This document shows positions 1 to 64,000 of a stretch of DNA of 64,000 nucleotides, one piece after another. The position numbers were made by a program, and so were the translations under genes. The first letter of the stretch is position 1, and every line of letters begins with the position of its first letter. The notes beneath the pieces were generated by a model, which did not search any database, was not told the DNA's origin, and saw only the letters and a list, made by a program, of their open reading frames with translations. Origin of the DNA: Flavobacteriaceae bacterium GF1 (GTDB lineage: Bacteria; Bacteroidota; Bacteroidia; Flavobacteriales; Flavobacteriaceae); contig WNKP01000003.1 of the NCBI GenBank assembly GCA_009797885.1, positions 310,001 to 374,000 on the forward strand, read 5' to 3'.

Positions 1-823
1 GCTGATCGGTGCTAGGAGCAAAGTACTTCACAATTGGTATTTCGCTATCGTCCAACCTACGTTTGTTTTTTCCTATTTTATAAATCCAAGATTCAGCTTT
101 TAATTTGTTTGGTTTAAGTAACCTACCTGCAGGTAATACTCCACCATTTACAACTTTAGAAATCTCAATAATTTTGTTTTGTTCGGTCAAATATTTCCAA
201 TTTTCATATTGCTGCCTTTTAGGCGCTATCAATTTTCCAGATGGTAATTTTTCATTTTTTTTAGTCAAAGCATATACAACTTCACCACCATTTACCCTGT
301 TAGGGTTGTTTACGATGATCTTTTTCGTTTCAATAATATCATTGACAACAGTCGAATCTACGTATCGTGAAAGCTCAGTTATTAATTCTACAAGGGTCCA
401 CTTTTCGTATTGTGTGAAGAATGGTCTTAAGTGATAATATCGCAACGACAATTTCTTATCATCTCTGATGGTACTCCCCCAAAACGCAATTAGTACATTC
501 TTACTTTTGAATTCTGGGATTGTATCCTTTAAACTTTCAATGACTGATAGTCTAACTATAGTTTCTTCAGAGAGTCTAGTAAAAATTCTAAAATCTTCTT
601 GTTCTTGTCTTTGTTGCTGGATTTTTTCATCCTGTTTTTCTTTCCAAGTTGTATAGCATTTTGATATTCCACCAATAAAAACAGTTGTTAGAAGAAATAA
701 ACCAAAATTTGAATTTAGAAATGTCCAAACAGCTGAATTCTTATTCTTTCGTTTTTCCTCAAAGTCGTTTCTGGCCTCAAGCCTAGCTAATTCCTCGTGA
801 TATTTTTCATTTTTTGGATTCAT
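1..823 (-). CDS. Unknown membrane-anchored protein, cut by the window edge
   Basis: Reading the minus strand from an ATG at 823-821 gives about 274 codons with no stop before the window edge, so the C-terminus lies outside. The N-terminus is charged (residues 1-30), then a hydrophobic segment at about 34-56 looks like one membrane helix. A Glu/Gln/Lys-rich stretch follows (about 60-78), probably helical. The rest is soluble and basic. I recognise no family and assign no function. It is the downstream-most member of a run of minus-strand accessory genes and is separated from the next one by a long palindrome at 850-981. Confidence is in the reading frame, not in a role. Confidence 0.7.
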   Translation of the reverse strand, partial: MNPKNEKYHEELARLEARNDFEEKRKNKNSAVWTFLNSNFGLFLLTTVFIGGISKCYTTWKEKQDEKIQQQRQEQEDFRIFTRLSEETIVRLSVIESLKDTIPEFKSKNVLIAFWGSTIRDDKKLSLRYYHLRPFFTQYEKWTLVELITELSRYVDSTVVNDIIETKKIIVNNPNRVNGGEVVYALTKKNEKLPSGKLIAPKRQQYENWKYLTEQNKIIEISKVVNGGVLPAGRLLKPNKLKAESWIYKIGKNKRRLDDSEIPIVKYFAPSTDQ

Positions 824-849
824 TATTTCTTTAGATTTTAGCAATATTC

Positions 850-981
850 GCTAACGGTCTCGGCTATGATTTCGTTGTGGAATCATCAGCAGGATTATTC
901 CGCTTAGAAATCAGCCATTGATTAATACTTTTATTTTGGTGTCGCATAAAACCACAATGAATTATAGCCATTGTTGGCAAC
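850..981. repeat. Long imperfect palindrome, attC-like
   Basis: Left arm 850-880 (GCTAACGG...GGCTATGATTT...TTGTGG) pairs with right arm 952-981 (CCACAATGAATTATAGCC...GTTGGCAAC), leaving about 70 bp between them. The outermost hexamers GCTAAC and GTTGGC are the kind of complementary ends seen in integron attC sites, and the element sits exactly between two same-strand accessory genes. It could equally be a Bacteroidota intergenic palindrome of another origin. Confidence 0.6.
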
Positions 982-987
982 AGTTTT

Positions 988-1605
988 TTATCCGGGATTG
1001 TACTTTTCCGATAACTTTTTCAATCGATGTTTTTCATATTCTACTAAATGCTCAATCATAAAGAATCTCTCTCTATCAAAAACTACATTGCGCATATCGA
1101 AATATACCTTAATTGTTCGAGAGGAAATATCTTGTATTATGTCCTCAATAAGTTTAATAACTTCTTTGGTATCTTCAAAGGAAGGTGACACATCTGGATC
1201 TATGTCAATTTTATCGGTATGACTGTAGACTTTATCTCTTAGTAAAAGAATTTTGGATGTAGTCTCATAAAGATTTTCTAATTTAAAACTCCAATCTCTT
1301 AATACCTTTTCTTCAATTTGAAAATTGCCATAATATTTTCCCTTTCCAAATTTACTTATGAAGTTGTGTATGTTATACTTATGGCTATTTTTTGATTTAG
1401 AAAGTAATTTTGATAGTTCAATTGCAGCGTTTCTCCATAACACATGTCTTATAAATTGAAGATGTTGGCTTTTATTTATATAATCAGCTTCTTCCTGCGA
1501 ATTAGGTCTATGGAAATAATATGAGAATTCAATACATTCTCTGGACATGTGAAGAATGCCCCATATTTTGTTCAGGTTTTCATTTATTTCCTGCTTTTTA
1601 GTCAT
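988..1605 (-). CDS. HEPN-like (AbiU2-type) helical protein, putative
   Basis: A 205-residue protein, predicted mainly helical, without signal peptide or membrane segment. Residues 123-129 read RDKVYSH, which fits the R-x4-6-H signature of HEPN ribonuclease folds. The upstream helix around 55-70 (WRNAAIELSKLLSK) and the general layout resemble AbiU2-like HEPN proteins, which occur in defence and abortive-infection contexts. That resemblance is from memory of the family and is the only functional clue. The gene lies in the cassette-like region: its stop at 988 nearly touches the palindrome ending at 981, and the 22-bp tandem array lies upstream. No partner nucleotidyltransferase (MNT) gene is adjacent, so a toxin-antitoxin pair of that type is not supported. 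Confidence 0.6.
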   Translation of the reverse strand: MTKKQEINENLNKIWGILHMSRECIEFSYYFHRPNSQEEADYINKSQHLQFIRHVLWRNAAIELSKLLSKSKNSHKYNIHNFISKFGKGKYYGNFQIEEKVLRDWSFKLENLYETTSKILLLRDKVYSHTDKIDIDPDVSPSFEDTKEVIKLIEDIIQDISSRTIKVYFDMRNVVFDRERFFMIEHLVEYEKHRLKKLSEKYNPG

Positions 1606-1810
1606 CCAGAGAATTGTTGCAAACTCGTGTATAAGTATGTATCTACAAGTATTTCCTTAAAGATAAAAAACATCAAGGATAACCGTAAAAATGCAGTATT
1701 ATACAAAATGGGGATACAGGCATTAGGGATATCCCAAATGAAGGTATACCTGAATTTAATTTTACTGTCCAAAACCGTTAGATCAACTTGGTTACCCCTG
1801 TGGCCCAAAA
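1606..1810. other. Intergenic, no supported gene
   Basis: About 200 bases upstream of the HEPN-like gene. Short open frames exist on both strands but are hydrophobic, mutually antisense and unlike any family I know. The promoter of the HEPN-like gene should lie here. I see no convincing box. Confidence 0.4.
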
Positions 1811-2000
1811 CCTAAGTTAAACGCTCCAAAACTTTAAGTTCATCTTTCCAAGACATTAAGTTCATCTCTCCAAGACATTAAGTTCATCTTTTCAAGACTT
1901 TAAGCTAAACTCTCGAAGACTTTAGGTTAAACTTTTCAAGACTTTAGGTTAAACTTTTCAAGACTTTAGGTTAAACTTTTCAGGACTTTAAGTTCATCCC
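1811..2000. repeat. 22-bp tandem repeat array, about 9 units
   Basis: Units follow the pattern CTTTAAGTTCATCTTTCCAAGA, with variants such as CTTTAGGTTAAACTTTTCAAGA. Three adjacent units near 1918-1983 are almost identical, while the outer units are more diverged. The period of 22 bp is constant. The units are contiguous with no unique spacers, so this is a minisatellite and not a CRISPR array. It abuts dispersed repeat copy A at 2006. Confidence 0.85.
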
Positions 2001-2005
2001 TTCGC

Positions 2006-2112
2006 TCCGCAGTACCCACCAAAGGTGGACGAGGTAGTACTGCTGGGGCATAACCGTTTTAAAAGTTTTGTTTTTGATAGGGCGAAGTAGCCAAGCTAGT
2101 TCGTTGTGGGTG
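2006..2112 (-). repeat. Dispersed intergenic repeat, copy A
   Basis: First of three related ~100-bp copies in the window (others at 5156-5263 and 8300-8401). All share TACCC..., AAAGG, a TATAACC/CATAACC core followed by TTTTMAAAGTTTTG, then AATAGGGC or ATAGGGC, and GCCAAG near the right end. Copy A contains a small hairpin (CCACC AAA GGTGG, near 2016-2028) and overlaps the last codons of the esterase gene. Confidence 0.8.
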
Positions 2113-3007
2113 CATTGTTGTGCGCTGGTCTTGTTATTTCCAAATATTTCTTGGTATACCTTTCACCAAGTATCCGTTGCGATTCAGAGTCAAAATGTAC
2201 ATTATCCCCTTTGTGTCCCAGGTCTCCCGTTTTAACCAAGGCCATATTTTTGTCTTTCCTAGCGATATTTTGAATCACGGTATTTATAGCATCCCATCGC
2301 ATTTGTTTTTCAATTGGTTTGGAATAACTCCCCAATTCACCCAAGATTATGGGAAGCGTGTCGTTCTTTACAAGAAATCGGAAGCTATTGGTCAACGAAT
2401 CCAACCTTTGTGCATATTTTGGAATCAATTCCGTTTTTGCATTGCTTTCCCCTTGGTGCCAAATAATTCCTTTAATTATTCCATGGTCTTTCGCAAAAGC
2501 CACTTTGTTTTTGAAATTATCAAGAAGCGTTACGCCACGAAAGGTTTCATTATTTAGCCATTGTTCGATTGAACTCCCACCAACAGCACAAGGAATCATG
2601 GCAATTGAAATCCCTTTTGGTATCGAATCGAGCAACTTTTTTGCGAAAGACATTCCACAGTCAAGTCCGGTCAATGAAGGTTCATAAAAATGAAGGGGCT
2701 CTTTTGCATAAATCCATGAAATGGATTTATCAATGGTCAAAATTCTTCTATTCGGTAAAGTATCCTGTGGCTCGACAAACCCACGCCCCGCCATATTTGA
2801 CTGTCCCGCCATCATAAAAACATAAAGACTATCGGGATTTGGAAGTTTATCGACATAGGGTATTGTTTGCGGAAAATTAACCCGCCACTCTTTACTGGCT
2901 TTATGAACTTTATAGTTTCTATATGCTTTTGGTCCGGCATAAAAAGATAATAGTATCCCAATACCAATTATAGCAAGTCCAGTTCTTTTGAATCCCGATT
3001 TCATCAC
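2096..3007 (-). CDS. SASA-type carbohydrate (acetyl)esterase, membrane-anchored or secreted
   Basis: 303 residues. An N-terminal hydrophobic segment (about 8-25) is a signal anchor or uncleaved signal. The rest is a sialate O-acetylesterase-like SGNH domain (PF03629 type). Visible blocks are GQSNMAG at 68-74 with the nucleophile Ser70, GGSS at 143-146, WHQGESN at 183-189, and D268-x2-H271 as the catalytic Asp/His. Family members remove acetyl or acyl groups from plant, algal or sialic polysaccharides outside the cytoplasm; the substrate cannot be read from the sequence. It stands alone among minus-strand accessory genes rather than in a polysaccharide utilisation locus. The C-terminal codons merge with repeat copy A, so the end of the protein may have been remodelled. 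Confidence 0.85.
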   Translation of the reverse strand: MMKSGFKRTGLAIIGIGILLSFYAGPKAYRNYKVHKASKEWRVNFPQTIPYVDKLPNPDSLYVFMMAGQSNMAGRGFVEPQDTLPNRRILTIDKSISWIYAKEPLHFYEPSLTGLDCGMSFAKKLLDSIPKGISIAMIPCAVGGSSIEQWLNNETFRGVTLLDNFKNKVAFAKDHGIIKGIIWHQGESNAKTELIPKYAQRLDSLTNSFRFLVKNDTLPIILGELGSYSKPIEKQMRWDAINTVIQNIARKDKNMALVKTGDLGHKGDNVHFDSESQRILGERYTKKYLEITRPAHNNAPTTN

Positions 3008-3382
3008 ATGTTAATGCTATTGATGGCTACATTTTTTTCTTGTGCACAACGCCGTGTTATGTTAAGTCTGGCGAGTTTTATGGAAATATAGGAAAATTGT
3101 CAACGATGTGAAGGTTATCTGTCCCAACGTTGGTGTGCGTGAAGCTTCACATCAATGATCGATAAGGCCATATAATGACCGTATCTTGTAGTTTTTGTGG
3201 TATTGGAGTAAAATTTGTCGACCACCGAGCGGAGCGACCGATGAACACTCGGAAAATAACCAGCAACGGTGAATAAATTGCATATAGCTTCCTGATATGT
3301 TGTGTAGAAAAGCCGTGGGGTCTACTGGCAGGTCCCTTCTTCTACGGTTTTCGTAATTTGGCATGCAATTGTTATCCGTTTT
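3008..3382. other. Intergenic region with palindromic remnants
   Basis: 375 bases without a credible gene. It holds a half-site-like CTTGTGCACAACGCCGTG at 3039-3056, a GTGAAGCTTCAC palindrome near 3138-3149, the motif CACCGAGCGGAGCGACCG near 3222-3239, and the long palindrome at 3264-3380. A 70-codon minus-strand frame at 3152-3364 overlaps these elements and looks spurious. Confidence 0.5.
3264..3380. repeat. Second long imperfect palindrome, attC-like
   Basis: Outer arms: 3264-3288 (CAACGGTGAATAAATTGCATA...) and 3356-3380 (...GGCATGCAATTGTTATCCGTT). Inner arms: GAAAAGCCGTGG near 3307-3318 and the reverse complement of CGAAAACCGTAG near 3342-3353. Two nested arm pairs separated by unpaired bases is the architecture of integron attC sites. 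The element ends 2 bp before the stop codon of the upstream beta-helix gene. Confidence 0.5.
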
Positions 3383-4726
3383 TTAATCGCAAAGGACTGA
3401 ATTTTGATATTCTTTTCCCAATGATTCAATATCCTTTACAGTATGTCCTGTCAGTACATTAAACGAACTTAATACAGCAAGATTTTCATTTTGACATCCA
3501 CTACAAAAAAAACCATACTCTCCATTAAGCGTTAGATGATTATTTCGTATGGTATAATTTGAGATATTCGCATCGTGTACTTGTATACCGGCCAATGTGT
3601 TGCTTATGACCTGGTTTGATGTCACAATAGCGCTCTTGGTCCTGGTAAGTTTTATCCCAACCCACTTGTTCATAATAACCTGATTATTTGATATCGTATT
3701 ATTATATGATGTCTGAGTGGATGTAAAATTTTCTTCTTCAAAATAACTTATACCATAATAGTTGTTTTTAACAAAATTGTTGGTTATCATATTTTTTTGA
3801 GCCCCATTTCCGATATAAATACCAGAATAGTCTTGACGAAATCCGGGTATTATTTCATTGGTATCTCCATCATTATCTATGTCTGCTACGTCTACGTAAC
3901 AAATTTCTATATCAGAGTTGGCATTGTTTTTAACAATATTATTACTTATGATACAGTTCTGCGAACCTGTCCCATAATCCAAGTTAACGCCATTTACCTC
4001 ACCATCCACGGATCCATCCAATGCAATACCACAAATACTATTATTTATAACAATATTATTATTGACTATTACTTCAAAAGATCGGTTTGCCGTTATTCCA
4101 ATTCTGGAATTGCTCACAAAGTTTGATGAGACATCACATAGGGAAGATCCATGTTTATAATTACCATTGGATACTTTTCCTCCATCGGTAATTGCAATTC
4201 CTGCACCGGTATTACTATTTGAACCTGTTATCTTATTGTCTCTTATGGTAATATTAGTGCTGTGCACTACTTCAATTCCTTTATTTTTAAAGTTATTGAT
4301 GTTTAGCCCCGTTATATTTATATTGTTGGAATCTGTAATAAGTATTCCTTTATTTCCATTGTTCTGTCCATTTGGATCTTCTATTACTCCCAGTTTATCA
4401 CCTATTATGCTTATGTTCTTTGCATTACTAATGTAAAATACTATCCAAGTAGAATATAGTTTGCCATAGTTTCTTATGACAATATTATCTTTTAACTCAA
4501 TTTTTTTAGGTACTTTTTCTCCTTCTGAATTGATATAAAAAAACAAGGTGTTGAAATCATATTCTCCAGGGGTAATTTCAATACATCCACCTCCATTGGT
4601 AGAAAGGGAATTAATGTCACTATTAATGGTTGCAAAATTACTTGGGGTAATTTGGATACAATTTTGTCCTGATAATTTTGAGAAAAAAGTAAAAACCAAA
4701 ATAGACAGCGCAATTTTAATTTTCAT
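3383..4726 (-). CDS. Secreted parallel beta-helix (PbH1 repeat) protein
   Basis: 447 residues starting with a clear signal peptide (cleavage near SGQ-N, residue 20). From about 90 onward the protein is a series of short repeats rich in Asn, Ile and Gly (NNI.N, GI.I, NITI). This is the hallmark of right-handed parallel beta-helix proteins such as pectate-lyase-like, NosD-like or mannuronan-epimerase-like families. No catalytic signature can be named, so it may be a polysaccharide lyase/epimerase-like enzyme or a surface adhesin. There is no recognisable T9SS C-terminal sorting domain (the end is QNSVLCD). An Asp/Asn-rich DIDNDGDTNE segment near 285 resembles a calcium-binding loop. It is the longest intact gene of the cassette-like stretch. 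Confidence 0.8.
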   Translation of the reverse strand: MKIKIALSILVFTFFSKLSGQNCIQITPSNFATINSDINSLSTNGGGCIEITPGEYDFNTLFFYINSEGEKVPKKIELKDNIVIRNYGKLYSTWIVFYISNAKNISIIGDKLGVIEDPNGQNNGNKGILITDSNNINITGLNINNFKNKGIEVVHSTNITIRDNKITGSNSNTGAGIAITDGGKVSNGNYKHGSSLCDVSSNFVSNSRIGITANRSFEVIVNNNIVINNSICGIALDGSVDGEVNGVNLDYGTGSQNCIISNNIVKNNANSDIEICYVDVADIDNDGDTNEIIPGFRQDYSGIYIGNGAQKNMITNNFVKNNYYGISYFEEENFTSTQTSYNNTISNNQVIMNKWVGIKLTRTKSAIVTSNQVISNTLAGIQVHDANISNYTIRNNHLTLNGEYGFFCSGCQNENLAVLSSFNVLTGHTVKDIESLGKEYQNSVLCD

Positions 4727-4746
4727 ATTCCAATAAGTTTAGTTTT

Positions 4747-5055
4747 TTATTGATTACCGATGACGTTGGAATATAGACCATATGATCTATACCTTTTATG
4801 TGCGGAACAAGTTAAGAGATCTTTGATTTCTTTGAACGAATTTTCTTCCATATGGATGTGGATTTTTATGGTTTTGGCTGAATTGTGTCCGACCAGCAAT
4901 TGAATGTCTACTATCAGTTCCCTCTTCCAATAAACAAGTTTCAAAACTGTGCCACAGTATATGTGATGTAACTTTCTTTTGCCTACTAGCTTTTTGGCGG
5001 CATTTGCAATCAGCTTTAACACGTTTGAAGCCGTGTATGACTTATTCCTTGGTCC
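4747..5055 (-). pseudogene. Tyrosine recombinase (integrase) C-terminal relic
   Basis: The frame between an upstream TAG (5058-5056) and the stop at 4747 matches the last ~100 residues of Bacteroidota tyrosine recombinases. The pattern A-S-N-V-L-K...AAKK...K-L-H-H-I corresponds to the region before the RHxxAT box, and LVGHNSAKTIKIHIHM corresponds to the usual LLGHxSxKTTEIYTHV. The catalytic Arg-His box is degraded (HHIYCGT) and the nucleophile Tyr is His. The N-terminal catalytic and core-binding parts are missing, so it is inactive. It may mark past site-specific integration at the right border of the accessory stretch. A GTG at 5022 could start a short product, but this is more likely a decayed gene. 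Confidence 0.75.
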
Positions 5056-5155
5056 CTAAAAAAGAAAGGTTTGGGGCCTGTAAACCTTAAAAATAGCTCC
5101 TTAGCTCACTTAGTAGGGTAGGACCCAACACTGTTGTCCTATCTTTATTCCCCCA

Positions 5156-5263
5156 CCCCGCCGTACCCGCCAAAGGCGCACAGGGTTGTACCACTACGGT
5201 ATAACCATTTTCAAAGTTTTGATACGAATAGGGCGTAGCAGCCAAGTTACCTCGCAGTGGGTG
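5156..5263 (-). repeat. Dispersed intergenic repeat, copy B
   Basis: Same repeat family as 2006-2112 and 8300-8401 and in the same orientation. It contains TACCCGCC AAAGGCGC, GGTATAACCA, TTTTCAAAGTTTTGATACGAATAGGGC and GCAGCCAAG. An apparent 81-codon minus-strand frame across it is made of repeat sequence and is not a gene. Confidence 0.8.
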
Positions 5264-5343
5264 TGATAAAAATGGGAGAACAAATTGTATATTTATTTTA
5301 TACAAGCCCTTTTCAAATGAAGTCCCACTCAAGTCTTACTATC

Positions 5344-5952
5344 ATGGCTCAAACCTACAGGAGAAGGCTATTGCTTTTGGTATTGATCTGTGCCCCCCAA
5401 TTTTTCGGCTTTGGCCAGACCCTGGAATACGATGTTTTTGTCAATGGACGTCCTTCCGGACAGGCCACGGTTACTAAAACCTCAATATCCGATCAGGAGG
5501 TTAAGATCGAATTGAAATCTTCCTTGAAAGTACACCTTTTAGTTTCCATACATATTGAATTTGAAGGTTATGCCATATGCAAAGACCGTGTGTTGCAGAA
5601 AAGTGAAGTGACCGTTCGTAACAATGGACATCTACACTCAAAAACTACAACCTTACTTGAAAATGATGTTTACAGCATTATTAAGAATAAAAAAGCCAAA
5701 CCATTTACTCAGGGGAACATCAGTTTTACGGGCTATGATCTATACTACACGATTCCCATCGGTAAGTCCACGGTATATTCCCTAAGCAACGGTACAATGG
5801 ACAGTATTGAAAAAACCGATTTGACCTCATTTGAATTGATAAATGCAAAAAACCGTAAAAGCCTATATCGATATAACGACAAGGGGATTGCCGAATACAT
5901 CAAGATACCACAGAAACCATATGATATTGAATTTAAACTGAACAATAACTGA
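5344..5952 (+). CDS. DUF6134 family secreted protein
   Basis: 202 residues from the ATG at 5344. An Arg-rich N-terminus is followed by a hydrophobic stretch and GFGQ, a plausible signal peptide. The mature part begins LEYDVFVNGRPSGQ and is rich in beta strands, with the pattern of the Bacteroidota DUF6134 family: Y-x-V-x-x-N-G at the start, a central FTGYDLYYTIP, and a C-terminal tract resembling YRYNDKGIAEYIKI. The function of this family is unknown. In-frame alternative starts at 5317 and 5257 would lengthen the N-terminus; 5344 was chosen because the signal peptide then has normal length. The APC permease follows after 22 bp on the same strand, so co-transcription is likely. Confidence 0.75.
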   Translation: MAQTYRRRLLLLVLICAPQFFGFGQTLEYDVFVNGRPSGQATVTKTSISDQEVKIELKSSLKVHLLVSIHIEFEGYAICKDRVLQKSEVTVRNNGHLHSKTTTLLENDVYSIIKNKKAKPFTQGNISFTGYDLYYTIPIGKSTVYSLSNGTMDSIEKTDLTSFELINAKNRKSLYRYNDKGIAEYIKIPQKPYDIEFKLNNN

Positions 5953-5974
5953 TCCATATTGATGGTAAAAAGAG

Positions 5975-7261
5975 ATGGACGATAAAAAAATTGGATTAAA
6001 GGAAGCCGTGTCCATCGGTATTGGCGGCATGGTTGGCGGTGGAATATTCGCAGTCCTTGGATTGGCCGTGGCATTGGCACAAGGGGGAACCCCTATCGCG
6101 TTTTTGATTGCCGGAATTATTGCGTTTTTGACATCATATTCATATGCCAAGCTTTCCCAGGCCTATCCCGATCGTGGAGGGACCGTTAAGTTCATGAACG
6201 TTGGGTTTGGCATCGGCATATTAAGTGGAGGACTCAACAACTTATTGTGGATCAGTTATGTGATTATGCTCTCGCTGTATGCAAGTGCATTCGGTTCTTA
6301 CGCTCAGAACCTGTTGAGCATTACAGGGGATAAGGCCATCGATACCCATATTTTCATGAGCGCCATAATCCTTTTGGCAACAGGTATCAACTATTATAGT
6401 ATAAAGGTCGTGAGCAAAATTGAATCTTATGCGGTAATCATAAAACTGGTGATATTATTGGCCTTTGTTGCTGTAGGTGTCTATGGATTGTTTGGAAACC
6501 CAAACCTACAGCAATTGGCAATCTCCAATTGGGAAGCTCCTTTAAATTTGGTTACCGGTGGGATGGTCATTTTTGTGGCCTACGAGGGTTTTGAACTCAT
6601 CGCCAACGCCGCCCCGGATATCAAGAATCCGGAAAAGAACATTGCACGGTCCTATTTTATATCCGTACTCTTCGTAATTGCCCTTTATGTCGCCATTGCC
6701 GTAATCGCTGTGGGATCTCTTCCCTTTGATGATATTGCCAGGGCGCAGGATTATGTCCTGGCCGAAGCTGCCAAACCCTTATTGGGTAAGATAGGCTTTA
6801 CCATTATTACCTTAGCAGCACTTATCTCCACGTTTTCCGCAATCAATGCCTCCTTGTATGGAGGAAGTAGGGTGAGTTTTGAATTGGCCGAAGATGATGA
6901 GCTGCCACATGAGCTATCCAAATATTGTTGGAACCAACCCATTGGGTTGGCAATAACGGCCGTTCTCACCTTGATCATTGCCAACACCTTGGATTTGGAA
7001 AGTATATCAACAGCGGGCAGTATTGGGTTTTTATTGATTTTTGCCATGGTAAACTATATAGCTTTCAAAAAGGCCTCCGATATTGAAGGAAAAAGGATGG
7101 TGGCCCTAATGGCAACCTTACTTTGTCTAATAGCTTTGGCAGCTTTGATTGTACAACAGATGGAATCCAATTTGGCAGGGGCTCTGATTGCCATTGGAAT
7201 CGTTCTCACAAGTTTCCTGTTCGAGTTTATCTATAAAAGAACAGAGCAAAGCAAGCCTTGA
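5975..7261 (+). CDS. APC-superfamily amino acid permease
   Basis: 428 residues, nearly all hydrophobic, with about 12 membrane helices. The first helix has the Gly-rich substrate-site motif GIGGMVGGGIFAVLG (residues 16-30), typical of the APC amino acid/polyamine/organocation transporters. The conserved helix 6 region appears as FVAYEGFELIANA, followed by the loop PDIKNPEKNIARS. It is expected to import or exchange an amino acid across the inner membrane, driven by H+ or Na+; the substrate cannot be told. It follows the DUF6134 gene by 22 bp. Confidence 0.9.
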   Translation: MDDKKIGLKEAVSIGIGGMVGGGIFAVLGLAVALAQGGTPIAFLIAGIIAFLTSYSYAKLSQAYPDRGGTVKFMNVGFGIGILSGGLNNLLWISYVIMLSLYASAFGSYAQNLLSITGDKAIDTHIFMSAIILLATGINYYSIKVVSKIESYAVIIKLVILLAFVAVGVYGLFGNPNLQQLAISNWEAPLNLVTGGMVIFVAYEGFELIANAAPDIKNPEKNIARSYFISVLFVIALYVAIAVIAVGSLPFDDIARAQDYVLAEAAKPLLGKIGFTIITLAALISTFSAINASLYGGSRVSFELAEDDELPHELSKYCWNQPIGLAITAVLTLIIANTLDLESISTAGSIGFLLIFAMVNYIAFKKASDIEGKRMVALMATLLCLIALAALIVQQMESNLAGALIAIGIVLTSFLFEFIYKRTEQSKP

Positions 7262-7342
7262 TTTCATATGGGAAAAGCTGGAAAGGGACCACCGCAAAAT
7301 CCAAATTTTTTGTTTTAATATCGTCTACCTAGTTTAAAAATT

Positions 7343-8233
7343 ATGAGTGAAAATTCAGTGTCGACCATATACGGCAATGTTGGATATATGGAAATTGGTC
7401 CACAAAATGATGAAACAATTTTGCTTTCAACCGGTGGAGGGGCTGGTTACGATGCCGTTCAAGCCTTTGAATGGCTCGCTCAAGAAGGATTTAGGGTTGT
7501 TGCGATCAACCGTCCCGGTTATTATAATTTGCCCCTTGAACCCAACTACACCATAGAAACACATGCGGATATTTATCATGAGGTGCTCACTACAATGGGA
7601 ATTAGTGAGAAAGTTCATGTTTTTGGAGTTTCAATGGGTGGAATATCAGCACTATATTATGCCAATAAATACCCCACGAAATCATTGGTCCTCTGGAGCG
7701 CAATAACAGGTAAGTACAAGGTAAATGTATCTTCAACGAATTCTGCCCTAGGAAAATTAGTGCTTTCCAAGAAAGGAAAAAATCTAATATCCTGGCTATT
7801 ACTTTTCTCGGCCAAATATTTCCCAAAAAAGACCATTCAGTCGTTTCTTAAGACGGAATCTAGTTTGAATAAAAAAGAAAGGGTGTCCTTGTCCAAAGAA
7901 ATAGTGAATGACCCCAAAAGCAAGAAAGAGTTTATTGTTTTTATCAAGTCCTTGACCCCAATGAGTGCTTTATATCCGGGTATGATGGATGAAATGGTAA
8001 AAACCACAAAGTTAGGTGATGTAAATTGGTCAGGTATCAAATGTCCTGTATTCGCCGTGTACTCAAAAATTGATGCTGATGTCTCAATTGACCACTCACA
8101 AAGGTTAGCAGAACAGATTTCGAATATCAAACTGAAGTATGTAAAAGCAGGAGGGCATTTTGTCTGGTGGGGTAAAGAAGGGGAAGAAGTAAAACAGGGG
8201 ACAATCAAGTTTTTTTCGAAACATTCCTCGTAG
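7343..8233 (+). CDS. Alpha/beta hydrolase
   Basis: 296 residues without a signal peptide. The nucleophile elbow GVSMGG is at 95-100 (Ser97), preceded by a Gly-rich oxyanion-type STGGGAGYD at 29-37. The acid is probably the Asp in YSKIDADVS and the base the His in AGGHFVWW near residue 272. This is a cytoplasmic alpha/beta hydrolase of unknown substrate, such as an esterase, lactonase or C-C hydrolase-like enzyme. It begins 81 bp after the permease gene and may have its own promoter. A dispersed repeat lies shortly downstream. Confidence 0.85.
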   Translation: MSENSVSTIYGNVGYMEIGPQNDETILLSTGGGAGYDAVQAFEWLAQEGFRVVAINRPGYYNLPLEPNYTIETHADIYHEVLTTMGISEKVHVFGVSMGGISALYYANKYPTKSLVLWSAITGKYKVNVSSTNSALGKLVLSKKGKNLISWLLLFSAKYFPKKTIQSFLKTESSLNKKERVSLSKEIVNDPKSKKEFIVFIKSLTPMSALYPGMMDEMVKTTKLGDVNWSGIKCPVFAVYSKIDADVSIDHSQRLAEQISNIKLKYVKAGGHFVWWGKEGEEVKQGTIKFFSKHSS

Positions 8234-8299
8234 TATCACTTTAGAAATAAGTGGCAAATAGCGGAACTTGAAGCCCTATTTTCTGATAGCCTATCTAAG

Positions 8300-8401
8300 C
8301 TACCCGTTCTAAAGGCCAATAGGGTCGTGCTGCTGCGGTATAACCGTTTTAAAAGTTTTGAAGCCAATAGGGCAAAGCGGCCAAGCTACTTGTAGCAGGG
8401 A
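8300..8401 (-). repeat. Dispersed intergenic repeat, copy C
   Basis: Third copy of the repeat, same orientation. It contains TACCCGTTCTAAAGGCC, GGTATAACCG, TTTTAAAAGTTTTGAAGCC, AATAGGGC and GCGGCCAAGC. The AAAGG-centred hairpin of copies A and B is partly lost here. Confidence 0.75.
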
Positions 8402-8408
8402 TACCATC

Positions 8409-8441
8409 AAAAAAAAGACCAACCCCTGGGTTGGCCTTTCT
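8409..8441 (-). terminator. Rho-independent terminator for the Cys-rich gene
   Basis: On the minus strand a short GC-rich hairpin (GGCCAACC / GGTTGG around 8419-8434, four-base loop) is followed by eight U residues (A-run 8409-8416 on the plus strand). It lies 19 bp after the stop of the minus-strand gene at 8460. The pyrimidine run on the plus side (CCTTTCTT) suggests it may work both ways. Confidence 0.7.
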
Positions 8442-8459
8442 TAGGTATTGGTTTTGTTA

Positions 8460-8708
8460 TCAAGCACTTACACTTAGTGGCGCCCAAACGGAACACATCA
8501 TTCCAGGGGCTGCCTTGGAGGGATTTGCACAATCTTCCCTTTGAAAACGAAGACAGGTATTGCAGTCCCTATCGTTGTTCAGTTCAAGCTTCATTTCAAA
8601 GCTGTCACAGGTATAGTGACTTCCCACTTTTACACCATGGACCTTGCACATTTGATCGGTCATCATATTGTCACAATTTCCGCAGTTGTTTCCTAATCGA
8701 ATAGCCAT
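8460..8708 (-). CDS. Small Cys-rich protein, probable metal binder
   Basis: 82 residues with eight cysteines at about 9, 12, 21, 34, 49, 52, 60 and 72. They include two CxxC pairs (CGNC, CNTC) and several single Cys. There is no signal peptide. The arrangement in two similar halves suggests a structural zinc or Fe-S site, although no named domain is recognised. It stands alone between a plus-strand hydrolase gene and a beta-barrel gene, with its own terminator. Conserved small proteins of this kind are common in Flavobacteriaceae, but the role is unknown. Confidence 0.75.
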   Translation of the reverse strand: MAIRLGNNCGNCDNMMTDQMCKVHGVKVGSHYTCDSFEMKLELNNDRDCNTCLRFQREDCANPSKAAPGMMCSVWAPLSVSA

Positions 8709-8909
8709 TTTTTAAGTTTTTTGAATTACTTTCTAAAAATAAATCCAAATAGGCATAGAAGCAATATAAATAACTGATTTTCAATTATTTGTATTTAGAT
8801 TGTTTTAAAATAATTGTTGCGCTCACATGGTTGGTCCACTCCTTTTTTAGGGTGGGTTAAGCCTTCTGCCCAGTGGCTTTAAAATGACCTGTAGTGGGGC
8901 AATTGGGGA

Positions 8910-9593
8910 TTAAAAATAATAGGAAAGCCCAAAAAAGATTTGGGAAGTATCCAAATCGAAATCAAAACGATTACTATCCCCGGTGGAGAGGACCGTTCCA
9001 TCGGAATCCGTTAATTCGGAATCCGATCTTTGATATTGCAATGCTCCGATACCGGCTTCCAGGGCAAACGCTTTGGAGACAAAATAGGTAATACCGGGCC
9101 GGACACCAATAAAAAATGTATCGGTTGTACTTTCCGTTTGGGAAAGGCTGTCGTTGTCCGAGGCGCTCTCCCCTCTTACATGTTCATAACCGAGTTCACC
9201 CTGCAGATAGAGCGCCAGGTTTTTGTTCAAAGGAAAAAAGCGCCGGAGGTATGAGGCAATGGATAAGGCATGGCTTTCCGTTGTCCTGGAATTACTGGGC
9301 ATGGAATCTTCAAAAACTGTATTCTCCGATTCCTGATAACGGTATCCCGGTCGTAAACCTAGTATTGTGTTTTCGCCCACCGCATAACCCAGGTTGGGTA
9401 AAAAGGAAACACCAGTGACGTCGGTCTCACTGGTAAAAGGCTCATTTTCAGAAGTGTTGGAAATGGTGTTAAAGGAAAGATTACCTCCAACGGTCCATGT
9501 TCCCTTTGGGATGATTAACCTATCGTCCTGTGTGATTTGGGCGGTAAGGCTACCTGCAATCAATACGCTAGCAAAAAATAGTTTTTTTTTCAT
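8910..9593 (-). CDS. Outer-membrane beta-barrel protein
   Basis: 227 residues with a signal peptide (MKKKLFFASVLIAGSLTAQ). The body alternates polar and hydrophobic residues in strands, with Gly/aromatic girdles (YAVGENTILGLRPGYRY; YLQGELGYEHV; FFIGVRPGITYFVSKAFALE). It ends with a C-terminal Tyr-Phe (FFGLSYYF) as in barrels assembled by BamA. It resembles the small eight-strand OmpX/opacity-type porin-like family of Bacteroidota. No substrate or partner is evident. It is monocistronic: the next upstream gene on that strand starts far away. Confidence 0.85.
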   Translation of the reverse strand: MKKKLFFASVLIAGSLTAQITQDDRLIIPKGTWTVGGNLSFNTISNTSENEPFTSETDVTGVSFLPNLGYAVGENTILGLRPGYRYQESENTVFEDSMPSNSRTTESHALSIASYLRRFFPLNKNLALYLQGELGYEHVRGESASDNDSLSQTESTTDTFFIGVRPGITYFVSKAFALEAGIGALQYQRSDSELTDSDGTVLSTGDSNRFDFDLDTSQIFFGLSYYF

Positions 9594-9766
9594 GTGATAT
9601 GTTTTAGTTAAGTGGTATTGACATCAAATAATATTCCTTTTTGGGCGGTCAGTAGATGATTTAACCCGAGTTTAACAGGGCCACCGGATGGGTCCCAATG
9701 GTGCTGGAGAATTACCCTTATATTGGTTCGAAATAATGGAAACGTAAGAGGGGGTTTGGTCGCGTT

Positions 9767-10513
9767 CTATTGCTCTGTTTCCTCGGTTTTCTTTTTCACT
9801 TTTTTGTAGAGGGGCAGGAAATAGGACAAGGAATAATTGTATCCCACACCCCAATTGGAATCTTCCGTTACTTTGTTAAAACCGGGAATCCAAAGGTTCC
9901 TGAAATTATCGGGGTCCTTATTGGTCACTAGATGTCCCAATCGCGCACTGATCCCCACATATATATTTTTAAAGATTTCGGCCTTCATGCCAACCACAAA
10001 TTCTATCCAGGAGGCATTGAGGCCATCGAATTCCTGGGCTTCGGTACTTCCAATGACAAATTCATCCGGACTAAAGAAACGGTTACTATCAAAAAACCGA
10101 AAGTTTTCCAGGGTATGGCTAAACGTACTAAAGGCATAACGTCCACCAATATGGATTTGGTTGCGCATACCAAACCAATTGGTATAGGTATTGTAATCCG
10201 CCCCTGCCTTGATATAACTGCCGGAAGTGGCATATTCATACAAAACCAACTCCCCAAGGATTTCTTCCTGCATTCTTTCCTCATTGCCCAGTTCCGCGGC
10301 CAACCACCATTTTTCGGTAAGCCTAAAATCCCCCACCAATTCCAGACCGGTGTAATTATCATTGAGGAAGGACAAGGCTGGCCTGCTAAGATCGACTCCA
10401 ACCCTAAGGCCATAGGCATATTTTCGAGTAACGCTGTCTTTCTTTTTTTCGCTCTGCGCCAAACCCATGCTTACCACAAGTAAAAAGAAAAGACTAATGG
10501 AATATCTTAACAT
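9767..10513 (-). CDS. DUF6048 family outer-membrane-like protein
   Basis: About 248 residues from the ATG at 10513, where a signal peptide (MLRYSISLFFLLVVSMGLAQ) begins. In-frame starts at 10522 and 10537 would overlap the preceding gene more. The mature protein has barrel-like alternation (YGLRVGVDLSRPAL, GYNYSLSYFLPLYKK) and matches the Bacteroidota DUF6048 family as I know it. The start lies inside the 3' end of the DUF6452 gene, so the two are translationally linked. The set RlmD - DUF6452 - DUF6048 is a recurrent flavobacterial operon. The function is unknown, presumably envelope-related. Confidence 0.8.
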   Translation of the reverse strand: MLRYSISLFFLLVVSMGLAQSEKKKDSVTRKYAYGLRVGVDLSRPALSFLNDNYTGLELVGDFRLTEKWWLAAELGNEERMQEEILGELVLYEYATSGSYIKAGADYNTYTNWFGMRNQIHIGGRYAFSTFSHTLENFRFFDSNRFFSPDEFVIGSTEAQEFDGLNASWIEFVVGMKAEIFKNIYVGISARLGHLVTNKDPDNFRNLWIPGFNKVTEDSNWGVGYNYSLSYFLPLYKKVKKKTEETEQ

Positions 10514-11018
10514 GGATGGCATTTGAGCGTTCAACATTTTTTTCAGAAATCGAAATTCGTTTTATCCAATCTTCAGGTGAAACCTGTCTAATAGTGTCCA
10601 ACTCATCAAAATTGGCAATAAAGCCACAGGCCCTGGAAATAAATTCCTCATTGACCGTATAGGCAAAGGTGAGGGTGTCCCTATTTCCTGTTTCATTGCC
10701 TTCCTCGTCCGCACTTGAGCTGGAAATAAGCTCAAATTGGGTGGTGTTTTCTAGTATACGAAGCGGAACAAAAAGGGAATCCGGGGAATTGGCGCGATCT
10801 CCGAACCCATATTCCTCACTATCGCTCAGAATACTATCATTATCTATGGCCTTTATTCTAAGGGTAGGTACGGATTTAAACTCCAAAGTATCCAAAACGT
10901 CGTAAAAACCAACGATGAGAAGGGGAGTGTCCCCTTCCACACAGATATCGTCCTTTTCACAGGAAGCGAAGTGGGTTATGAGCAGAAGGAGCAGTAAGAC
11001 CGGGAAAAATCGATTCAT
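10494..11018 (-). CDS. DUF6452 family lipoprotein
   Basis: 174 residues. The N-terminus is a lipoprotein signal ending HFASC, so the mature protein is anchored by Cys20. The C(E/K)DD...CVEGDTPLLIVGFYD start is characteristic of the DUF6452 family, and a Cys pair (Cys26 and a later Cys) could form a disulfide. It is probably an outer-membrane lipoprotein of immunoglobulin-like fold with unknown role. It lies between rlmD (11 bp upstream) and the DUF6048 gene, which it overlaps, indicating one transcript. Confidence 0.8.
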   Translation of the reverse strand: MNRFFPVLLLLLLITHFASCEKDDICVEGDTPLLIVGFYDVLDTLEFKSVPTLRIKAIDNDSILSDSEEYGFGDRANSPDSLFVPLRILENTTQFELISSSSADEEGNETGNRDTLTFAYTVNEEFISRACGFIANFDELDTIRQVSPEDWIKRISISEKNVERSNAIHVKIFH

Positions 11019-11029
11019 TCGTTAGTTCA

Positions 11030-12436
11030 CTATCGCTTTTGTAAAAGTACTACATTTTCCACGTGGTGGGTCTGGGGGAACATGTCCACAGGTTGTACCC
11101 CCACCACTTGGTAGGAGGCATCCATAAGGGCCAAATCCCGAGCTTGTGTAGCACTGTTGCAACTTACATAAACGATTTTTTCTGGAGCAATGTTTAACAA
11201 TTGTTCAACAACTTTTTTGTGCATTCCGTCCCTGGGGGGATCGGTCACAATCACATCCGGTCGACCGTGGAGCGCAATAAATTGGTGGTCCAGAACGGTT
11301 TTCATGTCCCCCACAAAAAACGCCACGTTGTCAATACCATTGTTTTTGGCATTTTCCCTGGCATCCGCAATAGCCTCCGGAACCGCCTCTATCCCAATTA
11401 CTTTTTTGGCCTTTTTTGCCACAAATTGGGCAATGGTTCCGGTACCTGTGTATAGATCGTAAACCAGCTCCTTTCCGGTTAGGCCGGCAAAATCCCTCGC
11501 TATTTTGTAAAGTTCATAGGCCTGCTCGGAATTGGTCTGATAAAAGGATTTGGCATTGATCTTAAACTTCAATCCCTCCATTTCCTCCACAACATGATCG
11601 CTTCCCGAATAACAAACAACCTCCTGGTCGTAAATGGTGTCATTTGCTTTGGTATTGATGATGTATTGCAGTGAGGTGATTTCTGGGAATTTCTCCACCA
11701 AATGGTGCAACAGGAGTTCCCTTTGTTCCTTACGGTCTTCAAAAAACTGGAGGACCACCATGATTTCTCCCGTTGATGTGGTTCTAATCATAAGTGTTCG
11801 TAACATCCCCTGCTGCTTTTTGGGATTAAAGAAAGTCATTCCCCGATTTTCGGCAAAAGACTTGACTGCCAACCTAATGGCATTGGACGGGGCCTCCTGC
11901 AAATGACATTTCCGGATATCCAGGATTTTATCCCACATTCCGGGAATATGAAATCCAAGGGCGTTCCTGTTTTCAATAGTGGCATCCGATAGGATTTCCT
12001 CCTCGGACAACCACCGGGAATCCGAAAAGGAGAACTCCATCTTGTTTCGGTAGAAATACTGCTTTTTGGAACCTAAAATTGGGGAAATCCCCGGTAGTGT
12101 TATCCCACCAATACGTTTAAGGTTGTTTTCAACCTCTCTTTGTTTATAAAACAACTGATGCGTGTAGGACATATGTTGCCATTTACAGCCACCACAAGTC
12201 CCAAAATGTTCACAAACCGGAACTGCCCTTTTTTCGGAATAGGTATGGAAATGTGTGGCAACCCCTTCAAAATAGGCCTTACGTTTCTTATGGGTCTGTA
12301 CGTCCACAATGTCCCCAGGTACTGCATTGGACAGGAAAATGACCCTGCCATCCGGGGCTTTTGCCACGGATTTCCCTTTGGCTCCGGCATCCACCACTTC
12401 CACACGTTCAAAAAATTGGCGCCTATTTTTTCGCAT
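11030..12436 (-). CDS. rlmD: 23S rRNA (uracil-C5)-methyltransferase RlmD
   Basis: 468 residues from the ATG at 12436; the longer open frame to 12544 adds sequence not found in the family. An N-terminal TRAM domain (about 8-62) is followed by the 4Fe-4S cysteines (CEHFGTCGGC, residues 75-84, plus a later Cys). The SAM domain contains DLYTGTGTIAQF, VTDPPRDGMH and the catalytic-Cys motif VSCNS near the C-terminus. It methylates a uridine of 23S rRNA (U1939 in E. coli numbering). RumA/RlmD versus RlmCD-type specificity cannot be decided from sequence alone. It heads the DUF6452-DUF6048 operon and is divergent from an ECF sigma gene. Confidence 0.9.
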   Translation of the reverse strand: MRKNRRQFFERVEVVDAGAKGKSVAKAPDGRVIFLSNAVPGDIVDVQTHKKRKAYFEGVATHFHTYSEKRAVPVCEHFGTCGGCKWQHMSYTHQLFYKQREVENNLKRIGGITLPGISPILGSKKQYFYRNKMEFSFSDSRWLSEEEILSDATIENRNALGFHIPGMWDKILDIRKCHLQEAPSNAIRLAVKSFAENRGMTFFNPKKQQGMLRTLMIRTTSTGEIMVVLQFFEDRKEQRELLLHHLVEKFPEITSLQYIINTKANDTIYDQEVVCYSGSDHVVEEMEGLKFKINAKSFYQTNSEQAYELYKIARDFAGLTGKELVYDLYTGTGTIAQFVAKKAKKVIGIEAVPEAIADARENAKNNGIDNVAFFVGDMKTVLDHQFIALHGRPDVIVTDPPRDGMHKKVVEQLLNIAPEKIVYVSCNSATQARDLALMDASYQVVGVQPVDMFPQTHHVENVVLLQKR

Positions 12437-12531
12437 GCCGCAAAAGTAATGGTTTAAGGGCTGTAAATTGAGAAGAAATTTTGTGGGCCGGGGAACCTTT
12501 TTAAAAGATTGCCGTCCATAGTATGTAAACC

Positions 12532-13095
12532 ATGGGTAAACCAAACAGAATAGTGGACTCGTTACTGGTCATTTCCTATCAGGGAGGGAATAAAAAGGCC
12601 CTTGACCTTTTGGTAAGGCGATGGAATACGAAACTCTGCGCCCATGCGTATCGCTATTTGGACGATTGGGAGCTGGCCAAGGATGTTACCCAGGATACAT
12701 GGAGTACCGTTCTGGCCAAAATCCATATGCTACGGGACAGCAATAGTTTTGGGAGCTGGGCAATGACCATCGCTGGCCGAAAGGCCCTGGACACCATTGC
12801 CAAACAGACCAAACGGAAAAAGGAGGTCAAACCGCAGTTCTGGGAGAATCATGAAACGGTTTCTGAACCTTTAATTACCAAGGAAGCCCAGATCAATGGA
12901 ATTCTAAAGGTAATGGCCACCTTGCCCCTGGAACAGAAAATGGTCTTGCGATTGTTTTACTTGGAGGAGTACAGTTTAAAGGAAATCAGTGCTATCACCA
13001 ACACCTCCGTAAGTACGGTAAAAACGAGGTTGTTCAGGGCCCGTGAAAAAATAAAGGAAGAACTAAAAATAAGAAAGGATGAAAAAAGAGATTGA
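12532..13095 (+). CDS. ECF-family RNA polymerase sigma factor
   Basis: 187 residues. Region 2 (about 20-85) contains YRYLDDWELAKDVTQDTW, the promoter-melting core helix. Region 4 (about 125-180) contains LPLEQKMVLRLFYLEEYSLKEIS followed by the helix-turn-helix SVSTVKTRLFRAREKI. It directs RNA polymerase to a small regulon. The following membrane protein gene overlaps its end by 17 bp, the usual layout of a sigma factor with its regulator. It is divergent from rlmD, with a 95-bp gap. Confidence 0.9.
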   Translation: MGKPNRIVDSLLVISYQGGNKKALDLLVRRWNTKLCAHAYRYLDDWELAKDVTQDTWSTVLAKIHMLRDSNSFGSWAMTIAGRKALDTIAKQTKRKKEVKPQFWENHETVSEPLITKEAQINGILKVMATLPLEQKMVLRLFYLEEYSLKEISAITNTSVSTVKTRLFRAREKIKEELKIRKDEKRD

Positions 13096-13468
13096 ACAAT
13101 TGGATGAGTTGATCAAAGAAACACTTTCCAAGGAAGAGGCCCAGTTTTATGAGGAATTGGAAGAAAAAAACTTGTTTGGTAAGATTACTGAGGTGTATAA
13201 GGGTAAGATGGGCTGGCTGGCCATCATCATGAATATTATGCACTTAGTGCTCTTTGGATGTTTCATTTACGTTCTGGTGCAATTTTTTGATGCCGAGGCC
13301 ACAAAGGACTTGATAGTTTGGGCCTCTGCAGGTTTTTGCTGTTTGATTTTTATGGCCATGATGAAATTGTACGTTTGGATGCAGATGGACAAGAATGATG
13401 TCCTACGTGAACTGAAGCGAGTGGAATTGCAGATTTCCGTTTTGGCCCATAAACGGGATAACTCCTAG
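13079..13468 (+). CDS. DUF6768-type membrane protein, possible sigma regulator
   Basis: 129 residues. The N-terminus is highly acidic and helical (EQLDELIKETLSKEEAQFYEELEEK), followed by two membrane helices (about 47-68 and 78-100) and a short cytoplasmic amphipathic tail. It corresponds to what I recall as DUF6768, regularly encoded after an ECF sigma gene. The overlap with that gene implies translational coupling. A role as membrane-bound regulator of the sigma factor is inferred from position; there is no classical zinc-binding anti-sigma motif. Confidence 0.75.
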   Translation: MKKEIEQLDELIKETLSKEEAQFYEELEEKNLFGKITEVYKGKMGWLAIIMNIMHLVLFGCFIYVLVQFFDAEATKDLIVWASAGFCCLIFMAMMKLYVWMQMDKNDVLRELKRVELQISVLAHKRDNS

Positions 13469-13498
13469 CACAGGATAGGCATCGTGTGGAAATATTTT

Positions 13499-13506
13499 TA
13501 AATTTG
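13499..13506 (+). promoter_or_regulatory. Putative -7 box upstream of rocD
   Basis: TAAATTTG matches the Bacteroidota TAnnTTTG box exactly and lies 105 bp upstream of the ornithine aminotransferase start. No clear TTG/TTTG -33 element is seen at the usual spacing, so this remains tentative. Confidence 0.35.
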
Positions 13507-13611
13507 TGTCGCTACAGGGATGATTTCTCTCCTACGCTGAATTTTCGATACTCGTCGAAAGGATAAAGGTGCAGAAGGAATAGCTAAAGTCGTATTCTAA
13601 AATTTTTGATC

Positions 13612-14892
13612 ATGGCAGTAGTTGATACACTTACTTCGCAAGATGCCATTGCATTGGAGAACCAGTATGGAGCACAGAACTATCACCCCCTTCCCGTTGT
13701 TTTGAGTAAGGGGGAAGGTGTTTATGTTTGGGATATGGAAGGGAAGAAATATTATGATTTTCTTTCGGCCTATTCCGCAGTAAATCAGGGACATTGCCAC
13801 CCTAAGATTATTTCTGCATTAAAAAATCAAGCAGAGAATTTAACGTTGACTTCCCGTGCGTTTTACAATGATGTCCTGGGTAGATATGAAAAGTATGCCA
13901 CGGAATTTTTTGGGTTTGATAAGTTGTTGCCCATGAACACGGGGGCCGAAGCAGTGGAAACTGCAATGAAACTGGCCCGTAAGTGGGGATATGAGAAAAA
14001 GGGTATTCCTTCCAATCAGGCCAAAATAGTGGTTTGCCAGAACAACTTTCACGGTCGTACCATTTCCATTATTTCGGCATCCAACGATCCCATAGCCACG
14101 GAGAATTTTGGACCTTTTACCCCGGGGATAGTTTCGATTCGGTATAACGATATCAATGCCCTTTCCGAAGTGTTGAAAGACAAGAACGTGGCGGCATTTT
14201 TAGTGGAGCCCATTCAGGGGGAAGCTGGGGTCTATGTTCCCGATAAGAACTATATCAAGGAAGCTTTTGAGCTGTGCAAGTCCAAAACTGTCCTTTTCAT
14301 AGCGGACGAAGTGCAAACGGGGATTGCCCGAACGGGTAGATTATTGGCCACCTGTGGCAATTGTGCCTGTGCGGATAAGAACTGTTCGGGAACACCGGAG
14401 GTAAAACCGGATGTATTGATTTTGGGAAAAGCAATTTCCGGGGGCGTATTTCCCGTTTCCGCTGTTTTGGCCAATAATGAGGTTATGGATGTCATCCGCC
14501 CCGGTAACCATGGTTCCACTTTTGGAGGCAATCCGTTGGCATGTGCCGTTGCCCTTGCCGCTTTGGAAGTGGTAAAAGAGGAACGACTTGCGGAAAATGC
14601 CGATACCCTTGGAAAAATTTTCCGAGAGGAAATGGAGAAGTTGATCCAGGAAAGTGATTTGGTGCGTTTGGTCCGTGGCAAAGGGCTGTTGAATGCCATT
14701 GTCATCAATGATACGGAGGATAGTTCTACGGCCTGGAATATTTGTATGGCGCTTAAAGGGAACGGATTGTTGGCCAAACCCACCCATGGAAATATCATAC
14801 GGTTTGCACCTCCTTTGATTATGACGGAAGAGCAGTTGTATGAATGTATCGCCATTATCCGAAAGACAATTCTGGAATTTAAGACCCAATAA
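13612..14892 (+). CDS. rocD: Ornithine--oxo-acid aminotransferase
   Basis: 426 residues from the ATG at 13612 (an upstream TTG is less likely). It is a class III PLP aminotransferase: [19 protein letters not shown] binds cofactor, [15 protein letters not shown] holds the PLP-ring Asp, and [10 protein letters not shown] holds the Schiff-base Lys. [15 protein letters not shown] is typical of ornithine aminotransferase. The enzyme converts L-ornithine and 2-oxoglutarate to glutamate semialdehyde and glutamate, linking arginine and proline metabolism. The stretch [11 protein letters not shown] adds four cysteines just before the PLP lysine region, a feature I associate with Bacteroidota members. 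It has a strong terminator right after the stop. Confidence 0.92.
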
Positions 14893-14893
14893 A

Positions 14894-14915
14894 AAAATCC
14901 CCGAAAGGGGATTTT
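14894..14915. terminator. Bidirectional terminator after rocD
   Basis: AAAATCCCC (14894-14902), GAAA loop, GGGGATTTT (14907-14915), then TATTGTTTT. A perfect 9-bp stem with A- and U-rich flanks lies between two convergent genes and can terminate both. Confidence 0.85.
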
Positions 14916-14942
14916 ATTGTTTTCAGGAAAATAGAAAAGCTT

Positions 14943-16253
14943 TTATGGGACGGTGGCCCCACTACTTCTATTGGCCCGTCTGAGCTGTCTCTGGATTTTC
15001 TTGATGGCGGACTCAATGGATTTTTCGGGTTCTATAATATTGTATTCCCCCCAAAAATCAGGGTCGGCAAATCCAATGGCCTCATCGGTAAGGATGATGG
15101 AACGTCTTATTTTTTCCTTGTTTTTGAGTGATTCGCCGGAGGTATTTTTCTTCCAATCGGTTATGGCCATTTCGGCAGACATGCTATAGACGGAATTGAA
15201 GAGCTTACCCTTCCAGTTTACCTTAAATTCCATTAGGACGTTGCTGTAGCTATAATACCATTTCCCATCCTTTTCCCTGTAGTCCACACGATAGGCAACT
15301 TCCGTGGGCCACACGTCCACCCTTGCCGGTTTTTTTCGGACAAAAAGCTTCGATGCCAAATCACGATCGGTAATATTCAACTTATAAATGGCACTGGTTA
15401 GCGTTTTGTTTTCAAAATCTATGAATAATTCCCCTTGGTACAACGGATCCCTTATAGAAGGTAATTGACTAAAAGAAATTACATAGATCAACCGGTCATT
15501 GATATACGTGGAACGCTCAAAATTAAATACGTAATTGTCCACGATACCATCCACGAAAATAAAATCGGTATACTTTATGATGTCCACATAAAGCGTATTG
15601 AAAGGTCCCCCCTGTAGTTTTAGGGCAACGGTATCCAATTTACTATAATCCGTGCTTTTCCTTGCCTTGAACAACTTCATGGCATCGTTCCTAGTGGAGG
15701 AGTACGGGGCTTTATAAATATTGACCACAGCCTCCGATAGGGAGACATTTTTTCGACGTTTTTTAATGGTTTCCCTATAAAAAGCGGTCATAACCGTATT
15801 GTTATCCGTGTATTTTTCCCCTCTTCTGGAGAAGACTTCCCGGACCAGCTTTTCAGCATCCCTTGGAGCATTAATGTTTACACTGCTCAGTTGTGTAAAA
15901 GATACTTTCATAGGAATTTCATTGCCGTCTTCCTTCAGTTCGTTTAAAGGGATGGTTTTGCTTTCATACCCCAAAAAGGCAATAACAATCTTACCTTCGG
16001 TTGTGGACGCCGGTATTTTTAGAAGGAATTCACCATCCGCATTGGAGACGGTGCTGATGTTTGAATTGGCCAATGTGATGGATGCCAAAGCCAAAGGCTT
16101 TTTTGTGTTCGCATCAAAGATTTCCCCTTTATATTCGGAAAACCGTTCTTGATCTTGTTGAAAGGCCTTGGTGTGCTGCACACTCAACCCCGTCAAAATA
16201 AGACAGAGTAAAAAAGCCCATGGTTTCATACCATATATTAGTTTCGTTTTCAT
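14943..16253 (-). CDS. Secreted protein with N-terminal carboxypeptidase-regulatory-like domain
   Basis: 436 residues with a signal peptide (cleaved near KAFQ, about 32). Residues 40-115 form a CarboxypepD_reg-like beta-sandwich (YKGEIFDANTKKPLALASITL...GEFLLKIPA...GYESKTI), as at the front of TonB receptors. There is no plug or 22-strand barrel. The rest is a strand-rich domain seen in many stand-alone Bacteroidota proteins of this type. It is probably periplasmic or outer-membrane associated; the function is unknown. It converges on rocD with a shared terminator. The 450 bp upstream carry an inverted-repeat element rather than another gene. Confidence 0.8.
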   Translation of the reverse strand: MKTKLIYGMKPWAFLLCLILTGLSVQHTKAFQQDQERFSEYKGEIFDANTKKPLALASITLANSNISTVSNADGEFLLKIPASTTEGKIVIAFLGYESKTIPLNELKEDGNEIPMKVSFTQLSSVNINAPRDAEKLVREVFSRRGEKYTDNNTVMTAFYRETIKKRRKNVSLSEAVVNIYKAPYSSTRNDAMKLFKARKSTDYSKLDTVALKLQGGPFNTLYVDIIKYTDFIFVDGIVDNYVFNFERSTYINDRLIYVISFSQLPSIRDPLYQGELFIDFENKTLTSAIYKLNITDRDLASKLFVRKKPARVDVWPTEVAYRVDYREKDGKWYYSYSNVLMEFKVNWKGKLFNSVYSMSAEMAITDWKKNTSGESLKNKEKIRRSIILTDEAIGFADPDFWGEYNIIEPEKSIESAIKKIQRQLRRANRSSGATVP

Positions 16254-16701
16254 GATTCCTAATTTTATGTAAAATTAATGAATGTTCGTTTTGTGTTGTA
16301 CTATTGTCTTTCGTGTTGTTCCGATTGTACTTCGGAATCTCATTATGCTGAATATGAATTCTTTATGATGAGAACCTGAAACCAGTTCAGTTTGACGTAA
16401 CGTTCTGCGCTTACTTACGGATACGCTATTAAAATTAGTGTGAATTTTAACAACGGACTGTTAAAAACCTTAAAAAAACGTGAATTCGATATCATTTTTT
16501 ATCAACCAAAATCCGTCAAATTGAGTGGTTTTTCGAATTGAAATGAAGAAGAATTGTATCGAAATTAGGATTTTGCAAGAAAATTACTTGCCTGCCTTGC
16601 CGGCTAGGCAGGTTTTTCGATACATTTTTGCTTTCGCAAAAACACTCAAAATGACGTAATTTTCTTATATAGAACTCACGTTAAACAAAAAAGCTTCCGT
16701 T
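16254..16701. other. Intergenic region carrying a repeat element
   Basis: 448 bases without a gene. The part near 16254-16450 should hold the promoter of the minus-strand gene. 16514-16656 is an inverted-repeat element, described separately. Confidence 0.5.
16514..16656. repeat. REP/MITE-like inverted repeat with internal palindrome
   Basis: The ends are imperfect inverted repeats: CGTCAAATTGAGTG near 16514-16527 and CACTCAAAATGACG near 16643-16656. Inside are TTCGAA/TTCGATAC motifs, TTTTTGCTTTCGCAAAAA (a hairpin near 16626-16643) and a 22-bp near-palindrome at 16591-16612 (CCTGCCTTGCCGGCTAGGCAGG, one mismatched pair). I associate such sequences with multicopy intergenic repeats of Flavobacteriaceae. 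Confidence 0.7.
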
Positions 16702-17085
16702 TTAACCTTCGTAGATCTCCAGGGGCAGGTTATCCGGGTCCGCAAAAAAGGTAAACTTCTTTTGGGTCAGCTCATCAATACGGATGGGTTCCGTTGCTAT
16801 TCCTGCCTGGTTCAGCCGCATTACTGCAGCCTCAACATCCTCCACTTCAAATGCTAAATGGCGCAATCCACAAGCTTCAGGACGGCTTGTCCTTTCCGGA
16901 GGATTGGGAAAGGAAAACAATTCAATCGTGTAATGGGCATTTAGTGCCAAGTCCAATTTGTAGGAGTTGCGTTGTTCCCGGTAGGTTTCCCTTAAAACTT
17001 CCAATCCAAGCACCTTGGTGTAAAAGTGCTTGGATTTGTGGTAATCGGAACAAATAATGGCAATATGGTGTATTCCCCTGAACAT
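16702..17085 (-). CDS. VOC-family (glyoxalase-like) protein
   Basis: 127 residues in two beta-alpha-beta-beta-beta modules. Candidate metal ligands are the His pair in GIHHIAI (residues 5-6), Glu in YTIELFSFP, His in GLRHLAFEVED and Glu in LPLEIYEG. This is the 2-His/2-Glu set of glyoxalase I/YaeR-like members of the vicinal oxygen chelate superfamily. It could be a glyoxalase or an isomerase of this fold; sequence alone does not decide. It starts 5 bp after the stop of the M14 peptidase gene and is probably its co-transcribed partner. Confidence 0.85.
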   Translation of the reverse strand: MFRGIHHIAIICSDYHKSKHFYTKVLGLEVLRETYREQRNSYKLDLALNAHYTIELFSFPNPPERTSRPEACGLRHLAFEVEDVEAAVMRLNQAGIATEPIRIDELTQKKFTFFADPDNLPLEIYEG

Positions 17086-17090
17086 GGATT

Positions 17091-19562
17091 TTAATTTACC
17101 ATAAAGAGGGCATTGGCAAAAAAGAGTTTTCCATTTTCCCAGAAACCCCTAAAAAGGGGATTGTCCACCATGTAAACTACTCGCCCCTTACCATATTTTT
17201 CAACGCCAAACACCAGGGATTTTCCAATCTTTTTTTGGATTTCACTGCCCGCAAAACCTGAAACAGGCTTGGTTTTGTTTTCAAGGTATACCGTATTCCC
17301 ATGGGGTAGATAGTCGTAGGTGTCACTACCAAGTTTTAGACTAAAGTACTGGTTTCCATACCCATAGGCCAAAGGATGGGTATTATCTACTTTCGTCTCA
17401 AAGATGGCCCCGGTGATGGCATTTTTCATGGATTCCCGTTGAAGATCTTTGTGGGGCATTAGGTTGGTATCCGAACTATCATTGGTGTGTTCTTTTTGTT
17501 TGATGCCGAAGCCATTTTCCCCGTCAATTCCTTTTATGGCCCCTCCCATGGCAATTAATTTGCCGCCATTTTGAACCCAATCTTTAATGGCTTTTAGCCT
17601 ATCCTCATTCATAAATTGGGAATAGCGTCCACTGGGCAGGACAAAAATGTCATATTCATCAAGGTTTACGCGATCCATGTAGTCCGTATCGATAACGGTG
17701 AGCGGATAGTGCAATTGCCTTTCAAAGAAATGCCATATTTCACCAAAACGAAGGGTGGAAGTGGGACCACCGGCAAGAATGGCCACTTTCGGTTTTTTTA
17801 TCATTTGCACATAGCTTGAACCAAAATCCTTTCCGGAATCCACATAACCAGTATTTGTGGGCGTGAGTAGCGTATGGTGCTTATAGGCCACTGTGGAAAG
17901 CACCTCTATGAAATCCTTCTTTTCAGCATTGTCCGAAGAAACAATAATAAGACTGCCCCTTGCAAACGATTGGCCATTAATGCTAAAGGGGGCATAAGCG
18001 GTCCTGACCCGAATGTCGTTCTGTAACAAATCCGCAAGGAAACGGGCATCCCTCATACTGTTCCATTCCAAAATATGGGCATAGGCCCCATCACGGATGT
18101 TGGCACCCTTTGGAGGATATATATTCCACTCGTCCGTTATCTCATAAGGGACATTTGAGAGGCTTGCCGTGGCATCGAGTCCATAGGCATAAGGGAGTGA
18201 CCACGCCGTAATATCATAGGTCAGTGAATCGCTCAATTTTGCACTGGGTTCAAACAGCACCTTGACCATGGTTCCCTTGGCTTGATCTGTGGAAACGACC
18301 AATGCATTATCGTCTACATTTTTTGATTTTGTGGTCCTTGAGGCATAATTGAACCCTTTTACGGTACCTTTCTTTGCCCTACCGTACACGATTTCGTGAT
18401 TGGCCAATAGGTTTTCCAAGGCGTTGATATGATCTGGATTGCCACTTAATACATAGCTCTTGTACTTAAAATCCCTGTCCTTGTAAAACTTTTTGAATTC
18501 GCTGGTTAGTTTTTCCACATTTTTGGAAGCTACTTCAACGGTGGACAGCCCTGTGGTGAAGTGATGTGCGATCCGGTCCTTCAAGGTAAGTGTGTCCCCT
18601 ATTCCGGTAATGATCCCCAATCCTGCGCGCCCACTGCCCCCTTGCTCGTAGGTCATGCCAATGGCCCCATTGTAGGTAGGGTAAGTATCGCCATAGCTTG
18701 GATAGAACAGATCAAAAACCTCCTTGGTGAAATAGAACCATCCATTGGCATCAAAATACTTGGCATGGTTCCTTCCAATGGTTTCCTGAAAGTTTCTTTG
18801 AAAATCGGTAATCACTTCGTGATAGGGCTCTGCTGCCGGGGCAAAATAATAGGGGTTGTTTACCCCTTGCTCATGGAAGTCCACATGAACGTGGGGCAAC
18901 CATTTGTTGTACTCTTTAATTCGTTGTTGGCTTTCTACCTGTGTCAGCCAGGCCCAGTCCCTATTCAAATCGAACATATAGTGGTTACTTCTCCCAGACA
19001 ACCATCCTTCATGGTGTTCTTTGCTGTTGGGGTCCACTTGAAATGGGGTATTTTTATATTGGTTGTACCAGTTGCTATACCGATCTCGGCCATCCGGATT
19101 AATACAGGGATCAATGATGACCACGGTATTTTCCAAATACCCACTTTTTTTGGTCAGCAGTTCATAAATGGTCTTCATGGCGGCCTCCGTACCAACGCTT
19201 TCATTGCCATGTACGTTGTAACTTAACCAAACAATGGCTTTGGAGGCATTTCCTTCACCTTGCAATGCCTTTAGGTGCTCTTGTCGGATATTTTCCAGGT
19301 TCGCCAGGTTTTCAGCAGAGGAAACGAAAGCCAATACCAAGGGCCTACGTTCGTAGGTTTGGCCATATTCCATCAGCTTCACCCGTGCACCCTCGCTTTT
19401 TGCAATATGCTCATAATAGTCCACTACCTCATGATGCCTACTGAATTGGGTGCCCAAATCATAGCCAAAAAATTCGGAGGGGGATTTAAGCTCTTGGGAA
19501 AAAAGGGATATCGTAAAAATAAGGGAAAGGGATAGTAAAAATCGCTTCATAAAGGGTTTCAT
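17091..19562 (-). CDS. M14 zinc carboxypeptidase with GATase1-like C-terminal domain
   Basis: About 823 residues from the ATG at 19562. An alternative ATG is at 19550, and the TTG at 19577 lies inside the promoter box and is rejected. A signal peptide is followed by an M14 domain with zinc ligands in NVHGNE (HxxE) and the later His in HVDFHEQ, and a probable general-base Glu in MTYEQGG. The C-terminal half contains a GATase1/flavodoxin-like domain (YDIFVLPSGRYSQF, NGGKLIAMGGA). It is an exported peptidase; whether the C-terminal domain binds ligand or is structural is unknown. A second protein of the same architecture is at 60819-63332. The VOC gene follows directly. Confidence 0.88.
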   Translation of the reverse strand: MKPFMKRFLLSLSLIFTISLFSQELKSPSEFFGYDLGTQFSRHHEVVDYYEHIAKSEGARVKLMEYGQTYERRPLVLAFVSSAENLANLENIRQEHLKALQGEGNASKAIVWLSYNVHGNESVGTEAAMKTIYELLTKKSGYLENTVVIIDPCINPDGRDRYSNWYNQYKNTPFQVDPNSKEHHEGWLSGRSNHYMFDLNRDWAWLTQVESQQRIKEYNKWLPHVHVDFHEQGVNNPYYFAPAAEPYHEVITDFQRNFQETIGRNHAKYFDANGWFYFTKEVFDLFYPSYGDTYPTYNGAIGMTYEQGGSGRAGLGIITGIGDTLTLKDRIAHHFTTGLSTVEVASKNVEKLTSEFKKFYKDRDFKYKSYVLSGNPDHINALENLLANHEIVYGRAKKGTVKGFNYASRTTKSKNVDDNALVVSTDQAKGTMVKVLFEPSAKLSDSLTYDITAWSLPYAYGLDATASLSNVPYEITDEWNIYPPKGANIRDGAYAHILEWNSMRDARFLADLLQNDIRVRTAYAPFSINGQSFARGSLIIVSSDNAEKKDFIEVLSTVAYKHHTLLTPTNTGYVDSGKDFGSSYVQMIKKPKVAILAGGPTSTLRFGEIWHFFERQLHYPLTVIDTDYMDRVNLDEYDIFVLPSGRYSQFMNEDRLKAIKDWVQNGGKLIAMGGAIKGIDGENGFGIKQKEHTNDSSDTNLMPHKDLQRESMKNAITGAIFETKVDNTHPLAYGYGNQYFSLKLGSDTYDYLPHGNTVYLENKTKPVSGFAGSEIQKKIGKSLVFGVEKYGKGRVVYMVDNPLFRGFWENGKLFFANALFMVN

Positions 19563-19574
19563 TAGCTTAGGAAT

Positions 19575-19606
19575 CAAATCTAATTAAAAAAACGCGCATT
19601 GTGCAA
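19575..19606 (-). promoter_or_regulatory. Promoter of the M14 peptidase gene
   Basis: On the minus strand, TTG (19606-19604), 21 bp, then TAGATTTG (19582-19575), an exact TAnnTTTG box. Transcription should start near 19570, which leaves only the ATGs at 19562 or 19550 as translation starts. Confidence 0.6.
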
Positions 19607-19670
19607 TTAACTTATTTTTAGGAGTGCAATGGTAGAAGTGGTTTATCTTTAGCCTGATATTTAAGTTTGA

Positions 19671-21272
19671 ATGGAAGTAGACTGTATCCCTTTTAGGAAA
19701 ACGGGTTATTTCTCCAAATTGATTTGTGATTATTTGGATGAAAGTGAAAATGTAAAACCGTTCTATAACCGTTTCCCCTCCCTTGAAAATTTTAAAGTAC
19801 AACTTGAGGAAAAATCCAGGAATTTTCCATCGGGCCATAGGGAATTGCTCTCCAATGCATTAGTGAAGCAGTATCATGGAATTGAAGCATCGGAAGGGAC
19901 GTTACAACACATCGAGTCCCTAAAAAACCGGCACACCTACACCATTGTAACGGGACATCAATTGAACCTTTTTACGGGTCCTTTATACTTTCTGTATAAG
20001 ATCATTTCAGTCATTAACCTGTGTGAAGAGCTTAAAAAGGCCTATCCGGAGAACGATTTTGTTCCCGTGTTTTGGATGGCGTCCGAAGACCATGATTTTG
20101 ATGAAATCAACCATTTCAATTTCCAAGGGAAGAAAATACAATGGAACAGGGCTTCCGGAGGTGCCGTAGGCAGAATGGATACCAATGGATTGGAAGAAGT
20201 CTTTGAGGTGGTTTCGGCAAAACTGGGCAATTCCAAAAATGCCAATACGCTTAAGGAGCTATTTAAGGAAGCTTACCTGGGACATACTTCACTTACGGAT
20301 GCCACCCGATTTTTGGCCAATACCCTTTTTGGTGAGTTGGGCCTTGTGGTGGTTGATGGTGATGATGTTCGGTTGAAGGAACTTTTTATTCCCTTTATCA
20401 AAAAGGACATTTTTGAAAACCAACCCTATCATTCGATTACTAAAACCATAGCAGAACTCTCCGCTGTCCCTGGGGATTATAAAATTCAGGTAAATCCAAG
20501 GGAAATCAATTATTTTTATGTAAAGGAGGGGCTCCGCGAACGGATTGTGGAAAAAGGAGGGGCTTATGTGGTAAATGATACTGATATTCAGTTTACCGGG
20601 GCGGAACTGGAACAGGAGATCGCTTCCCATCCCGAGCGCTTTTCCCCCAATGTTGTCGCCAGGCCATTGTACCAGGAAACCATTCTGCCCAATCTTTGCT
20701 ACATTGGAGGGGGCGGGGAATTGGCCTATTGGTTGGAGCTCAAAGCGTATTTTGAGGCCATGGGTATTACCTTTCCCATGTTGCTACTGAGGAATTCGGC
20801 TCTGGTCATAACCGAAAAAGAAGCGAAGAAGGTAAAAAAGCTTCAACTGGAAATGTCCGATCTATTTCTGAAACAGAATAGCCTGATCAACAAAAAAATC
20901 CGAAAGATTTCCAATATTGATATTGATTTTTCCCCCCAAAAAAAACTACTGGAAGACCAATTTTCCCAGTTGTACGAATTGGCCGAACAAACGGATAAAT
21001 CCTTTTTGGGTGCTGTGAAGGCACAGGAGGTCAAGCAAAAAAAGGGATTGGATTTTCTTGAAAAACGCTTGTTAAAGGCGCAGAAACGAAAACTAAAGGA
21101 CCATGTCATTCGGTTGACCGAACTTCAGAATACGTTGTTCCCCAACTATTCCCTACAGGAGCGGCAATTGAATTTTTCCGAACTGTATTTGGAACACGGG
21201 GAAGCCCTTATTCCCATGCTCAAAGGCGCACTGAAACCTTTGGAAGGGAAATTTTTGATCCTACGGTATTAA
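19671..21272 (+). CDS. bshC: Bacillithiol biosynthesis cysteine ligase BshC
   Basis: 533 residues, normal family length. Characteristic blocks: VDCIPFRKTGYFSKLICDYL at the N-terminus, VTGHQLNLFTGPLYFLYK (about 97-115), FWMASEDHDFDEIN (about 131-144) with the HxGH-like nucleotide region, and a C-terminal coiled coil with the final ILRY. BshC adds cysteine to glucosaminyl-malate in the last step of bacillithiol synthesis, the low-molecular-weight thiol of many Bacteroidota and Firmicutes. No bshA or bshB is in the window. Its 3' end overlaps the convergent PNPOx-like gene by 12 bp. A TAnnTTTG-like box (TAAGTTTG, 19662-19669) directly precedes the ATG but is too close to be its normal promoter. 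Confidence 0.92.
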   Translation: MEVDCIPFRKTGYFSKLICDYLDESENVKPFYNRFPSLENFKVQLEEKSRNFPSGHRELLSNALVKQYHGIEASEGTLQHIESLKNRHTYTIVTGHQLNLFTGPLYFLYKIISVINLCEELKKAYPENDFVPVFWMASEDHDFDEINHFNFQGKKIQWNRASGGAVGRMDTNGLEEVFEVVSAKLGNSKNANTLKELFKEAYLGHTSLTDATRFLANTLFGELGLVVVDGDDVRLKELFIPFIKKDIFENQPYHSITKTIAELSAVPGDYKIQVNPREINYFYVKEGLRERIVEKGGAYVVNDTDIQFTGAELEQEIASHPERFSPNVVARPLYQETILPNLCYIGGGGELAYWLELKAYFEAMGITFPMLLLRNSALVITEKEAKKVKKLQLEMSDLFLKQNSLINKKIRKISNIDIDFSPQKKLLEDQFSQLYELAEQTDKSFLGAVKAQEVKQKKGLDFLEKRLLKAQKRKLKDHVIRLTELQNTLFPNYSLQERQLNFSELYLEHGEALIPMLKGALKPLEGKFLILRY

Positions 21273-21803
21273 AAAGGTACCGCTCCATTCACCTTCCATT
21301 TTTAGAAATTCTACGCGTAAATGGTAGGGTTGTTTCAGTTTTAAGTATTCAATGCGTGTAGGTTGGATTTCAACCATACAAAAGTGGTCACTTTCCGTGA
21401 GGTACTCTATCCCATCGGGTTGGTCTATTTTAATTCCGGGGGGGAGTACTGTTGTATAGTCCTTTCTGGATTTGGCCGGAATGGATTTCCATATCTTTCG
21501 CAACATTTCCGGGTTCTCCTTAATGTCCGCCTTTCCCTCCACTTGCAACTGTATCATTTTTTTAGGATGGTAAAATAGGGCGGATACGGTATTGTTCCGA
21601 CGTATCTGCTCCACTTTTGGGGAGCGTTTGTCCGTGTAGAACAATAATTGGAGATTGGGTTGGACCTTTCGTAAAACTACCGTACGTTGACAAGGAATGT
21701 TCCCGGAAAGTGTTCCCAAAGCAAAATATTTAAACGGATGGCCTTTTTTTACAATTCCGTTAATTAGCTCATTTTTAATTTGTTGAAAGATTAATTGGTC
21801 CAA
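21261..21803 (-). CDS. PNPOx-like FMN flavoprotein
   Basis: 180 residues of the pyridoxamine-phosphate-oxidase-like split-barrel family. FALGTLSGNIPCQRTVVLRKV and LLFYTDKRSPKVEQIRRNNTVSALFYHPKK are the FMN-binding strands. The C-terminus lacks the PLP-specific RxHxR-type end of true PdxH, so assignment as PdxH is not justified. It may be an oxidoreductase or a flavin-binding protein of unknown substrate. It converges on bshC with a 12-bp overlap and no terminator between them. Confidence 0.8.
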   Translation of the reverse strand: MDQLIFQQIKNELINGIVKKGHPFKYFALGTLSGNIPCQRTVVLRKVQPNLQLLFYTDKRSPKVEQIRRNNTVSALFYHPKKMIQLQVEGKADIKENPEMLRKIWKSIPAKSRKDYTTVLPPGIKIDQPDGIEYLTESDHFCMVEIQPTRIEYLKLKQPYHLRVEFLKMEGEWSGTFLIP

Positions 21804-21954
21804 AACGAAACTTTTTTCAAAAATAATTCAAAAAAAGGGTAGGGTTAAAGCGAGTTGGGTTGTTCTATACACAAATTGCTATGAAAAGGGTTGCAACCCT
21901 TTAAAAATTTGAATTAGATAATTCATGTGTTTAGGTTGGTTTTGATTTTACTTA

Positions 21955-21984
21955 AAAAGCCCCGGAGTGGTTCCCGGGGCTTTT
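21955..21984 (-). terminator. Terminator of the sugar operon
   Basis: AAAAGCCCCGG (21955-21965) and CCGGGGCTTTT (21974-21984) form a perfect 11-bp stem with an 8-base loop, followed on the minus strand by more A/U. It lies 25 bp after the stop of pgmB, the last gene of the sugar locus. Confidence 0.88.
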
Positions 21985-22008
21985 ACTTTTTTGTGACCGA
22001 TGTTCTTT

Positions 22009-22668
22009 CTAGAACAAGTCTTTAAAATGCGCTTTCACGGCAAATAGGGTAGCTTCCTTCATGGTATCAAAACGGACATCGGCATGACCTACACGTTCCT
22101 CCGGACCAATACCAACGGTATAAAAACCTCCGGCTTGGGCTGCGTCGATACCGGCTTCGGCGTCCTCATAAACAATGCATTCATTGGGCTGTAGATCCAA
22201 TTTCTTTGCCCCGTACAGGAAAATATCCGGAGCGGGCTTGCTTTTGGAGACGCTATTGCCATCACCAATAACATCAAAGAATTTAGTGGCTTCCAATTGG
22301 GAAAGCACCTTGGTGGAATTCTTACTGGCACTCCCCAAGGCAACTTTAAACCCTTCTTGTCGTAAAAGCGTCAACAGTTCCTGGGCACCGGACAGGTAAT
22401 CCTTTGGGCTCATTTGATCAAGGCTATCCACATAAATGTTGTTTTTAAGTGTCGCCAATTCCATCAGTTTGGCTTCCGAAACTTGGGCGTTGTTATGGTC
22501 CTTGATAATGTGGATGGAATCCATTCGGGATACCCCACGAAGTTTTTCATTGACTTCCCGATCAAATGCCCATCCCATATCATCGGATAGTTTTTTCCAA
22601 GCGAGGTAATGAAGTTCGGCGGTGTCCGTAATAACCCCGTCCAAATCAAAAATAAATCCTTTTATCAT
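22009..22668 (-). CDS. pgmB: Beta-phosphoglucomutase
   Basis: 219 residues, HAD superfamily. The motif DLDGVITDTAELH (residues 8-20) contains both catalytic aspartates and the His that follows in beta-phosphoglucomutases. LRGVSRMDS is the cap-domain substrate loop. GSASKN (motif II Ser), SKPAPDIF (Lys) and VYEDAEAGIDAA (metal-binding motif) complete the set. It converts beta-D-glucose-1-phosphate, the product of inverting GH65 phosphorylases, into glucose-6-phosphate. It starts 6 bp after the GH65 gene and ends at a strong terminator. The pairing makes the assignment very likely. Confidence 0.93.
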   Translation of the reverse strand: MIKGFIFDLDGVITDTAELHYLAWKKLSDDMGWAFDREVNEKLRGVSRMDSIHIIKDHNNAQVSEAKLMELATLKNNIYVDSLDQMSPKDYLSGAQELLTLLRQEGFKVALGSASKNSTKVLSQLEATKFFDVIGDGNSVSKSKPAPDIFLYGAKKLDLQPNECIVYEDAEAGIDAAQAGGFYTVGIGPEERVGHADVRFDTMKEATLFAVKAHFKDLF

Positions 22669-22674
22669 CGTTTT

Positions 22675-25014
22675 TTATGTCTTTTTCACAGTCAATTCGC
22701 TTTCAACCGTCAAATCTTGTCCCAAAAGGGAAAGATTTACGGCACCATTACCAGTATTGGTAATGGCAATTTTTTCCTCGGAAACCTTTATTTTCAAATA
22801 GTTACCCTTCCAATTGATGGGATAGGTGATTTCCCGGATTTGAGGCGGCAATTTAGGATTAATTCGCAATTTTCCATCCAACATTCGTACCCCTCCAAAT
22901 CCACAGACCAAAATTTGCCAAATGCCCCCCAATGAAGCCGCATGAATACCATGGTCCGAACTTTTCATATTGGGCCCCAAATCTATTCTTGCCGCCCGCT
23001 CAAACAAGGCGTAGGCCAAGGGCAGATTATCAATGTCCGCTGCTAATATGGCATGTGTGGATAAACTCAATGAGGAATCATGCAAGGTCCTTGGCTCATA
23101 GTATTCATAGTTGGCTTTTTTAATGGCATGATCAAACTTATGTTCCAACAGGTACATGAGCATGACCACGGAAGCTTGTTTGGTAACCTGTATTTGGTTC
23201 ACTTGATCTAAGTTGTAATCTTGAAAAATGGATCCGACCTGTTTTTGGTTTTTGTACTTGGTCAAATCCATTTCCCGCAGTGATAGGTAATCGTCGTCCT
23301 GAGGGATCACATTATCGGTGTTGGGCTGCGGAAGGTACACCTTGTCAAAACGTGTCCTTAATTCCGCAATCTCCTCATCCAAATTGAGTTTTTGGTTAAG
23401 CGTTTCAAAGAGTGCGGGATTTTCGGTTTTAAGGATATCATAATATCGGGAAGCATTCTCCATGCACCATCTAGCCGTATGATTGGTAAAGGCATCGTTA
23501 TTGACATGCTCTTTGTACTCATCCGGGCCTACTACATTGTTAATGTGGTATTCCTGTTTTTCTTCGTTCCATTCCAAACGACTGCTCCAGAAAATACCGG
23601 TGTCCAGAAGAATCTCATAGCCATATTTTTCCATAAAATCATCATCCCCGGTTATCATATAGTATTGCCAAACGGCAAAAGCAATGTCCGAGGTGATATG
23701 TTGTTCAATAAAACCACTCCATATTTTGGTGGCCTCCCCGGTAATAATGTCCGCGGCACCCCATACGGGTGTGACCTCCCCATCATCTGCCCAGGCCGAT
23801 TCCCAGGGGTACATGGCGCCTCGATACCCATTTTCCCTTGCCTTATTGCGGGCACCGGCAATGGTAATATAGCGGTACTTTAAAAGGCTTCGTGCAATTT
23901 CGGGAAAGGTATAGGTGAAAAAGGGTACCAGGAATATTTCGGTATCCCAAAAGGAATGCCCCTTGTACCCTTCGCCGGAAAGTCCTTTGGCACCAATGCC
24001 GTAGCGTGGGTCATGTTTTGGCGCCATGGTCAAAAGTTGGTATTGGGCAAAGCGTATGGCCAATTGATCGTATTGATTTTCACTGTCCACCTGAACATCC
24101 ATCCGTTGCCAATAGGCATCCCAGGCTTTGGCACTTTCATCCAACAAGGCAGTATACCCCTTTTTGGATTGGATTTTTAGGTTCTCCAGGGACAGGGAAC
24201 GGATTTCCTCCAGGGACATCCCGTCCAGCTCTTGGTCACGGGTGGTATGGATATTCGAAATTTTGGTAAGATGAAGTGTTGTTCCCTTGGCCGGGGAAGA
24301 TTCATAGAACATCACTACTTTCCTTCGATCCATTTCAAATCGTGAAGAAACCTCGGCCTCCGTCCCCGAAAAATCGTGATGGGTGTTGTGTACAAAGGTT
24401 ATTTCCGATGTGGTGGTGGTCTGCAACATTTGAAGGTATTCTTTATCAAAAATTCGTTTTTCACCTTCCTCAAAATGTTGTGCGCCGCTATTGGTCACCT
24501 GCCCATTGATACCTGATTTGATTTGAATGTGGGCGTTGTCATCCTGCGGGGTAATGTTGACTTCCGAGCAAATAAGATGAAGGTCCTGGAACGAGACAAA
24601 CCTTCGGAATTCAAAATCATAGGTCCTTTCCTTGAACAACCAACGGAAGGAGCGTTTCAGCTCCCCGGTCTTGAGGTTCAGGTGCCTATTGTAATTGGTG
24701 AAGCTTCCTTTTTCAAGACTGAACAATTCACCATTGACAAAAATGTCCATGCCCAGCATATCGGCAGCGTTGGGCAATTCGGTGACATCATTTTTGCCTG
24801 GCTTGTTGAAGGTTCCGGATACAAACGTATTCCTTACTTGTCCAAGATAGCTTTCCTCCGTACAGCTCCGGGTTCCCAAATAGCCATTGCCCAGACTCAT
24901 GACCACTTCGGCCTTGCCCTGGACATTTGTCTTAAAATCGGTTTCCGCAACAATCCAATTTTTGAGCTCACCTTCCCCTTGGTCGTATTGCATTAGCGTG
25001 TCGTTCTTATTCAT
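22675..25014 (-). CDS. GH65 inverting disaccharide phosphorylase (maltose-phosphorylase type)
   Basis: 779 residues, full family length, no signal peptide, so cytoplasmic. An N-terminal beta-sandwich (to about 270) precedes an (alpha/alpha)6 barrel. Landmarks are GEGYKGHSFWDTEIF (347-361), the catalytic acid Glu499 in VVGPDEYKEH, and KQAS in the barrel corresponding to the phosphate-binding KQ pair. The enzyme phosphorolyses an alpha-glucoside to beta-glucose-1-phosphate. Family members act on maltose, trehalose, kojibiose, nigerose or glucosylglycerol. Maltose-like is my default; the substrate is not provable here. It precedes pgmB by 6 bp and follows the ABC ATPase gene after 241 bp that contain a MITE-like element. 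Confidence 0.9.
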   Translation of the reverse strand: MNKNDTLMQYDQGEGELKNWIVAETDFKTNVQGKAEVVMSLGNGYLGTRSCTEESYLGQVRNTFVSGTFNKPGKNDVTELPNAADMLGMDIFVNGELFSLEKGSFTNYNRHLNLKTGELKRSFRWLFKERTYDFEFRRFVSFQDLHLICSEVNITPQDDNAHIQIKSGINGQVTNSGAQHFEEGEKRIFDKEYLQMLQTTTTSEITFVHNTHHDFSGTEAEVSSRFEMDRRKVVMFYESSPAKGTTLHLTKISNIHTTRDQELDGMSLEEIRSLSLENLKIQSKKGYTALLDESAKAWDAYWQRMDVQVDSENQYDQLAIRFAQYQLLTMAPKHDPRYGIGAKGLSGEGYKGHSFWDTEIFLVPFFTYTFPEIARSLLKYRYITIAGARNKARENGYRGAMYPWESAWADDGEVTPVWGAADIITGEATKIWSGFIEQHITSDIAFAVWQYYMITGDDDFMEKYGYEILLDTGIFWSSRLEWNEEKQEYHINNVVGPDEYKEHVNNDAFTNHTARWCMENASRYYDILKTENPALFETLNQKLNLDEEIAELRTRFDKVYLPQPNTDNVIPQDDDYLSLREMDLTKYKNQKQVGSIFQDYNLDQVNQIQVTKQASVVMLMYLLEHKFDHAIKKANYEYYEPRTLHDSSLSLSTHAILAADIDNLPLAYALFERAARIDLGPNMKSSDHGIHAASLGGIWQILVCGFGGVRMLDGKLRINPKLPPQIREITYPINWKGNYLKIKVSEEKIAITNTGNGAVNLSLLGQDLTVESELTVKKT

Positions 25015-25048
25015 AGGTTTTTCTTTATTATAAAACCCGAATGACTTT

Positions 25049-25209
25049 GAGCCTGTTTAGGATTGTATAAATTGTTTTTTCATGCCCCTTTTTGCGCATA
25101 ATTTCGTTAAAATCTCATCAAGTAGCCCAGCTATTATCTTCAATTTTGCCTCATTCTGCGCCAAAAATGGTCTTTACAAAAATTCAATCATACAATCCTA
25201 AACAGGCTC
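25049..25209. mobile_element. MITE-like element with perfect 20-bp terminal inverted repeats
   Basis: GAGCCTGTTTAGGATTGTAT at 25049-25068 is repeated in perfect reverse complement at 25190-25209. The 161-bp element has no coding capacity. Inside, GCGCATAATTTCGTTAAAAT and ATTTTGCCTCATTCTGCGC form a weaker second inverted repeat. It sits between the ABC ATPase and GH65 genes. No obvious long target duplication is visible (flanks CTTT and TTAA). Confidence 0.8.
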
Positions 25210-25255
25210 TTAAAAAACTATCGGGTTGATTTCGCACTAATTTACTATTGAATGG

Positions 25256-26368
25256 TTACATAATTCTTTTTTCGGTATCCGCTTCAAAAAACCGAAGCCT
25301 GTCAATATCCACCCCAATAGTGATTTTATCACCTACGGCATAGGCCAGTTGTGAATTGCTCCTGAAGCAGAAACTATGATCGGGATTGCCGGAAAAATGG
25401 AAATAGACAAAGGTCTCACTGCCTATGGGTTCCAGGGCTTCCACTTCAATTTCCATACTTTCGGAAAGGCGTTTCCCTTTTTCCACGGCCTTGTCATAGA
25501 TATATTCCGGGCGGAAGCCGAAAACTACGTTTTTACCTTCATAAGGTTTTAAACAGGGCCTTAGATCTTTGGGAACAGCAAACTGTAAATCCTTGGACTT
25601 AAAGGTTGCTTCCTTCTGCATCACGATTTTCCCTTCTATAAAATTCATGGAAGGGCTACCAATGAACCCCGCCACAAACTTATTTTGGGGGTTGTTGAAC
25701 AGGTTCATGGGAGAGTCAAATTGTTGGACAATACCATCCTTTAATACGACAATACGATCGCCCATGGTCATGGCTTCAATCTGGTCGTGGGTAACATAAA
25801 CGATGGTAGCGTCCAACTGGCGGTGCAGCTTTTTGATTTCGGCACGCATCTGGACCCTTAATTTGGCATCCAGGTTGGACAAGGGCTCATCGAATAGGAA
25901 TACCTTTGGATCCCGTACTATGGAACGGCCAATGGCCACCCTTTGACGTTGTCCCCCGGACATATCCTTGGGACGCCTATCCAATAAATGGGTAATGTCC
26001 AATATCTTGGCAGCATGTTCCACCTTGTGCTTTATTTCCTGTTTTGGGGTCTTTCTAAGCTTTAAGCCAAAGGCCATATTATCAAAGACGGTCATATGGG
26101 GATACAGCGCATAGTTTTGGAATACCATGGCAATATCACGGTCCTTTGGGGAAAGCTCGTTCATGCGCCCACCATCAATTTGCAGTTCCCCGGAAGTGAT
26201 TTCCTCCAGTCCTGCGATCATTCGCAATAATGTGGATTTTCCACAGCCAGAAGGCCCTACCAGAACAACAAATTCCTTATCCTGGATGCTTAGGTTCGCC
26301 TTTTGAATGGTGGCCCGTTCTGCACCAGGATATACTTTTTCAAGATTCTCAATTTGTATTGTTGCCAT
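25256..26368 (-). CDS. ABC sugar importer ATPase (MalK/MsmX/UgpC type)
   Basis: 370 residues. Walker A GPSGCGKST (about 38-46), Q-loop in MVFQNYALYPHMTVFDN, signature MSGGQRQR, Walker B VFLFDEPLSNLDAKL and the switch His in VYVTHDQIEAM. The C-terminal third is the TOBE/regulatory domain of carbohydrate importers (FGFRPEYIYD). It energises uptake through the two permeases encoded upstream. It starts 22 bp after the MalG-type permease stop. Downstream the transcript meets the MITE-like element, which may alter expression of the GH65 and pgmB genes. Confidence 0.93.
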   Translation of the reverse strand: MATIQIENLEKVYPGAERATIQKANLSIQDKEFVVLVGPSGCGKSTLLRMIAGLEEITSGELQIDGGRMNELSPKDRDIAMVFQNYALYPHMTVFDNMAFGLKLRKTPKQEIKHKVEHAAKILDITHLLDRRPKDMSGGQRQRVAIGRSIVRDPKVFLFDEPLSNLDAKLRVQMRAEIKKLHRQLDATIVYVTHDQIEAMTMGDRIVVLKDGIVQQFDSPMNLFNNPQNKFVAGFIGSPSMNFIEGKIVMQKEATFKSKDLQFAVPKDLRPCLKPYEGKNVVFGFRPEYIYDKAVEKGKRLSESMEIEVEALEPIGSETFVYFHFSGNPDHSFCFRSNSQLAYAVGDKITIGVDIDRLRFFEADTEKRIM

Positions 26369-26390
26369 TTATTCGATGTTAGTCAATTTT

Positions 26391-27215
26391 TTATCCTTTT
26401 AGTCCTGAACTTGCCACACCTTGCACAAAATAGCGTTGGAAAACTATAAAAATGACAAGGGTAGGCAATGATATCAAAATAGTGCCCGCCATGAGCAGTG
26501 GCCAATCCGTTAATAGTTCGGTCCGTAAACTTGCCATGCCCAGGGGTAGGGTATACATATCCTCTGTGTAGGTTACGATAACGGGCCAAAGGAATTCGTT
26601 CCATGAGCCCTGAAAGGTATAGATGGCTACCGCTGCCAATGCCGGTTTGGAAATGGGCAGGAATACTTGCCAGAAAATCCTAAAATAAGAGCATCCATCA
26701 ATCAGGGCGGCTTGTTCCAGGTCTTTTGGAATGGTCTCAAAAAATTGTTTCATTAAAAAAATATTGGTGACCCCGACCAATCCGGGAATGATGAGCCCTG
26801 CATAACTGTTGATCATGCGGAATTCATTCAAGATAATAAACTTGGGCACCAGGAGGATGATGCCCGGTATCATTAAACTACTTAACAACAATCCAAAAAT
26901 CAGTTTTCGCCCCTTGAATTCCAGTCGGGCAAAAGCAAAGCCCGCCAAAGCTGAAAAAAACACGTTGGTCACCGTCTGTACCAAGGTTACAAGGACACTG
27001 TTGAACAACCATTTTTCAAAAGGAAGCTCGTTCCAAACATTTTTGTAATTGTCCAAAGTAAAGGTCTCGGGCAAAAGCTTTATGGGCCAATCAAACACAT
27101 TTTTATCCGCATTGAAGCTTATGGACAATGAAAACAAAAATGGACCAATATAGATTAAGGTCGCTATTCCAAGAATTGCAAAAAACAGGATTTTTTGAAT
27201 TTTTAAGGCTTTCAT
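26391..27215 (-). CDS. ABC sugar importer permease, MalG type
   Basis: 274 residues from the ATG at 27215, which overlaps the GH32 stop as ATGA (the longer frame uses TTG at 27221). There are six membrane helices. The EAA loop EQAALIDGCSYFRIFWQVFLP contacts the ATPase, and the C-terminus RYFVQGVASSGLKG is typical of MalG-type permeases. It pairs with the MalF-type permease at 28731-29612. The GH32 gene lies between the two permease genes. Confidence 0.92.
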   Translation of the reverse strand: MKALKIQKILFFAILGIATLIYIGPFLFSLSISFNADKNVFDWPIKLLPETFTLDNYKNVWNELPFEKWLFNSVLVTLVQTVTNVFFSALAGFAFARLEFKGRKLIFGLLLSSLMIPGIILLVPKFIILNEFRMINSYAGLIIPGLVGVTNIFLMKQFFETIPKDLEQAALIDGCSYFRIFWQVFLPISKPALAAVAIYTFQGSWNEFLWPVIVTYTEDMYTLPLGMASLRTELLTDWPLLMAGTILISLPTLVIFIVFQRYFVQGVASSGLKG

Positions 27216-28741
27216 GTCCAAATACTTTTAACCGTTCGTATGTCTACTTTTTCAAAATGGGCCTTACCGCCCCTTGCAAACAGTTTAATGGTGTTACCGT
27301 CCTCATCGGGAAATACCAAATTGGTAAGGGTATGCGTGCCGTTTTGGACAAAGACCTCCACAATGGATTGGTCAACAAAAATGTCGAGCTGTATGGTTTG
27401 CCATGTGGTATCTATGGGCACGGTGTCTTTTCCAAAGAATTTCGCATTGAATTTATGGGATGAAGATGCTGTCCGGTCAATAAAAATTTCCCCTTTTCCA
27501 AAGTCTACGCCAACAACGGTTTCACAGTTTTTTGACTTCAGGATTTTGATTCCAGCGGTGGTAATGCCTTCATTTTTGATGGTGAGGCGGGCCACAAAGC
27601 TTTTGCATTTAAACGGCGGTTCCACGATCCCGTTGTACAGTTGGAGCCCTTCCCGTAGCCAGGGTTGGCTGTACAACGCATTCAAATAAGAATGTGGGGG
27701 CCTGCTTTGCAATCGATGTCCCTTTTCGGTCTCGGTAAGGAACAAATCACGCGGAAGTGACATCGCTCCCCTCCAAATATGGGTTGGGGTATCCGAACCG
27801 TAGCAATGCGATCCCACCCAGGCCATCATGGTAACATGATCCTTATGGTCCGTATTGGCAAAAGTTATCCCGGCATAAAAATCCTTTCCATAATCCAGAT
27901 AAAGGGGGTAGTGAAGAGGATCGGGAATGAAATGGGTGCCGTTAAAGTCCCCGATAAAATATTGCATTCCTAACTGTCCCTCCTGTTGATGGCCGGCAGA
28001 GAGGGTCAACACCCATTTTTTGGTATCACTGTCCTTAACCTGAAGCTTAAAGAGGTCCGGACATTCCCATACGGCGGCGGTGTTGCCCAGAGGTCCAAAA
28101 TCACTTACTTTTTTCCAGGTTTTAAGATCCGTTGACTGATAGAACGCCACTTTGTGTTCCACGGGAAGACTGACCAACATGATCCATTTTTGTATTCGGG
28201 GATCAAAGAAAAGTTTTGGGTCCCTGAATTCTGTTGAACCGATGTCAAGCACGGGATTTTCTGCAATTTCCTGATAGGAAAATCCATCGTCATGGCTTTT
28301 TGCAATGCTCTGGTGTTGGGCCTTGGAGATTAGCCCACCTTGGGGATCAAGGGCATGTTCAAAAGAGGTAAAGGCCGCGATAAGGGTTTCCTTGTCCGAA
28401 TCCAAGGCCGTGGTTCCGGAAAAGATCATATGTTCCTTTTCCGCAATGGCCACGTGATGTTCTTGCCAATGTACCCGGTCACTACTTGTTGCATGGCCCC
28501 AACTCATATGCCCCCATTGATTTCCATGGGGATTGTACTGAAAATAGAGATGATGGACATTTTTGTGCGTTATTAGCCCATTGGGATCGTTCATCCAATT
28601 CTTTTTTGGAGAGAAATGGAACTGTGGTCGGTGCTGTTCTGAATACGGTTTTACTTCCCCCATTTCTTCGTCGGCTTGTATGGTTTTAGGATAATCGTTC
28701 AGGATTTCCATTGGATTTTTTTGGTCGATTTTAATAGGCAT
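27212..28741 (-). CDS. Cytoplasmic GH32 beta-fructosidase (sucrase/fructanase type)
   Basis: 509 residues without a signal peptide. A five-bladed propeller holds the nucleophile Asp52 in WMNDPNG (49-55), the RDP transition-state triad (173-175) and the acid/base Glu226 in WECPDLF. A C-terminal beta-sandwich ends with VDQSIVEVFVQNG. The enzyme hydrolyses terminal beta-fructosyl units of sucrose, sucrose-6-phosphate or short fructo-oligosaccharides. Being intracellular and embedded between permease genes, it should act on the imported sugar. It overlaps the upstream permease stop by 11 bp and the downstream permease start by 4 bp. An in-frame ATG at codon 11 is an alternative start. Confidence 0.92.
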   Translation of the reverse strand: MPIKIDQKNPMEILNDYPKTIQADEEMGEVKPYSEQHRPQFHFSPKKNWMNDPNGLITHKNVHHLYFQYNPHGNQWGHMSWGHATSSDRVHWQEHHVAIAEKEHMIFSGTTALDSDKETLIAAFTSFEHALDPQGGLISKAQHQSIAKSHDDGFSYQEIAENPVLDIGSTEFRDPKLFFDPRIQKWIMLVSLPVEHKVAFYQSTDLKTWKKVSDFGPLGNTAAVWECPDLFKLQVKDSDTKKWVLTLSAGHQQEGQLGMQYFIGDFNGTHFIPDPLHYPLYLDYGKDFYAGITFANTDHKDHVTMMAWVGSHCYGSDTPTHIWRGAMSLPRDLFLTETEKGHRLQSRPPHSYLNALYSQPWLREGLQLYNGIVEPPFKCKSFVARLTIKNEGITTAGIKILKSKNCETVVGVDFGKGEIFIDRTASSSHKFNAKFFGKDTVPIDTTWQTIQLDIFVDQSIVEVFVQNGTHTLTNLVFPDEDGNTIKLFARGGKAHFEKVDIRTVKSIWT

Positions 28742-29612
28742 CGGGAGGGAAATATTTTTTCTGGATTACGGTTGTTGCAAAAATTAGCAAGGCCAGTATG
28801 GCTGCCGAAGCCGCTCCGAAACCAAACCGGAAGTACTTGAACGAATTCTGATAGACGAAATAGGACATGGTGGTGGAGGCATTGTCCGGTCCACCACTAC
28901 TCATGATGAAGATTTGGTCAAACACTTGAAAACACCCAATTAAACTCATAATGACCACAAAATAGGTCACTGGCCGTACCATGGGAACGGTAATTTTCCA
29001 AAACTGCTGCCATTGGTTGGCCCCATCTATTTTGGCCGCTTCGTACAAACTTGAGGGGATGTTTTGAAGCCCTGCCAAAAAGGAAACCATAAAATAACCC
29101 GATGTGGTCCAAATGTTCAGCATCATTATGGACGGTAATACGGTCAGTGGATTGGTCAACCAATCAATATTGGATTCAATCCCTGCCGAATTCAATAGAT
29201 AATTGAGAAGCCCTGGCTTGCTGTAGATCCAAACAAAAATGATGGACGTCACCACCGAAGACGTAATGGCCGGAATGTAAAACGCTGTCCTAAAAAAGGC
29301 CCTACCTCGTATTTTCTGATTCATAATGAATGCGAGGAACAAAGACAGCAGGGTTTGTACCGGAACCACACCAGCGGTATAGATAATGGTGTTTTTAATG
29401 GCCTTAATAAAAACCGGGTCCTTAAATAGTTCAATGTAGTTGCCTAGGCCTACAAAGGGTTTGTCCGGAATCAACAAGTTCCAATCAAAAAAACTTACTG
29501 CAAAAGCGAACCCAATGGGGAAGAAGACAAATACGGTCAACAACAACAAGGGAAAGGCCAGAAAGAGATAGCCCCAGAAAAACTGTTCTTTTTTTCGACT
29601 TTTGAATTTCAT
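28731..29612 (-). CDS. ABC sugar importer permease, MalF type
   Basis: 293 residues with six membrane helices. It begins with a basic cytoplasmic tail (MKFKSRKKEQ) and a first helix typical of UgpA/MalF permeases. The EAA loop SLYEAAKIDGANQWQQFWKIT is intact, and FDQIFIMSSGGPDNASTTM is a conserved block of sugar permeases. It starts 1 bp after the solute-binding protein stop and overlaps GH32 by 11 bp, so the operon is tightly coupled. Confidence 0.92.
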   Translation of the reverse strand: MKFKSRKKEQFFWGYLFLAFPLLLLTVFVFFPIGFAFAVSFFDWNLLIPDKPFVGLGNYIELFKDPVFIKAIKNTIIYTAGVVPVQTLLSLFLAFIMNQKIRGRAFFRTAFYIPAITSSVVTSIIFVWIYSKPGLLNYLLNSAGIESNIDWLTNPLTVLPSIMMLNIWTTSGYFMVSFLAGLQNIPSSLYEAAKIDGANQWQQFWKITVPMVRPVTYFVVIMSLIGCFQVFDQIFIMSSGGPDNASTTMSYFVYQNSFKYFRFGFGAASAAILALLIFATTVIQKKYFPPDAY

Positions 29613-29613
29613 A

Positions 29614-30834
29614 CTAGTCCAGTTTATATTTTTCGAGGGTAACCGCTAGTTCCTGGAGGGTTTGGGCGATATCCTTTTTTTTGTAAAAAATACCCTGCAT
29701 CGCTGCCTGGCTATCATCAAACCATCGTTCCTGCATGTTAACCTTATATAATTTGGCATAATCCACACTCTTCATAAAAACACTGTAAAGACTATCTTGA
29801 TAGAATCCATTTTCCTCGGCAACACTTTTTCGGGTAGGGAGTGCGATGCCACTTTCTGTCCAGGTTTTCATGCCCTCCTTACCACTCAGGTAAGAAAGCA
29901 TTTGCCAGGCATCCTCCTTGTGTGTACTTTGTTTGGGGATGACCATGGCCACCGAAAAGGCCAGGGTCGCCTTCCGTTTTCCTCGGGGAAGTTCCACAAC
30001 ACCATACTCCAGATTGGGGGCATTGTCCTTTAAATAGGGAATTAACCAGGCCCCTGAAATGGCCATGGCACATTGCCTTCGTGAGAAGACATCACCCATC
30101 CAACCGGCTCCTACATCGGCTGGATTGGTGGCTATGCCATCCCGATAAAGGGACATCATGAATTCGGTCGCTTCAATGAATTCTGGTTCCCCAATTTTGA
30201 TTTCCCCATCCTCCGTGATGATTTCCCCTCCGTTTTGATAGGCAAATGGCATTACAATATCGATGGAGGGCTCGATTACAAAACCATATTGATCAATTTT
30301 ACCATCTCCATTGGTGTCTTTGGTGAGCTTTTTCGAAAACGTATAAAGCTCTTGCCAGGTCGTAGGTACCGTATCCAAACCTGCCTCAGCAAACATCCGC
30401 TTATTATAAAAGAGTACATAGGCGTTAAAGTCCTTTGCCACGCCATAGTTTTTCCCCCGGTATTTAAAAGCATCCCTGAACACAGGAAAAAAGTCATCGA
30501 TTTCAAAATCGGTGTCCTGCTCCAAGAAGGAATCCAATGGCTCCAGGACATCAAAACTCATGTAAGCCGGAGAGGTATCCCCTTTTAGCCAGAACAGGTC
30601 CGGGGCTTTACCGGTGCCAAGCATCAATTGCAGTTTTTCGGTATAGTTTCCCGGAATCGGTTGGAATTGATATGATATGTTGGGGTATTTTTTTTCAAAA
30701 TTCCGTAAGGTTTGACGTATGATTTTTTCTTCAGTCTGACTGGATTGCCAGGACGTATATCTGGCAACGGTCTGCTTTTCACCACAACCAAACAAGAGTA
30801 ACAGTGGGATTAAATATAGGATATTGACTTTCAT
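29614..30834 (-). CDS. Sugar-binding lipoprotein of the ABC importer
   Basis: 406 residues from the ATG at 30834 (a TTG at 30855 is possible). A lipoprotein signal (YLIPLLLLFGC) anchors the protein, in a Gram-negative cell probably on the periplasmic face of the inner membrane. The mature part is a family-1 extracellular solute-binding protein: TEEKIIRQTLRNFEKKYPNI, DLFWLKGD, FAEAGLDTVPTTWQELY, DTNGDGKIDQYG. Ligands of this family are di- and oligosaccharides. It is the first gene of the sugar operon and is divergent from the AraC regulator, with an AraC-type repeat in the shared promoter. Confidence 0.92.
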   Translation of the reverse strand: MKVNILYLIPLLLLFGCGEKQTVARYTSWQSSQTEEKIIRQTLRNFEKKYPNISYQFQPIPGNYTEKLQLMLGTGKAPDLFWLKGDTSPAYMSFDVLEPLDSFLEQDTDFEIDDFFPVFRDAFKYRGKNYGVAKDFNAYVLFYNKRMFAEAGLDTVPTTWQELYTFSKKLTKDTNGDGKIDQYGFVIEPSIDIVMPFAYQNGGEIITEDGEIKIGEPEFIEATEFMMSLYRDGIATNPADVGAGWMGDVFSRRQCAMAISGAWLIPYLKDNAPNLEYGVVELPRGKRKATLAFSVAMVIPKQSTHKEDAWQMLSYLSGKEGMKTWTESGIALPTRKSVAEENGFYQDSLYSVFMKSVDYAKLYKVNMQERWFDDSQAAMQGIFYKKKDIAQTLQELAVTLEKYKLD

Positions 30835-30888
30835 AATCAAGTTGGCGTTTTTCAAAAGTATTGGTAAAAAACCACCTTTATTTTTTCG

Positions 30889-30918
30889 ATATTTGCAATA
30901 TATGACTCAATATTTGCA
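30889..30918. promoter_or_regulatory. Putative AraC-type operator, two direct repeats
   Basis: ATATTTGCA occurs at 30889-30897 and again at 30910-30918. The repeats are in the same orientation and 21 bp apart, two helical turns. Half-sites at this spacing are what dimeric AraC-family activators bind. The repeats lie in the 127-bp gap between the regulator gene and the ABC operon, about 55 bp upstream of the operon start, where activation would be expected. Confidence 0.6.
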
Positions 30919-30961
30919 TTAATATGGATCTATCTATTAAAACCAAGTAATTTAAAGTTAT

Positions 30962-31819
30962 ATGAAAGCTGATTTCCAAAAATTATCTTCCAAATCCCTG
31001 AAGAATTCCTTTGTGGATTTTTGGGTGCAAGCACCCTCCTTTGGATTTCACTGGCATTACCATCCCGAAATGGAGATTTGCTACGTAAAACAGGGTAGGG
31101 GGAAGCGCATTATTGGGGAGAGCATCGAAGATTTTGAAAACAATGATTTGGTATTGGTGGGATCCAATGTACCCCATTCCTGGATTACGGACGAGCAGTT
31201 CAACATCTCTGAAAAATCCGTTGAAGTTTTTGTCATTCAATTTGGAATTGAGGTGTTTCAAAGATTTGAAGGAATGCCCGAGTTTTATAAGATTGAACAA
31301 CTGCTTTCGCAATCGGGTAAAGGCCTTTTTTTCAGGAATCCCCATACTATGGGTTTGGTAGCGCTTTTGCAACATTTGTCCCAAGCACAGGGATTGGATA
31401 AATTACTGAAATTAATGGAGTTGCTTCAAGCGTTTACGGAACATGGCGATACCGTGACATTGAATCCTACCAGCTACAAAATGGTCCATAAGAAGCATCA
31501 GGAGGAGCGCATATTAAAAGTCTGCAATTACATTCATGAGCATTATCGTCAACCCATTTCCATAACGGAGTTGGCCGATATTGTGGCGATGAACAATGCT
31601 TCGTTTTGTCGTTTTTTTAAAAGGATATTGGGAAAGACCGTAGTGGAATATATCAATGAGCTACGGATTTCCCACGTTTGTAACCAGATTCAGAATACCG
31701 GGGAACCCATTTATCGGATAGCCTATGATACAGGTTATTCCAGCATTGCCTATTTCAATAAACAATTCAAAAAAAGTACCGGCCTGACCCCAACGGAGTA
31801 CCGTGGGTTGGTCGGTTAG
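30962..31819 (+). CDS. AraC-family transcriptional regulator
   Basis: 285 residues. The N-terminal ~100 form a cupin sensor (WHYHPEMEICYVKQGRGKRIIG, DLVLVGSNVPHSW). The C-terminal ~100 form the double helix-turn-helix DNA-binding domain (HYRQPISITELADIVAMNNASFCRFFKR; YRIAYDTGYSSIAYFNKQFKK; LTPTEYR). It probably senses the sugar or a metabolite and controls the divergent ABC/GH32/GH65 operon. Its start is a normal ATG. Its 3' end overlaps the convergent SIMPL gene by 4 bp. Confidence 0.92.
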   Translation: MKADFQKLSSKSLKNSFVDFWVQAPSFGFHWHYHPEMEICYVKQGRGKRIIGESIEDFENNDLVLVGSNVPHSWITDEQFNISEKSVEVFVIQFGIEVFQRFEGMPEFYKIEQLLSQSGKGLFFRNPHTMGLVALLQHLSQAQGLDKLLKLMELLQAFTEHGDTVTLNPTSYKMVHKKHQEERILKVCNYIHEHYRQPISITELADIVAMNNASFCRFFKRILGKTVVEYINELRISHVCNQIQNTGEPIYRIAYDTGYSSIAYFNKQFKKSTGLTPTEYRGLVG

Positions 31820-32541
31820 TCCACATTATACTCCAAACGCATGGTTATGGAAGCGGTTTTGTTCTTGGATGAGGTGTTGTATGCCCCTCCCCAGCTATAA
31901 TCTTCGCCGGAATTTTGCCCCGTAATTTGAAATACCCCCATTCGAGCAGAAATCAAATCGCCCAGGGTTCCACCGGCATTTTCCGCAATTTTTTCCGCAC
32001 GGATACGGGCATCTTCGGTGGCTTTGGAGATCATTTCAATTTTTAGATCGGCCAATTTGGTGTAATAATATCGTGGTGGGGAAGAGTTGAACTGCACCCC
32101 TTTGTTCAACAATTCCGTAATCTCACGGGATACTTGTTCAATCTTCGCCACGTCCGTGGATTCAATCTGTACGGATTGGGAAAGCTCATAACCCCTGAAA
32201 ATGCTCCCGACATAGTTGCCATTTTCATATCGGTTGTCCCGTTGTTCCAAAGTCTGTACCGAATTGAATATAATATTGTCATCATCAATTCCTTTGGAGA
32301 TCAAATAATCTTTTACAATCTCCTTTTGACGATTCAATTCATCAAAGGCTGAGGTCAATACAGGACTAAAGGCCGAAAAACGTCCTTCCCAGACAATTAG
32401 ATCGGAAGTGAAGTTTTCGTTGCCCAGGCCCGTCACCGATATAACCTGGGGAGGATTGGCCCGTTGTACGTAGGCATTTCCTAAAAAATAGGCAGCCAAG
32501 ACTATGGCAACCCCAAATATGATAGCAGTAAGATGTTTCAT
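31816..32541 (-). CDS. SIMPL-domain (DUF541) exported protein
   Basis: 241 residues with an N-terminal hydrophobic signal anchor (about 5-22). The remainder is a SIMPL/DUF541 domain: ISVTGLGNENFTSDLIVWEGRF at the start, DYLISKGIDDDNI and QTLEQRDN in the middle, and KATEDARIRAEKIAENAG near the C-terminus. Members such as BP26/YggE are periplasmic and linked to oxidative-stress tolerance or unknown tasks. It converges with the AraC gene (4-bp overlap) and is divergent from guaA. Confidence 0.85.
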   Translation of the reverse strand: MKHLTAIIFGVAIVLAAYFLGNAYVQRANPPQVISVTGLGNENFTSDLIVWEGRFSAFSPVLTSAFDELNRQKEIVKDYLISKGIDDDNIIFNSVQTLEQRDNRYENGNYVGSIFRGYELSQSVQIESTDVAKIEQVSREITELLNKGVQFNSSPPRYYYTKLADLKIEMISKATEDARIRAEKIAENAGGTLGDLISARMGVFQITGQNSGEDYSWGGAYNTSSKNKTASITMRLEYNVD

Positions 32542-32587
32542 GAATTTGCTTTACAATACCTACGGATAAATATACCTAAAAAGATGC

Positions 32588-32617
32588 TTTGGCAAATAGG
32601 GCATTTTGCTATTTTTG
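32588..32617 (+). promoter_or_regulatory. Promoter of guaA
   Basis: TTTG (32588-32591), 18 bp, TATTTTTG (32610-32617): an exact match to the Bacteroidota -33/-7 consensus. The guaA ATG is at 32621, so transcription would begin at or within a few bases of the start codon. Confidence 0.55.
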
Positions 32618-32620
32618 CCC

Positions 32621-34153
32621 ATGCAAAACCAAGTCCTTATTCTAGATTTTGGTTCCCAGTACACCCAGTTGATCGCGAGACGCGTGAGGGAACTCAATAT
32701 TTACTCTGAAATTAAACCTTATAATAATCCCCCAAAAGATTTATCGCCCTATCAAGCGGTGATTCTCTCAGGTTCACCCTATTCGGTGCGTGCCAGTGAT
32801 GCACCAAGGCCGGATTTGACCGAAATCAAGGGAAAGAAACCACTTTTGGGCATTTGTTATGGAGCCCAGTATTTGGCAATTTCAGGTGGGGGAAATGTGG
32901 CTCCCTCTGCAACCCGGGAATATGGGCGGGCCCATCTTTCCAATTTTAAGCCGAACGAAGCTTTTTTGAACGGAGTTTCTGAGAACAGCCAAGTATGGAT
33001 GAGCCATAGCGATACCATAAAGGAGCTGCCTGAAAATGCGTATTTATTGGCCAGTACGGAGGATGTTGAACATGCGGCGTATCGGATTGAAAATGAGGAA
33101 ACCTACGGAATTCAATTCCATCCAGAAGTATATCATACCAAAGAGGGTTCACGGATTTTGAAGAATTTTCTGGTGGACATAGCCGGATTAAAACAGGATT
33201 GGACCCCAGATGCCTTTGTGGAAACCACAGTAGTGGAACTGAGGGAAAAAATTGGTGACGAAAATGTTATCCTTGGTCTTTCCGGAGGTGTGGACAGTAG
33301 TGTTGCCGCAATGTTATTGCACAGGGCCATAGGAAAACAGCTGCACTGCATTTTTGTAAACAACGGGCTGTTGCGTAAAAACGAGTTCCATACGGTTTTG
33401 GAGCAGTATCAGGGGATGGGACTCAATGTCAAGGGTGTGGATGCTTCGGCACGCTTTTTGGAAGCTTTGAAGGGTGAATCGGAACCGGAAAGGAAAAGAA
33501 AGATAATCGGTCGGATTTTTATTGAGGTTTTTGATGATGAGTCACATCAAGTGGAAAATGCCACATGGTTGGCCCAAGGAACCATATATCCAGATAGGAT
33601 AGAATCCGTTTCCGCCAGTGGGGGTCCTTCGGCAACCATAAAAAGCCATCATAATGTGGGGGGATTGCCGGACTATATGAAGCTGAAAATTGTAGAACCG
33701 TTACACCTTTTGTTCAAGGACGAGGTGAGACGTGTGGGAAGGACCATGGGTATGCCCGAGTCGATCTTGGGTAGGCATCCCTTTCCAGGGCCTGGTTTGG
33801 GGATTCGGATCCTGGGGGATATTACCGCGGAAAAGGTATCCATACTCCAGGAGGTGGATGCCATTTTTATTGATGGATTAAAAAAATATGGCCTTTATGA
33901 TAAGGTTTGGCAGGCCGGAGCCATGCTTTTGCCCGTAAATAGTGTAGGGGTGATGGGAGATGAGCGGACGTATGAAAAATGTGTGGCATTAAGGGCCGTT
34001 GAAAGTACCGATGGTATGACGGCGGATTGGGTAAACCTCCCCTATGAATTTTTACAAAAAGTGTCCAACACAATAATCAATAGGGTAAAAGGCGTTAATA
34101 GGGTGGTATATGACATTAGTTCAAAACCACCGGCAACTATAGAATGGGAATGA
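32621..34153 (+). CDS. guaA: GMP synthase (glutamine-hydrolysing)
   Basis: 510 residues from the ATG at 32621; the upstream in-frame TTG would add non-family residues. The class I amidotransferase domain has [12 protein letters not shown] (nucleophile Cys) and the His/Glu in YGIQFHPEV. The ATP-pyrophosphatase loop is [11 protein letters not shown]. The C-terminal dimerisation domain carries [15 protein letters not shown] and ends PPATIEWE. It aminates XMP to GMP in purine synthesis. It is the first gene of a four-gene run with overlapping ends (LysM protein, OsmC, DUF922). Confidence 0.96.
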
Positions 34154-36324
34154 AACTATATAAAACTTCGGCAATCCTTTCGATTGTTTTTTTCTTTTGG
34201 TCCTTGGGCATTTCCTTGGCCCAACAACGTTATGTAACCCATGCGGTAAAAGAGGGGGAAACCATTTACAGCATTGCCAAATACTATCGGGTAACGCCCT
34301 ATTCCATACTTCAGGAAAACCCGGAGATCAAAAAAGTAGAGGGAATCAAACCCAATACCATCTTGATCATTCCCATAAATGGGGAGGTCGAAGGTGTGGA
34401 GACCATACAAAAGCCTGAGCCGGAAGTTGAGGAGGAGCCCAAGCAGGTGGAACCTATTGGTTATCAAAGGCATCGTGTCAGGAGAAAGGAAACCCTTTTT
34501 AGCTTGACCCAAAAATATGGGGTTACCGAGGAGCAGATTAAGCGATACAATACGGATTTGTATTCCCAGCCCCTAAAAAAGGGAATGGTTCTTCAAATTC
34601 CCAAATATCCTGAGATTGATGAGGACGAAGAGCGGGAAATGGACTTTGAGACCTATACGGTACAACCCAAGGAAACCCGTTGGAGTATTGCCCATAAATA
34701 TGGGATAACCGTGGATAGCCTACTGGCACTGAATCCCGATTTGCCAAAAAACCCAAGTTATCTGGCCATAGGTCAGGAATTGAAACTGCCCAGGCCCAAA
34801 GGCGATAGCCTAAAGGAGCAGGAAGTGGTAATCTTTGAATCCTTTACCGTACCTAAATCCATGGGGCTGTTCCGAGTGAGTCAAAATTATGGTATTCCCG
34901 TCGACTCGGTAATGAAGCTCAATCCAGAGATCAAGGAGATAGGCGGACTCCGGGAAGGAATGGTCCTTCGGTTGCCGAAACCGAAACCTAAAACAGAAAT
35001 TGTAAATACGGAAAACTATATTTTTTACGAGGTCAAACCGAAACAAAACATTTTTCGATTGACCCAAAACCTAAATATTTCGAGGGATTCCCTGTTTCTA
35101 TTGAACCCCCAATTGGAGAATGGCTTAAAAGCGGGAATGGTCCTTAAATTGCCCAGGGAAAAGATGGAGCAATTGGAGGTGAAGAACGCGCTGGTGCTGG
35201 ATAGGTTTAACCTGGCGGATAGTCTTAAAATTGAAAACAAACCGAATGTAATGCTCATGCTACCCTTCCGTTTGGACCGTATTAACTTCAATAATTCCGA
35301 GGTCACACAAAACCAGATTAACCGTAAGGATATCTCCTACGCACTTGGACTGTATACCGGGGCTTTAATTGCCATTGATTCCATTAATAAATTAGGGGTT
35401 TCGGTAAATGTTAAGGTGTTGGATACCGAACGTAATTTGGAAAAAGTAAAGGGGATACTGTCCCAACAGTCCCTGTTTGGTGTGGATGCCATTTTAGGCC
35501 CCGTGGATCCCGGGCTTTTGGGGGAGATTGCGGTCCAGGCAAATGGCTATAACGTTCCAGTGGTGGCCCCTTTTGCATCGAAGAGCGAATTGAGCATGTC
35601 CAATGTGTTTTTTACCAATCCCAAAGATGAGGTTATGAGAAATCGCATATTGGATTACATTGAAAAAAGGAGGGAAAACCAGACCATAATTGTGATCGCG
35701 GATGAAAAACATCAAGCTGCAAAGGACTCCATCCTATCTCGATTTCCAATGGCCAGAGCTGCAAAAATGAGTGAAGATGGTTCGTTGCACCTGGTGGATT
35801 TCCAAGTCATGTTATCGGAGCAGGAGGAAAACTGGATATTCGTGGAAACGGATCAGCCCAATTTGGCTGCCAGTGTCACCTCTATTTTAAATGCTTCCAA
35901 TGCAGAGATTGTGGACGAGGAATCTGGGGAAACCAAGCAGATCATAGTGAAAATGTTCACTACCAATTACAATACCGCTTTTGAAGCAGAATCCGTATCA
36001 AGGCCCCACCTATCCAACTTAGGGTTTACGTTCCCATCGGCCTATCGTATGGTGGAGAACGATTCCTTCACCAGGGCCTACACCAAAAGGTTCAGACACC
36101 AACCGGACCGTTATGCGGTGCGCGGATTTGATTTAATGCTGGATTTACTTTTAAAATTGGGCTATCAAAAAAACCTGTTCGAAACCGCCAATATTGTTGG
36201 TGAAACGGAGTATAGCGGAAATCGGTTCAATTATTTCAACGATTGGTCTTCCGGTTTCTTTAATGAAGCGTCTTATTTGATGCAGTACGATGAGCTACGA
36301 ATTAAACAATTGGAAACAAAATGA
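34150..36324 (+). CDS. LysM protein with periplasmic-binding-protein-like C-terminal domain
   Basis: 724 residues from the ATG at 34150, which overlaps the guaA stop (ATGA). A signal peptide is followed by five LysM modules, roughly at 28-75, 105-152, 170-217, 231-279 and 290-336, each ending L-(K/R/I)-(L/I)-P or similar. The last ~370 residues resemble a type-1 periplasmic-binding fold ([58 protein letters not shown]), as in Leu/Ile/Val-binding proteins. The LysM modules should hold it to peptidoglycan; the ligand of the C-terminal domain is unknown. No transport genes are adjacent. Confidence 0.85.
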
Positions 36325-36728
36325 CCTCAAAAGTTACCTACAACGGAGAACTTCGCACAACTTGTATTCATCTTCGCTCAGGAAATGAATTTATCACGGA
36401 TGCTCCGGTGGACAACAATGGCCTGGGGAGGGCATTTTCACCTACCGATACCGTGGCAACAGGTTTGGCCAGTTGTATGATTACGGTGATGGGCATAAAG
36501 GCCAGGGACCTGGAAGTGGATTTGACCAATTCCGTGGCGGAAGTCACCAAACACATGGCCAGTGATCCACGTAGAATTTCCAAGATTGAGATAAATCTGT
36601 CGCTTCCTGCCCATGTATCCGAAAAAAACCGGACCATTTTGGAGCGCATTGGGAATACCTGTCCTATCCACTACAGTTTGCACCCGGATATAGAAAAGGT
36701 AATCACCTATAATTGGATACAAGAGTAA
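36321..36728 (+). CDS. OsmC-family protein
   Basis: 135 residues. The conserved OsmC/Ohr core is visible: an early beta region with FITDAPVDNNGLGRAFSPTD, and the helix TGLASCMITVMGIKA carrying the first redox Cys. The second Cys follows in RIGNTCPIHYSLHP. Members are thiol peroxidases that reduce organic hydroperoxides, using low-molecular thiols or lipoyl partners; YhfA-like members also exist. It overlaps the upstream LysM gene by 4 bp (ATGA) and the downstream DUF922 gene by 16 bp. Confidence 0.88.
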   Translation: MTSKVTYNGELRTTCIHLRSGNEFITDAPVDNNGLGRAFSPTDTVATGLASCMITVMGIKARDLEVDLTNSVAEVTKHMASDPRRISKIEINLSLPAHVSEKNRTILERIGNTCPIHYSLHPDIEKVITYNWIQE

Positions 36729-37252
36729 TTGCCATAGTATTTTGCTTTCTTATTGTGGGCCTTGGTAATGCACAAGTACCGGAAGGTTCAATCCCATGGA
36801 GTGCTTCCAAAAGATTGGAATGGAGCGATTTTAAGGCCCAACTCCCCCCCGACGCCAGTTCTGCAGCGACCACGGCAAGTGGTATAAGCTATACTTATTC
36901 TGCAAATATTATGCATCATGAGGTGGAATTGGATTTTGAGGTTACGGCCTATTTCTATCCCAATGAGTCTTGGTACAAACCAACGCTCGCTACGGAAAAC
37001 TTACTCCAGCATGAACAACTGCATTTTGATATATCGGAACTATTTGCCCGAAAAATGCGATTGAAACTCAGGCAGACCACCTTTACCGAAAATGTGAAAA
37101 CCGAGATACGAAAGATTTATAGGGAGACCTTAAAGGAGCTTTCCGACTTTCAGGATAAATACGATTGGGAGACCAATTTCTCACGAAACGAGGAGATGCA
37201 AAAACAATGGAACGCTAGAATCCATGAGGCATTGATTCAGATGCCACAATAA
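36713..37252 (+). CDS. DUF922 secreted putative zinc protease
   Basis: 179 residues with a TTG start inside the end of the OsmC gene; no ATG precedes the signal peptide (cleaved near GNAQ, residue 21). LQHEQLHFD (residues 98-106) has the HExxH shape of zinc proteases (His100, Glu101, His104), as described for DUF922. The start WSASKRLEWSDFKA is the other family landmark. It is presumably periplasmic. Substrate and even activity are unproven. The unusual start codon fits translational coupling to the preceding gene. Confidence 0.75.
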   Translation: MDTRVIAIVFCFLIVGLGNAQVPEGSIPWSASKRLEWSDFKAQLPPDASSAATTASGISYTYSANIMHHEVELDFEVTAYFYPNESWYKPTLATENLLQHEQLHFDISELFARKMRLKLRQTTFTENVKTEIRKIYRETLKELSDFQDKYDWETNFSRNEEMQKQWNARIHEALIQMPQ

Positions 37253-37376
37253 TTCCTTTCTTACACCACGACAATAAATTCATAAATTCTATTTATGTTA
37301 TTGCTAAAATAATTAAATAAAATTTTATGAAAATATCTCTTCATATTTGCAATCGAAAACGTTTTAGTACCAAAAT

Positions 37377-38891
37377 ATGAATACAAAAGTATTGATCAAG
37401 AAAAATCAGGGTAAATCGGTAAACACACCTGTAAAGGTTGCCGTAGCAATGGGCGATGGCATTGGACCGGAAATTATGAAAGCGACCTTACGCATTATGG
37501 AGGCGGCCGGTGCCAACATACAACCTGATTTTATTGAACTGGGGGAAAAAGTGTACCTCTCCGGAAATACCTCTGGAATTGATACCAACGCATGGGAGGC
37601 CATCAACAACAACAAACTCATTTTTAAGGCCCCCATTACAACCCCACAAGGTAAGGGCTATAAAAGTTTAAATGTTACCTTACGAAAATCCTTGGGACTT
37701 TTTGCCAATGTTAGGCCCGTGTCCGCTTTACATCCTTATGTTCCCACCAATTTTCCGGATATGGATGTGGTCATCATACGGGAAAATGAGGAGGATCTCT
37801 ATGCCGGGATAGAACATAGGCAAACACAAGATGTAGTGCAATGTCTTAAACTCATTACCAGACCGGGTTGTGAACGGATCGTAAGATATGCCTTTGAATA
37901 TGCCAAAGCTTTCGATAGAAAGAAAGTGACCTGTATGGTCAAGGATAATATTATGAAATTGACCGATGGATTGTTCCATCAGGTATTCAAGGAGATTTCA
38001 CAGGAATATCCAGAGATTGAAAATGAAACCCAAATTATTGATATTGGTTCTGCCCGTTTGGCGGCCAAACCGGAAAATTATGATGTTGTGGTCACCGCCA
38101 ACCTTTATGGGGACATCATCTCCGATATTGCAGCTGAAATAGGCGGATCTGTTGGAATGGCCGGCTCTGCCAATATAGGAAGGAATGTAGCGATGTTTGA
38201 GGCCATTCACGGTTCTGCCCCGGATATCGCAGGGCAGGGCATAGCGAATCCCTCAGGTTTGATCAATGCGGCCGTTGCCATGTTGGCCCATATTGGACAG
38301 CCCGAAGTAGGGGACAAAATAAAAAATGCCTGGTTAACCACCTTGGAACAAGGATTCCATACTGCGGATATCTATAGGGAAGGGGTAAGTACCCAAAAGG
38401 TGAATACCCAAGAGTTTGCGGACAAGGTCATTGGGAATTTGGACCAACTTCCTGAAAAACTACCAACCAGTACATTGGCCAATGGGAAAGGAATTGTACA
38501 CATTCCCGATTATGTGCGCAAACCGCAGGAAAAGGAATTGGTAGGCGTGGACGTGTTCTTGGATTGGCAGGGCAAAGACCCCAATGAATTGGGGGATGCA
38601 CTTTCGGAAATAGATGTGTACCGATTAAAGCTCAAAATGATTACCAATCGAGGGGTAAAGGTGTACCCCAAAGGACTTAAGGAAACCTATTGTACCGATC
38701 ACTGGCGTTGTCGATTTGTTGGTGTGGATGCAAAAATCGATAGGGCCGAACCAGAATATGCACCCATTGAATTTGAACAAGTGGTCGCTTTATTGTCCAA
38801 ATTAAACTATCTGGGCTACGATGCGATCAAAACGGAGAATCTCTACAAATTTGACGGAAAACGCGGATTTTCCTTGGGACAGGGAGAATAA
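37377..38891 (+). CDS. icd: NADP-dependent isocitrate dehydrogenase
   Basis: 504 residues, of the long type with a C-terminal extra domain known from Thermus and Rickettsia-like enzymes. Landmarks: VAVAMGDGIGPEIM, the substrate loop LNVTLRKSLGLFANVRPV, the family signature NLYGDIISDIAAEIGGSVGMAGSANIG, and FEAIHGSAPDIAGQGIANP. It oxidises isocitrate to 2-oxoglutarate in the TCA cycle. A 124-bp upstream gap contains a box-like CATATTTG near 37345-37352. It is followed by a terminator shared with the convergent GH20 gene. Confidence 0.93.
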   Translation: MNTKVLIKKNQGKSVNTPVKVAVAMGDGIGPEIMKATLRIMEAAGANIQPDFIELGEKVYLSGNTSGIDTNAWEAINNNKLIFKAPITTPQGKGYKSLNVTLRKSLGLFANVRPVSALHPYVPTNFPDMDVVIIRENEEDLYAGIEHRQTQDVVQCLKLITRPGCERIVRYAFEYAKAFDRKKVTCMVKDNIMKLTDGLFHQVFKEISQEYPEIENETQIIDIGSARLAAKPENYDVVVTANLYGDIISDIAAEIGGSVGMAGSANIGRNVAMFEAIHGSAPDIAGQGIANPSGLINAAVAMLAHIGQPEVGDKIKNAWLTTLEQGFHTADIYREGVSTQKVNTQEFADKVIGNLDQLPEKLPTSTLANGKGIVHIPDYVRKPQEKELVGVDVFLDWQGKDPNELGDALSEIDVYRLKLKMITNRGVKVYPKGLKETYCTDHWRCRFVGVDAKIDRAEPEYAPIEFEQVVALLSKLNYLGYDAIKTENLYKFDGKRGFSLGQGE

Positions 38892-38922
38892 TTGCTATAA
38901 AATAGAAGAACCCTCTTCAGCC

Positions 38923-38970
38923 AATGCATCGGGAATAGATGGCCATTACGGTTTTTCCCGATGCATTTTT
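38923..38970. terminator. Bidirectional terminator between icd and GH20
   Basis: AATGCATCGGGAA (38923-38935) and TTCCCGATGCATT (38955-38967) form a perfect 13-bp stem around a 19-base loop. TTTAGTTTT follows on the plus side. It overlaps the stop codon of the minus-strand GH20 gene. Confidence 0.85.
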
Positions 38971-40558
38971 AGTTTTCCCAATCCACTAATTCCGTTCGGT
39001 AAAAGTTCACGTCATTGCGGTTCAGGTAAGGAACTTGTCCCTTCAGTCGTATTTTATATTCTTCCCAATTCCGCTGATCTGCGGGAGTCCAGCCCAACTC
39101 CGCATAGCCAATGGCCCTGGGAAATGCCAAATATTCCAGTTCCGCACTATTGCTGATGGTCTCTGACCAAAGAGGGGCCTCTATCCCCAAAATCTGCTCC
39201 TTGGGTAGTCCTTCCACGTAGGTTTCAGGATCCCAATTATAGGCATCATCAACGGGAATGTATGCGGCCCAATGCAGACCATGTTTGGAAAGGGTATCGT
39301 ATTTCATGTCCAAGTAGATTTTCTTGGCAGGGGAAAGAATGATTTGATTCCCTTTTTCCACCATTTTCAGGGCACTTTCGGGCTCATTCCAAAATTGGCC
39401 AACGGTAGTCTGACTGATATTTGCCTGGGCAATTTCATTCCATCCAATAGCCTTCTTTCCATGTTTTTGTACAATTTTTTCCACCTTTTCCACAAAATGG
39501 ATGTAATCCTTTTTAGGTGTTGCATGGCTTTCATCACCGCCAATATGGAAATAGGGACTGGGAGAAATCGCCGTAATCTCACGAACCACATCGTCCACGA
39601 AGACATATACCGTATCCTTGTACGCATCAAATGAGCTATATCCCACTTTCATATCCGTACGTACCCTTGGGGTCTCCGCTTTCCCTTTTGCATGAAAAAT
39701 AGGATAGCTCAGATTTGCGGCATTGGTATGGCCTGGCATATCTATTTCCGGAATGACCTGTATATGGCGTTTTGCGGCATACGCTACCAGTTCCTTGAAT
39801 TCCTCCTGGGTATAGAAACCTCCAGGGCCACCACCCACTTCACTTTGTGCACCAATCTCCGTGAGCTTGGGCCAGGACTTGATTTCAATTCGCCACCCTT
39901 GGTCGTCCGTCAAGTGCATATGGAAAGCATTGTATTTATAATAGGCCAGGAGGTCGATATACTTCTTAACTTCTTCAACTGTGAAAAAATGCCGTGCCAC
40001 ATCCAACATGGCACCCCTATAGCCAAAGTTAGGGGCATCGTCTATCTTTCCCGAAGGGATGAGCCACATAGGCTGCTCCGCCAAAGTATCGTTGCTTTGT
40101 TCCGGTATCAATTGCCGAAGGGTCTGGATACCCCTAAAGGCACCTGCCGCCGTACGGGCATTTAGCAACACACTATCATTTTTGATATGCAATTGATAGG
40201 CTTCCGGGGCATCTGATTCCAAAGCCTCCGTTTGATTGATATATATGATGCGCTCCACCGCTTCCAAAGGACTTTCATTCACAGGGATGTTAAGGCTTAA
40301 TTGCGTTTGGATCTTATTGGATAAAAACTGCCCAACCTTTTCAAATCCATTGGCAGCCTGTGCGGTGTAAATAGCAGTTTTGCTGTCCAGTCCAAAGGCC
40401 GAATGGGTAGCGACCACCTTTAGGGGTTTTGGGATAAGTGCGGCTTGGGACAAATCTGTTTCTGGATAAGGTATTTTCTTGGGTGCATCGGAACAGCCGA
40501 TAAAGGGAACAACAAAAAAAGAAGCGATAAAGCTTGTAAGGAAACTACGGGTATTCAT
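38969..40558 (-). CDS. GH20 beta-N-acetylhexosaminidase lipoprotein
   Basis: 529 residues. The N-terminus has a lipobox (PFIGC, Cys22). A GH20b-type domain is followed by the catalytic (beta/alpha)8 barrel: RGAMLDVARHFF, FHMHLTDDQGWRIEI, VIPEIDMPGHTNA and the catalytic pair Asp342-Glu343 in HIGGDESH. The enzyme removes terminal GlcNAc or GalNAc from glycans, for example from chitin, peptidoglycan or host glycoprotein fragments, outside the cytoplasm. It is a single gene that shares a terminator with icd. Confidence 0.93.
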   Translation of the reverse strand: MNTRSFLTSFIASFFVVPFIGCSDAPKKIPYPETDLSQAALIPKPLKVVATHSAFGLDSKTAIYTAQAANGFEKVGQFLSNKIQTQLSLNIPVNESPLEAVERIIYINQTEALESDAPEAYQLHIKNDSVLLNARTAAGAFRGIQTLRQLIPEQSNDTLAEQPMWLIPSGKIDDAPNFGYRGAMLDVARHFFTVEEVKKYIDLLAYYKYNAFHMHLTDDQGWRIEIKSWPKLTEIGAQSEVGGGPGGFYTQEEFKELVAYAAKRHIQVIPEIDMPGHTNAANLSYPIFHAKGKAETPRVRTDMKVGYSSFDAYKDTVYVFVDDVVREITAISPSPYFHIGGDESHATPKKDYIHFVEKVEKIVQKHGKKAIGWNEIAQANISQTTVGQFWNEPESALKMVEKGNQIILSPAKKIYLDMKYDTLSKHGLHWAAYIPVDDAYNWDPETYVEGLPKEQILGIEAPLWSETISNSAELEYLAFPRAIGYAELGWTPADQRNWEEYKIRLKGQVPYLNRNDVNFYRTELVDWEN

Positions 40559-40663
40559 TAGTATAACTTTTTGGGAATGCGGTGTCTATAGCTACAAAGT
40601 TAATTTGAAAATAAGTAAGGGAACAATATCATATTTTCAAATTCCGATAGTATCGCAAAGCAA

Positions 40664-41311
40664 TCAGTCCACAAATTCCTTAAGGGCGTTATACCATATT
40701 TCATATCCCTTTCCATTCATATGTAGTCCATCTTCCACAAAAATATCGGTCTTTACCTTTCTTCCATTGAGCATGGGACTCCATACATCCACAAAGTCCA
40801 CTTGTTGGGTATTCATGGCAAATTTGGCCAACTTTTTGTTCAACCGTCTGTACTTGCCACGTAGTTTCCAACGTGAAATACTTGGTTTTGCCGATATTAG
40901 GATTACCTCCCGTTCCCCATCACTTTTTAGTAAGTTTTCCACGATACTTTGGGTGGTCTGCAAAATTTTTCGCGGACTTTTTTTAGAAAAAATATCGTTG
41001 TCACCCTCGTAAACAAAGACTTTTTTAGGCTCGTAGCGCAATACCAAATCGTTGAGGTGATAAAGCAAATCCGATGCCTGGGACCCTCCAAAACCGGCAT
41101 TTAACACTTGATTTTCCGGAAATCGTTCCTGTAGGTCCTTCCAAAACCGGATACTGGAGCTACCTGTGAAAACGATGGTTTCCCTGGAAGAATCCCATAG
41201 GGAGTCGTTCCGTTTTACAATTTCCACCACCTCTTTTCCAAAAGGAGCGGAATCTTGCGCAAAAAAGAAGGAAGTAATCAAAAGAAAACCTGTACACAGG
41301 CAGTATTTCAT
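40664..41311 (-). CDS. SGNH/GDSL-family hydrolase, secreted
   Basis: 215 residues from the ATG at 41311, which gives a clean signal peptide (MKYCLCTGFLLITSFFFAQ). SGNH blocks: IVFTGSSSIRFW (nucleophile Ser), LNAGFGGSQASDL (Gly), EGDNDIFS (Asn) and DGLHMNGKGYEIW (Asp/His). It is an esterase or acyl hydrolase of unknown substrate, of the PAF-acetylhydrolase/rhamnogalacturonan-esterase-like subgroup. It lies 15 bp before the DUF1643 gene end in the same orientation, so it may be in one transcript with the DUF1643 and alpha/beta hydrolase genes. Confidence 0.88.
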   Translation of the reverse strand: MKYCLCTGFLLITSFFFAQDSAPFGKEVVEIVKRNDSLWDSSRETIVFTGSSSIRFWKDLQERFPENQVLNAGFGGSQASDLLYHLNDLVLRYEPKKVFVYEGDNDIFSKKSPRKILQTTQSIVENLLKSDGEREVILISAKPSISRWKLRGKYRRLNKKLAKFAMNTQQVDFVDVWSPMLNGRKVKTDIFVEDGLHMNGKGYEIWYNALKEFVD

Positions 41312-41355
41312 TGAGACTTTAAGTGCTATTTTACAAAGCATTGGATTTCTGTATT

Positions 41356-41829
41356 TTAAACATTACAAAGGTTGCTGGAATAGGGAAGGTATAAGGGGTG
41401 TTTTGGTGAACCGTCCTTATTATTTCCAAAACACTTTGCCCTTGGAAAGCGTTTTTTAAAATAAATGTCCCGTCCCATTTTCTTTACCAATTCGTGATTT
41501 CCCCATGCAAAAACCACCTCGGAACAATGCGGTTCCACCTTTTTGAACCAATTTAGGTTTTCCTTCCAATTACCACTTGGCTCCAGTTCTTTTGGATCGG
41601 TCGCAATACGGGTAAAGCAATTCAACAAAAAACAACCTCCAAATCCCAGTCTTTGGGCATGGGCAATAATTCTTTTGGTGGTGGCATCATTACATTTCCC
41701 TCCGGCAGTGGAGGGGTTTAAACCAATAAAGAGTACATGGGGCTTTATGCGGTCCCATCTTCTCCAAAGTACATAACGTTCCCTTTTGCAAGGACTAAAA
41801 ATTGCTCCAGATGTACTTGAAAACTCCAA
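41356..41829 (-). CDS. DUF1643 family protein
   Basis: 157 residues without a signal peptide. It matches DUF1643: YVLWRRWDRIKPHVLFIGLNPSTAGGKCNDATTK at the start, LGFGGCFLLNCFTRIATDP and VVFAWGNHELV in the middle. The family has a uracil-DNA-glycosylase-like appearance, but its function is not established. The gene ends 44 bp before the SGNH gene start and begins 1 bp after the stop of the alpha/beta hydrolase gene. Confidence 0.85.
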   Translation of the reverse strand: MEFSSTSGAIFSPCKRERYVLWRRWDRIKPHVLFIGLNPSTAGGKCNDATTKRIIAHAQRLGFGGCFLLNCFTRIATDPKELEPSGNWKENLNWFKKVEPHCSEVVFAWGNHELVKKMGRDIYFKKRFPRAKCFGNNKDGSPKHPLYLPYSSNLCNV

Positions 41830-41830
41830 A

Positions 41831-42703
41831 TTATTGGACTGATTTTGGAATTAGGTCCCTACTAATGGCCCAGTCATAAAATCGTTCTATCCAGGTGTCC
41901 GAGGGTAACCCCTGCGGATACATTCCAAATCCATGACCTCCTTTGGAATACATCATCAAGGAGACATTTTTATTGGCCTCCAACATGGAAGAATACAATG
42001 CTATGGAACCTTTGGCGAGACCCAGGGGATCATCGGAAGCGCAAACAATGAACATGGGCGGTGCATTGGTTTTTGGCTTTTGGACAGCTTGGGCATCCGT
42101 CCAGGCATATACCGGAACCAAAAAGTCCGGTCTGTTTTCTTCAGTATAGTCATATCCCACTCCCATGGTTACCGCACCTCCGGCAGAAAAACCCAAAAAG
42201 CCAATTTTATTTGGATTTATCCCATAGGTCGAAGCATTTTCCCGAATGTGGGCGATAGCGTTCAATCCATCGGTTACGGCAAAGGGCAGGACTTCCCCAG
42301 CTTTTTGTAAAACGGTAGCAGGAGGAGTGGACATCACTTCCGCAGTGCCATCGTCCCCCGTGGGGACCAATCGATATTTGAGAACAAAGGTCGTAACTCC
42401 TTTTTTGGCCAACCATTCGGCCACTGCCGTACCCTCGTTTTCAATACTCAAGGCATATAAACCGCCCCCTGGGGCTACTACTACGGCAGTCCCTGAATTG
42501 TTTTCCGACTTTGGTCGGAAAACTTGCATGCTTGGTTGGGAGACATTGGTGACGACCTGGGTTTTCCAAATCTGAGAGAAAAACGTTTTCTCCGGTCCCA
42601 CCCACTCCAAATTTCCATCATCCGTTTTGGGTAACGCAATGATTTCCTGGGCATAAAAAGTTAAACTGCATATGAGGAACAGTAAGGTAAAACCAATTTT
42701 CAT
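41831..42703 (-). CDS. Secreted alpha/beta hydrolase (esterase/lipase-like)
   Basis: 290 residues with a signal peptide (cleaved after FYAQ, about 19). The oxyanion segment VVVAPGGGLYAL (75-86) and the nucleophile elbow GFSAGG (171-176, Ser173) mark the dienelactone-hydrolase/xylan-esterase-like BD-FAE group. Asp is in CASDDPLG and His in SKGGHGFGMYP. It probably deacylates a polysaccharide or small ester in the periplasm. It is the first of three same-strand genes with minimal gaps. Confidence 0.87.
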   Translation of the reverse strand: MKIGFTLLFLICSLTFYAQEIIALPKTDDGNLEWVGPEKTFFSQIWKTQVVTNVSQPSMQVFRPKSENNSGTAVVVAPGGGLYALSIENEGTAVAEWLAKKGVTTFVLKYRLVPTGDDGTAEVMSTPPATVLQKAGEVLPFAVTDGLNAIAHIRENASTYGINPNKIGFLGFSAGGAVTMGVGYDYTEENRPDFLVPVYAWTDAQAVQKPKTNAPPMFIVCASDDPLGLAKGSIALYSSMLEANKNVSLMMYSKGGHGFGMYPQGLPSDTWIERFYDWAISRDLIPKSVQ

Positions 42704-42908
42704 AACGGTGTTTGTTTTGTTTAAAGATAAGGATTAAGCCGCAGTCCGGTGGTTTCCTACCATATTTCGGATGTGCTGAGCCAATCAGGTAGATCAACAC
42801 CTAAAAGAATGCCTATCGGTCTAGGTTAATAACTTCGGATTTCTTTTCCCAGGGTATTGAATACAATACTATCGATACTTAGTAGCTTTGGGACCTTAAT
42901 GCTCAGCA
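42704..42908. other. Divergent intergenic region
   Basis: 205 bp between the alpha/beta hydrolase (minus) and mazG (plus) genes. It must contain both promoters. No clear TAnnTTTG box, repeat or gene is seen. Confidence 0.35.
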
Positions 42909-43688
42909 ATGAAAACACGGGAGGAACAACTAAAGGCTTTTGACCGATTATTGACCATAATGGAGGAACTCAGGGAACAATGCCCATGGGACAGAAAGCA
43001 AACCTTACAATCACTGCGACACTTGACCATTGAAGAAACCTATGAACTTGGCGATGCCATTTTGGACAATGATCTGGAGGAGGTAAAAAAGGAATTGGGG
43101 GATTTACTGCTGCATATCGTTTTCTATGCCAAAATAGGTTCGGAAACGCAGGATTTTGATATTGCGGATGTCGCCAATGGAATTTGTGATAAGTTGATCA
43201 ATCGGCATCCACATATATATGGCGATGTTTCCGTGAGCGATGAAACGGAAGTAAAACGCAATTGGGAGGATATCAAACTCAAAGAAGGTAAAAAAAGTGT
43301 GCTCCAGGGCGTACCGAACAGTTTGCCCGCTTTGGTAAAAGCGAACCGGATTCAGGAAAAGGTAGCTGGGGTAGGTTTTGATTGGGAACAACCGGAACAG
43401 GTTTTTGAAAAGTTACAGGAGGAATTGGGGGAGCTTCAGGAAGAACTAAAAGTTGCCAATAAGGACAAGATTGAACATGAGTTTGGGGATGTGTTGTTTT
43501 CCATGGTTAATTACGCCCGATTTTTAGGGGTAAATCCTGAAAATGCCCTGGAACATACCAATAAAAAATTCATACATCGCTTTCAGTATTTGGAAGAAAA
43601 AGCAAAAGGACTGGGCAAGACCTTAAAGGATATGACCTTAACCGAAATGGATGTTTTTTGGGAAGAAGCGAAAAGAGTTAAGAATTAA
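42909..43688 (+). CDS. mazG: MazG nucleoside triphosphate pyrophosphohydrolase
   Basis: 259 residues with the typical duplicated MazG fold. The first half holds CPWDRKQTLQSLRHLTIEETYEL with the metal-binding ExxE...ExxD helices (VKKELGDLLLHIVFYA). The second half repeats this (LQEELGELQEELK; HEFGDVLFSMVNYAR). It hydrolyses non-canonical NTPs to NMP and pyrophosphate. The last codons already belong to the AAGAGTT heptamer array, so the C-terminus (KRVKN) may vary with the repeat. Confidence 0.93.
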   Translation: MKTREEQLKAFDRLLTIMEELREQCPWDRKQTLQSLRHLTIEETYELGDAILDNDLEEVKKELGDLLLHIVFYAKIGSETQDFDIADVANGICDKLINRHPHIYGDVSVSDETEVKRNWEDIKLKEGKKSVLQGVPNSLPALVKANRIQEKVAGVGFDWEQPEQVFEKLQEELGELQEELKVANKDKIEHEFGDVLFSMVNYARFLGVNPENALEHTNKKFIHRFQYLEEKAKGLGKTLKDMTLTEMDVFWEEAKRVKN

Positions 43689-43728
43689 GAGTTAAGAGTT
43701 AAGAGTTATGAGTTATGAGTTAAAAGTT
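43673..43728. repeat. Heptanucleotide tandem repeat, AAGAGTT x8
   Basis: Eight 7-bp units: AAGAGTT, AAGAATT, AAGAGTT x3, ATGAGTT x2, AAAAGTT. The array begins inside the last codons of mazG and runs past its stop (43688). Confidence 0.9.
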
Positions 43729-43740
43729 TCCTACTTTCCA

Positions 43741-43852
43741 TTAACCATTAACCATTAACCATTAACCATTAACCATTAACCATTAACCATTAACCATTAA
43801 CCATTAACCATCAACCATCAACCATTAACCATTAGCCATCAACCATTAATCG
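43741..43852. repeat. Heptanucleotide tandem repeat, TTAACCA x16
   Basis: Ten perfect TTAACCA units (43741-43810), then TCAACCA x2, TTAACCA, TTAGCCA, TCAACCA and TTAATCG. It ends 9 bp before the TTG start of the MATE gene. A perfect core with a degenerate edge suggests ongoing slippage at the left side. Confidence 0.92.
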
Positions 43853-43861
43853 TCAGAAAAC

Positions 43862-45250
43862 TTGCCTTTACGTCGATACATCAAAGAGTTTCCGTACAAT
43901 TTAAAACTTGCTACACCAGTGGTACTCGGTATGTTGGGACATACCTTGGTTGCCTTTGCGGATAATATTATGGTGGGACAGTTGGGAACTGCAGAATTGG
44001 CAGCGGTTTCCCTGGGAAATAGCTTGGTATTAATGTTCATGTACGTCGGGATTGGATTTTCTACCGCAATTACCCCCCTGGTGGCGGAGGCAGATGGCGC
44101 AAATGACCCTAAGGAGGCCAAAAAAGCGTTGAAACATGGCTTGCTCCTTTGTACCGTACTGGGGGTGGCATTGTTCTTTTTGATTTTACTTTGCAAGCCT
44201 TTCCTTTACTTGGCAAAACAACCGCAGGAAGTAGTGGAACTTGCCATTCCATATCTCAATTTGGTGGCCATCTCCATAATCCCCATGTTGATTTTTCAGG
44301 CATTTCGACAATTCTCAGAGGGGATGTCCCAGACCAGATTCCCCATGTATGCAACCATTGTGGCCAATGTGTTGAACATCGTTATCAATTACCTATTGAT
44401 TTTTGGTTCTTTTGGCTTTCCCAAAATGGGAATCTTGGGTGCTGCCATTGGAACACTGGTCTCACGTTGCGTAATGTTGGTTTACCTTTATTTTTTATTG
44501 TACCATAAAGAAAGGTTCAGGGGGTTCATCACCAACTTCAATATTAGGCATATGGAACAAAAGATGATGAAGAAGCTGGTAAACCTTGGTTTTCCATCAT
44601 CCATGCAGGTGTTTTTTGAAGTAGCCATTTTTACTGCGGCAGTTTGGTTAAGTGGGGTCTTGGGCAAGAACACACAAGCGGCCAATCAGATTGCTTTAAA
44701 CCTTAGCAGTATGACTTATATGGTGGGTGTGGGACTGAGCGTTGCGGCCATGGTGCGTGTTGGAAACCAAAAAGGGCTCAATAATTTTAAAGAACTCCGT
44801 CGGATTGGAAAATCGGTATTCTTTTTAACCTTGGTCATTGAACTGGTTTTTGCATTATCTTTCTTATTGGGCAAGGATTGGTTGCCCACTTTGTACTTGG
44901 ACGTAAAAGACGTGGCCAACCGGGCAGATAATATGGAAGTGCTCTCATTGGCTCCACAGTTGTTGTTGGTTGCCGCTTTTTTCCAGATTTCCGATGGTAT
45001 CCAAGTTGTTGTTCTGGGGGCATTGCGGGGAATACAGGATGTTAAGATCCCTACCTTGATTACTTTTATTGCCTACTGGTTGATTGGTTTTCCCATATCC
45101 TACTATTTGGGATTGCACACGGAACTTAAAAGTATAGGTATCTGGATTGGATTATTGTCCGGTCTTACAGCTTCTGGAGTTATGTTGTATCTTCGATTTA
45201 ATTTACTGACCAAAAAATTGATTCTTAGGCAGGCAAGGATAAAAACATAG
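43862..45250 (+). CDS. MATE-family efflux transporter (NorM-like)
   Basis: 462 residues with 12 membrane helices. LKLATPVVLGMLGHTLVAFADNIMVGQLGTAELAAVSLGNS is the first helix pair of MATE drug/Na+ or H+ antiporters (read in pieces: LATPVVLGMLG, ADNIMVGQLG). A later pair matches in the second half. It exports cationic compounds. There is no ATG before helix 1: an in-frame TAA lies at 43847 and the only plausible initiator is the TTG at 43862. The next ATG would remove most of helix 1. The heptamer array immediately upstream occupies the place of the promoter and 5' leader. Confidence 0.88.
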   Translation: MPLRRYIKEFPYNLKLATPVVLGMLGHTLVAFADNIMVGQLGTAELAAVSLGNSLVLMFMYVGIGFSTAITPLVAEADGANDPKEAKKALKHGLLLCTVLGVALFFLILLCKPFLYLAKQPQEVVELAIPYLNLVAISIIPMLIFQAFRQFSEGMSQTRFPMYATIVANVLNIVINYLLIFGSFGFPKMGILGAAIGTLVSRCVMLVYLYFLLYHKERFRGFITNFNIRHMEQKMMKKLVNLGFPSSMQVFFEVAIFTAAVWLSGVLGKNTQAANQIALNLSSMTYMVGVGLSVAAMVRVGNQKGLNNFKELRRIGKSVFFLTLVIELVFALSFLLGKDWLPTLYLDVKDVANRADNMEVLSLAPQLLLVAAFFQISDGIQVVVLGALRGIQDVKIPTLITFIAYWLIGFPISYYLGLHTELKSIGIWIGLLSGLTASGVMLYLRFNLLTKKLILRQARIKT

Positions 45251-45310
45251 CATTGGTTTTTGAATTTGTTGCTTGCACTGAATGGATTCAATACTTGAAT
45301 TTTTAAAACT

Positions 45311-45538
45311 ATGGAACTACCCAAGTTTCTTTTGGGCGATAACACGGATTACCCCAATGCCATTTTTATAGTACATACCGAATACCCGCGCTTTATTATT
45401 AATTTGGAAAATGATGAGGTGGAATGGTTGGAAGAATTTTCCAAAGAAGACGAAGCGGAATTGACTTCCGAAGCAGAAGGTCTGATCGAAGCTGCTACCG
45501 CCTTTTATGACCGTGAAGTTTCCCGATACGAAAACTAG
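45311..45538 (+). CDS. Small acidic conserved hypothetical protein
   Basis: 75 residues, strongly acidic (clusters NLENDEVEWLEEF, KEDEAELTSEAE), with no signal peptide or membrane segment. It begins ELPKFLLGDNTDYPNAIFIVHTE and is well formed as a gene: ATG start, no repeats, 7 bp before the PAP2 gene. Similar small proteins are, to my memory, conserved in Flavobacteriaceae next to PAP2 genes. The function is unknown. Confidence 0.75.
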   Translation: MELPKFLLGDNTDYPNAIFIVHTEYPRFIINLENDEVEWLEEFSKEDEAELTSEAEGLIEAATAFYDREVSRYEN

Positions 45539-45544
45539 ATTGTT

Positions 45545-46111
45545 TTGGAAGAAATTATCCAATTGGACAAAAATCTTTTCCTGTTCTTAAACGGACTGGG
45601 AAGCCCAACCTGGGACGGGTTCTGGATGTTCATTACCAATAAATGGGGTTCCATTCCACTATATGTGCTATTGCTGCTATTGTCCTTTCATTTTTTTGGC
45701 TGGAGGAAAACCTTACTCATTTTGGTAGTCGTGGCATTATTGATTACTACCACCGACCAACTGGCCAATTTCTTTAAGTATGGAATAGGCCGTTTGCGAC
45801 CTTGCCATGATGAACAGGTTTTTGAGCTGATGCGCTTGGTTAAACGTTCCTGCGGTGGAAAATACGGTTACTTCTCGGCGCATGCCGCCAATTCCATGGC
45901 CGTAGCTTCCTTTTTTTCCTTCTTACTCGGTCCAAAGCTAAGGTGGATGCCCTGGGTTCTTATTGTTTGGGGATTGTTGGTGGGGTACAGTCGCATTTAT
46001 ATTGGGGTCCACTTTCCGGGAGATGTCCTTACGGGTATTCTAATAGGTGTGTTTTTTGGCTGGATCTATACCAAGTTATATATCTTTGCGCAGCATAAAA
46101 TTGGAGCATGA
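45545..46111 (+). CDS. PAP2-family membrane phosphatase
   Basis: 188 residues with about five membrane helices. The three PAP2 motifs are present: KYGIGRLRP (KxxxxxxRP), SAHAAN (PSGH-like) and YSRIYIGVHFPGD (SRxxxxxHxxxD). The family dephosphorylates lipid phosphates such as undecaprenyl pyrophosphate or phosphatidic acid. Initiation is probably at TTG 45545, as no ATG is available; it follows the small acidic gene by 6 bp and overlaps the GT39 start (ATGA). The operon suggests a role in lipid-linked glycan or lipid A modification. Confidence 0.87.
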   Translation: MEEIIQLDKNLFLFLNGLGSPTWDGFWMFITNKWGSIPLYVLLLLLSFHFFGWRKTLLILVVVALLITTTDQLANFFKYGIGRLRPCHDEQVFELMRLVKRSCGGKYGYFSAHAANSMAVASFFSFLLGPKLRWMPWVLIVWGLLVGYSRIYIGVHFPGDVLTGILIGVFFGWIYTKLYIFAQHKIGA

Positions 46112-47769
46112 TAACCAACACCCGTTATTGGTTTTTGGTAGCTTTAATGGTACTGGTATATACCGCTGGATTGTTCGTTACACTCTTTGAAAACGATTCC
46201 GCCCAGTTTGCCGTAATGGCCATGCGAATGGTTCAGGAAAATGACTTTCTTAACCTTTTCAAGGGCCCACAAGAGTATCTGGACAAACCCCATATGCATT
46301 ATTGGCTAGCGGCACTTTCCTTCAAAATTTTTGGTATTCATGATTGGGCTTATCGTATTCCCGGAGTCTTGGCAACTTTTTTAGGTGCCTATAGTTGTTT
46401 TGGCCTGGGGAAATTGTTGTACAATAAGGACGTGGGTAAGTTTGCGGCCCTTATCTTTTTAACCTGCCAGACCATAGTGCTCGGTGGAATTGATGTGCGA
46501 ACGGATGCCGTGCTCACCGGTTTTACCATTTTTGCCATTTGGCAATTGGTCACTTATATTGAGAATAAATCATTGCTCGGTATAGTTTTGGGTGCTTTTG
46601 GGGCAGGGATGGCTTTTTCCACAAAAGGACAGATTGCCCTTTTGGTCATTGGAATATGCGTGCTATGTCATTTGGGTTATACCAGAAAGTGGAAACTGGT
46701 ATTGAACTGGAGGGTTTTGATTGCCCTTTTGGTTTTTGCCATGACCATAACCCCAATGCTCTATGCCTATTACCATCAATTTGATCTACATCCTGAAAAG
46801 GTAATTCGGGGAAGGGGCAATCGAAGTGGTATCTTCTTCATATTCTGGGAACAGAGCTTTGAACGGATGAGCGGCGAAGGGATTGGTAAGAACAGTAGCG
46901 ACTTCTTCTTCTTTTTCCACACTTTTTTATGGGTATTCCTGCCATGGACCGTACTGGCCATAGTGGGCTACTGGTGGCGGGCCAAAGCTTTTTTTAAAAT
47001 GAGGTTTGCCTATAATCCAAAGTTTGAATTTCTGACCATAGGTGGTATTACCTTGATTTTTTTCATTATCAGTTTTGCACAGTTCAAACTGCCGCATTAT
47101 ATGAATGTCATGATGCCCTTGTACGCCATATTAACGGCCTCTTATGTCCATAGTTTGCACCGTTATACCAAGAAAAAAGCAATAAAAGGATTGTTGGGGA
47201 TTCAATATTCCATTTTGGCGATTGTATTTATTTTTTCGCTGTTGGTTTGTTTCCATGTCTTCAAATTTGAACGGGCGGGTGGATATATAATGCTGATTGC
47301 CACCTTACTGGTCATTGTCTATTTCTGCTTAAAACAAGAAGCGTACTATGTTAGGTTGATTACCCTATCGGTCTATGCTTCACTTTTGCTCAATGGCATA
47401 ATGAACCTCCATTTTTACCCTTCCCTATTGGAATACCAGGGAGGTTCCACAATGGCCAAAAAAATCGCGGAAAATGGTATTTCGGTAGACAAGGTCTATA
47501 AATTGAGTGATCGACATACTTGGGCCCTCGATTTTTACAATCAACGACCGGTTAAGACCATACCATTGGCCGAGTTGGTCAATAAACGGGACATTTGGGT
47601 CTATGCCACTTCCAGTGAATTGGAACAACTGCGGCAGGCCGGAGTGGATTGGGAGGAAGAGCTTTCGGTATACCAGTTTCGAATTACCCGCTTGCAGCTT
47701 AAGTTTTTGGAACCCACCACGCGATTAAAAAAACTGAACAACATGCACTTGGTGCACATACTTCAGTAA
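46108..47769 (+). CDS. GT39-type membrane glycosyltransferase (ArnT-like)
   Basis: 553 residues with about 11-12 membrane helices. The first periplasmic loop contains the ENDSAQFAVMAMRM motif (catalytic acidic residues of GT-C enzymes) and YLDKPHMHYWLAALSFKIFG, the hallmark of ArnT/PMT-like GT39 enzymes. It transfers a sugar from a polyprenyl-phosphate donor to a lipid or protein acceptor on the periplasmic side. The donor and acceptor are unknown. It overlaps the PAP2 gene by 4 bp, which fits recycling of the polyprenyl carrier. Confidence 0.88.
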   Translation: MITNTRYWFLVALMVLVYTAGLFVTLFENDSAQFAVMAMRMVQENDFLNLFKGPQEYLDKPHMHYWLAALSFKIFGIHDWAYRIPGVLATFLGAYSCFGLGKLLYNKDVGKFAALIFLTCQTIVLGGIDVRTDAVLTGFTIFAIWQLVTYIENKSLLGIVLGAFGAGMAFSTKGQIALLVIGICVLCHLGYTRKWKLVLNWRVLIALLVFAMTITPMLYAYYHQFDLHPEKVIRGRGNRSGIFFIFWEQSFERMSGEGIGKNSSDFFFFFHTFLWVFLPWTVLAIVGYWWRAKAFFKMRFAYNPKFEFLTIGGITLIFFIISFAQFKLPHYMNVMMPLYAILTASYVHSLHRYTKKKAIKGLLGIQYSILAIVFIFSLLVCFHVFKFERAGGYIMLIATLLVIVYFCLKQEAYYVRLITLSVYASLLLNGIMNLHFYPSLLEYQGGSTMAKKIAENGISVDKVYKLSDRHTWALDFYNQRPVKTIPLAELVNKRDIWVYATSSELEQLRQAGVDWEEELSVYQFRITRLQLKFLEPTTRLKKLNNMHLVHILQ

Positions 47770-47856
47770 GGAAGTTAAGTTCGCAAAAGCACAATGACCA
47801 ATATCATTTTTTTTTGAAAATTAAGGGCGTATTTTGACCCCTTTTGAAAAATAGTG

Positions 47857-48780
47857 ATGGAGTTATCCGAAAAAATAAAGGCGCTAAAGGAGCGCAAGAA
47901 CGCTGTGATATTGGCCCACTATTATCAACGGCCGGAAATTCAACAGGTGGCCGATTATGTGGGTGATAGCCTGGAGCTATCCATGAAGGCGGCCGCAACC
48001 GATGCTGAAATCATTGTATTTTGTGGGGTACATTTTATGGCAGAAACGGCCAAAATTGTCAACCCCTACAAAAAGGTCCTGTTGCCTGATCCCAATGCCG
48101 GTTGTTCCTTGGCAGATTCTTGTTCCGGTCAGGATTTCATGGATTTTATTGCGGCCCATCCAGATCATGTAGTGGTGACGTACATCAATGCTTCAGTGGC
48201 GGTAAAGGCGGTATCGGATTATGTGTGCACCTCCTCCAATGCCGTTAAGGTGGTGAATTCCATACCCAAGGACCGCCCCATTATTTTTGCTCCGGATAAG
48301 AATCTGGGACGTTATGTAATGGCCAAAACCAATCGTAAACTATTGCTTTGGGACGGTAGTTGTATGGTTCACGAAGCGTTTTCGGCAGATAAGATAATAG
48401 CGCTTCACAAGAACTATCCCAAGGCAGAATTCATTGCCCATCCCGAAGCCGAACCCCATATTCTGAAAATGGCCTCTTTCATTGGATCTACTTCACAATT
48501 GTTGGCCCATGTTAAAAAGAACCCCAAAGGCACTTTTATTGTAGGCACTGAGGCCAGTATTTTGAACAAAATGGCGGAAGCCGCTCCAGAAGCCACTTTA
48601 CTGCCTGCTCCCACTATGGCCAGCAACGATTGTTCTTGTAGTGAGTGCGCTTTTATGAAAATGAACACGCTTGAAAAACTGTACCAATGCCTAAAGGATG
48701 AAATTCCTGAAATCCATATTGATGCCGCGTTGGCCAAGAAAGCTTTGGAACCGGTTTCCCGAATGATGCAACTCTCTTAA
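47857..48780 (+). CDS. nadA: Quinolinate synthase
   Basis: 307 residues from the ATG at 47857 (a GTG three bases upstream is in frame). Blocks: KNAVILAHYYQRPEIQQVADYVGDSLELS, the first Fe-S Cys in NAGCSLADSC, VVTYINASVAVKAVSD, CTSSNAV and the last Cys motif CSCSECAFM. It condenses iminoaspartate with dihydroxyacetone phosphate to quinolinate in NAD synthesis. NadB starts at the stop codon (TAATG), so the two are co-translated. Confidence 0.95.
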   Translation: MELSEKIKALKERKNAVILAHYYQRPEIQQVADYVGDSLELSMKAAATDAEIIVFCGVHFMAETAKIVNPYKKVLLPDPNAGCSLADSCSGQDFMDFIAAHPDHVVVTYINASVAVKAVSDYVCTSSNAVKVVNSIPKDRPIIFAPDKNLGRYVMAKTNRKLLLWDGSCMVHEAFSADKIIALHKNYPKAEFIAHPEAEPHILKMASFIGSTSQLLAHVKKNPKGTFIVGTEASILNKMAEAAPEATLLPAPTMASNDCSCSECAFMKMNTLEKLYQCLKDEIPEIHIDAALAKKALEPVSRMMQLS

Positions 48781-50363
48781 TGTTCATGCAAAAAACCGAT
48801 TATCTTGTTATTGGATCTGGTATTGCGGGCTTGACTTTTGCATTAAAAATGGCCCAATATTTTCCCGAAAGAAAAGTAACCATCATAACAAAGGGGGACA
48901 AGGAAGAATCCAATACCAAGTATGCCCAGGGGGGCATAGCCGTTGTCCTTGATAAAGAGAAGGATTCCTTTGAACGTCATATGGAAGATACTCTGGTGGC
49001 CGGGGATGGACTTTGTGATACCGAAGTTGTGGAAATGGTCGTGAAGAAGGCCCCTGGATTATTTCGCGAGTTAATGGGGTGGGGGGCGCGTTTTGATACT
49101 GATGAAAGTGGTGAACTGAACTTGGGCAAGGAAGGTGGACATTCCACAAAACGTGTTGCCCATTTTAAGGATATTACGGGATACGAAATAGAAAGGGCAC
49201 TACTGGCTTATTGTTCCGATTTAAATAACATTGAGTTGCTTCCGGAACATTTTGCTGTTGACCTTATAACGGAACATCATTTTTCGAAACATCGTGAAGG
49301 TCCCAAAACGAATTTTAGTTGCTATGGGGCCTATGTTCTGGAACAGGGATCTGGTAGCATTTTTCCAATTGTGGCTTCATATACCATCATAGCAGCAGGA
49401 GGAATAGGTCAGGTGTATGGCCACACTACCAATCCCATGATCGCTACGGGCGATGGAGTGGCCATGGCGTATAGGGCAGGTGCAAGGATCAAGGATATGG
49501 AATTTGTACAATTTCATCCAACGGCCCTGTATGGGGAAGAGCGTTCCCCGGCTTTTTTGATTTCTGAGGCGGTACGTGGTTTTGGAGCGTATTTGGTGGA
49601 TGATACGGGACATCGGTTCATGCCAAAATATGATGCACGGGCAGAACTGGCCCCCAGGGATATCGTTTCCCGAAGTATTGACTTTGAGCTTAAAAGGACA
49701 GGAAAAAAGTGTGTGTATCTTGATTGTAGGCACTTGGATGCCCAGGAATTCGTAATCCATTTTCCCAATATCCATCAAAAGTGTTTTTCCGTTGGAATTG
49801 ACATTGCCAAAGATTTGATTCCCGTGGTTCCCGCAGCACATTATCTCTGTGGGGGAATTGTGGTGGATATGAAGGGTAGGACAACACTGAATAACTTGTT
49901 CGCTTGTGGGGAATGTGCCAGAACGGGATTGCATGGAGCCAATAGGTTGGCCTCCAATTCCCTCCTTGAAGCCCTGGTGTATGCCGACCAAATTTTTACA
50001 CACCTGTCAACTGACCGGTCCCCGGAATCCAGGAGCAAAAAAAATGATATTCCCCTTTGGGATGACCAAGGAATGGTGATATCCAAGGAGAATGTGCTTT
50101 TAAGTTATGGTCTTGAACAATTGCAGGGGATCATGCAAAATTATGTGGGCATTGTTAGGAATGACCGAAGGTTAAAAAAAGCAAAACAGCACTTGGAGCT
50201 TATTCATAAGGATGTTGAGGAGTTGTACCAACAGACCAAATTAAATACGGCCCTATGCGAGCTGCGTAATATGGTGGGTGTGGCCCATTTGATCATTGAG
50301 CAATCCTTAGCTCGCAAAGCGAATAAGGGAGGGTTCTACAACGCTGACAATAAACAGGATTAA
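48780..50363 (+). CDS. nadB: L-aspartate oxidase
   Basis: 527 residues. FAD-binding GSGIAGLTFALKMAQ at the N-terminus, TKYAQGGIAVVLDKEKDSFE, the active-site region EFVQFHPTALYGEERSPAFLISEAVRG, and GLHGANRLASNSLLEALV near the end. It oxidises aspartate to iminoaspartate for NadA. The start ATG overlaps the nadA stop (TAATG). Another ATG two codons later is possible. No bacterial nadC is adjacent. Confidence 0.95.
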   Translation: MFMQKTDYLVIGSGIAGLTFALKMAQYFPERKVTIITKGDKEESNTKYAQGGIAVVLDKEKDSFERHMEDTLVAGDGLCDTEVVEMVVKKAPGLFRELMGWGARFDTDESGELNLGKEGGHSTKRVAHFKDITGYEIERALLAYCSDLNNIELLPEHFAVDLITEHHFSKHREGPKTNFSCYGAYVLEQGSGSIFPIVASYTIIAAGGIGQVYGHTTNPMIATGDGVAMAYRAGARIKDMEFVQFHPTALYGEERSPAFLISEAVRGFGAYLVDDTGHRFMPKYDARAELAPRDIVSRSIDFELKRTGKKCVYLDCRHLDAQEFVIHFPNIHQKCFSVGIDIAKDLIPVVPAAHYLCGGIVVDMKGRTTLNNLFACGECARTGLHGANRLASNSLLEALVYADQIFTHLSTDRSPESRSKKNDIPLWDDQGMVISKENVLLSYGLEQLQGIMQNYVGIVRNDRRLKKAKQHLELIHKDVEELYQQTKLNTALCELRNMVGVAHLIIEQSLARKANKGGFYNADNKQD

Positions 50364-50415
50364 GTCATTGCATACGTTTTATGTTTTACCTGCCTGGGAA
50401 GAAATACTTGGGCGG

Positions 50416-51288
50416 TCAGCCATATACTTCCAACTTGGGTTTTTTTACATGATATCCTATGCCCAGAAAGGAAACCAGGGCCGTAATCAAAAAGAAAACA
50501 AAACTGATGCCGATGGCGGTATTTGCATCCAATCCCAACCATTTGGCCCCGTAGAGAAAAGTAACCTCTCTACTTCCAATTCCCCCAATGGTCAAAGGGA
50601 TTACGGATACAATGGAAGAAATCATAAAGATGAACAAATAGGCCAAAATGGTTCCGCTAATACCAAGGGCTTGTATAATACAGAAGGTTGCAGCCAATTG
50701 AATGGCCTGAAGCAGGGTGGAATACCCCAAGGAACCCCAAAATACGGGAAGGGCATAGGAAAACAATTTCTTGTTCAGTATCCAAAAGCTTAGTATCCCC
50801 ATAGGAATGGACAACCAAAAAAGCCATTGCAAGCCCTTAATAATCGGTATTTCTATCAAAGTGGCAAGAACACAGGCGAAAATAAGAATCAATAGCATCC
50901 CGCTTAATCGGTCCAACAATAAGACGCCCACCACCTTTTTTGTCCCTACTTGATACTTTTTTTGGATTACATAGCCCTTATAAGCATCACCCCCAATTCC
51001 TCCTGGAAGGAAAAGGTTATAGAACATCCCCAGCACATAGAGCTTTAAATTGCTCAATTGGGTAAGTTTTACACCAATGGCGTGAAAATAAAGGTTAAGC
51101 CGCAAGGCGTTGAGTATTTTGGACAGGACAAACAGTAGAAAAGCGGCTATTAGCCATAAAGGATTCGCTGTTTTCAATACGTTGACGACCTCCCTAAAAT
51201 CAATTTTTGTAAAGATAAAGTAGATCAGTACGGCACTGATGACCACCTTTAAGGCAGTGGTAAGGAGTTTACGCTGCTTTTCCGTCAC
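50416..51288 (-). CDS. Flippase-like membrane protein (LPG-synthase TM / AglD family)
   Basis: 290 residues with about eight membrane helices. FLPGGIGGDAYKGYVIQKKY and SIVSVIPLTIGGIGSREVTFLYGAKWLG are the conserved motifs of the UPF0104/lysylphosphatidylglycerol-synthetase transmembrane family, which includes AglD-like and flippase-like proteins. There is no C-terminal synthetase domain, so it is not MprF. It overlaps the GT2 gene by 20 bp and most likely works with it in a polyprenyl- or lipid-linked glycan step. Confidence 0.82.
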   Translation of the reverse strand: MTEKQRKLLTTALKVVISAVLIYFIFTKIDFREVVNVLKTANPLWLIAAFLLFVLSKILNALRLNLYFHAIGVKLTQLSNLKLYVLGMFYNLFLPGGIGGDAYKGYVIQKKYQVGTKKVVGVLLLDRLSGMLLILIFACVLATLIEIPIIKGLQWLFWLSIPMGILSFWILNKKLFSYALPVFWGSLGYSTLLQAIQLAATFCIIQALGISGTILAYLFIFMISSIVSVIPLTIGGIGSREVTFLYGAKWLGLDANTAIGISFVFFLITALVSFLGIGYHVKKPKLEVYG

Positions 51289-52231
51289 CTATGGTAATTT
51301 TCTTGATGCGATATGGGCGTTTGGATTGTGATTCGTAGTAGGTCCTGATGAGCAGTTCCATTACAATACCAATGGTGAAGAGCTGGATTCCACCCAAAAT
51401 GAACATCATACCAAAAATAAGTAGGGGACGTGTTCCAATATCCTGTCCAAATCCGAATTTTACAATAAGCAAATAGGCTTCGATCAAAACACCGAGGATA
51501 ATCAACAAAACCCCAAATATCCCAAACAGGTGAATGGGACGCTGAAAGTATTTACGGATAAAAAGCAGCAACATCATATCGGCTACCACTTTAAATACCC
51601 GTTCCAGCCCATATTTGGATTTCCCGGCATGTCTGGCGTGGTGCTTTACAGGGACCTGTTTTATCTGTGCCCCTTCCAAAAAGGCCAATAGTGTAATGAA
51701 CCTGTGCATTTCCCCGTACAGGTTCAATCCTTTGGCAATCTCCTTAGTGAATATCTTTAAGGCGCATCCGTTGTCCTTAATGGACAGCTTGGTCACACGC
51801 CGGACCAAAAAGTTGGCAATTTTAGAAGGTATTTTCTTTACCAGGGAATCCTTACGCTTCTGTCGTATACCCGTAATCAAATCATACGTTCCCCCTACGG
51901 CGAACTCCAACATTTTTGGAATATCGGAGGGATCGTTCTGCAAGTCGCCATCCATGGTTATAATGTATTCCCCCTGGGCATAGTCCAAACCGGCAGCCAA
52001 GGCCAGACTTTGGCCATAGTTCTTTTTCAATTCGATCAATGTAACCAGATGGTCATCCATTTTTTGGACCACCATTTTGGTGTCATCGGTAGAAAAATCA
52101 TCAACATATATAATTTGATAATGGTACCCCTGGAGACTTTCATGTATTTTTTGTGTGAGCAGTTCAACATTGTCCTGCTCATTGTATAACGGAACAACTA
52201 TGGAAAGAAGGGCAGTGGTGACGGGTTGCAT
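51269..52231 (-). CDS. GT2 glycosyltransferase, DPM1/GtrB-like with C-terminal membrane helices
   Basis: 320 residues. The GT-A domain has SIVVPLYNEQDNVELL, IIYVDDFSTDDT, KNYGQSLALAAGLDYAQGEYIITMDGDLQNDPSDI (metal-binding DxD region) and IKDNGCALKIF. Two membrane helices at about 235-260 and 270-295 are typical of GtrB/ArnC-type enzymes. They transfer a sugar from a nucleotide donor to undecaprenyl phosphate. The overlap with the flippase-like gene supports a shared pathway, possibly supplying the GT39 enzyme encoded nearby. Confidence 0.9.
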   Translation of the reverse strand: MQPVTTALLSIVVPLYNEQDNVELLTQKIHESLQGYHYQIIYVDDFSTDDTKMVVQKMDDHLVTLIELKKNYGQSLALAAGLDYAQGEYIITMDGDLQNDPSDIPKMLEFAVGGTYDLITGIRQKRKDSLVKKIPSKIANFLVRRVTKLSIKDNGCALKIFTKEIAKGLNLYGEMHRFITLLAFLEGAQIKQVPVKHHARHAGKSKYGLERVFKVVADMMLLLFIRKYFQRPIHLFGIFGVLLIILGVLIEAYLLIVKFGFGQDIGTRPLLIFGMMFILGGIQLFTIGIVMELLIRTYYESQSKRPYRIKKITIGDGKAA

Positions 52232-52256
52232 GAATCGCGATTAAATCGATGTAAAT

Positions 52257-53312
52257 TTAGGGTATTTCATCGGTACCTGGGTTGCTGAGGTTCAGTAACT
52301 CATGGGCCGCTGCCACTGGTGAAATGGTGTGGTTTGCTATTTGTTCCAAATAATGGTCCATTTTCCTTTTAATGGTTTCCCGTCCAAAAAACTGAAACTT
52401 TAGTTGCTCTTCAACGGTTTGTAAAAACCAGTTTTTGTTTTGGGCGATCCTATTTTCCCCAAAATGCCCATTTTCCTTGGTAAGTGCCAAAAACCTTAAG
52501 ATCATTTCCCAGACGGCATCTATTCCCAAATTGTTTAAGGAAGAACAACTCAATACTTCGGGTGACCAAGCGTTTTCTTTTGGAGGATAGAGATGCAAGG
52601 CCCTTTTAAATTCCGTCATGGCAAGTTTTACGGCTTTCAGGTTTTCTCCATCAGCTTTATTGATGACCAAGGCATCCGCCATTTCCATTATTCCCCTTTT
52701 TAACCCTTGAAGTTCATCTCCCGCCCCTGCAAGTTTTAAAAGAAGGAAAAAGTCGACCATACTGTGTACCAGGGTTTCACTTTGACCGACACCAACGGTT
52801 TCCACAAGCACAACCTCAAATCCGGCAGCTTCACAAAGGATAATGGTCTCCCTTGTCCTTTTGGCAACTCCCCCCAGGGAATCCTGGGCAGGGGAGGGCC
52901 GTATAAAGGCATTGGAATCCTTGGCGAGTTTTTCCATTCGGGTCTTATCCCCAAGTATACTTCCCTTGGTCACACTGCTAGAGGGATCCACCGCCAAAAC
53001 CGCTACTTTTTTCCCCATTTGCGTCAAATAGGTCCCAAAAGCCTCTATAAAAGTGCTTTTGCCCACACCTGGCACTCCTGTGATACCAATACGGATACTG
53101 TTACTATGGATTTGAAGGCATCGGGTGACCAATTCTTCCGCACGCTCAAAATCTTTGTTACGTGTACTTTCTATTAGCGTAATACCCTGGGCCAACGCGG
53201 TTTTATCCCCCTTTTTTAGGGCATTAAAAAGCACTGGTATGTCAATGGGACCCTGTCTTCGTATTTTGGGCAATTGCACCTTTTGCCCTAATTCATTTCT
53301 TTTAACGGCCAA
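52257..53312 (-). CDS. meaB: Methylmalonyl-CoA mutase-associated GTPase MeaB
   Basis: 351 residues. P-loop GVPGVGKSTFIEAFG, Walker B-like VAVLAVDPSSSVTKGSILGDKTRM, FIRPSPAQDSLGGVAKRTRE, VLVETVGVGQSE and the NKAD-type base motif VINKADGEN. It protects or reloads the cobalamin of methylmalonyl-CoA mutase. The mutase genes are not in the window. It starts upstream of the GT2 gene with a 25-bp gap, so co-transcription is possible. Confidence 0.93.
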   Translation of the reverse strand: MAVKRNELGQKVQLPKIRRQGPIDIPVLFNALKKGDKTALAQGITLIESTRNKDFERAEELVTRCLQIHSNSIRIGITGVPGVGKSTFIEAFGTYLTQMGKKVAVLAVDPSSSVTKGSILGDKTRMEKLAKDSNAFIRPSPAQDSLGGVAKRTRETIILCEAAGFEVVLVETVGVGQSETLVHSMVDFFLLLKLAGAGDELQGLKRGIMEMADALVINKADGENLKAVKLAMTEFKRALHLYPPKENAWSPEVLSCSSLNNLGIDAVWEMILRFLALTKENGHFGENRIAQNKNWFLQTVEEQLKFQFFGRETIKRKMDHYLEQIANHTISPVAAAHELLNLSNPGTDEIP

Positions 53313-53484
53313 AATCCTTATACTTTAATTGGGTAACGAAAATAAAACAAAACCGGGTTTAAATACGTGATTTTACAGATGTATTTCGATGGGTATTTTT
53401 TGTTAAAATCCGTTAAATGTGCTGCATTTTGCCACATTGGTTTTTTATTTCAGTCTATAAAATAACAACAGTAAACCGACCATT

Positions 53485-54024
53485 TTGCAACTAGAACTGG
53501 TAGAACAGTGTAAGGCCAACAATAGAAGTGCACAGCTACGGCTGTATCGAAAGTATTGTGAGGGTATGTATTGTGTGGCCATACGTTTTTTGAAAAATGA
53601 GGATGATGCCGAAGATGTGTTGCAGGAATCATTTATCAAAGCCTTTCAGCGCATCCACCAGTACAAGGGTGAAGTAGCATTTGGGGCGTGGCTTAAACGG
53701 ATTGTGGTGAATGGGTGTATTGATTTTTTAAAGTCGAGGAAGCAGCGCATGCTGGAGTTGGATGAGCGCTATATCCATATGGTGGATGATGGGGATTGGG
53801 ATGTGGAAGACGGAATTGATATGGAAGACATTAAAACGGCCATTGAGGAACTTCCGGATAAGTATAGGTACGTGGTTCAGCTCTACTTGATGGAAGGATA
53901 CGATCACAGTGAAATATCGGAAATCCTCGGTATATCCGAAACGGCATCACGGACAAGGCTGTTGCGGGGAAAAGGCAGGTTAAAAGACATGTTAAAGGAA
54001 TTGAATTATGGGACAGGATCTTAG
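53485..54024 (+). CDS. ECF-family RNA polymerase sigma factor
   Basis: 179 residues starting at a TTG. Region 2 carries FLKNEDDAEDVLQESFIKAFQRIHQY. Region 4 carries IEELPDKYRYVVQLYLMEGYDHSEISEILGISETASRTRLLRGKGRLKDML (read in pieces), ending with the recognition helix SETASRTRLLRGKGRL. The next gene overlaps by 17 bp and encodes a single-pass membrane protein, the expected regulator. A third, secreted charged-helix protein follows with a 26-bp overlap. The three form one operon, probably an envelope-stress circuit. Confidence 0.9.
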   Translation: MQLELVEQCKANNRSAQLRLYRKYCEGMYCVAIRFLKNEDDAEDVLQESFIKAFQRIHQYKGEVAFGAWLKRIVVNGCIDFLKSRKQRMLELDERYIHMVDDGDWDVEDGIDMEDIKTAIEELPDKYRYVVQLYLMEGYDHSEISEILGISETASRTRLLRGKGRLKDMLKELNYGTGS

Positions 54025-54598
54025 AAAACTATTTGAAACGGAAAGGAAATCCAAAAAGTATCCGATGCGTGAAGGCCATGAAGCCCGATTTTTGGAACGA
54101 TTGGAATCCGAGCTTCCAAAAAAGGAACCAAGACCTGTGTTCTATTGGGTACGGATAGCCGCTGGGCTGGCTTTGCTTATAAGTATTGGCGCGTATTTTT
54201 TGATAAAAGGCCCTTTAGCTACCAAAACCCCAAACACCATAGTGGTCGATAAAGCGAACTCGGAAACATCAAAAACGGGGATATCCCTGGGAGATCTTTC
54301 CCCGGACCTCCAAAAGGTGGAGAATTTTTATGTGGCCAGCATTAACTACGAACTGTCCCAATTGGATGTTTGCGAGGAAAACAAGGAAATGGTGGACGGG
54401 TTTATGGAGCAATTGGGAGGGCTCGATGAAGAATATCGCGAATTGAACAAAGAACTCAACGAGTTTGGTCCCAATGATGAAACCATTTCCGCCCTTATCC
54501 AAAACCTACAATTACGGTTGCAATTATTGCAAAAATTGAAACAAAAATTAAGTCAATTAAAATCATCAGAAAATGAACAGGAAATCAATATTATTTAG
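54008..54598 (+). CDS. Single-pass membrane protein, probable sigma-factor regulator
   Basis: 196 residues. A basic cytoplasmic N-terminus (about 1-44, RKLFETERKSKKYPMREGHEARFLERL in pieces), a membrane helix at about 45-66, and a periplasmic helical domain (about 100-190) with heptad-like Leu (LQLRLQLLQKLKQKLSQL) suggesting a coiled coil. There is no HxxxCxxC zinc motif of classic anti-sigma factors. Because it overlaps the ECF gene on one side and the charged-helix gene on the other, I infer a membrane-bound regulator. The layout (short cytoplasmic part, one helix, extracytoplasmic sensor) matches that role. Confidence 0.75.
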   Translation: MGQDLRKLFETERKSKKYPMREGHEARFLERLESELPKKEPRPVFYWVRIAAGLALLISIGAYFLIKGPLATKTPNTIVVDKANSETSKTGISLGDLSPDLQKVENFYVASINYELSQLDVCEENKEMVDGFMEQLGGLDEEYRELNKELNEFGPNDETISALIQNLQLRLQLLQKLKQKLSQLKSSENEQEINII

Positions 54599-56024
54599 CG
54601 CAACACTGCTCCTTGGAGTAGGGGTTTGGGCCCAGGAAACCAAAACGTACAAGGAAACCTTTAATGTGGGCGCGGATGCCGTTTTGGAAATCAATACGTC
54701 CCACGCGGATATCGAATTTGATACATGGGATAAAAATCAAGTTGAAATTGTAGCTACGGTAACCTTGGAAGGGGCCGATGAGGAGGACGCGAAAGCCTAT
54801 TTTGAAAAAGATCCGATCAGGATTGTGGGAAACAGCAAGGAAATTGAAATTACGACCCGAACCGCAAGTTCATGGCATTTTGGTAATCTATCGGGAGATT
54901 TTTTCAATGGGGATTTTGATTTCAATTTTGATGTGGAGCCTTTTTTCCTTGATTTGGAAATCCCTGATCTTCCCGAGTTGGCCGTCATTCCCGAATTACC
55001 AATGCTGCCCCCTATGCCAACCATAAACTTTAGAAGTTTTGACTACGATGAATACCAAAGGGAAGGAAGTAAATATTTGGAGGAATGGGCCAAAAGTTTT
55101 GGGGAAGGATTTGATGAGGAGTACAAAGAGCGGATGAAGGAATGGAGCGAAAGGGTAGAGGAGCGTGCCAAAGTATGGGAGGAGCGTAATGCAAAAAAGC
55201 TGGAAGAACGTAAAGAACGATTGGAAAAGAGGGCCGAGGAATTGGAAAAAAGAGCGGAGGAGCGTGCCAGACTATTAGAGGAAAGAAAGCAGGAAATGGA
55301 AGAATACCAAGAGCGCAGGAAAGAATTACTGGGAAAGAGGGCAGAGTCTAGAAGAGGAAGAAGTGGTAGAGAACCCAGAATATTTTACTTTTCGGATGAT
55401 GGTGAAAACAAAAAATATAAGGTAAAGAAGACCATCAAGATAAAAATGCCCAAATCGGTAAGGCTAAAAATGAATGTAAAACATGGTGAGGTAAAACTGG
55501 CCGCTGCCGCCAAGAACATTAATGCAAGCTTGCGTTATGCAAGCTTGCTTGCCGCTACCATTGAAGGGGAAAATACAACCATTAGGGCTTCCTATTCGCC
55601 AATAGTGGTACAGAATTGGAGCTTGGGGCAACTCAAGGCAGATTACTCCAACCCCATTACCCTTAAAGAAGTTGGGGAACTTCAATTTAGTGGGGTTTCT
55701 TCCGATATTGTCATTGACAAATTGCGCAACAAGGTTTTTGCAACCAATAATCTTGGCAAACTATTGATAAATGATATTGGTCCGGGATTTACGGATATTG
55801 ATGTCTCCGTCCAAAATGGTGAGGTAATCTGTATCTTGCCGAGCACCCCGGTTTCCTTTTATTTGAACGGAACAAAATCTACCATACATTACCCCTCGGA
55901 TTTGGTCATGGAGCACACAAAGAATTACGATACCAGTGTCCACAAGGGGTTTAGGGGAAAGGACAACTCGGGAAAACGAATTACGATAAACTCCAAATAC
56001 AGTGATGTGGTATTAAAGGAGTGA
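54573..56024 (+). CDS. Secreted protein: DUF4097-like beta domain split by a charged helix
   Basis: 483 residues with a signal peptide (cleaved after VWAQ, 21). Residues 22-100 and about 280-483 form strand-rich DUF4097-like repeats (LEINTSHADIEFDTWDKNQVEIVA; KMNVKHGEVKLAAAAKNINASLRYASLLA). Between them lie an acidic/Pro-rich linker (110-150) and a very long helix at 180-258, made almost only of Glu, Arg, Lys and Leu with E/K-R pairs four residues apart. This resembles a single charged alpha-helix or coiled coil. No catalytic motif is visible. It is the third gene of the ECF operon and is likely its envelope effector or sensor. Confidence 0.75.
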   Translation: MNRKSILFSATLLLGVGVWAQETKTYKETFNVGADAVLEINTSHADIEFDTWDKNQVEIVATVTLEGADEEDAKAYFEKDPIRIVGNSKEIEITTRTASSWHFGNLSGDFFNGDFDFNFDVEPFFLDLEIPDLPELAVIPELPMLPPMPTINFRSFDYDEYQREGSKYLEEWAKSFGEGFDEEYKERMKEWSERVEERAKVWEERNAKKLEERKERLEKRAEELEKRAEERARLLEERKQEMEEYQERRKELLGKRAESRRGRSGREPRIFYFSDDGENKKYKVKKTIKIKMPKSVRLKMNVKHGEVKLAAAAKNINASLRYASLLAATIEGENTTIRASYSPIVVQNWSLGQLKADYSNPITLKEVGELQFSGVSSDIVIDKLRNKVFATNNLGKLLINDIGPGFTDIDVSVQNGEVICILPSTPVSFYLNGTKSTIHYPSDLVMEHTKNYDTSVHKGFRGKDNSGKRITINSKYSDVVLKE

Positions 56025-56085
56025 AGACTTCTGGCAGGAAATCCCAATATCGCTATCAAATCCTAACCTATTAAACTACAAAATG

Positions 56086-56760
56086 CTAATGCGCTTCCTC
56101 CTTTAAATATTCCTGAAAGTTTTCCTTAAATCGATTCAATCTGGGAATTGATACGGCCCGGACATAGGAATTGTCGGGGTTTTTTCGTTCAAAGTCCTGA
56201 TGGTACTCCTCGGCCTTCCAGAATTTTTCAAAAGCCATAACATCGGTAACTATGGGACGGTCATATACGTTTTCGGACTGCAATAGGTTGATGTAGTCCT
56301 CAATCGTCTTCTTTTCATCCCCATTTTTGTAGAAAGCAATGGAACGGTATTGGGTACCGCGGTCGGGCCCCTGTCTATTCAACGTTGTGGGGTCATGTGA
56401 TCCAAAAAATACCTGGACCAAAGCCAAATAGGAGATTTCTTTAGGATTGTAATATACCTCAACTGCTTCCGCATGTTTGGTCCTTCCATAGGCAACTTGC
56501 TCATAGGTCGGGTTTTCCTCACTTCCACCGGAATATCCGGATACTACCTCTTTAACTCCTTTTACACTTTCAAAAATGGCTTCAACACACCAAAAACAGC
56601 CACTGGCAAAATAAGCGGTCTCATATTGCTGCAACTCCTCCGGGGAGAGGATTACCTTCTCAGGGATTTTCGCCTGGGCCAATTCCGCGTTGTTCGACTT
56701 TGTCATGGTATTGCACCCCAGCACGATGGCCACAGTAGAGAGTAATGAAAAAAACTTCAT
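56086..56760 (-). CDS. msrA: Peptide-methionine (S)-S-oxide reductase, lipoprotein form
   Basis: 224 residues from the ATG at 56760, which starts a lipoprotein signal with lipobox VLGC (Cys16). The longer frame to 56796 would add 12 residues and spoil the signal. The catalytic motif is YFASGCFWCVEAIFE (nucleophile Cys in GCFWC), followed by GYSGGSEENPTYEQVAYGRTKHAEAVEV and FFGSHDPTTLNRQGPDRGTQYRS. It reduces methionine-S-sulfoxide in proteins. The lipobox implies an envelope rather than a cytoplasmic location. No MsrB domain is fused. Confidence 0.92.
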   Translation of the reverse strand: MKFFSLLSTVAIVLGCNTMTKSNNAELAQAKIPEKVILSPEELQQYETAYFASGCFWCVEAIFESVKGVKEVVSGYSGGSEENPTYEQVAYGRTKHAEAVEVYYNPKEISYLALVQVFFGSHDPTTLNRQGPDRGTQYRSIAFYKNGDEKKTIEDYINLLQSENVYDRPIVTDVMAFEKFWKAEEYHQDFERKNPDNSYVRAVSIPRLNRFKENFQEYLKEEAH

Positions 56761-56833
56761 AATTGTATTTTTTACCTTTAGTACTGCAATATGCACACAG
56801 ATTACAAGGAATTGGGTTAAAAAATGTTAAGTT

Positions 56834-57517
56834 TTACAGGCTAATGGCTTCACCAATAGCTGGTAACAGTAACTTTTTACCCTTTTCGTCAAAGTAACTT
56901 TGGGCAGCGGCCTTGTCAATGGCAATGGGCGGAAAGGTATCATAGTGGCATCCCATGACGTTTTTACATCCCACAAAATCCGCAGCGATAACAGCATCTT
57001 CGTAACCCATGGTAAAGTTGTCACCGATGGAAAGAATGGCCAAATCAATACTGCCCATGGTTTCTGGAATTAACTTCATATCGTAGGTAAGGGCGGTATC
57101 CCCCGAGATATAGATTATTTTGTTTTCGGCCGAAATGACAAAACCACCGGGGTTTCCACCATAGGAACCATCGGGCAGAACACTGGAATGGATTGCATTG
57201 ACATATTTGACCGTACCAAAATCAAACTGCTTTTTTCCCCCGTGATTTAAGGGATGGCCGTTTAGCCCTTTTCCCCCAAACCATTCCACAATTTCATAAT
57301 TGGATACCAATAGGGCTTCCGGATTGTTTTGGGCAATACGTTCCACATCCAGGACGTGATCCTGGTGTCCATGTGTAATTAAAATGTAATCGGCCCTTAG
57401 ACCGTCAATGTTAATCTCCCTGGCCAATTCATTGGCCGAAATAAAGGGATCGACGATAATTTGCTTTCCGTTTATTTCCAAATGTAGGGAGGCGTGACCC
57501 AAGTATGTTATCTTCAT
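56834..57517 (-). CDS. UPF0173-type metallo-beta-lactamase-fold hydrolase
   Basis: 227 residues from the ATG at 57517. MKITYLGHASLHLEINGKQIIVDPF opens the MBL fold, THGHQDHVLD is the HxHxDH zinc motif, and later His and Asp come from NHGG and SGDTALTYDMK (the Asp bridging the metals). The C-terminal end contains MGCHYDTFPPIAID. Members are putative metal-dependent hydrolases (YtkL/UPF0173) of unknown substrate. It is divergent from the M23 gene, with 76 bp between them. Confidence 0.88.
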   Translation of the reverse strand: MKITYLGHASLHLEINGKQIIVDPFISANELAREINIDGLRADYILITHGHQDHVLDVERIAQNNPEALLVSNYEIVEWFGGKGLNGHPLNHGGKKQFDFGTVKYVNAIHSSVLPDGSYGGNPGGFVISAENKIIYISGDTALTYDMKLIPETMGSIDLAILSIGDNFTMGYEDAVIAADFVGCKNVMGCHYDTFPPIAIDKAAAQSYFDEKGKKLLLPAIGEAISL

Positions 57518-57593
57518 GTTCGTACTTTTTGAAATCAATCTGAAAATTACAAAATCCAATCCCTTTTAAATATCTTGAAGCCGAATTTATGTC

Positions 57594-58268
57594 ATGGAAA
57601 TAGTACAATCTATCACTAAAGGGTCAGGACCTATCCCAATTTTGGACAGCGGCATTCCCGTTTCCCAGTATTGCCCCATCAATTTATCGAAGGACAACAG
57701 GGAACTGAATTCAATTAATGTGTCCGATGCCAAGGAATGTCAGGATTATGTGGACGTTGTTTTAAAAAGAAATGGCAGCAGGGTTGCCTATGGGGGGTAT
57801 TTGGAAAAGAGGAACTTGTATGGGGACAGTGAACGATTCAAGGGGCAGGAACCGAGGGATATCCATCTGGGGATGGATTTCTGGTGCGAGGCGGGAACCC
57901 AAGTTTTGGCACCGCTGGACGGTGCGGTACATTCTTTTGCGAACAATTCCGATTTTGGAAACTATGGACCTACGGTGATTTTAAGGCATCAAATTAATGG
58001 GAATTCCCTTTATACCCTTTACGGACACCTCTCCTTGGAATCATTGGAAGGCCTTTATATGGGAAAGGTCATTGAAAAGGGGGAATCCTTTGCTTTCCTG
58101 GGGACTCCGGACATCAATGTGGGCTATGCGCCCCACCTACATTTTCAATTGGTGCTGGATTTGGATAATTATCAAGGGGATTATCCTGGGGTGTGCTCGG
58201 AAAAGGACTTGATTTACTTCCGCAAAAATTGCCCCGATCCAAACTTGCTTTTGGGATATCCTTTTTAG
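57594..58268 (+). CDS. M23-family peptidase-like protein without signal peptide
   Basis: 224 residues. The M23/LytM core is intact: HLGMDFW (HxxxD), the strand LAPLDGAVHSFANN, the LYTLYGHLSLESL (HxH-type) region and HLHFQLVLD. No signal peptide or membrane segment precedes it, and the N-terminal 60 residues are unlike the usual exported LytM proteins. In some Bacteroidota this M23 unit occurs fused to a class-III aminotransferase and a kinase domain; here it stands alone. It could be cytoplasmic and non-hydrolytic, or exported by another route. The tandem micro-protein module follows on the same strand. Confidence 0.8.
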   Translation: MEIVQSITKGSGPIPILDSGIPVSQYCPINLSKDNRELNSINVSDAKECQDYVDVVLKRNGSRVAYGGYLEKRNLYGDSERFKGQEPRDIHLGMDFWCEAGTQVLAPLDGAVHSFANNSDFGNYGPTVILRHQINGNSLYTLYGHLSLESLEGLYMGKVIEKGESFAFLGTPDINVGYAPHLHFQLVLDLDNYQGDYPGVCSEKDLIYFRKNCPDPNLLLGYPF

Positions 58269-58324
58269 TTATCGGTGTACTGCCCTTAGTTACCGATTAC
58301 TGGTTTTGCACTCAAAAAGCACTC

Positions 58325-58448
58325 ATCGATATTTTTTTACACTTAAGCGCCTAAGGATGTTTTAATCGAAAAATTTAGAACGCTTGGCGAGATAAATCGG
58401 ACTGGTCAGGGGTCGAAAATAGCTTTGATATAAGAAAGATTCGGACTT
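58325..58448 (+). promoter_or_regulatory. Conserved leader, copy 1 of the tandem module
   Basis: 124 bp that align without gaps to 58879-59002. Shared blocks: TTTTTTACACTT, TTTTAATCGAAAAA (ending at 58373), GCGAG with TATCG-like ATAAATCG, and CGAAAATAGCTTTG. TAGCTTTG at 58420-58427 is an exact TAnnTTTG -7 box, placing the transcription start about 15 nt before the ATG at 58449. The upstream block is presumably a regulator site. Confidence 0.7.
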
Positions 58449-58697
58449 ATGAAAGCTATTTTAACCTACTTGGCAATTTTTGCTTTTGCTTTCCTGTCAA
58501 TGGCCCAGGGGAACAAAAGTGAAGTCAACATGGAATTTCCAATGGAAACGATTGGGATCCAACTCGAAGAGGAACCCCAAACAAGAAAGCGGATTCCCAA
58601 GAGTAAGCGTATGGTACGCCTCTACTTATTTAAAAACTCGCGTGTTAAAAAGGAATTGTCCTTTAGGACCAAAAGAAACAAAAGCAAATTAGCGTAA
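58449..58697 (+). CDS. Small secreted basic protein, copy 1
   Basis: 82 residues. A signal peptide (MKAILTYLAIFAFAFLSMAQ) precedes a short acidic stretch and a strongly basic C-terminus RLYLFKNSRVKKELSFRTK. The C-terminal half is clearly homologous to the copy encoded at 59003 (RLYRFKNSRVKKALKFQTK). It has an exact -7 box 22 nt before the ATG and a tiny membrane ORF immediately after the stop. I recognise no named family; a peptide-like, surface-acting or periplasmic binding role is possible but unproven. Confidence 0.8.
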   Translation: MKAILTYLAIFAFAFLSMAQGNKSEVNMEFPMETIGIQLEEEPQTRKRIPKSKRMVRLYLFKNSRVKKELSFRTKRNKSKLA

Positions 58698-58698
58698 T

Positions 58699-58833
58699 AT
58701 GGATACACTGTCTTTAATCTGTTTATGTACGAGCTTGGTTTTTGTAATTGCGTCCATTTACATCAACATAAAGCTCTCCAAAAAGGTTTTTAGGTCAAAA
58801 AATCCGATGCGGCATCATACCTCGCATCGATAA
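58699..58833 (+). CDS. Tiny single-helix membrane ORF, copy 1
   Basis: 44 codons beginning 1 nt after the preceding stop (TAATATG). The sequence is MDTLSLICLCTSLVFVIASI..., a membrane helix with Cys, followed by a basic tail rich in Lys, Arg and His. A similar ORF (METNLSLVVLFCSSVFVFGS...) follows the second secreted-protein copy. Spacing, similarity and repeat context support translation; only comparative data would prove it. Confidence 0.55.
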   Translation: MDTLSLICLCTSLVFVIASIYINIKLSKKVFRSKNPMRHHTSHR

Positions 58834-58878
58834 AATGCACTTCCCTTCGGTGTGCTGTTCATCGGATCAAAAACGGTT

Positions 58879-59002
58879 GTCGAGACTTTTTTACACTTCA
58901 TCCAGAAACTGGTTTTTAATCGAAAAACCCGTGTTCTACAGCGAGTTATATCGCTGCCGCTTTCATGCGAAAATACCTTTACAACGTAAAACAACCCAAA
59001 TC
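58879..59002 (+). promoter_or_regulatory. Conserved leader, copy 2 of the tandem module
   Basis: Gapless partner of 58325-58448. The -7 box is TACCTTTA at 58974-58981, one base from the consensus and exactly as far from the ATG as in copy 1 (29 nt between box start and ATG). TTTTTTACACTT and TTTTTAATCGAAAAA recur at the same distances. Confidence 0.65.
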
Positions 59003-59239
59003 ATGAAAGCAGTTTTGACCTTTTTCCTCTTCATTTTCCTAACAACTTCCGTCATGGCCCAAGGAGCCAAAAAGGAAGTAAAGGTAGCCACGATTACAGT
59101 AGGCGTGGAGCTGAACGTCAAAATTGAAAAAACGGATGTTTACAGCAACAAAGTTGCCCGTTTGTACAGGTTCAAAAATTCCAGGGTAAAAAAGGCCCTA
59201 AAGTTCCAAACCAAAAAACAAAAAGCTAAAATCGCCTAA
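59003..59239 (+). CDS. Small secreted basic protein, copy 2
   Basis: 78 residues from the ATG at 59003; the longer open frame from 58835 is leader sequence, shown by its gapless match to the non-coding leader of copy 1. Signal peptide MKAVLTFFLFIFLTTSVMAQ, then GAKKEVKVATITVGVELN and the basic C-terminus RLYRFKNSRVKKALKFQTK. Homologous to 58449-58697 in both halves. It is followed by a second tiny membrane ORF. Confidence 0.8.
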   Translation: MKAVLTFFLFIFLTTSVMAQGAKKEVKVATITVGVELNVKIEKTDVYSNKVARLYRFKNSRVKKALKFQTKKQKAKIA

Positions 59240-59244
59240 GACTT

Positions 59245-59352
59245 ATGGAAACTAATCTATCCCTGGTTGTTTTATTTTGTAGTTCTGTTTTTGTTTTTGG
59301 TTCGCTACTGTTGTCCTTACGTCTTGCAAAAGCTTCTTTGCGTCGAAGATAA
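59245..59352 (+). CDS. Tiny single-helix membrane ORF, copy 2
   Basis: 35 codons starting 5 nt after the preceding stop: METNLSLVVLFCSSVFVFGS..., one membrane helix and an Arg-rich end. It resembles the 44-codon ORF after copy 1. It lies antisense to the C-terminal codons of the amidohydrolase gene (59252-60811), so one of the two signals could be accidental. Confidence 0.4.
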   Translation: METNLSLVVLFCSSVFVFGSLLLSLRLAKASLRRR

Positions 59353-60811
59353 TACCGTCTTTGATCGTATATTTTACACCCCCAACGCGAACTACTTGGT
59401 TGTCCTCGTTGAGTCTTATGGCCCCGGTCCCATAGAGTACTTTTAGGTTTTTCAGGGGATTTTCCTCTACGATGACAAAATCGGCCAATTTTCCAACGGC
59501 AACAGTCCCTATTTTGTCTTCCATTCCCAAAGCTTCGGCCCCATACAGTGTCGAGGAACGAATTACCTCCAGCGGATGGAAACCCGCTTCCCGGAGCAAC
59601 TCCATTTCCCGTATATAGGCAAAACCATAAAGCTGGAAAATGAAACCGGAATCAGAGCCTGTCGTAACCCTGCCCCCACGGTTCTTGTATTCGTTGATGA
59701 AGGTCATCCAGAGCCTATAATTGTTCCGCCAAGCTACTTCTTGTTCCGTACCCCAATCGTGCCAATAAGAACCATGGCTGATCATGCTGGGTTGATAAAA
59801 TTTCCAAAGGGAAGGTAAGGTATAGGCTTCGTGCCACTCTGCCCTTCTCGCCCTATGCAAGTCCCTGCTGGCTTCATAAATGTTGAATGTTGGGTCCAGG
59901 GTAAAGTCCAGCTCTAGCAACTCATCCATCACCTTGTTCCAATGCTCGGAATAGGGTTCTGCAGCTTGCTCCCAAAGTTTTCCTGCTTCTTCAAATCGGT
60001 GTTGTTCATTTTGATAGTTGTAGTCCAATGGATAGTCCTGAACGGTCCGATCCTCAAAAAGGGCCTCTGGAAGACCGTACCAGTGCTCCATGCTGGTAAG
60101 TCCGGCCCTTGCCGAATGAAGGACGTTCCATCGGCCAACATCCATTTGGGCATGGTGACAAGCGGAACGGAGTCCCAGTTTTTTATTTTCGTCCAGGGCA
60201 GCACGCATGATTTCCGGTGGTGCCCCAAAGAACTTGACACCATCCGCTCCTTTCTTTGCATTCTCGCGCACCCATTCCCTTGCCATTTCAGGCGTGCTGA
60301 TGGGGACATCACTTCCCTGACCAAAACCGGTGTATGCCAGGACCCTAGGAGCTATGATTTCGTTTTTTTCACTTTTACGCTTCAAATCCAGGGTCCAGTC
60401 AATTCCGCGGCCACTGGGCTCACGTACGGTGGTAATGCCATGGGCCATCCACAACTTAAACACATAATCATAATCCGCACCTTGGGATACCCCACCAATA
60501 TGACCGTGCATATCCACAAAACCGGGTAAAAGGTACATGCCGGAACAATCCAATTCCTTCCCCCCGGCTTTAAGTTGAGGTCTTTTGGAGTTGTCAATTT
60601 CCACGCCCGGATAACCTACGACCTCAACACCCACAATTTTGTTGTTTTCTACCACAATATCAATGGGACCCCGTGGAGGGGCACCGTTACCGTTGATCAA
60701 TGTGACCCCTCTTATGATCAATTGGGAAAAGGGACCTTCCCTTAGGTCGTCCTGTGCGGTGACCGTAATCGATAAGAGAAGTACGGTTACAATGGAAAGC
60801 GTTTTTTTCAT
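59252..60811 (-). CDS. Secreted amidohydrolase-superfamily protein
   Basis: 519 residues with a signal peptide (cleaved after VTAQ, 20). The amidohydrolase fold shows DMHGHIGG (first HxH), the catalytic-barrel region with HHAQMDVGRWN and HWYG, and TTGSDSG (late Asp). ALGMEDKIGTVAVGKLADFVIVEENPLKNLK marks the returning composite domain. The lysine or other bridging ligand is not certain. Members of this exported group include imidazolonepropionase-like peptidases and prolidases. It follows the M14 peptidase by 7 bp in one transcript, so a joint peptide-degrading role is likely. Confidence 0.87.
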   Translation of the reverse strand: MKKTLSIVTVLLLSITVTAQDDLREGPFSQLIIRGVTLINGNGAPPRGPIDIVVENNKIVGVEVVGYPGVEIDNSKRPQLKAGGKELDCSGMYLLPGFVDMHGHIGGVSQGADYDYVFKLWMAHGITTVREPSGRGIDWTLDLKRKSEKNEIIAPRVLAYTGFGQGSDVPISTPEMAREWVRENAKKGADGVKFFGAPPEIMRAALDENKKLGLRSACHHAQMDVGRWNVLHSARAGLTSMEHWYGLPEALFEDRTVQDYPLDYNYQNEQHRFEEAGKLWEQAAEPYSEHWNKVMDELLELDFTLDPTFNIYEASRDLHRARRAEWHEAYTLPSLWKFYQPSMISHGSYWHDWGTEQEVAWRNNYRLWMTFINEYKNRGGRVTTGSDSGFIFQLYGFAYIREMELLREAGFHPLEVIRSSTLYGAEALGMEDKIGTVAVGKLADFVIVEENPLKNLKVLYGTGAIRLNEDNQVVRVGGVKYTIKDGIIFDAKKLLQDVRTTVANQKQKQNYKIKQPGID

Positions 60812-60818
60812 TTGATCG

Positions 60819-63332
60819 TTATTCTGGAATTTGAATTTTATCCCCTAAAAACAAGGCGTTCAAAAACAATCTATTGGTGCCGTACCACGACCCTCGGAAA
60901 TTGGGATTGTCCGCAAACAGAATTACCCTTCCCTCTTCCAACTTACTCACCACCAATGAAGCGGAATGGTTGAGAAATTCCTCGGTGTTCTTTTTGGTGA
61001 TAAATCCATCAATATGGGCGTCCTTGGTATATTTCGCTACTGTTGAATACTCGTTTTGGCTTGGTTTTAACCAAACGGAATTGTTTTTGTAGACCGGGAT
61101 TTGCGTATCCCGATAGCCAAAGGCCAGGGGATGTGTTATATCCAAATCCACTTTTAAAATAATGCCACCTACTTCTTCTTTACCAATATTTTCCCGGGCA
61201 TCAACATAAGGCTTTCGCTCCACGGCCTTTGTGGAATCCTTGGCCACTTCCACCAATTTTTCCTTCACCAATTTTTTGTCTACAACCCATTTGGAGGCCC
61301 CGCCTATTGTGATTAAGGTATTTCCCTTTTTTACCCAGGCTTCAATGGTCTCTTGTTGTTTTTTGGTCAGGCTGTATCTACCGGAAACCATGACCAAGGT
61401 ATTATACTTATCAAAATCAACCCGATTAAAATTTCGCAAAGGTATTTTGGTAATCGGCATATGTACGCGGGTGTCCAGAAGGTGCCAAACCTCGCCAGCT
61501 TCATAGGAACGTACCCCCGTACCGATAAGCATGGCAGCTTTGGGCTTGGTAATGGGACTTACATTACGGCTTCCCAAATCAATTCCTTTGGCACTGTAGC
61601 CCGTTTTTACCGAAAACATGGGTACTTGATATTTCTTTTGGGCCTTTTGGATCAATTCAAAGATTTCATCGACGCTCTTTTTTTGAAGTGATACCGGAAC
61701 CACCAAGGCCCCGTAATTAAACGCCTTATCTCCAACCATGGTCTTGGCCGTAAACGGTTTAAAGGAACTTGAAACGGTAACTCCGTTGGTCTGAAGATAA
61801 TGCAACACTGCGGTTGCATTATAATCATCATAATCGATGATATATGCATAATCCGTTTTTTGGACCGGAGCCACCGAAACCAGTTCTTCCGTGGAAGTAA
61901 CTTTTTCGCCAGGGTTCAAGCTTGTGACCGGCCTGTATTTCATATTGTAGAAATTGGCCACAGACCATGCCGAGGCATCGTAATACACACTATCCCGATA
62001 TTTGTCATAGGTTTCAAAAAAGCTTTGTACCATGCGGTATTGGGGTTGATTGGTCGGTACCACATAGGAACCATTGGCCTTATAAACATCCACTTTGTGC
62101 AGTAAAAGCTTGTCAATGAAGGCCTTCACCCGATTTTTATCATAGTCATCTTTAAAGGAATACCCTTTGATTCGACTTTTGGAGGCATTGCCCAATGCGC
62201 TCTTAAAAAAGTCTTGCTGATATTTTCTTAGGTAAGCTTTGTTTTCAACAGCCGCCCTTACCGTGGCAATACTGGTGACATACTGATTTCTGATTGTGAA
62301 AGGGAAGGTAATTTCCCCAAAAGCTGTTTTTTGGACATGTCCCCTGGAACTTGCCTGTTCAAATAATAGGGCAAGTGCGCCTTGGAGATCGGGGTAGGAG
62401 GAGCCATAACCGGGATACGTACCGTCAAACACTTCTTTGGTGAAATAGAAAGAGCCAATGCTGTCCAATGCTTGGGCAAAGTAATCTCCGAAAAGATTGT
62501 TTAAATCCACATAGTTTTCCTTGGGCATGATGGGATCCAATGATGCATTGTCTTTCATCGGCTCAAAGAAATAGGAACTTTGGGTTCCCATTTCATGAAA
62601 ATCGGTCACTACATTGGGGTACCATTGATGGTACCATTTTAATTTTCCCCTACTTTCCGGGTGAATGCCAAGCAGCCAGTCCCTGTTTAAATCAAACCAA
62701 TAATGATTTGTTCTTCCACCCGGCCAGTATTCGTTGTGTTCCGCATCCTGAGGGTCGGAAACCTCAGGATTGCCTTGGTACATATTGGCCCATTGGGTGT
62801 GACGGTCCCTGCCATCCGGATTTAGGGTAGGATCGATCATAATGACCGATTTATCCATATAATTCAGAATTTCCGGATTGTTGGAAGCAACAAAGGTATA
62901 GGCCGATAATAGTGCCGCTTCCGAAGTAGAAGGTTCATTCCCATGAACACTATACCCTTGGTTGATGAAAATAGGTATTTCGTCATAATTGGAAATTGAT
63001 TTGGTTGGATCGACAAATGCCAAATGATCTTGTTTGATGTTGTCCAGGTTCTGGAGATTTTCTGGCGAAGAGATAGTCAAGATAATCAGTTTTCTACCTT
63101 CATGGGTCTTACCATATTCATGGATGGAAGCCCTGTCGGAAACCGCTGCCAATTTGGTGAAATAGGCTACGATAAGATCGTGTCTGGTGTGATGCTCCCC
63201 GATGTCATATCCCAGGAATTCGGAAGGTGATGGGATGGCCTCGTTGAACGGATGGAATTTTTTGTAAAAATAATCTTGTGCGGAAAGGCCGGTGCTTAGG
63301 AACAGCACCATAAAAACGATGTTTTTGAACAT
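60819..63332 (-). CDS. M14 zinc carboxypeptidase with GATase1-like C-terminal domain, second paralogue
   Basis: 837 residues from the ATG at 63332; the longer frame to 63377 would put 15 residues before the signal peptide (MFKNIVFMVLFLSTGLSAQ). Zinc ligands are in YSVHGNE and VTDFHEMG, the candidate catalytic Glu in LLFEQAS. The last third contains the same GATase1-like domain as 17091-19562 (YNTLVMVSGRYSL, GNTLITIGGAS), but the two proteins are diverged throughout. It is expected to be an exported carboxypeptidase. The amidohydrolase follows after 7 bp. Confidence 0.88.
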   Translation of the reverse strand: MFKNIVFMVLFLSTGLSAQDYFYKKFHPFNEAIPSPSEFLGYDIGEHHTRHDLIVAYFTKLAAVSDRASIHEYGKTHEGRKLIILTISSPENLQNLDNIKQDHLAFVDPTKSISNYDEIPIFINQGYSVHGNEPSTSEAALLSAYTFVASNNPEILNYMDKSVIMIDPTLNPDGRDRHTQWANMYQGNPEVSDPQDAEHNEYWPGGRTNHYWFDLNRDWLLGIHPESRGKLKWYHQWYPNVVTDFHEMGTQSSYFFEPMKDNASLDPIMPKENYVDLNNLFGDYFAQALDSIGSFYFTKEVFDGTYPGYGSSYPDLQGALALLFEQASSRGHVQKTAFGEITFPFTIRNQYVTSIATVRAAVENKAYLRKYQQDFFKSALGNASKSRIKGYSFKDDYDKNRVKAFIDKLLLHKVDVYKANGSYVVPTNQPQYRMVQSFFETYDKYRDSVYYDASAWSVANFYNMKYRPVTSLNPGEKVTSTEELVSVAPVQKTDYAYIIDYDDYNATAVLHYLQTNGVTVSSSFKPFTAKTMVGDKAFNYGALVVPVSLQKKSVDEIFELIQKAQKKYQVPMFSVKTGYSAKGIDLGSRNVSPITKPKAAMLIGTGVRSYEAGEVWHLLDTRVHMPITKIPLRNFNRVDFDKYNTLVMVSGRYSLTKKQQETIEAWVKKGNTLITIGGASKWVVDKKLVKEKLVEVAKDSTKAVERKPYVDARENIGKEEVGGIILKVDLDITHPLAFGYRDTQIPVYKNNSVWLKPSQNEYSTVAKYTKDAHIDGFITKKNTEEFLNHSASLVVSKLEEGRVILFADNPNFRGSWYGTNRLFLNALFLGDKIQIPE

Positions 63333-63377
63333 AGGAAGTGTGATTGAGTTAGTCCCTTTAAAGATAGGGGAAACCAA

Positions 63378-64000
63378 CTAATCCACCGAATTGAATTCCT
63401 CTACCACCTCCTCAAAATTGATTTGATAGTAGGTGCCTTTGGTTTCATTGTCCCTCACAATGCTGCCCTTGAGTTGTCTGGCCAGGTTATGAATGAGTTT
63501 CAAGCCCAGGGATTTTGTGGTTTTTGGATTTACATCGTCCGGGAAACCGATCCCATTGTCCCCTAAATACATTTCAAAGCTGTTTGTCCCCTTTTTTGAA
63601 AGATGAATTTTTATTTCGCCTTCCGTATTATTGGGAATCCCGTATTTAAGGGCATTTGTGATGGTTTCGTTGATGATCAATCCCAAGGGGATGACCGTAT
63701 CTATGCTTAAACGGTAATCGCCAATATCAAAGTCTGTGGTTACTTTGTTTTCATTGCCTTTGACAGAACGGACCAAATATTCACAAAGTTCCTCCACATA
63801 AGGCTTTAGTTCAATTTTTGAGGTGTAATCGTCCCTTTTGTACAACATTTCATGGACCATGGACATGGAAACGACCCGATGTTGGCTACTTTTAATGATT
63901 CCCTCAATCTTTGGGTCCGCTACTGCCCTGGATTGCAGGCTCAGTAGACTGGATACCGTCTGTAAGTTGTTTTTTACGCGATGGTGTACTTCCTTTAAAA
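63378..64000 (-). CDS. Sensor histidine kinase (HisKA_2/HWE-like), truncated by the window edge
   Basis: The frame stays open to base 64000, giving about 207 C-terminal residues. KEVHHRVKNNLQTVSSLLSLQS near 63995-63930 is the phospho-accepting His box of the HisKA_2 (LytS/HWE-like) group. The ATPase domain has NETITNALKYG (N box), GDNGIGFPDDV (G1) and GLKLIHNL (G2). The sensor part lies outside the window. It is the only kinase in the window, and its response regulator is not visible. The stop is 45 bp from the M14 start on the same strand, so they may be co-transcribed. Confidence 0.85.
   Translation of the reverse strand, partial: LKEVHHRVKNNLQTVSSLLSLQSRAVADPKIEGIIKSSQHRVVSMSMVHEMLYKRDDYTSKIELKPYVEELCEYLVRSVKGNENKVTTDFDIGDYRLSIDTVIPLGLIINETITNALKYGIPNNTEGEIKIHLSKKGTNSFEMYLGDNGIGFPDDVNPKTTKSLGLKLIHNLARQLKGSIVRDNETKGTYYQINFEEVVEEFNSVD

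Follow-up and report, generated by a model that had tools for sequence, protein, structure and literature searches.

LytTR-domain regulators and the operators they recognize offer the nearest described parallels to the locus analyzed here. One account describes LytTR operators as two 9-bp direct repeats separated by 10-13 bp, with a third repeat in line in some cases; the operators of RcoM/CoxC type have three direct repeats and 12-13 bp spacers (PMC11347149). In Streptococcus mutans, according to a second account, bacteriocin genes are controlled by LytTR regulators through direct repeats (PMC6193735). Our locus resembles the Gram-positive small-peptide loci that depend on LytTR proteins (class II bacteriocin regulons such as HdrR/BrsR of S. 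mutans, and agr) in its small exported products, in the sharing of one promoter type by its paralogues, in direct repeats about 21 nt apart 5' of the promoter, and in a small membrane ORF nearby. It differs from them in belonging to Bacteroidota and in having an ordinary signal peptide, more sites than a single pair, and a conserved basic C-terminal tail; moreover, it shows no constantly linked regulator, exporter, or kinase, and many copies are without the membrane ORF. Like the operators of RcoM/CoxC type, its array strings together more than two half-sites at even spacing, close to the promoter or overlapping it, but the half-site sequence differs, the array is longer and tied to one gene family, and the regulator is a putative one. 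A parallel of another kind is found in the YhcN/BhsA-like proteins of enterobacteria, which are small periplasmic stress-protein paralogues. The family described here likewise consists of short exported paralogues, several per genome, but no Pfam match joins the two, no fold is predicted, and the basic tail is also borne by proteins that have no signal peptide, one of them from a phage.

The DNA examined, hereafter the window, is a stretch of 64,000 nucleotides from contig WNKP01000003.1 of Flavobacteriaceae bacterium GF1. Two consecutive units lie in it, 554 bp from start to start, each made up of a conserved leader, a protein with a signal peptide (82 or 78 amino acids), and a tiny basic protein with a single helix (44 or 35 amino acids). 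A preliminary description had reported a tandem duplication of leader, secreted protein, and tiny ORF, and it was correct in coordinates and in content. Our best explanation, held tentatively and with confidence somewhat short of even for the whole (family, LytTR array, envelope product, tail, and tiny protein taken together), is that each unit is a gene or two-gene operon of one Flavobacteriaceae family. The features are as follows.

57594-58268: M23 peptidase gene, 5' flank of unit 1.
58269-58448, plus strand: leader 1; leader-profile match in the whole genome, E 9.2e-19.
58273 (A1), 58294 (A2), 58327 (B), 58348 (B'), 58367 (C), 58388 (D): sites of leader 1, given as the first base of the CG or its equivalent.
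58420, plus strand: -7-like box of leader 1, TAGCTTTG.
58449-58697, plus strand: copy 1 of the secreted basic-tail protein (82 aa, P0001), tail MVRLYLFKNSRVKKELSFRTKRNKSKLA.
58699-58833, plus strand: tiny membrane protein 1 (44 aa, P0003), 1 nt past the copy 1 stop; orthologues in L001 and L005.
58824-59002, plus strand: leader 2; leader-profile match in the whole genome, E 2.1e-26.
58828 (A1, overlapping the stop of tiny ORF 1), 58848 (A2), 58881 (B), 58902 (B'), 58921 (C), 58942 (D): sites of leader 2.
58974, plus strand: -7-like box of leader 2, TACCTTTA.
59003-59239, plus strand: copy 2 of the secreted basic-tail protein (78 aa, P0002), tail KVARLYRFKNSRVKKALKFQTKKQKAKIA.
59245-59352, plus strand: tiny membrane protein 2 (35 aa, P0004), 5 nt past the copy 2 stop; relative in L005.
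59252-60811, minus strand: convergent amidohydrolase gene, overlapping the 3' end of tiny ORF 2.

Leader 1 starts (at about 58269) just past the stop of the M23 peptidase gene (58268), and the start of leader 2 (about 58824) overlaps the stop codon of tiny ORF 1 (58831-58833). The 124-nt blocks at 58325-58448 and 58879-59002, which the preliminary description had aligned without a gap, do align in this way with 67 of 124 positions identical, against 56 identities for the best of 19,915 pairs of 124-mers from the window in a random control. The TAnnTTTR boxes TAGCTTTG and TACCTTTA both begin 30 nt 5' of the ATG, the identical distance claimed for them. The extent of the leader had been put too short: the 124-nt blocks are alike, but the true leader is about 180 nt long and starts roughly 55 nt further upstream. 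The spacer of 17-18 nt formerly assigned between the leader sequences was mistaken, as the gap from TTTTTTACACTT to TTTTAATCGAAAAA measures 15 nt in both units; for this reason, pattern searches with gaps of 17-20 or 17 nt returned zero matches.

The leader consists of box-like sites resembling TGCAGTTYRTCGA, placed at fixed distances upstream of a -7-like TAnnTTTR, which we take to be the Bacteroidetes -7 element. After dereplication from 81 to 48 leaders, five CG columns stand out, with CG present in at least 96% of the leaders at each. The distances between columns are 20 nt in 46 of the 48, 33 nt in 48, 40 nt in 48, and 21 nt in 43, and the last column lies 58-64 nt from the ATG in 47. Conservation begins sharply at box A1, about 175 nt 5' of the ATG. 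Compared with the orthologous locus L001, leader 1 differs at 3 and leader 2 at 7 of 185 bases. No excess of sigma-70 promoters or of terminators over shuffled sequence was found.

The leader accompanies the family closely, in keeping with the earlier view that it is conserved. A leader (E<=1e-6) precedes 142 of the 160 distinct family genes for which 190 nt or more of upstream sequence could be had; the 18 without one have mostly divergent tails, and two of them, in L093, have ordinary tails. A leader profile run on the window genome found three strong places (E 2e-26, 1e-24, and 9e-19), all of them 5' of the three family genes, with the next match at 0.014. Twelve further family-bearing genomes yielded 39 leaders at E<=1e-6 among the matches listed, of which 35 precede intact copies, 3 precede degenerate copies (in G032, G050, and G211, the last with an internal stop), and 1 lies at a contig end. 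As a separate and suggestive observation, partial weak leader matches occur 5' of genes that by eye are PorP/SprF-like (L270 in this genome, E 0.127; L262, E 0.0054). We do not claim a wider regulon: the motif gave 11 matches in the genome against 2 for the reversed pattern, many of them inside open frames.

On its sequence, the likeliest reading of the leader is a series of sites for an activator of LytTR type. We take the LytTR half-site consensus to be [TA][AC][CA]GTTN[AG][TG]. The best tandem pair in each of the 48 leaders scores a mean of 15.5 of 18 against this consensus, compared with a mean of 14.3 for 500 position-permuted consensuses, none of which did as well (1 in 500 when the bases were permuted too). 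The pair B/B', 21 nt apart, scores 15.2 on average, and in 40 of the 48 leaders, unit 2 of the window among them, no other pair scores higher; in unit 1 it scores 14 of 18, and another pair scores 15. Scoring with the 13-mer TGCAGTTYRTCGA puts B', B, C, and D, which keep a register of 19-21 nt, at the head of all leader columns, while A1 and A2 are weak and rank seventh and eighth. None of 400 permutations reached its sum over six sites, although this test is not independent, the 13-mer having been written after partial matches and box B were seen. The window genome has 34 LytTR matches over the cut-off, so that a candidate regulator comes cheaply; no LytTR gene linked to the family genes was found.

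With a slight lean in its favor, we propose that the family is turned on by a LytTR-domain activator, which would recognize the sites of the array as tandem direct repeats. A cue would activate the LytTR-type regulator, the array would be filled cooperatively, and RNA polymerase would be recruited. Box D lies approximately where, by the usual promoter spacing, a -33 element would be, and thus the promoter should depend on an activator.

The same leader might be taken for a structured RNA, or for part of a mobile unit, and not for a promoter: the block is long, almost free of indels, sharply edged on its 5' side, and associated with one gene family, some copies are dispersed, and unit 1 (I9) and several relatives have inverted repeats close to the ATG. 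We consider this very improbable. Folded as a consensus, positions -185 to -45 give -1.43 kcal/mol with no compensatory pair, and the single Rfam match fell below threshold and within coding sequence (E 0.79). In addition, with the -7-like box 30 nt 5' of the ATG, most of the leader would lie upstream of transcription. The RNA reading was rejected because the segment from -185 to -45 has no shared fold and no Rfam match rose above threshold.

Copy 2, searched against public genomes, matched 72 loci; the records are named Croceivirga, Allomuricauda, Muricauda, Flagellimonas, Croceitalea, Maribacter, Arenibacter, Kriegella, and Eudoraea, together with one Flavobacterium sp. and metagenome-assembled genomes labelled Flavobacteriaceae or Bacteroidia only. 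We counted 161 distinct family proteins. In a Flavobacteriaceae sample, strong matches (E<=1.2e-10) occur in 45 of 249 genomes, a hand count of those taken as real from 66 genomes at E<=1e-3, with 21 weaker genomes (7e-6 to 1e-3) left out. In a sample of 345 genomes across the phylum, E fell below 1e-9 in six genomes among the matches listed, all Flavobacteriaceae. Weak protein-profile matches outside the Flavobacteriaceae mostly begin at position 1 and stop short of the tail, with G281 (positions 47-76, one stop; E 0.0042) and G307 (3-67; E 0.0021) as exceptions; on inspection, G281 was unconvincing as a member.

Further copies and orthologous pairs, for which the preliminary description had proposed a search, do exist. 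The window genome has three copies, the two in the window and one on contig C59, and both window units have orthologues in L001, whose DNA is 94% identical to the window over 7 kb (5.9% different), and in L005, where copy 1 is followed by an MDTLS... tiny ORF and copy 2 by an M..(N)LSLVV... tiny ORF. Larger arrays occur elsewhere: G050 has at least nine matches, at least eight of them free of internal stops, with about 730 bp between copies, and G056 has at least four matches spaced exactly 725 bp. A few copies in the 249-genome search contain internal stops.

The surroundings of these genes suggest shared descent. Across 74 compared loci, several of which end early at contig ends, an MsrA gene lies within the fetched stretch in 43 (the window copy matches Pfam PMSR), an amidohydrolase gene in 24, an M14 peptidase gene in 22, an M23 gene in 15, and an MBL-fold gene in 9. 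SecA, named by eye, is present in 15, an ECF sigma gene in 15 and its neighbour in 19 (the window included, a few kb away), and ABC-permease-like, ABC-F-like, and PAS-kinase-like ORFs, mostly named by eye, in 7, 8, and 7, respectively. Other copies lie outside the common neighbourhood (for example L002, L003, L013, L024, and L073; also L047, L057, L059, and L062). Thus, many copies belong to a neighbourhood inherited in common, within which they were duplicated locally, and some are scattered. Across the 74 loci, no regulator, transporter, or kinase is constant beside the family.

The secreted product falls into three parts: a signal peptide (by eye and by model), a variable and slightly acidic middle, and a conserved basic tail. 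The consensus of the 161 sequences, shortened, reads MKTILTLIFVLFIG--AQAQ----EVKVETieM-----------VARLYKFKNSRVKKALSFtTKrNKAKLA. In the 153 of 161 proteins that could be split, the middle has a median of 30 aa and a mean net charge of -2.3, and the tail, of about 28 aa, has a mean net charge of +8.8 (range 3 to 11). The protein ends in Ala in 143 of the 153 and in KLA, KMA, or KIA in 134, and a Cys occurs in the mature part in 5. An AlphaFold model of P0002 gave confidence for the signal helix alone (pLDDT 68), and one of a leaderless homologue gave helices at low confidence (pLDDT 66). That the proteins belong to no named family had been suggested at the outset, and the libraries agree: for the secreted protein, Pfam, NCBIfam, PHROGs, and PADLOC gave no convincing match, and scans with 38 members returned weak, scattered matches only, the best at E 5.5e-4 in NCBIfam (GLPGLI, 4 members) and 0.0015 in Pfam. 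A profile search of the PDB with the secreted family found no chain at E<=1, and literature searches by topic and by the letters of the tail turned up nothing on this family.

Relative to L001, copy 1 has dN 0.026 and dS 0.233, and copy 2 has dN 0.014 and dS 0.136. The median dN/dS of the secreted gene is 0.189 over 173 usable pairs of 190, which are not independent and come from 20 loci (L026 having been dropped from 21). By this measure, the secreted genes are under purifying selection. The product is probably exported by Sec and, once its signal peptide has been removed, would be a largely disordered protein in the periplasm or at the outer membrane, where the flexible middle would make the basic tail available to an envelope partner or an anionic target. 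We infer both the disorder and the binding from sequence, and the tail probably binds a polyanion or a partner there. The fuller proposal, that the tail is the working part, binding a polyanion or a conserved envelope partner, and that copies were added by local duplication for dose, is possible though open to considerable doubt.

Downstream of the secreted gene lies the second, less constant component. We defined tiny ORFs as encoding 26-60 aa with a hydrophobic segment carrying at most one charge, at least three K/R in the last 14 residues, and an ATG within 130 nt. Such basic single-helix ORFs follow at least 56 of 162 family genes, as compared with 259 of 9,080 random positions that were not matched for position after a stop, and are thus about 12 times commoner; the figure of 56 is a lower bound because the definition misses clear cases (for example after L028 and L031), and at least one of the 56 (L036) looks accidental. 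None of the eight intact copies in G050 has a tiny ORF. Two types recur: type 1, ..FVIASI..S.RKK, found in Flagellimonas and Allomuricauda and resembled by P0003 and P0004 of the window, and type 2, ..FPKTKGxLRPLKVRVKK, which stands mostly after an 85-aa type of secreted protein.

A dN/dS analysis of these short ORFs, proposed in the preliminary description, points to purifying selection, with a median of 0.195 in the type 1 group over the 37 of 190 pairs with usable dS, drawn from the same 20 loci and likewise not independent; one of 15 pairs listed has 0.62. Relative to L001, tiny ORF 1 has dN 0.020 and dS 0.149, on two non-synonymous and four synonymous differences, and tiny ORF 2 has zero differences. 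By these patterns, the tiny ORFs look like true genes. Together with the third copy and the orthologous pairs, this selection runs against the outcome that the preliminary description had named as refuting it. The tiny protein might lie in the inner membrane, its basic end turned inward, and help or tune the export of the product or its sensing, a role we think rather unlikely as specified. The initial suggestion of a functional system of secreted peptide plus membrane partner therefore survives in part: the module is duplicated, conserved, and selected, but the pairing is not obligate (at least 56 of 162 copies, and 0 of 8 in G050). On these counts, members of the family have the leader and the tail in common but not the partner.

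Could these simply be ordinary clade-specific, small, stress-induced periplasmic proteins, with incidental tiny ORFs and a regulator other than LytTR, such as a nearby ECF sigma factor? The restricted clade, the frequent msrA and ECF sigma context, and the repeated local duplication would all suit such a family, and an ECF sigma factor could be the regulator instead of a LytTR protein. Overall, we regard this account as unlikely. Conservation of the tiny ORFs, at a dN/dS of about 0.2, extends over 20 loci from several genera, and they are enriched some 12-fold after family genes over random positions; the ECF set is missing from the Arenibacter and most of the Maribacter loci fetched, although their leaders are similar.

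Small cationic exported products, a small membrane ORF that in the window starts 1-5 nt past the stop, direct repeats like those of LytTR operators, and several paralogues are also what would be expected of a bacteriocin-like antimicrobial peptide with a tiny immunity protein, in which the acidic middle would be a pro-region and the basic tail the active peptide, under LytTR-type regulation as in class II loci; the ABC-permease-like and ABC-F-like ORFs (by eye) near 7 and 8 of the 74 loci would be in keeping with it. We judge this quite unlikely, since the tail is nearly the same in most paralogues and genera and is under purifying selection and not diversification, many copies share an inherited setting (43 of the 74 loci have msrA within the fetched stretch), and a phage carries the tail without a signal peptide. 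A cognate immunity ORF for each toxin was not found either: by the definition used, 106 of 162 copies are without a candidate, the 56 that have one being a minimum, and G050 has eight intact copies without any.

The leader that accompanies the family, the array of LytTR type, and the several near-identical tandem copies might likewise suggest autoinduction, in which the product or its tail would be a secreted peptide signal sensed by a kinase feeding the regulator of its own promoter. This is improbable, in that no kinase is constant (only 7 of the 74 loci have a PAS-kinase-like ORF nearby) and the tail is more conserved between genera than is usual for signal peptides.

The tail is not confined to exported proteins. 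Among viral contigs, one phage contig contains a 40-aa ORF, MNDKKKMPKKEQKTARLYRRKNSRVKKALSFSTSKDTKLT, with no signal peptide, adjoining genes that match PHROGs GroEL and GroES. In 4 of the 249 genomes, a leaderless protein of 53-56 aa (MSxGxPxK...) is encoded beside a DUF1501-like gene and near a metG-like gene (both by eye), with another ORF between the leaderless gene and metG in L185. When a profile was built from the four leaderless proteins alone, it recovered secreted family proteins from the 45 genomes already counted among the 249 (best E 2.9e-11), with one further weak genome (E 0.002), and so the homology is no artefact of the first profile; the same leaderless profile had no match in the viral contigs. 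The leader profile found nothing at the four leaderless loci or on the phage contig, while it did find the control, L003. By this comparison, the tail is a unit of its own. Its occurrence without a signal peptide suggests that its target is not solely outside the cell, and the leaderless and phage forms do not fit a purely envelope target well. A bolder proposal, which we consider very unlikely to hold in full, is that the tail is a stand-alone interaction module, exported in many doses, present inside the cell in the leaderless form, and mimicked by a phage beside GroEL and GroES; the exported form would be the output of a LytTR circuit, possibly also its inducing signal, with the tiny protein as receptor or tuner.

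Our findings describe an apparently unnamed family of small proteins that is under selection and reaches at least eight intact copies in one genome, G050, accompanied by micro-proteins of 35-44 aa that are easily missed. The family gives an opportunity to test LytTR-type regulation in a phylum whose genomes can carry many LytTR genes (34 here), and with so rigid a leader, its regulator should be findable. The phage copy may serve as a handle on the target of the tail. If a stand-alone tail module with a dedicated LytTR circuit were borne out, it would, to our knowledge, be the first peptide-type circuit of this kind in Bacteroidota.

Unit 1, the first of the two tandem modules, carries an inverted repeat across the beginning of its secreted reading frame, and a set of genes that includes an ECF-type sigma gene lies within the same window:
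58416-58462: inverted repeat, 15-nt arms, 93%, unit 1
53485-56024: ECF-type sigma gene (Pfam), then overlapping 196-aa and 483-aa ORFs
Both the start codon and the -7-like box of unit 1 fall inside the span of this repeat, and in several relatives a different inverted repeat stands immediately 5' of the ATG (e.g. GCGTTTTTATTATATAAAAACGC). The 196-aa and 483-aa ORFs are without a Pfam match, and this gene set is found again close to family members at 15 to 28 of the 74 loci compared.

The conserved basic tail also occurs in proteins that have no signal peptide, in bacteria and in a phage:
L185, 2762-2926: leaderless tail homologue (MSxGxPxK...)
L186, 2918-3088: the same
L187, 2943-3107: the same
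L188, 2896-3057: the same
L184, 2888-3010: leaderless 40-aa protein with the family tail, phage contig IMGVR_UViG_3300038496_000167 (IMG/VR)
The bacterial forms, found in four of 249 genomes, occupy the same genomic place each time, adjoining a DUF1501-like gene with a metG-like gene nearby. The phage protein is followed directly by a lysine-rich 99-aa ORF, and GroEL and GroES genes (PHROGs matches) also lie 3' of it.

Sites resembling parts of the leader, the box-like array 5' of most family genes, were found at other loci, two of them in the window's own genome (G000):
L270 (G000:C16:19125-19199), minus strand: weak half-leader match
L262 (G152:C15:1894-1976): weak half-leader match
L274, near position 1500 (G000:C44:28804): a pair of box-like repeats (TTGAAATGCAAATAATCTCGATGAAATGCATTT) upstream of a 46-aa ORF
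In both genomes the weak half-leader match is followed 3' by PorP/SprF-like genes (type IX secretion), a likeness judged by eye. The 46-aa ORF has a signal-like N-terminal start and ends in ..ELGVDKRKLRAPTKE; it is possibly another small secreted product under a related promoter.
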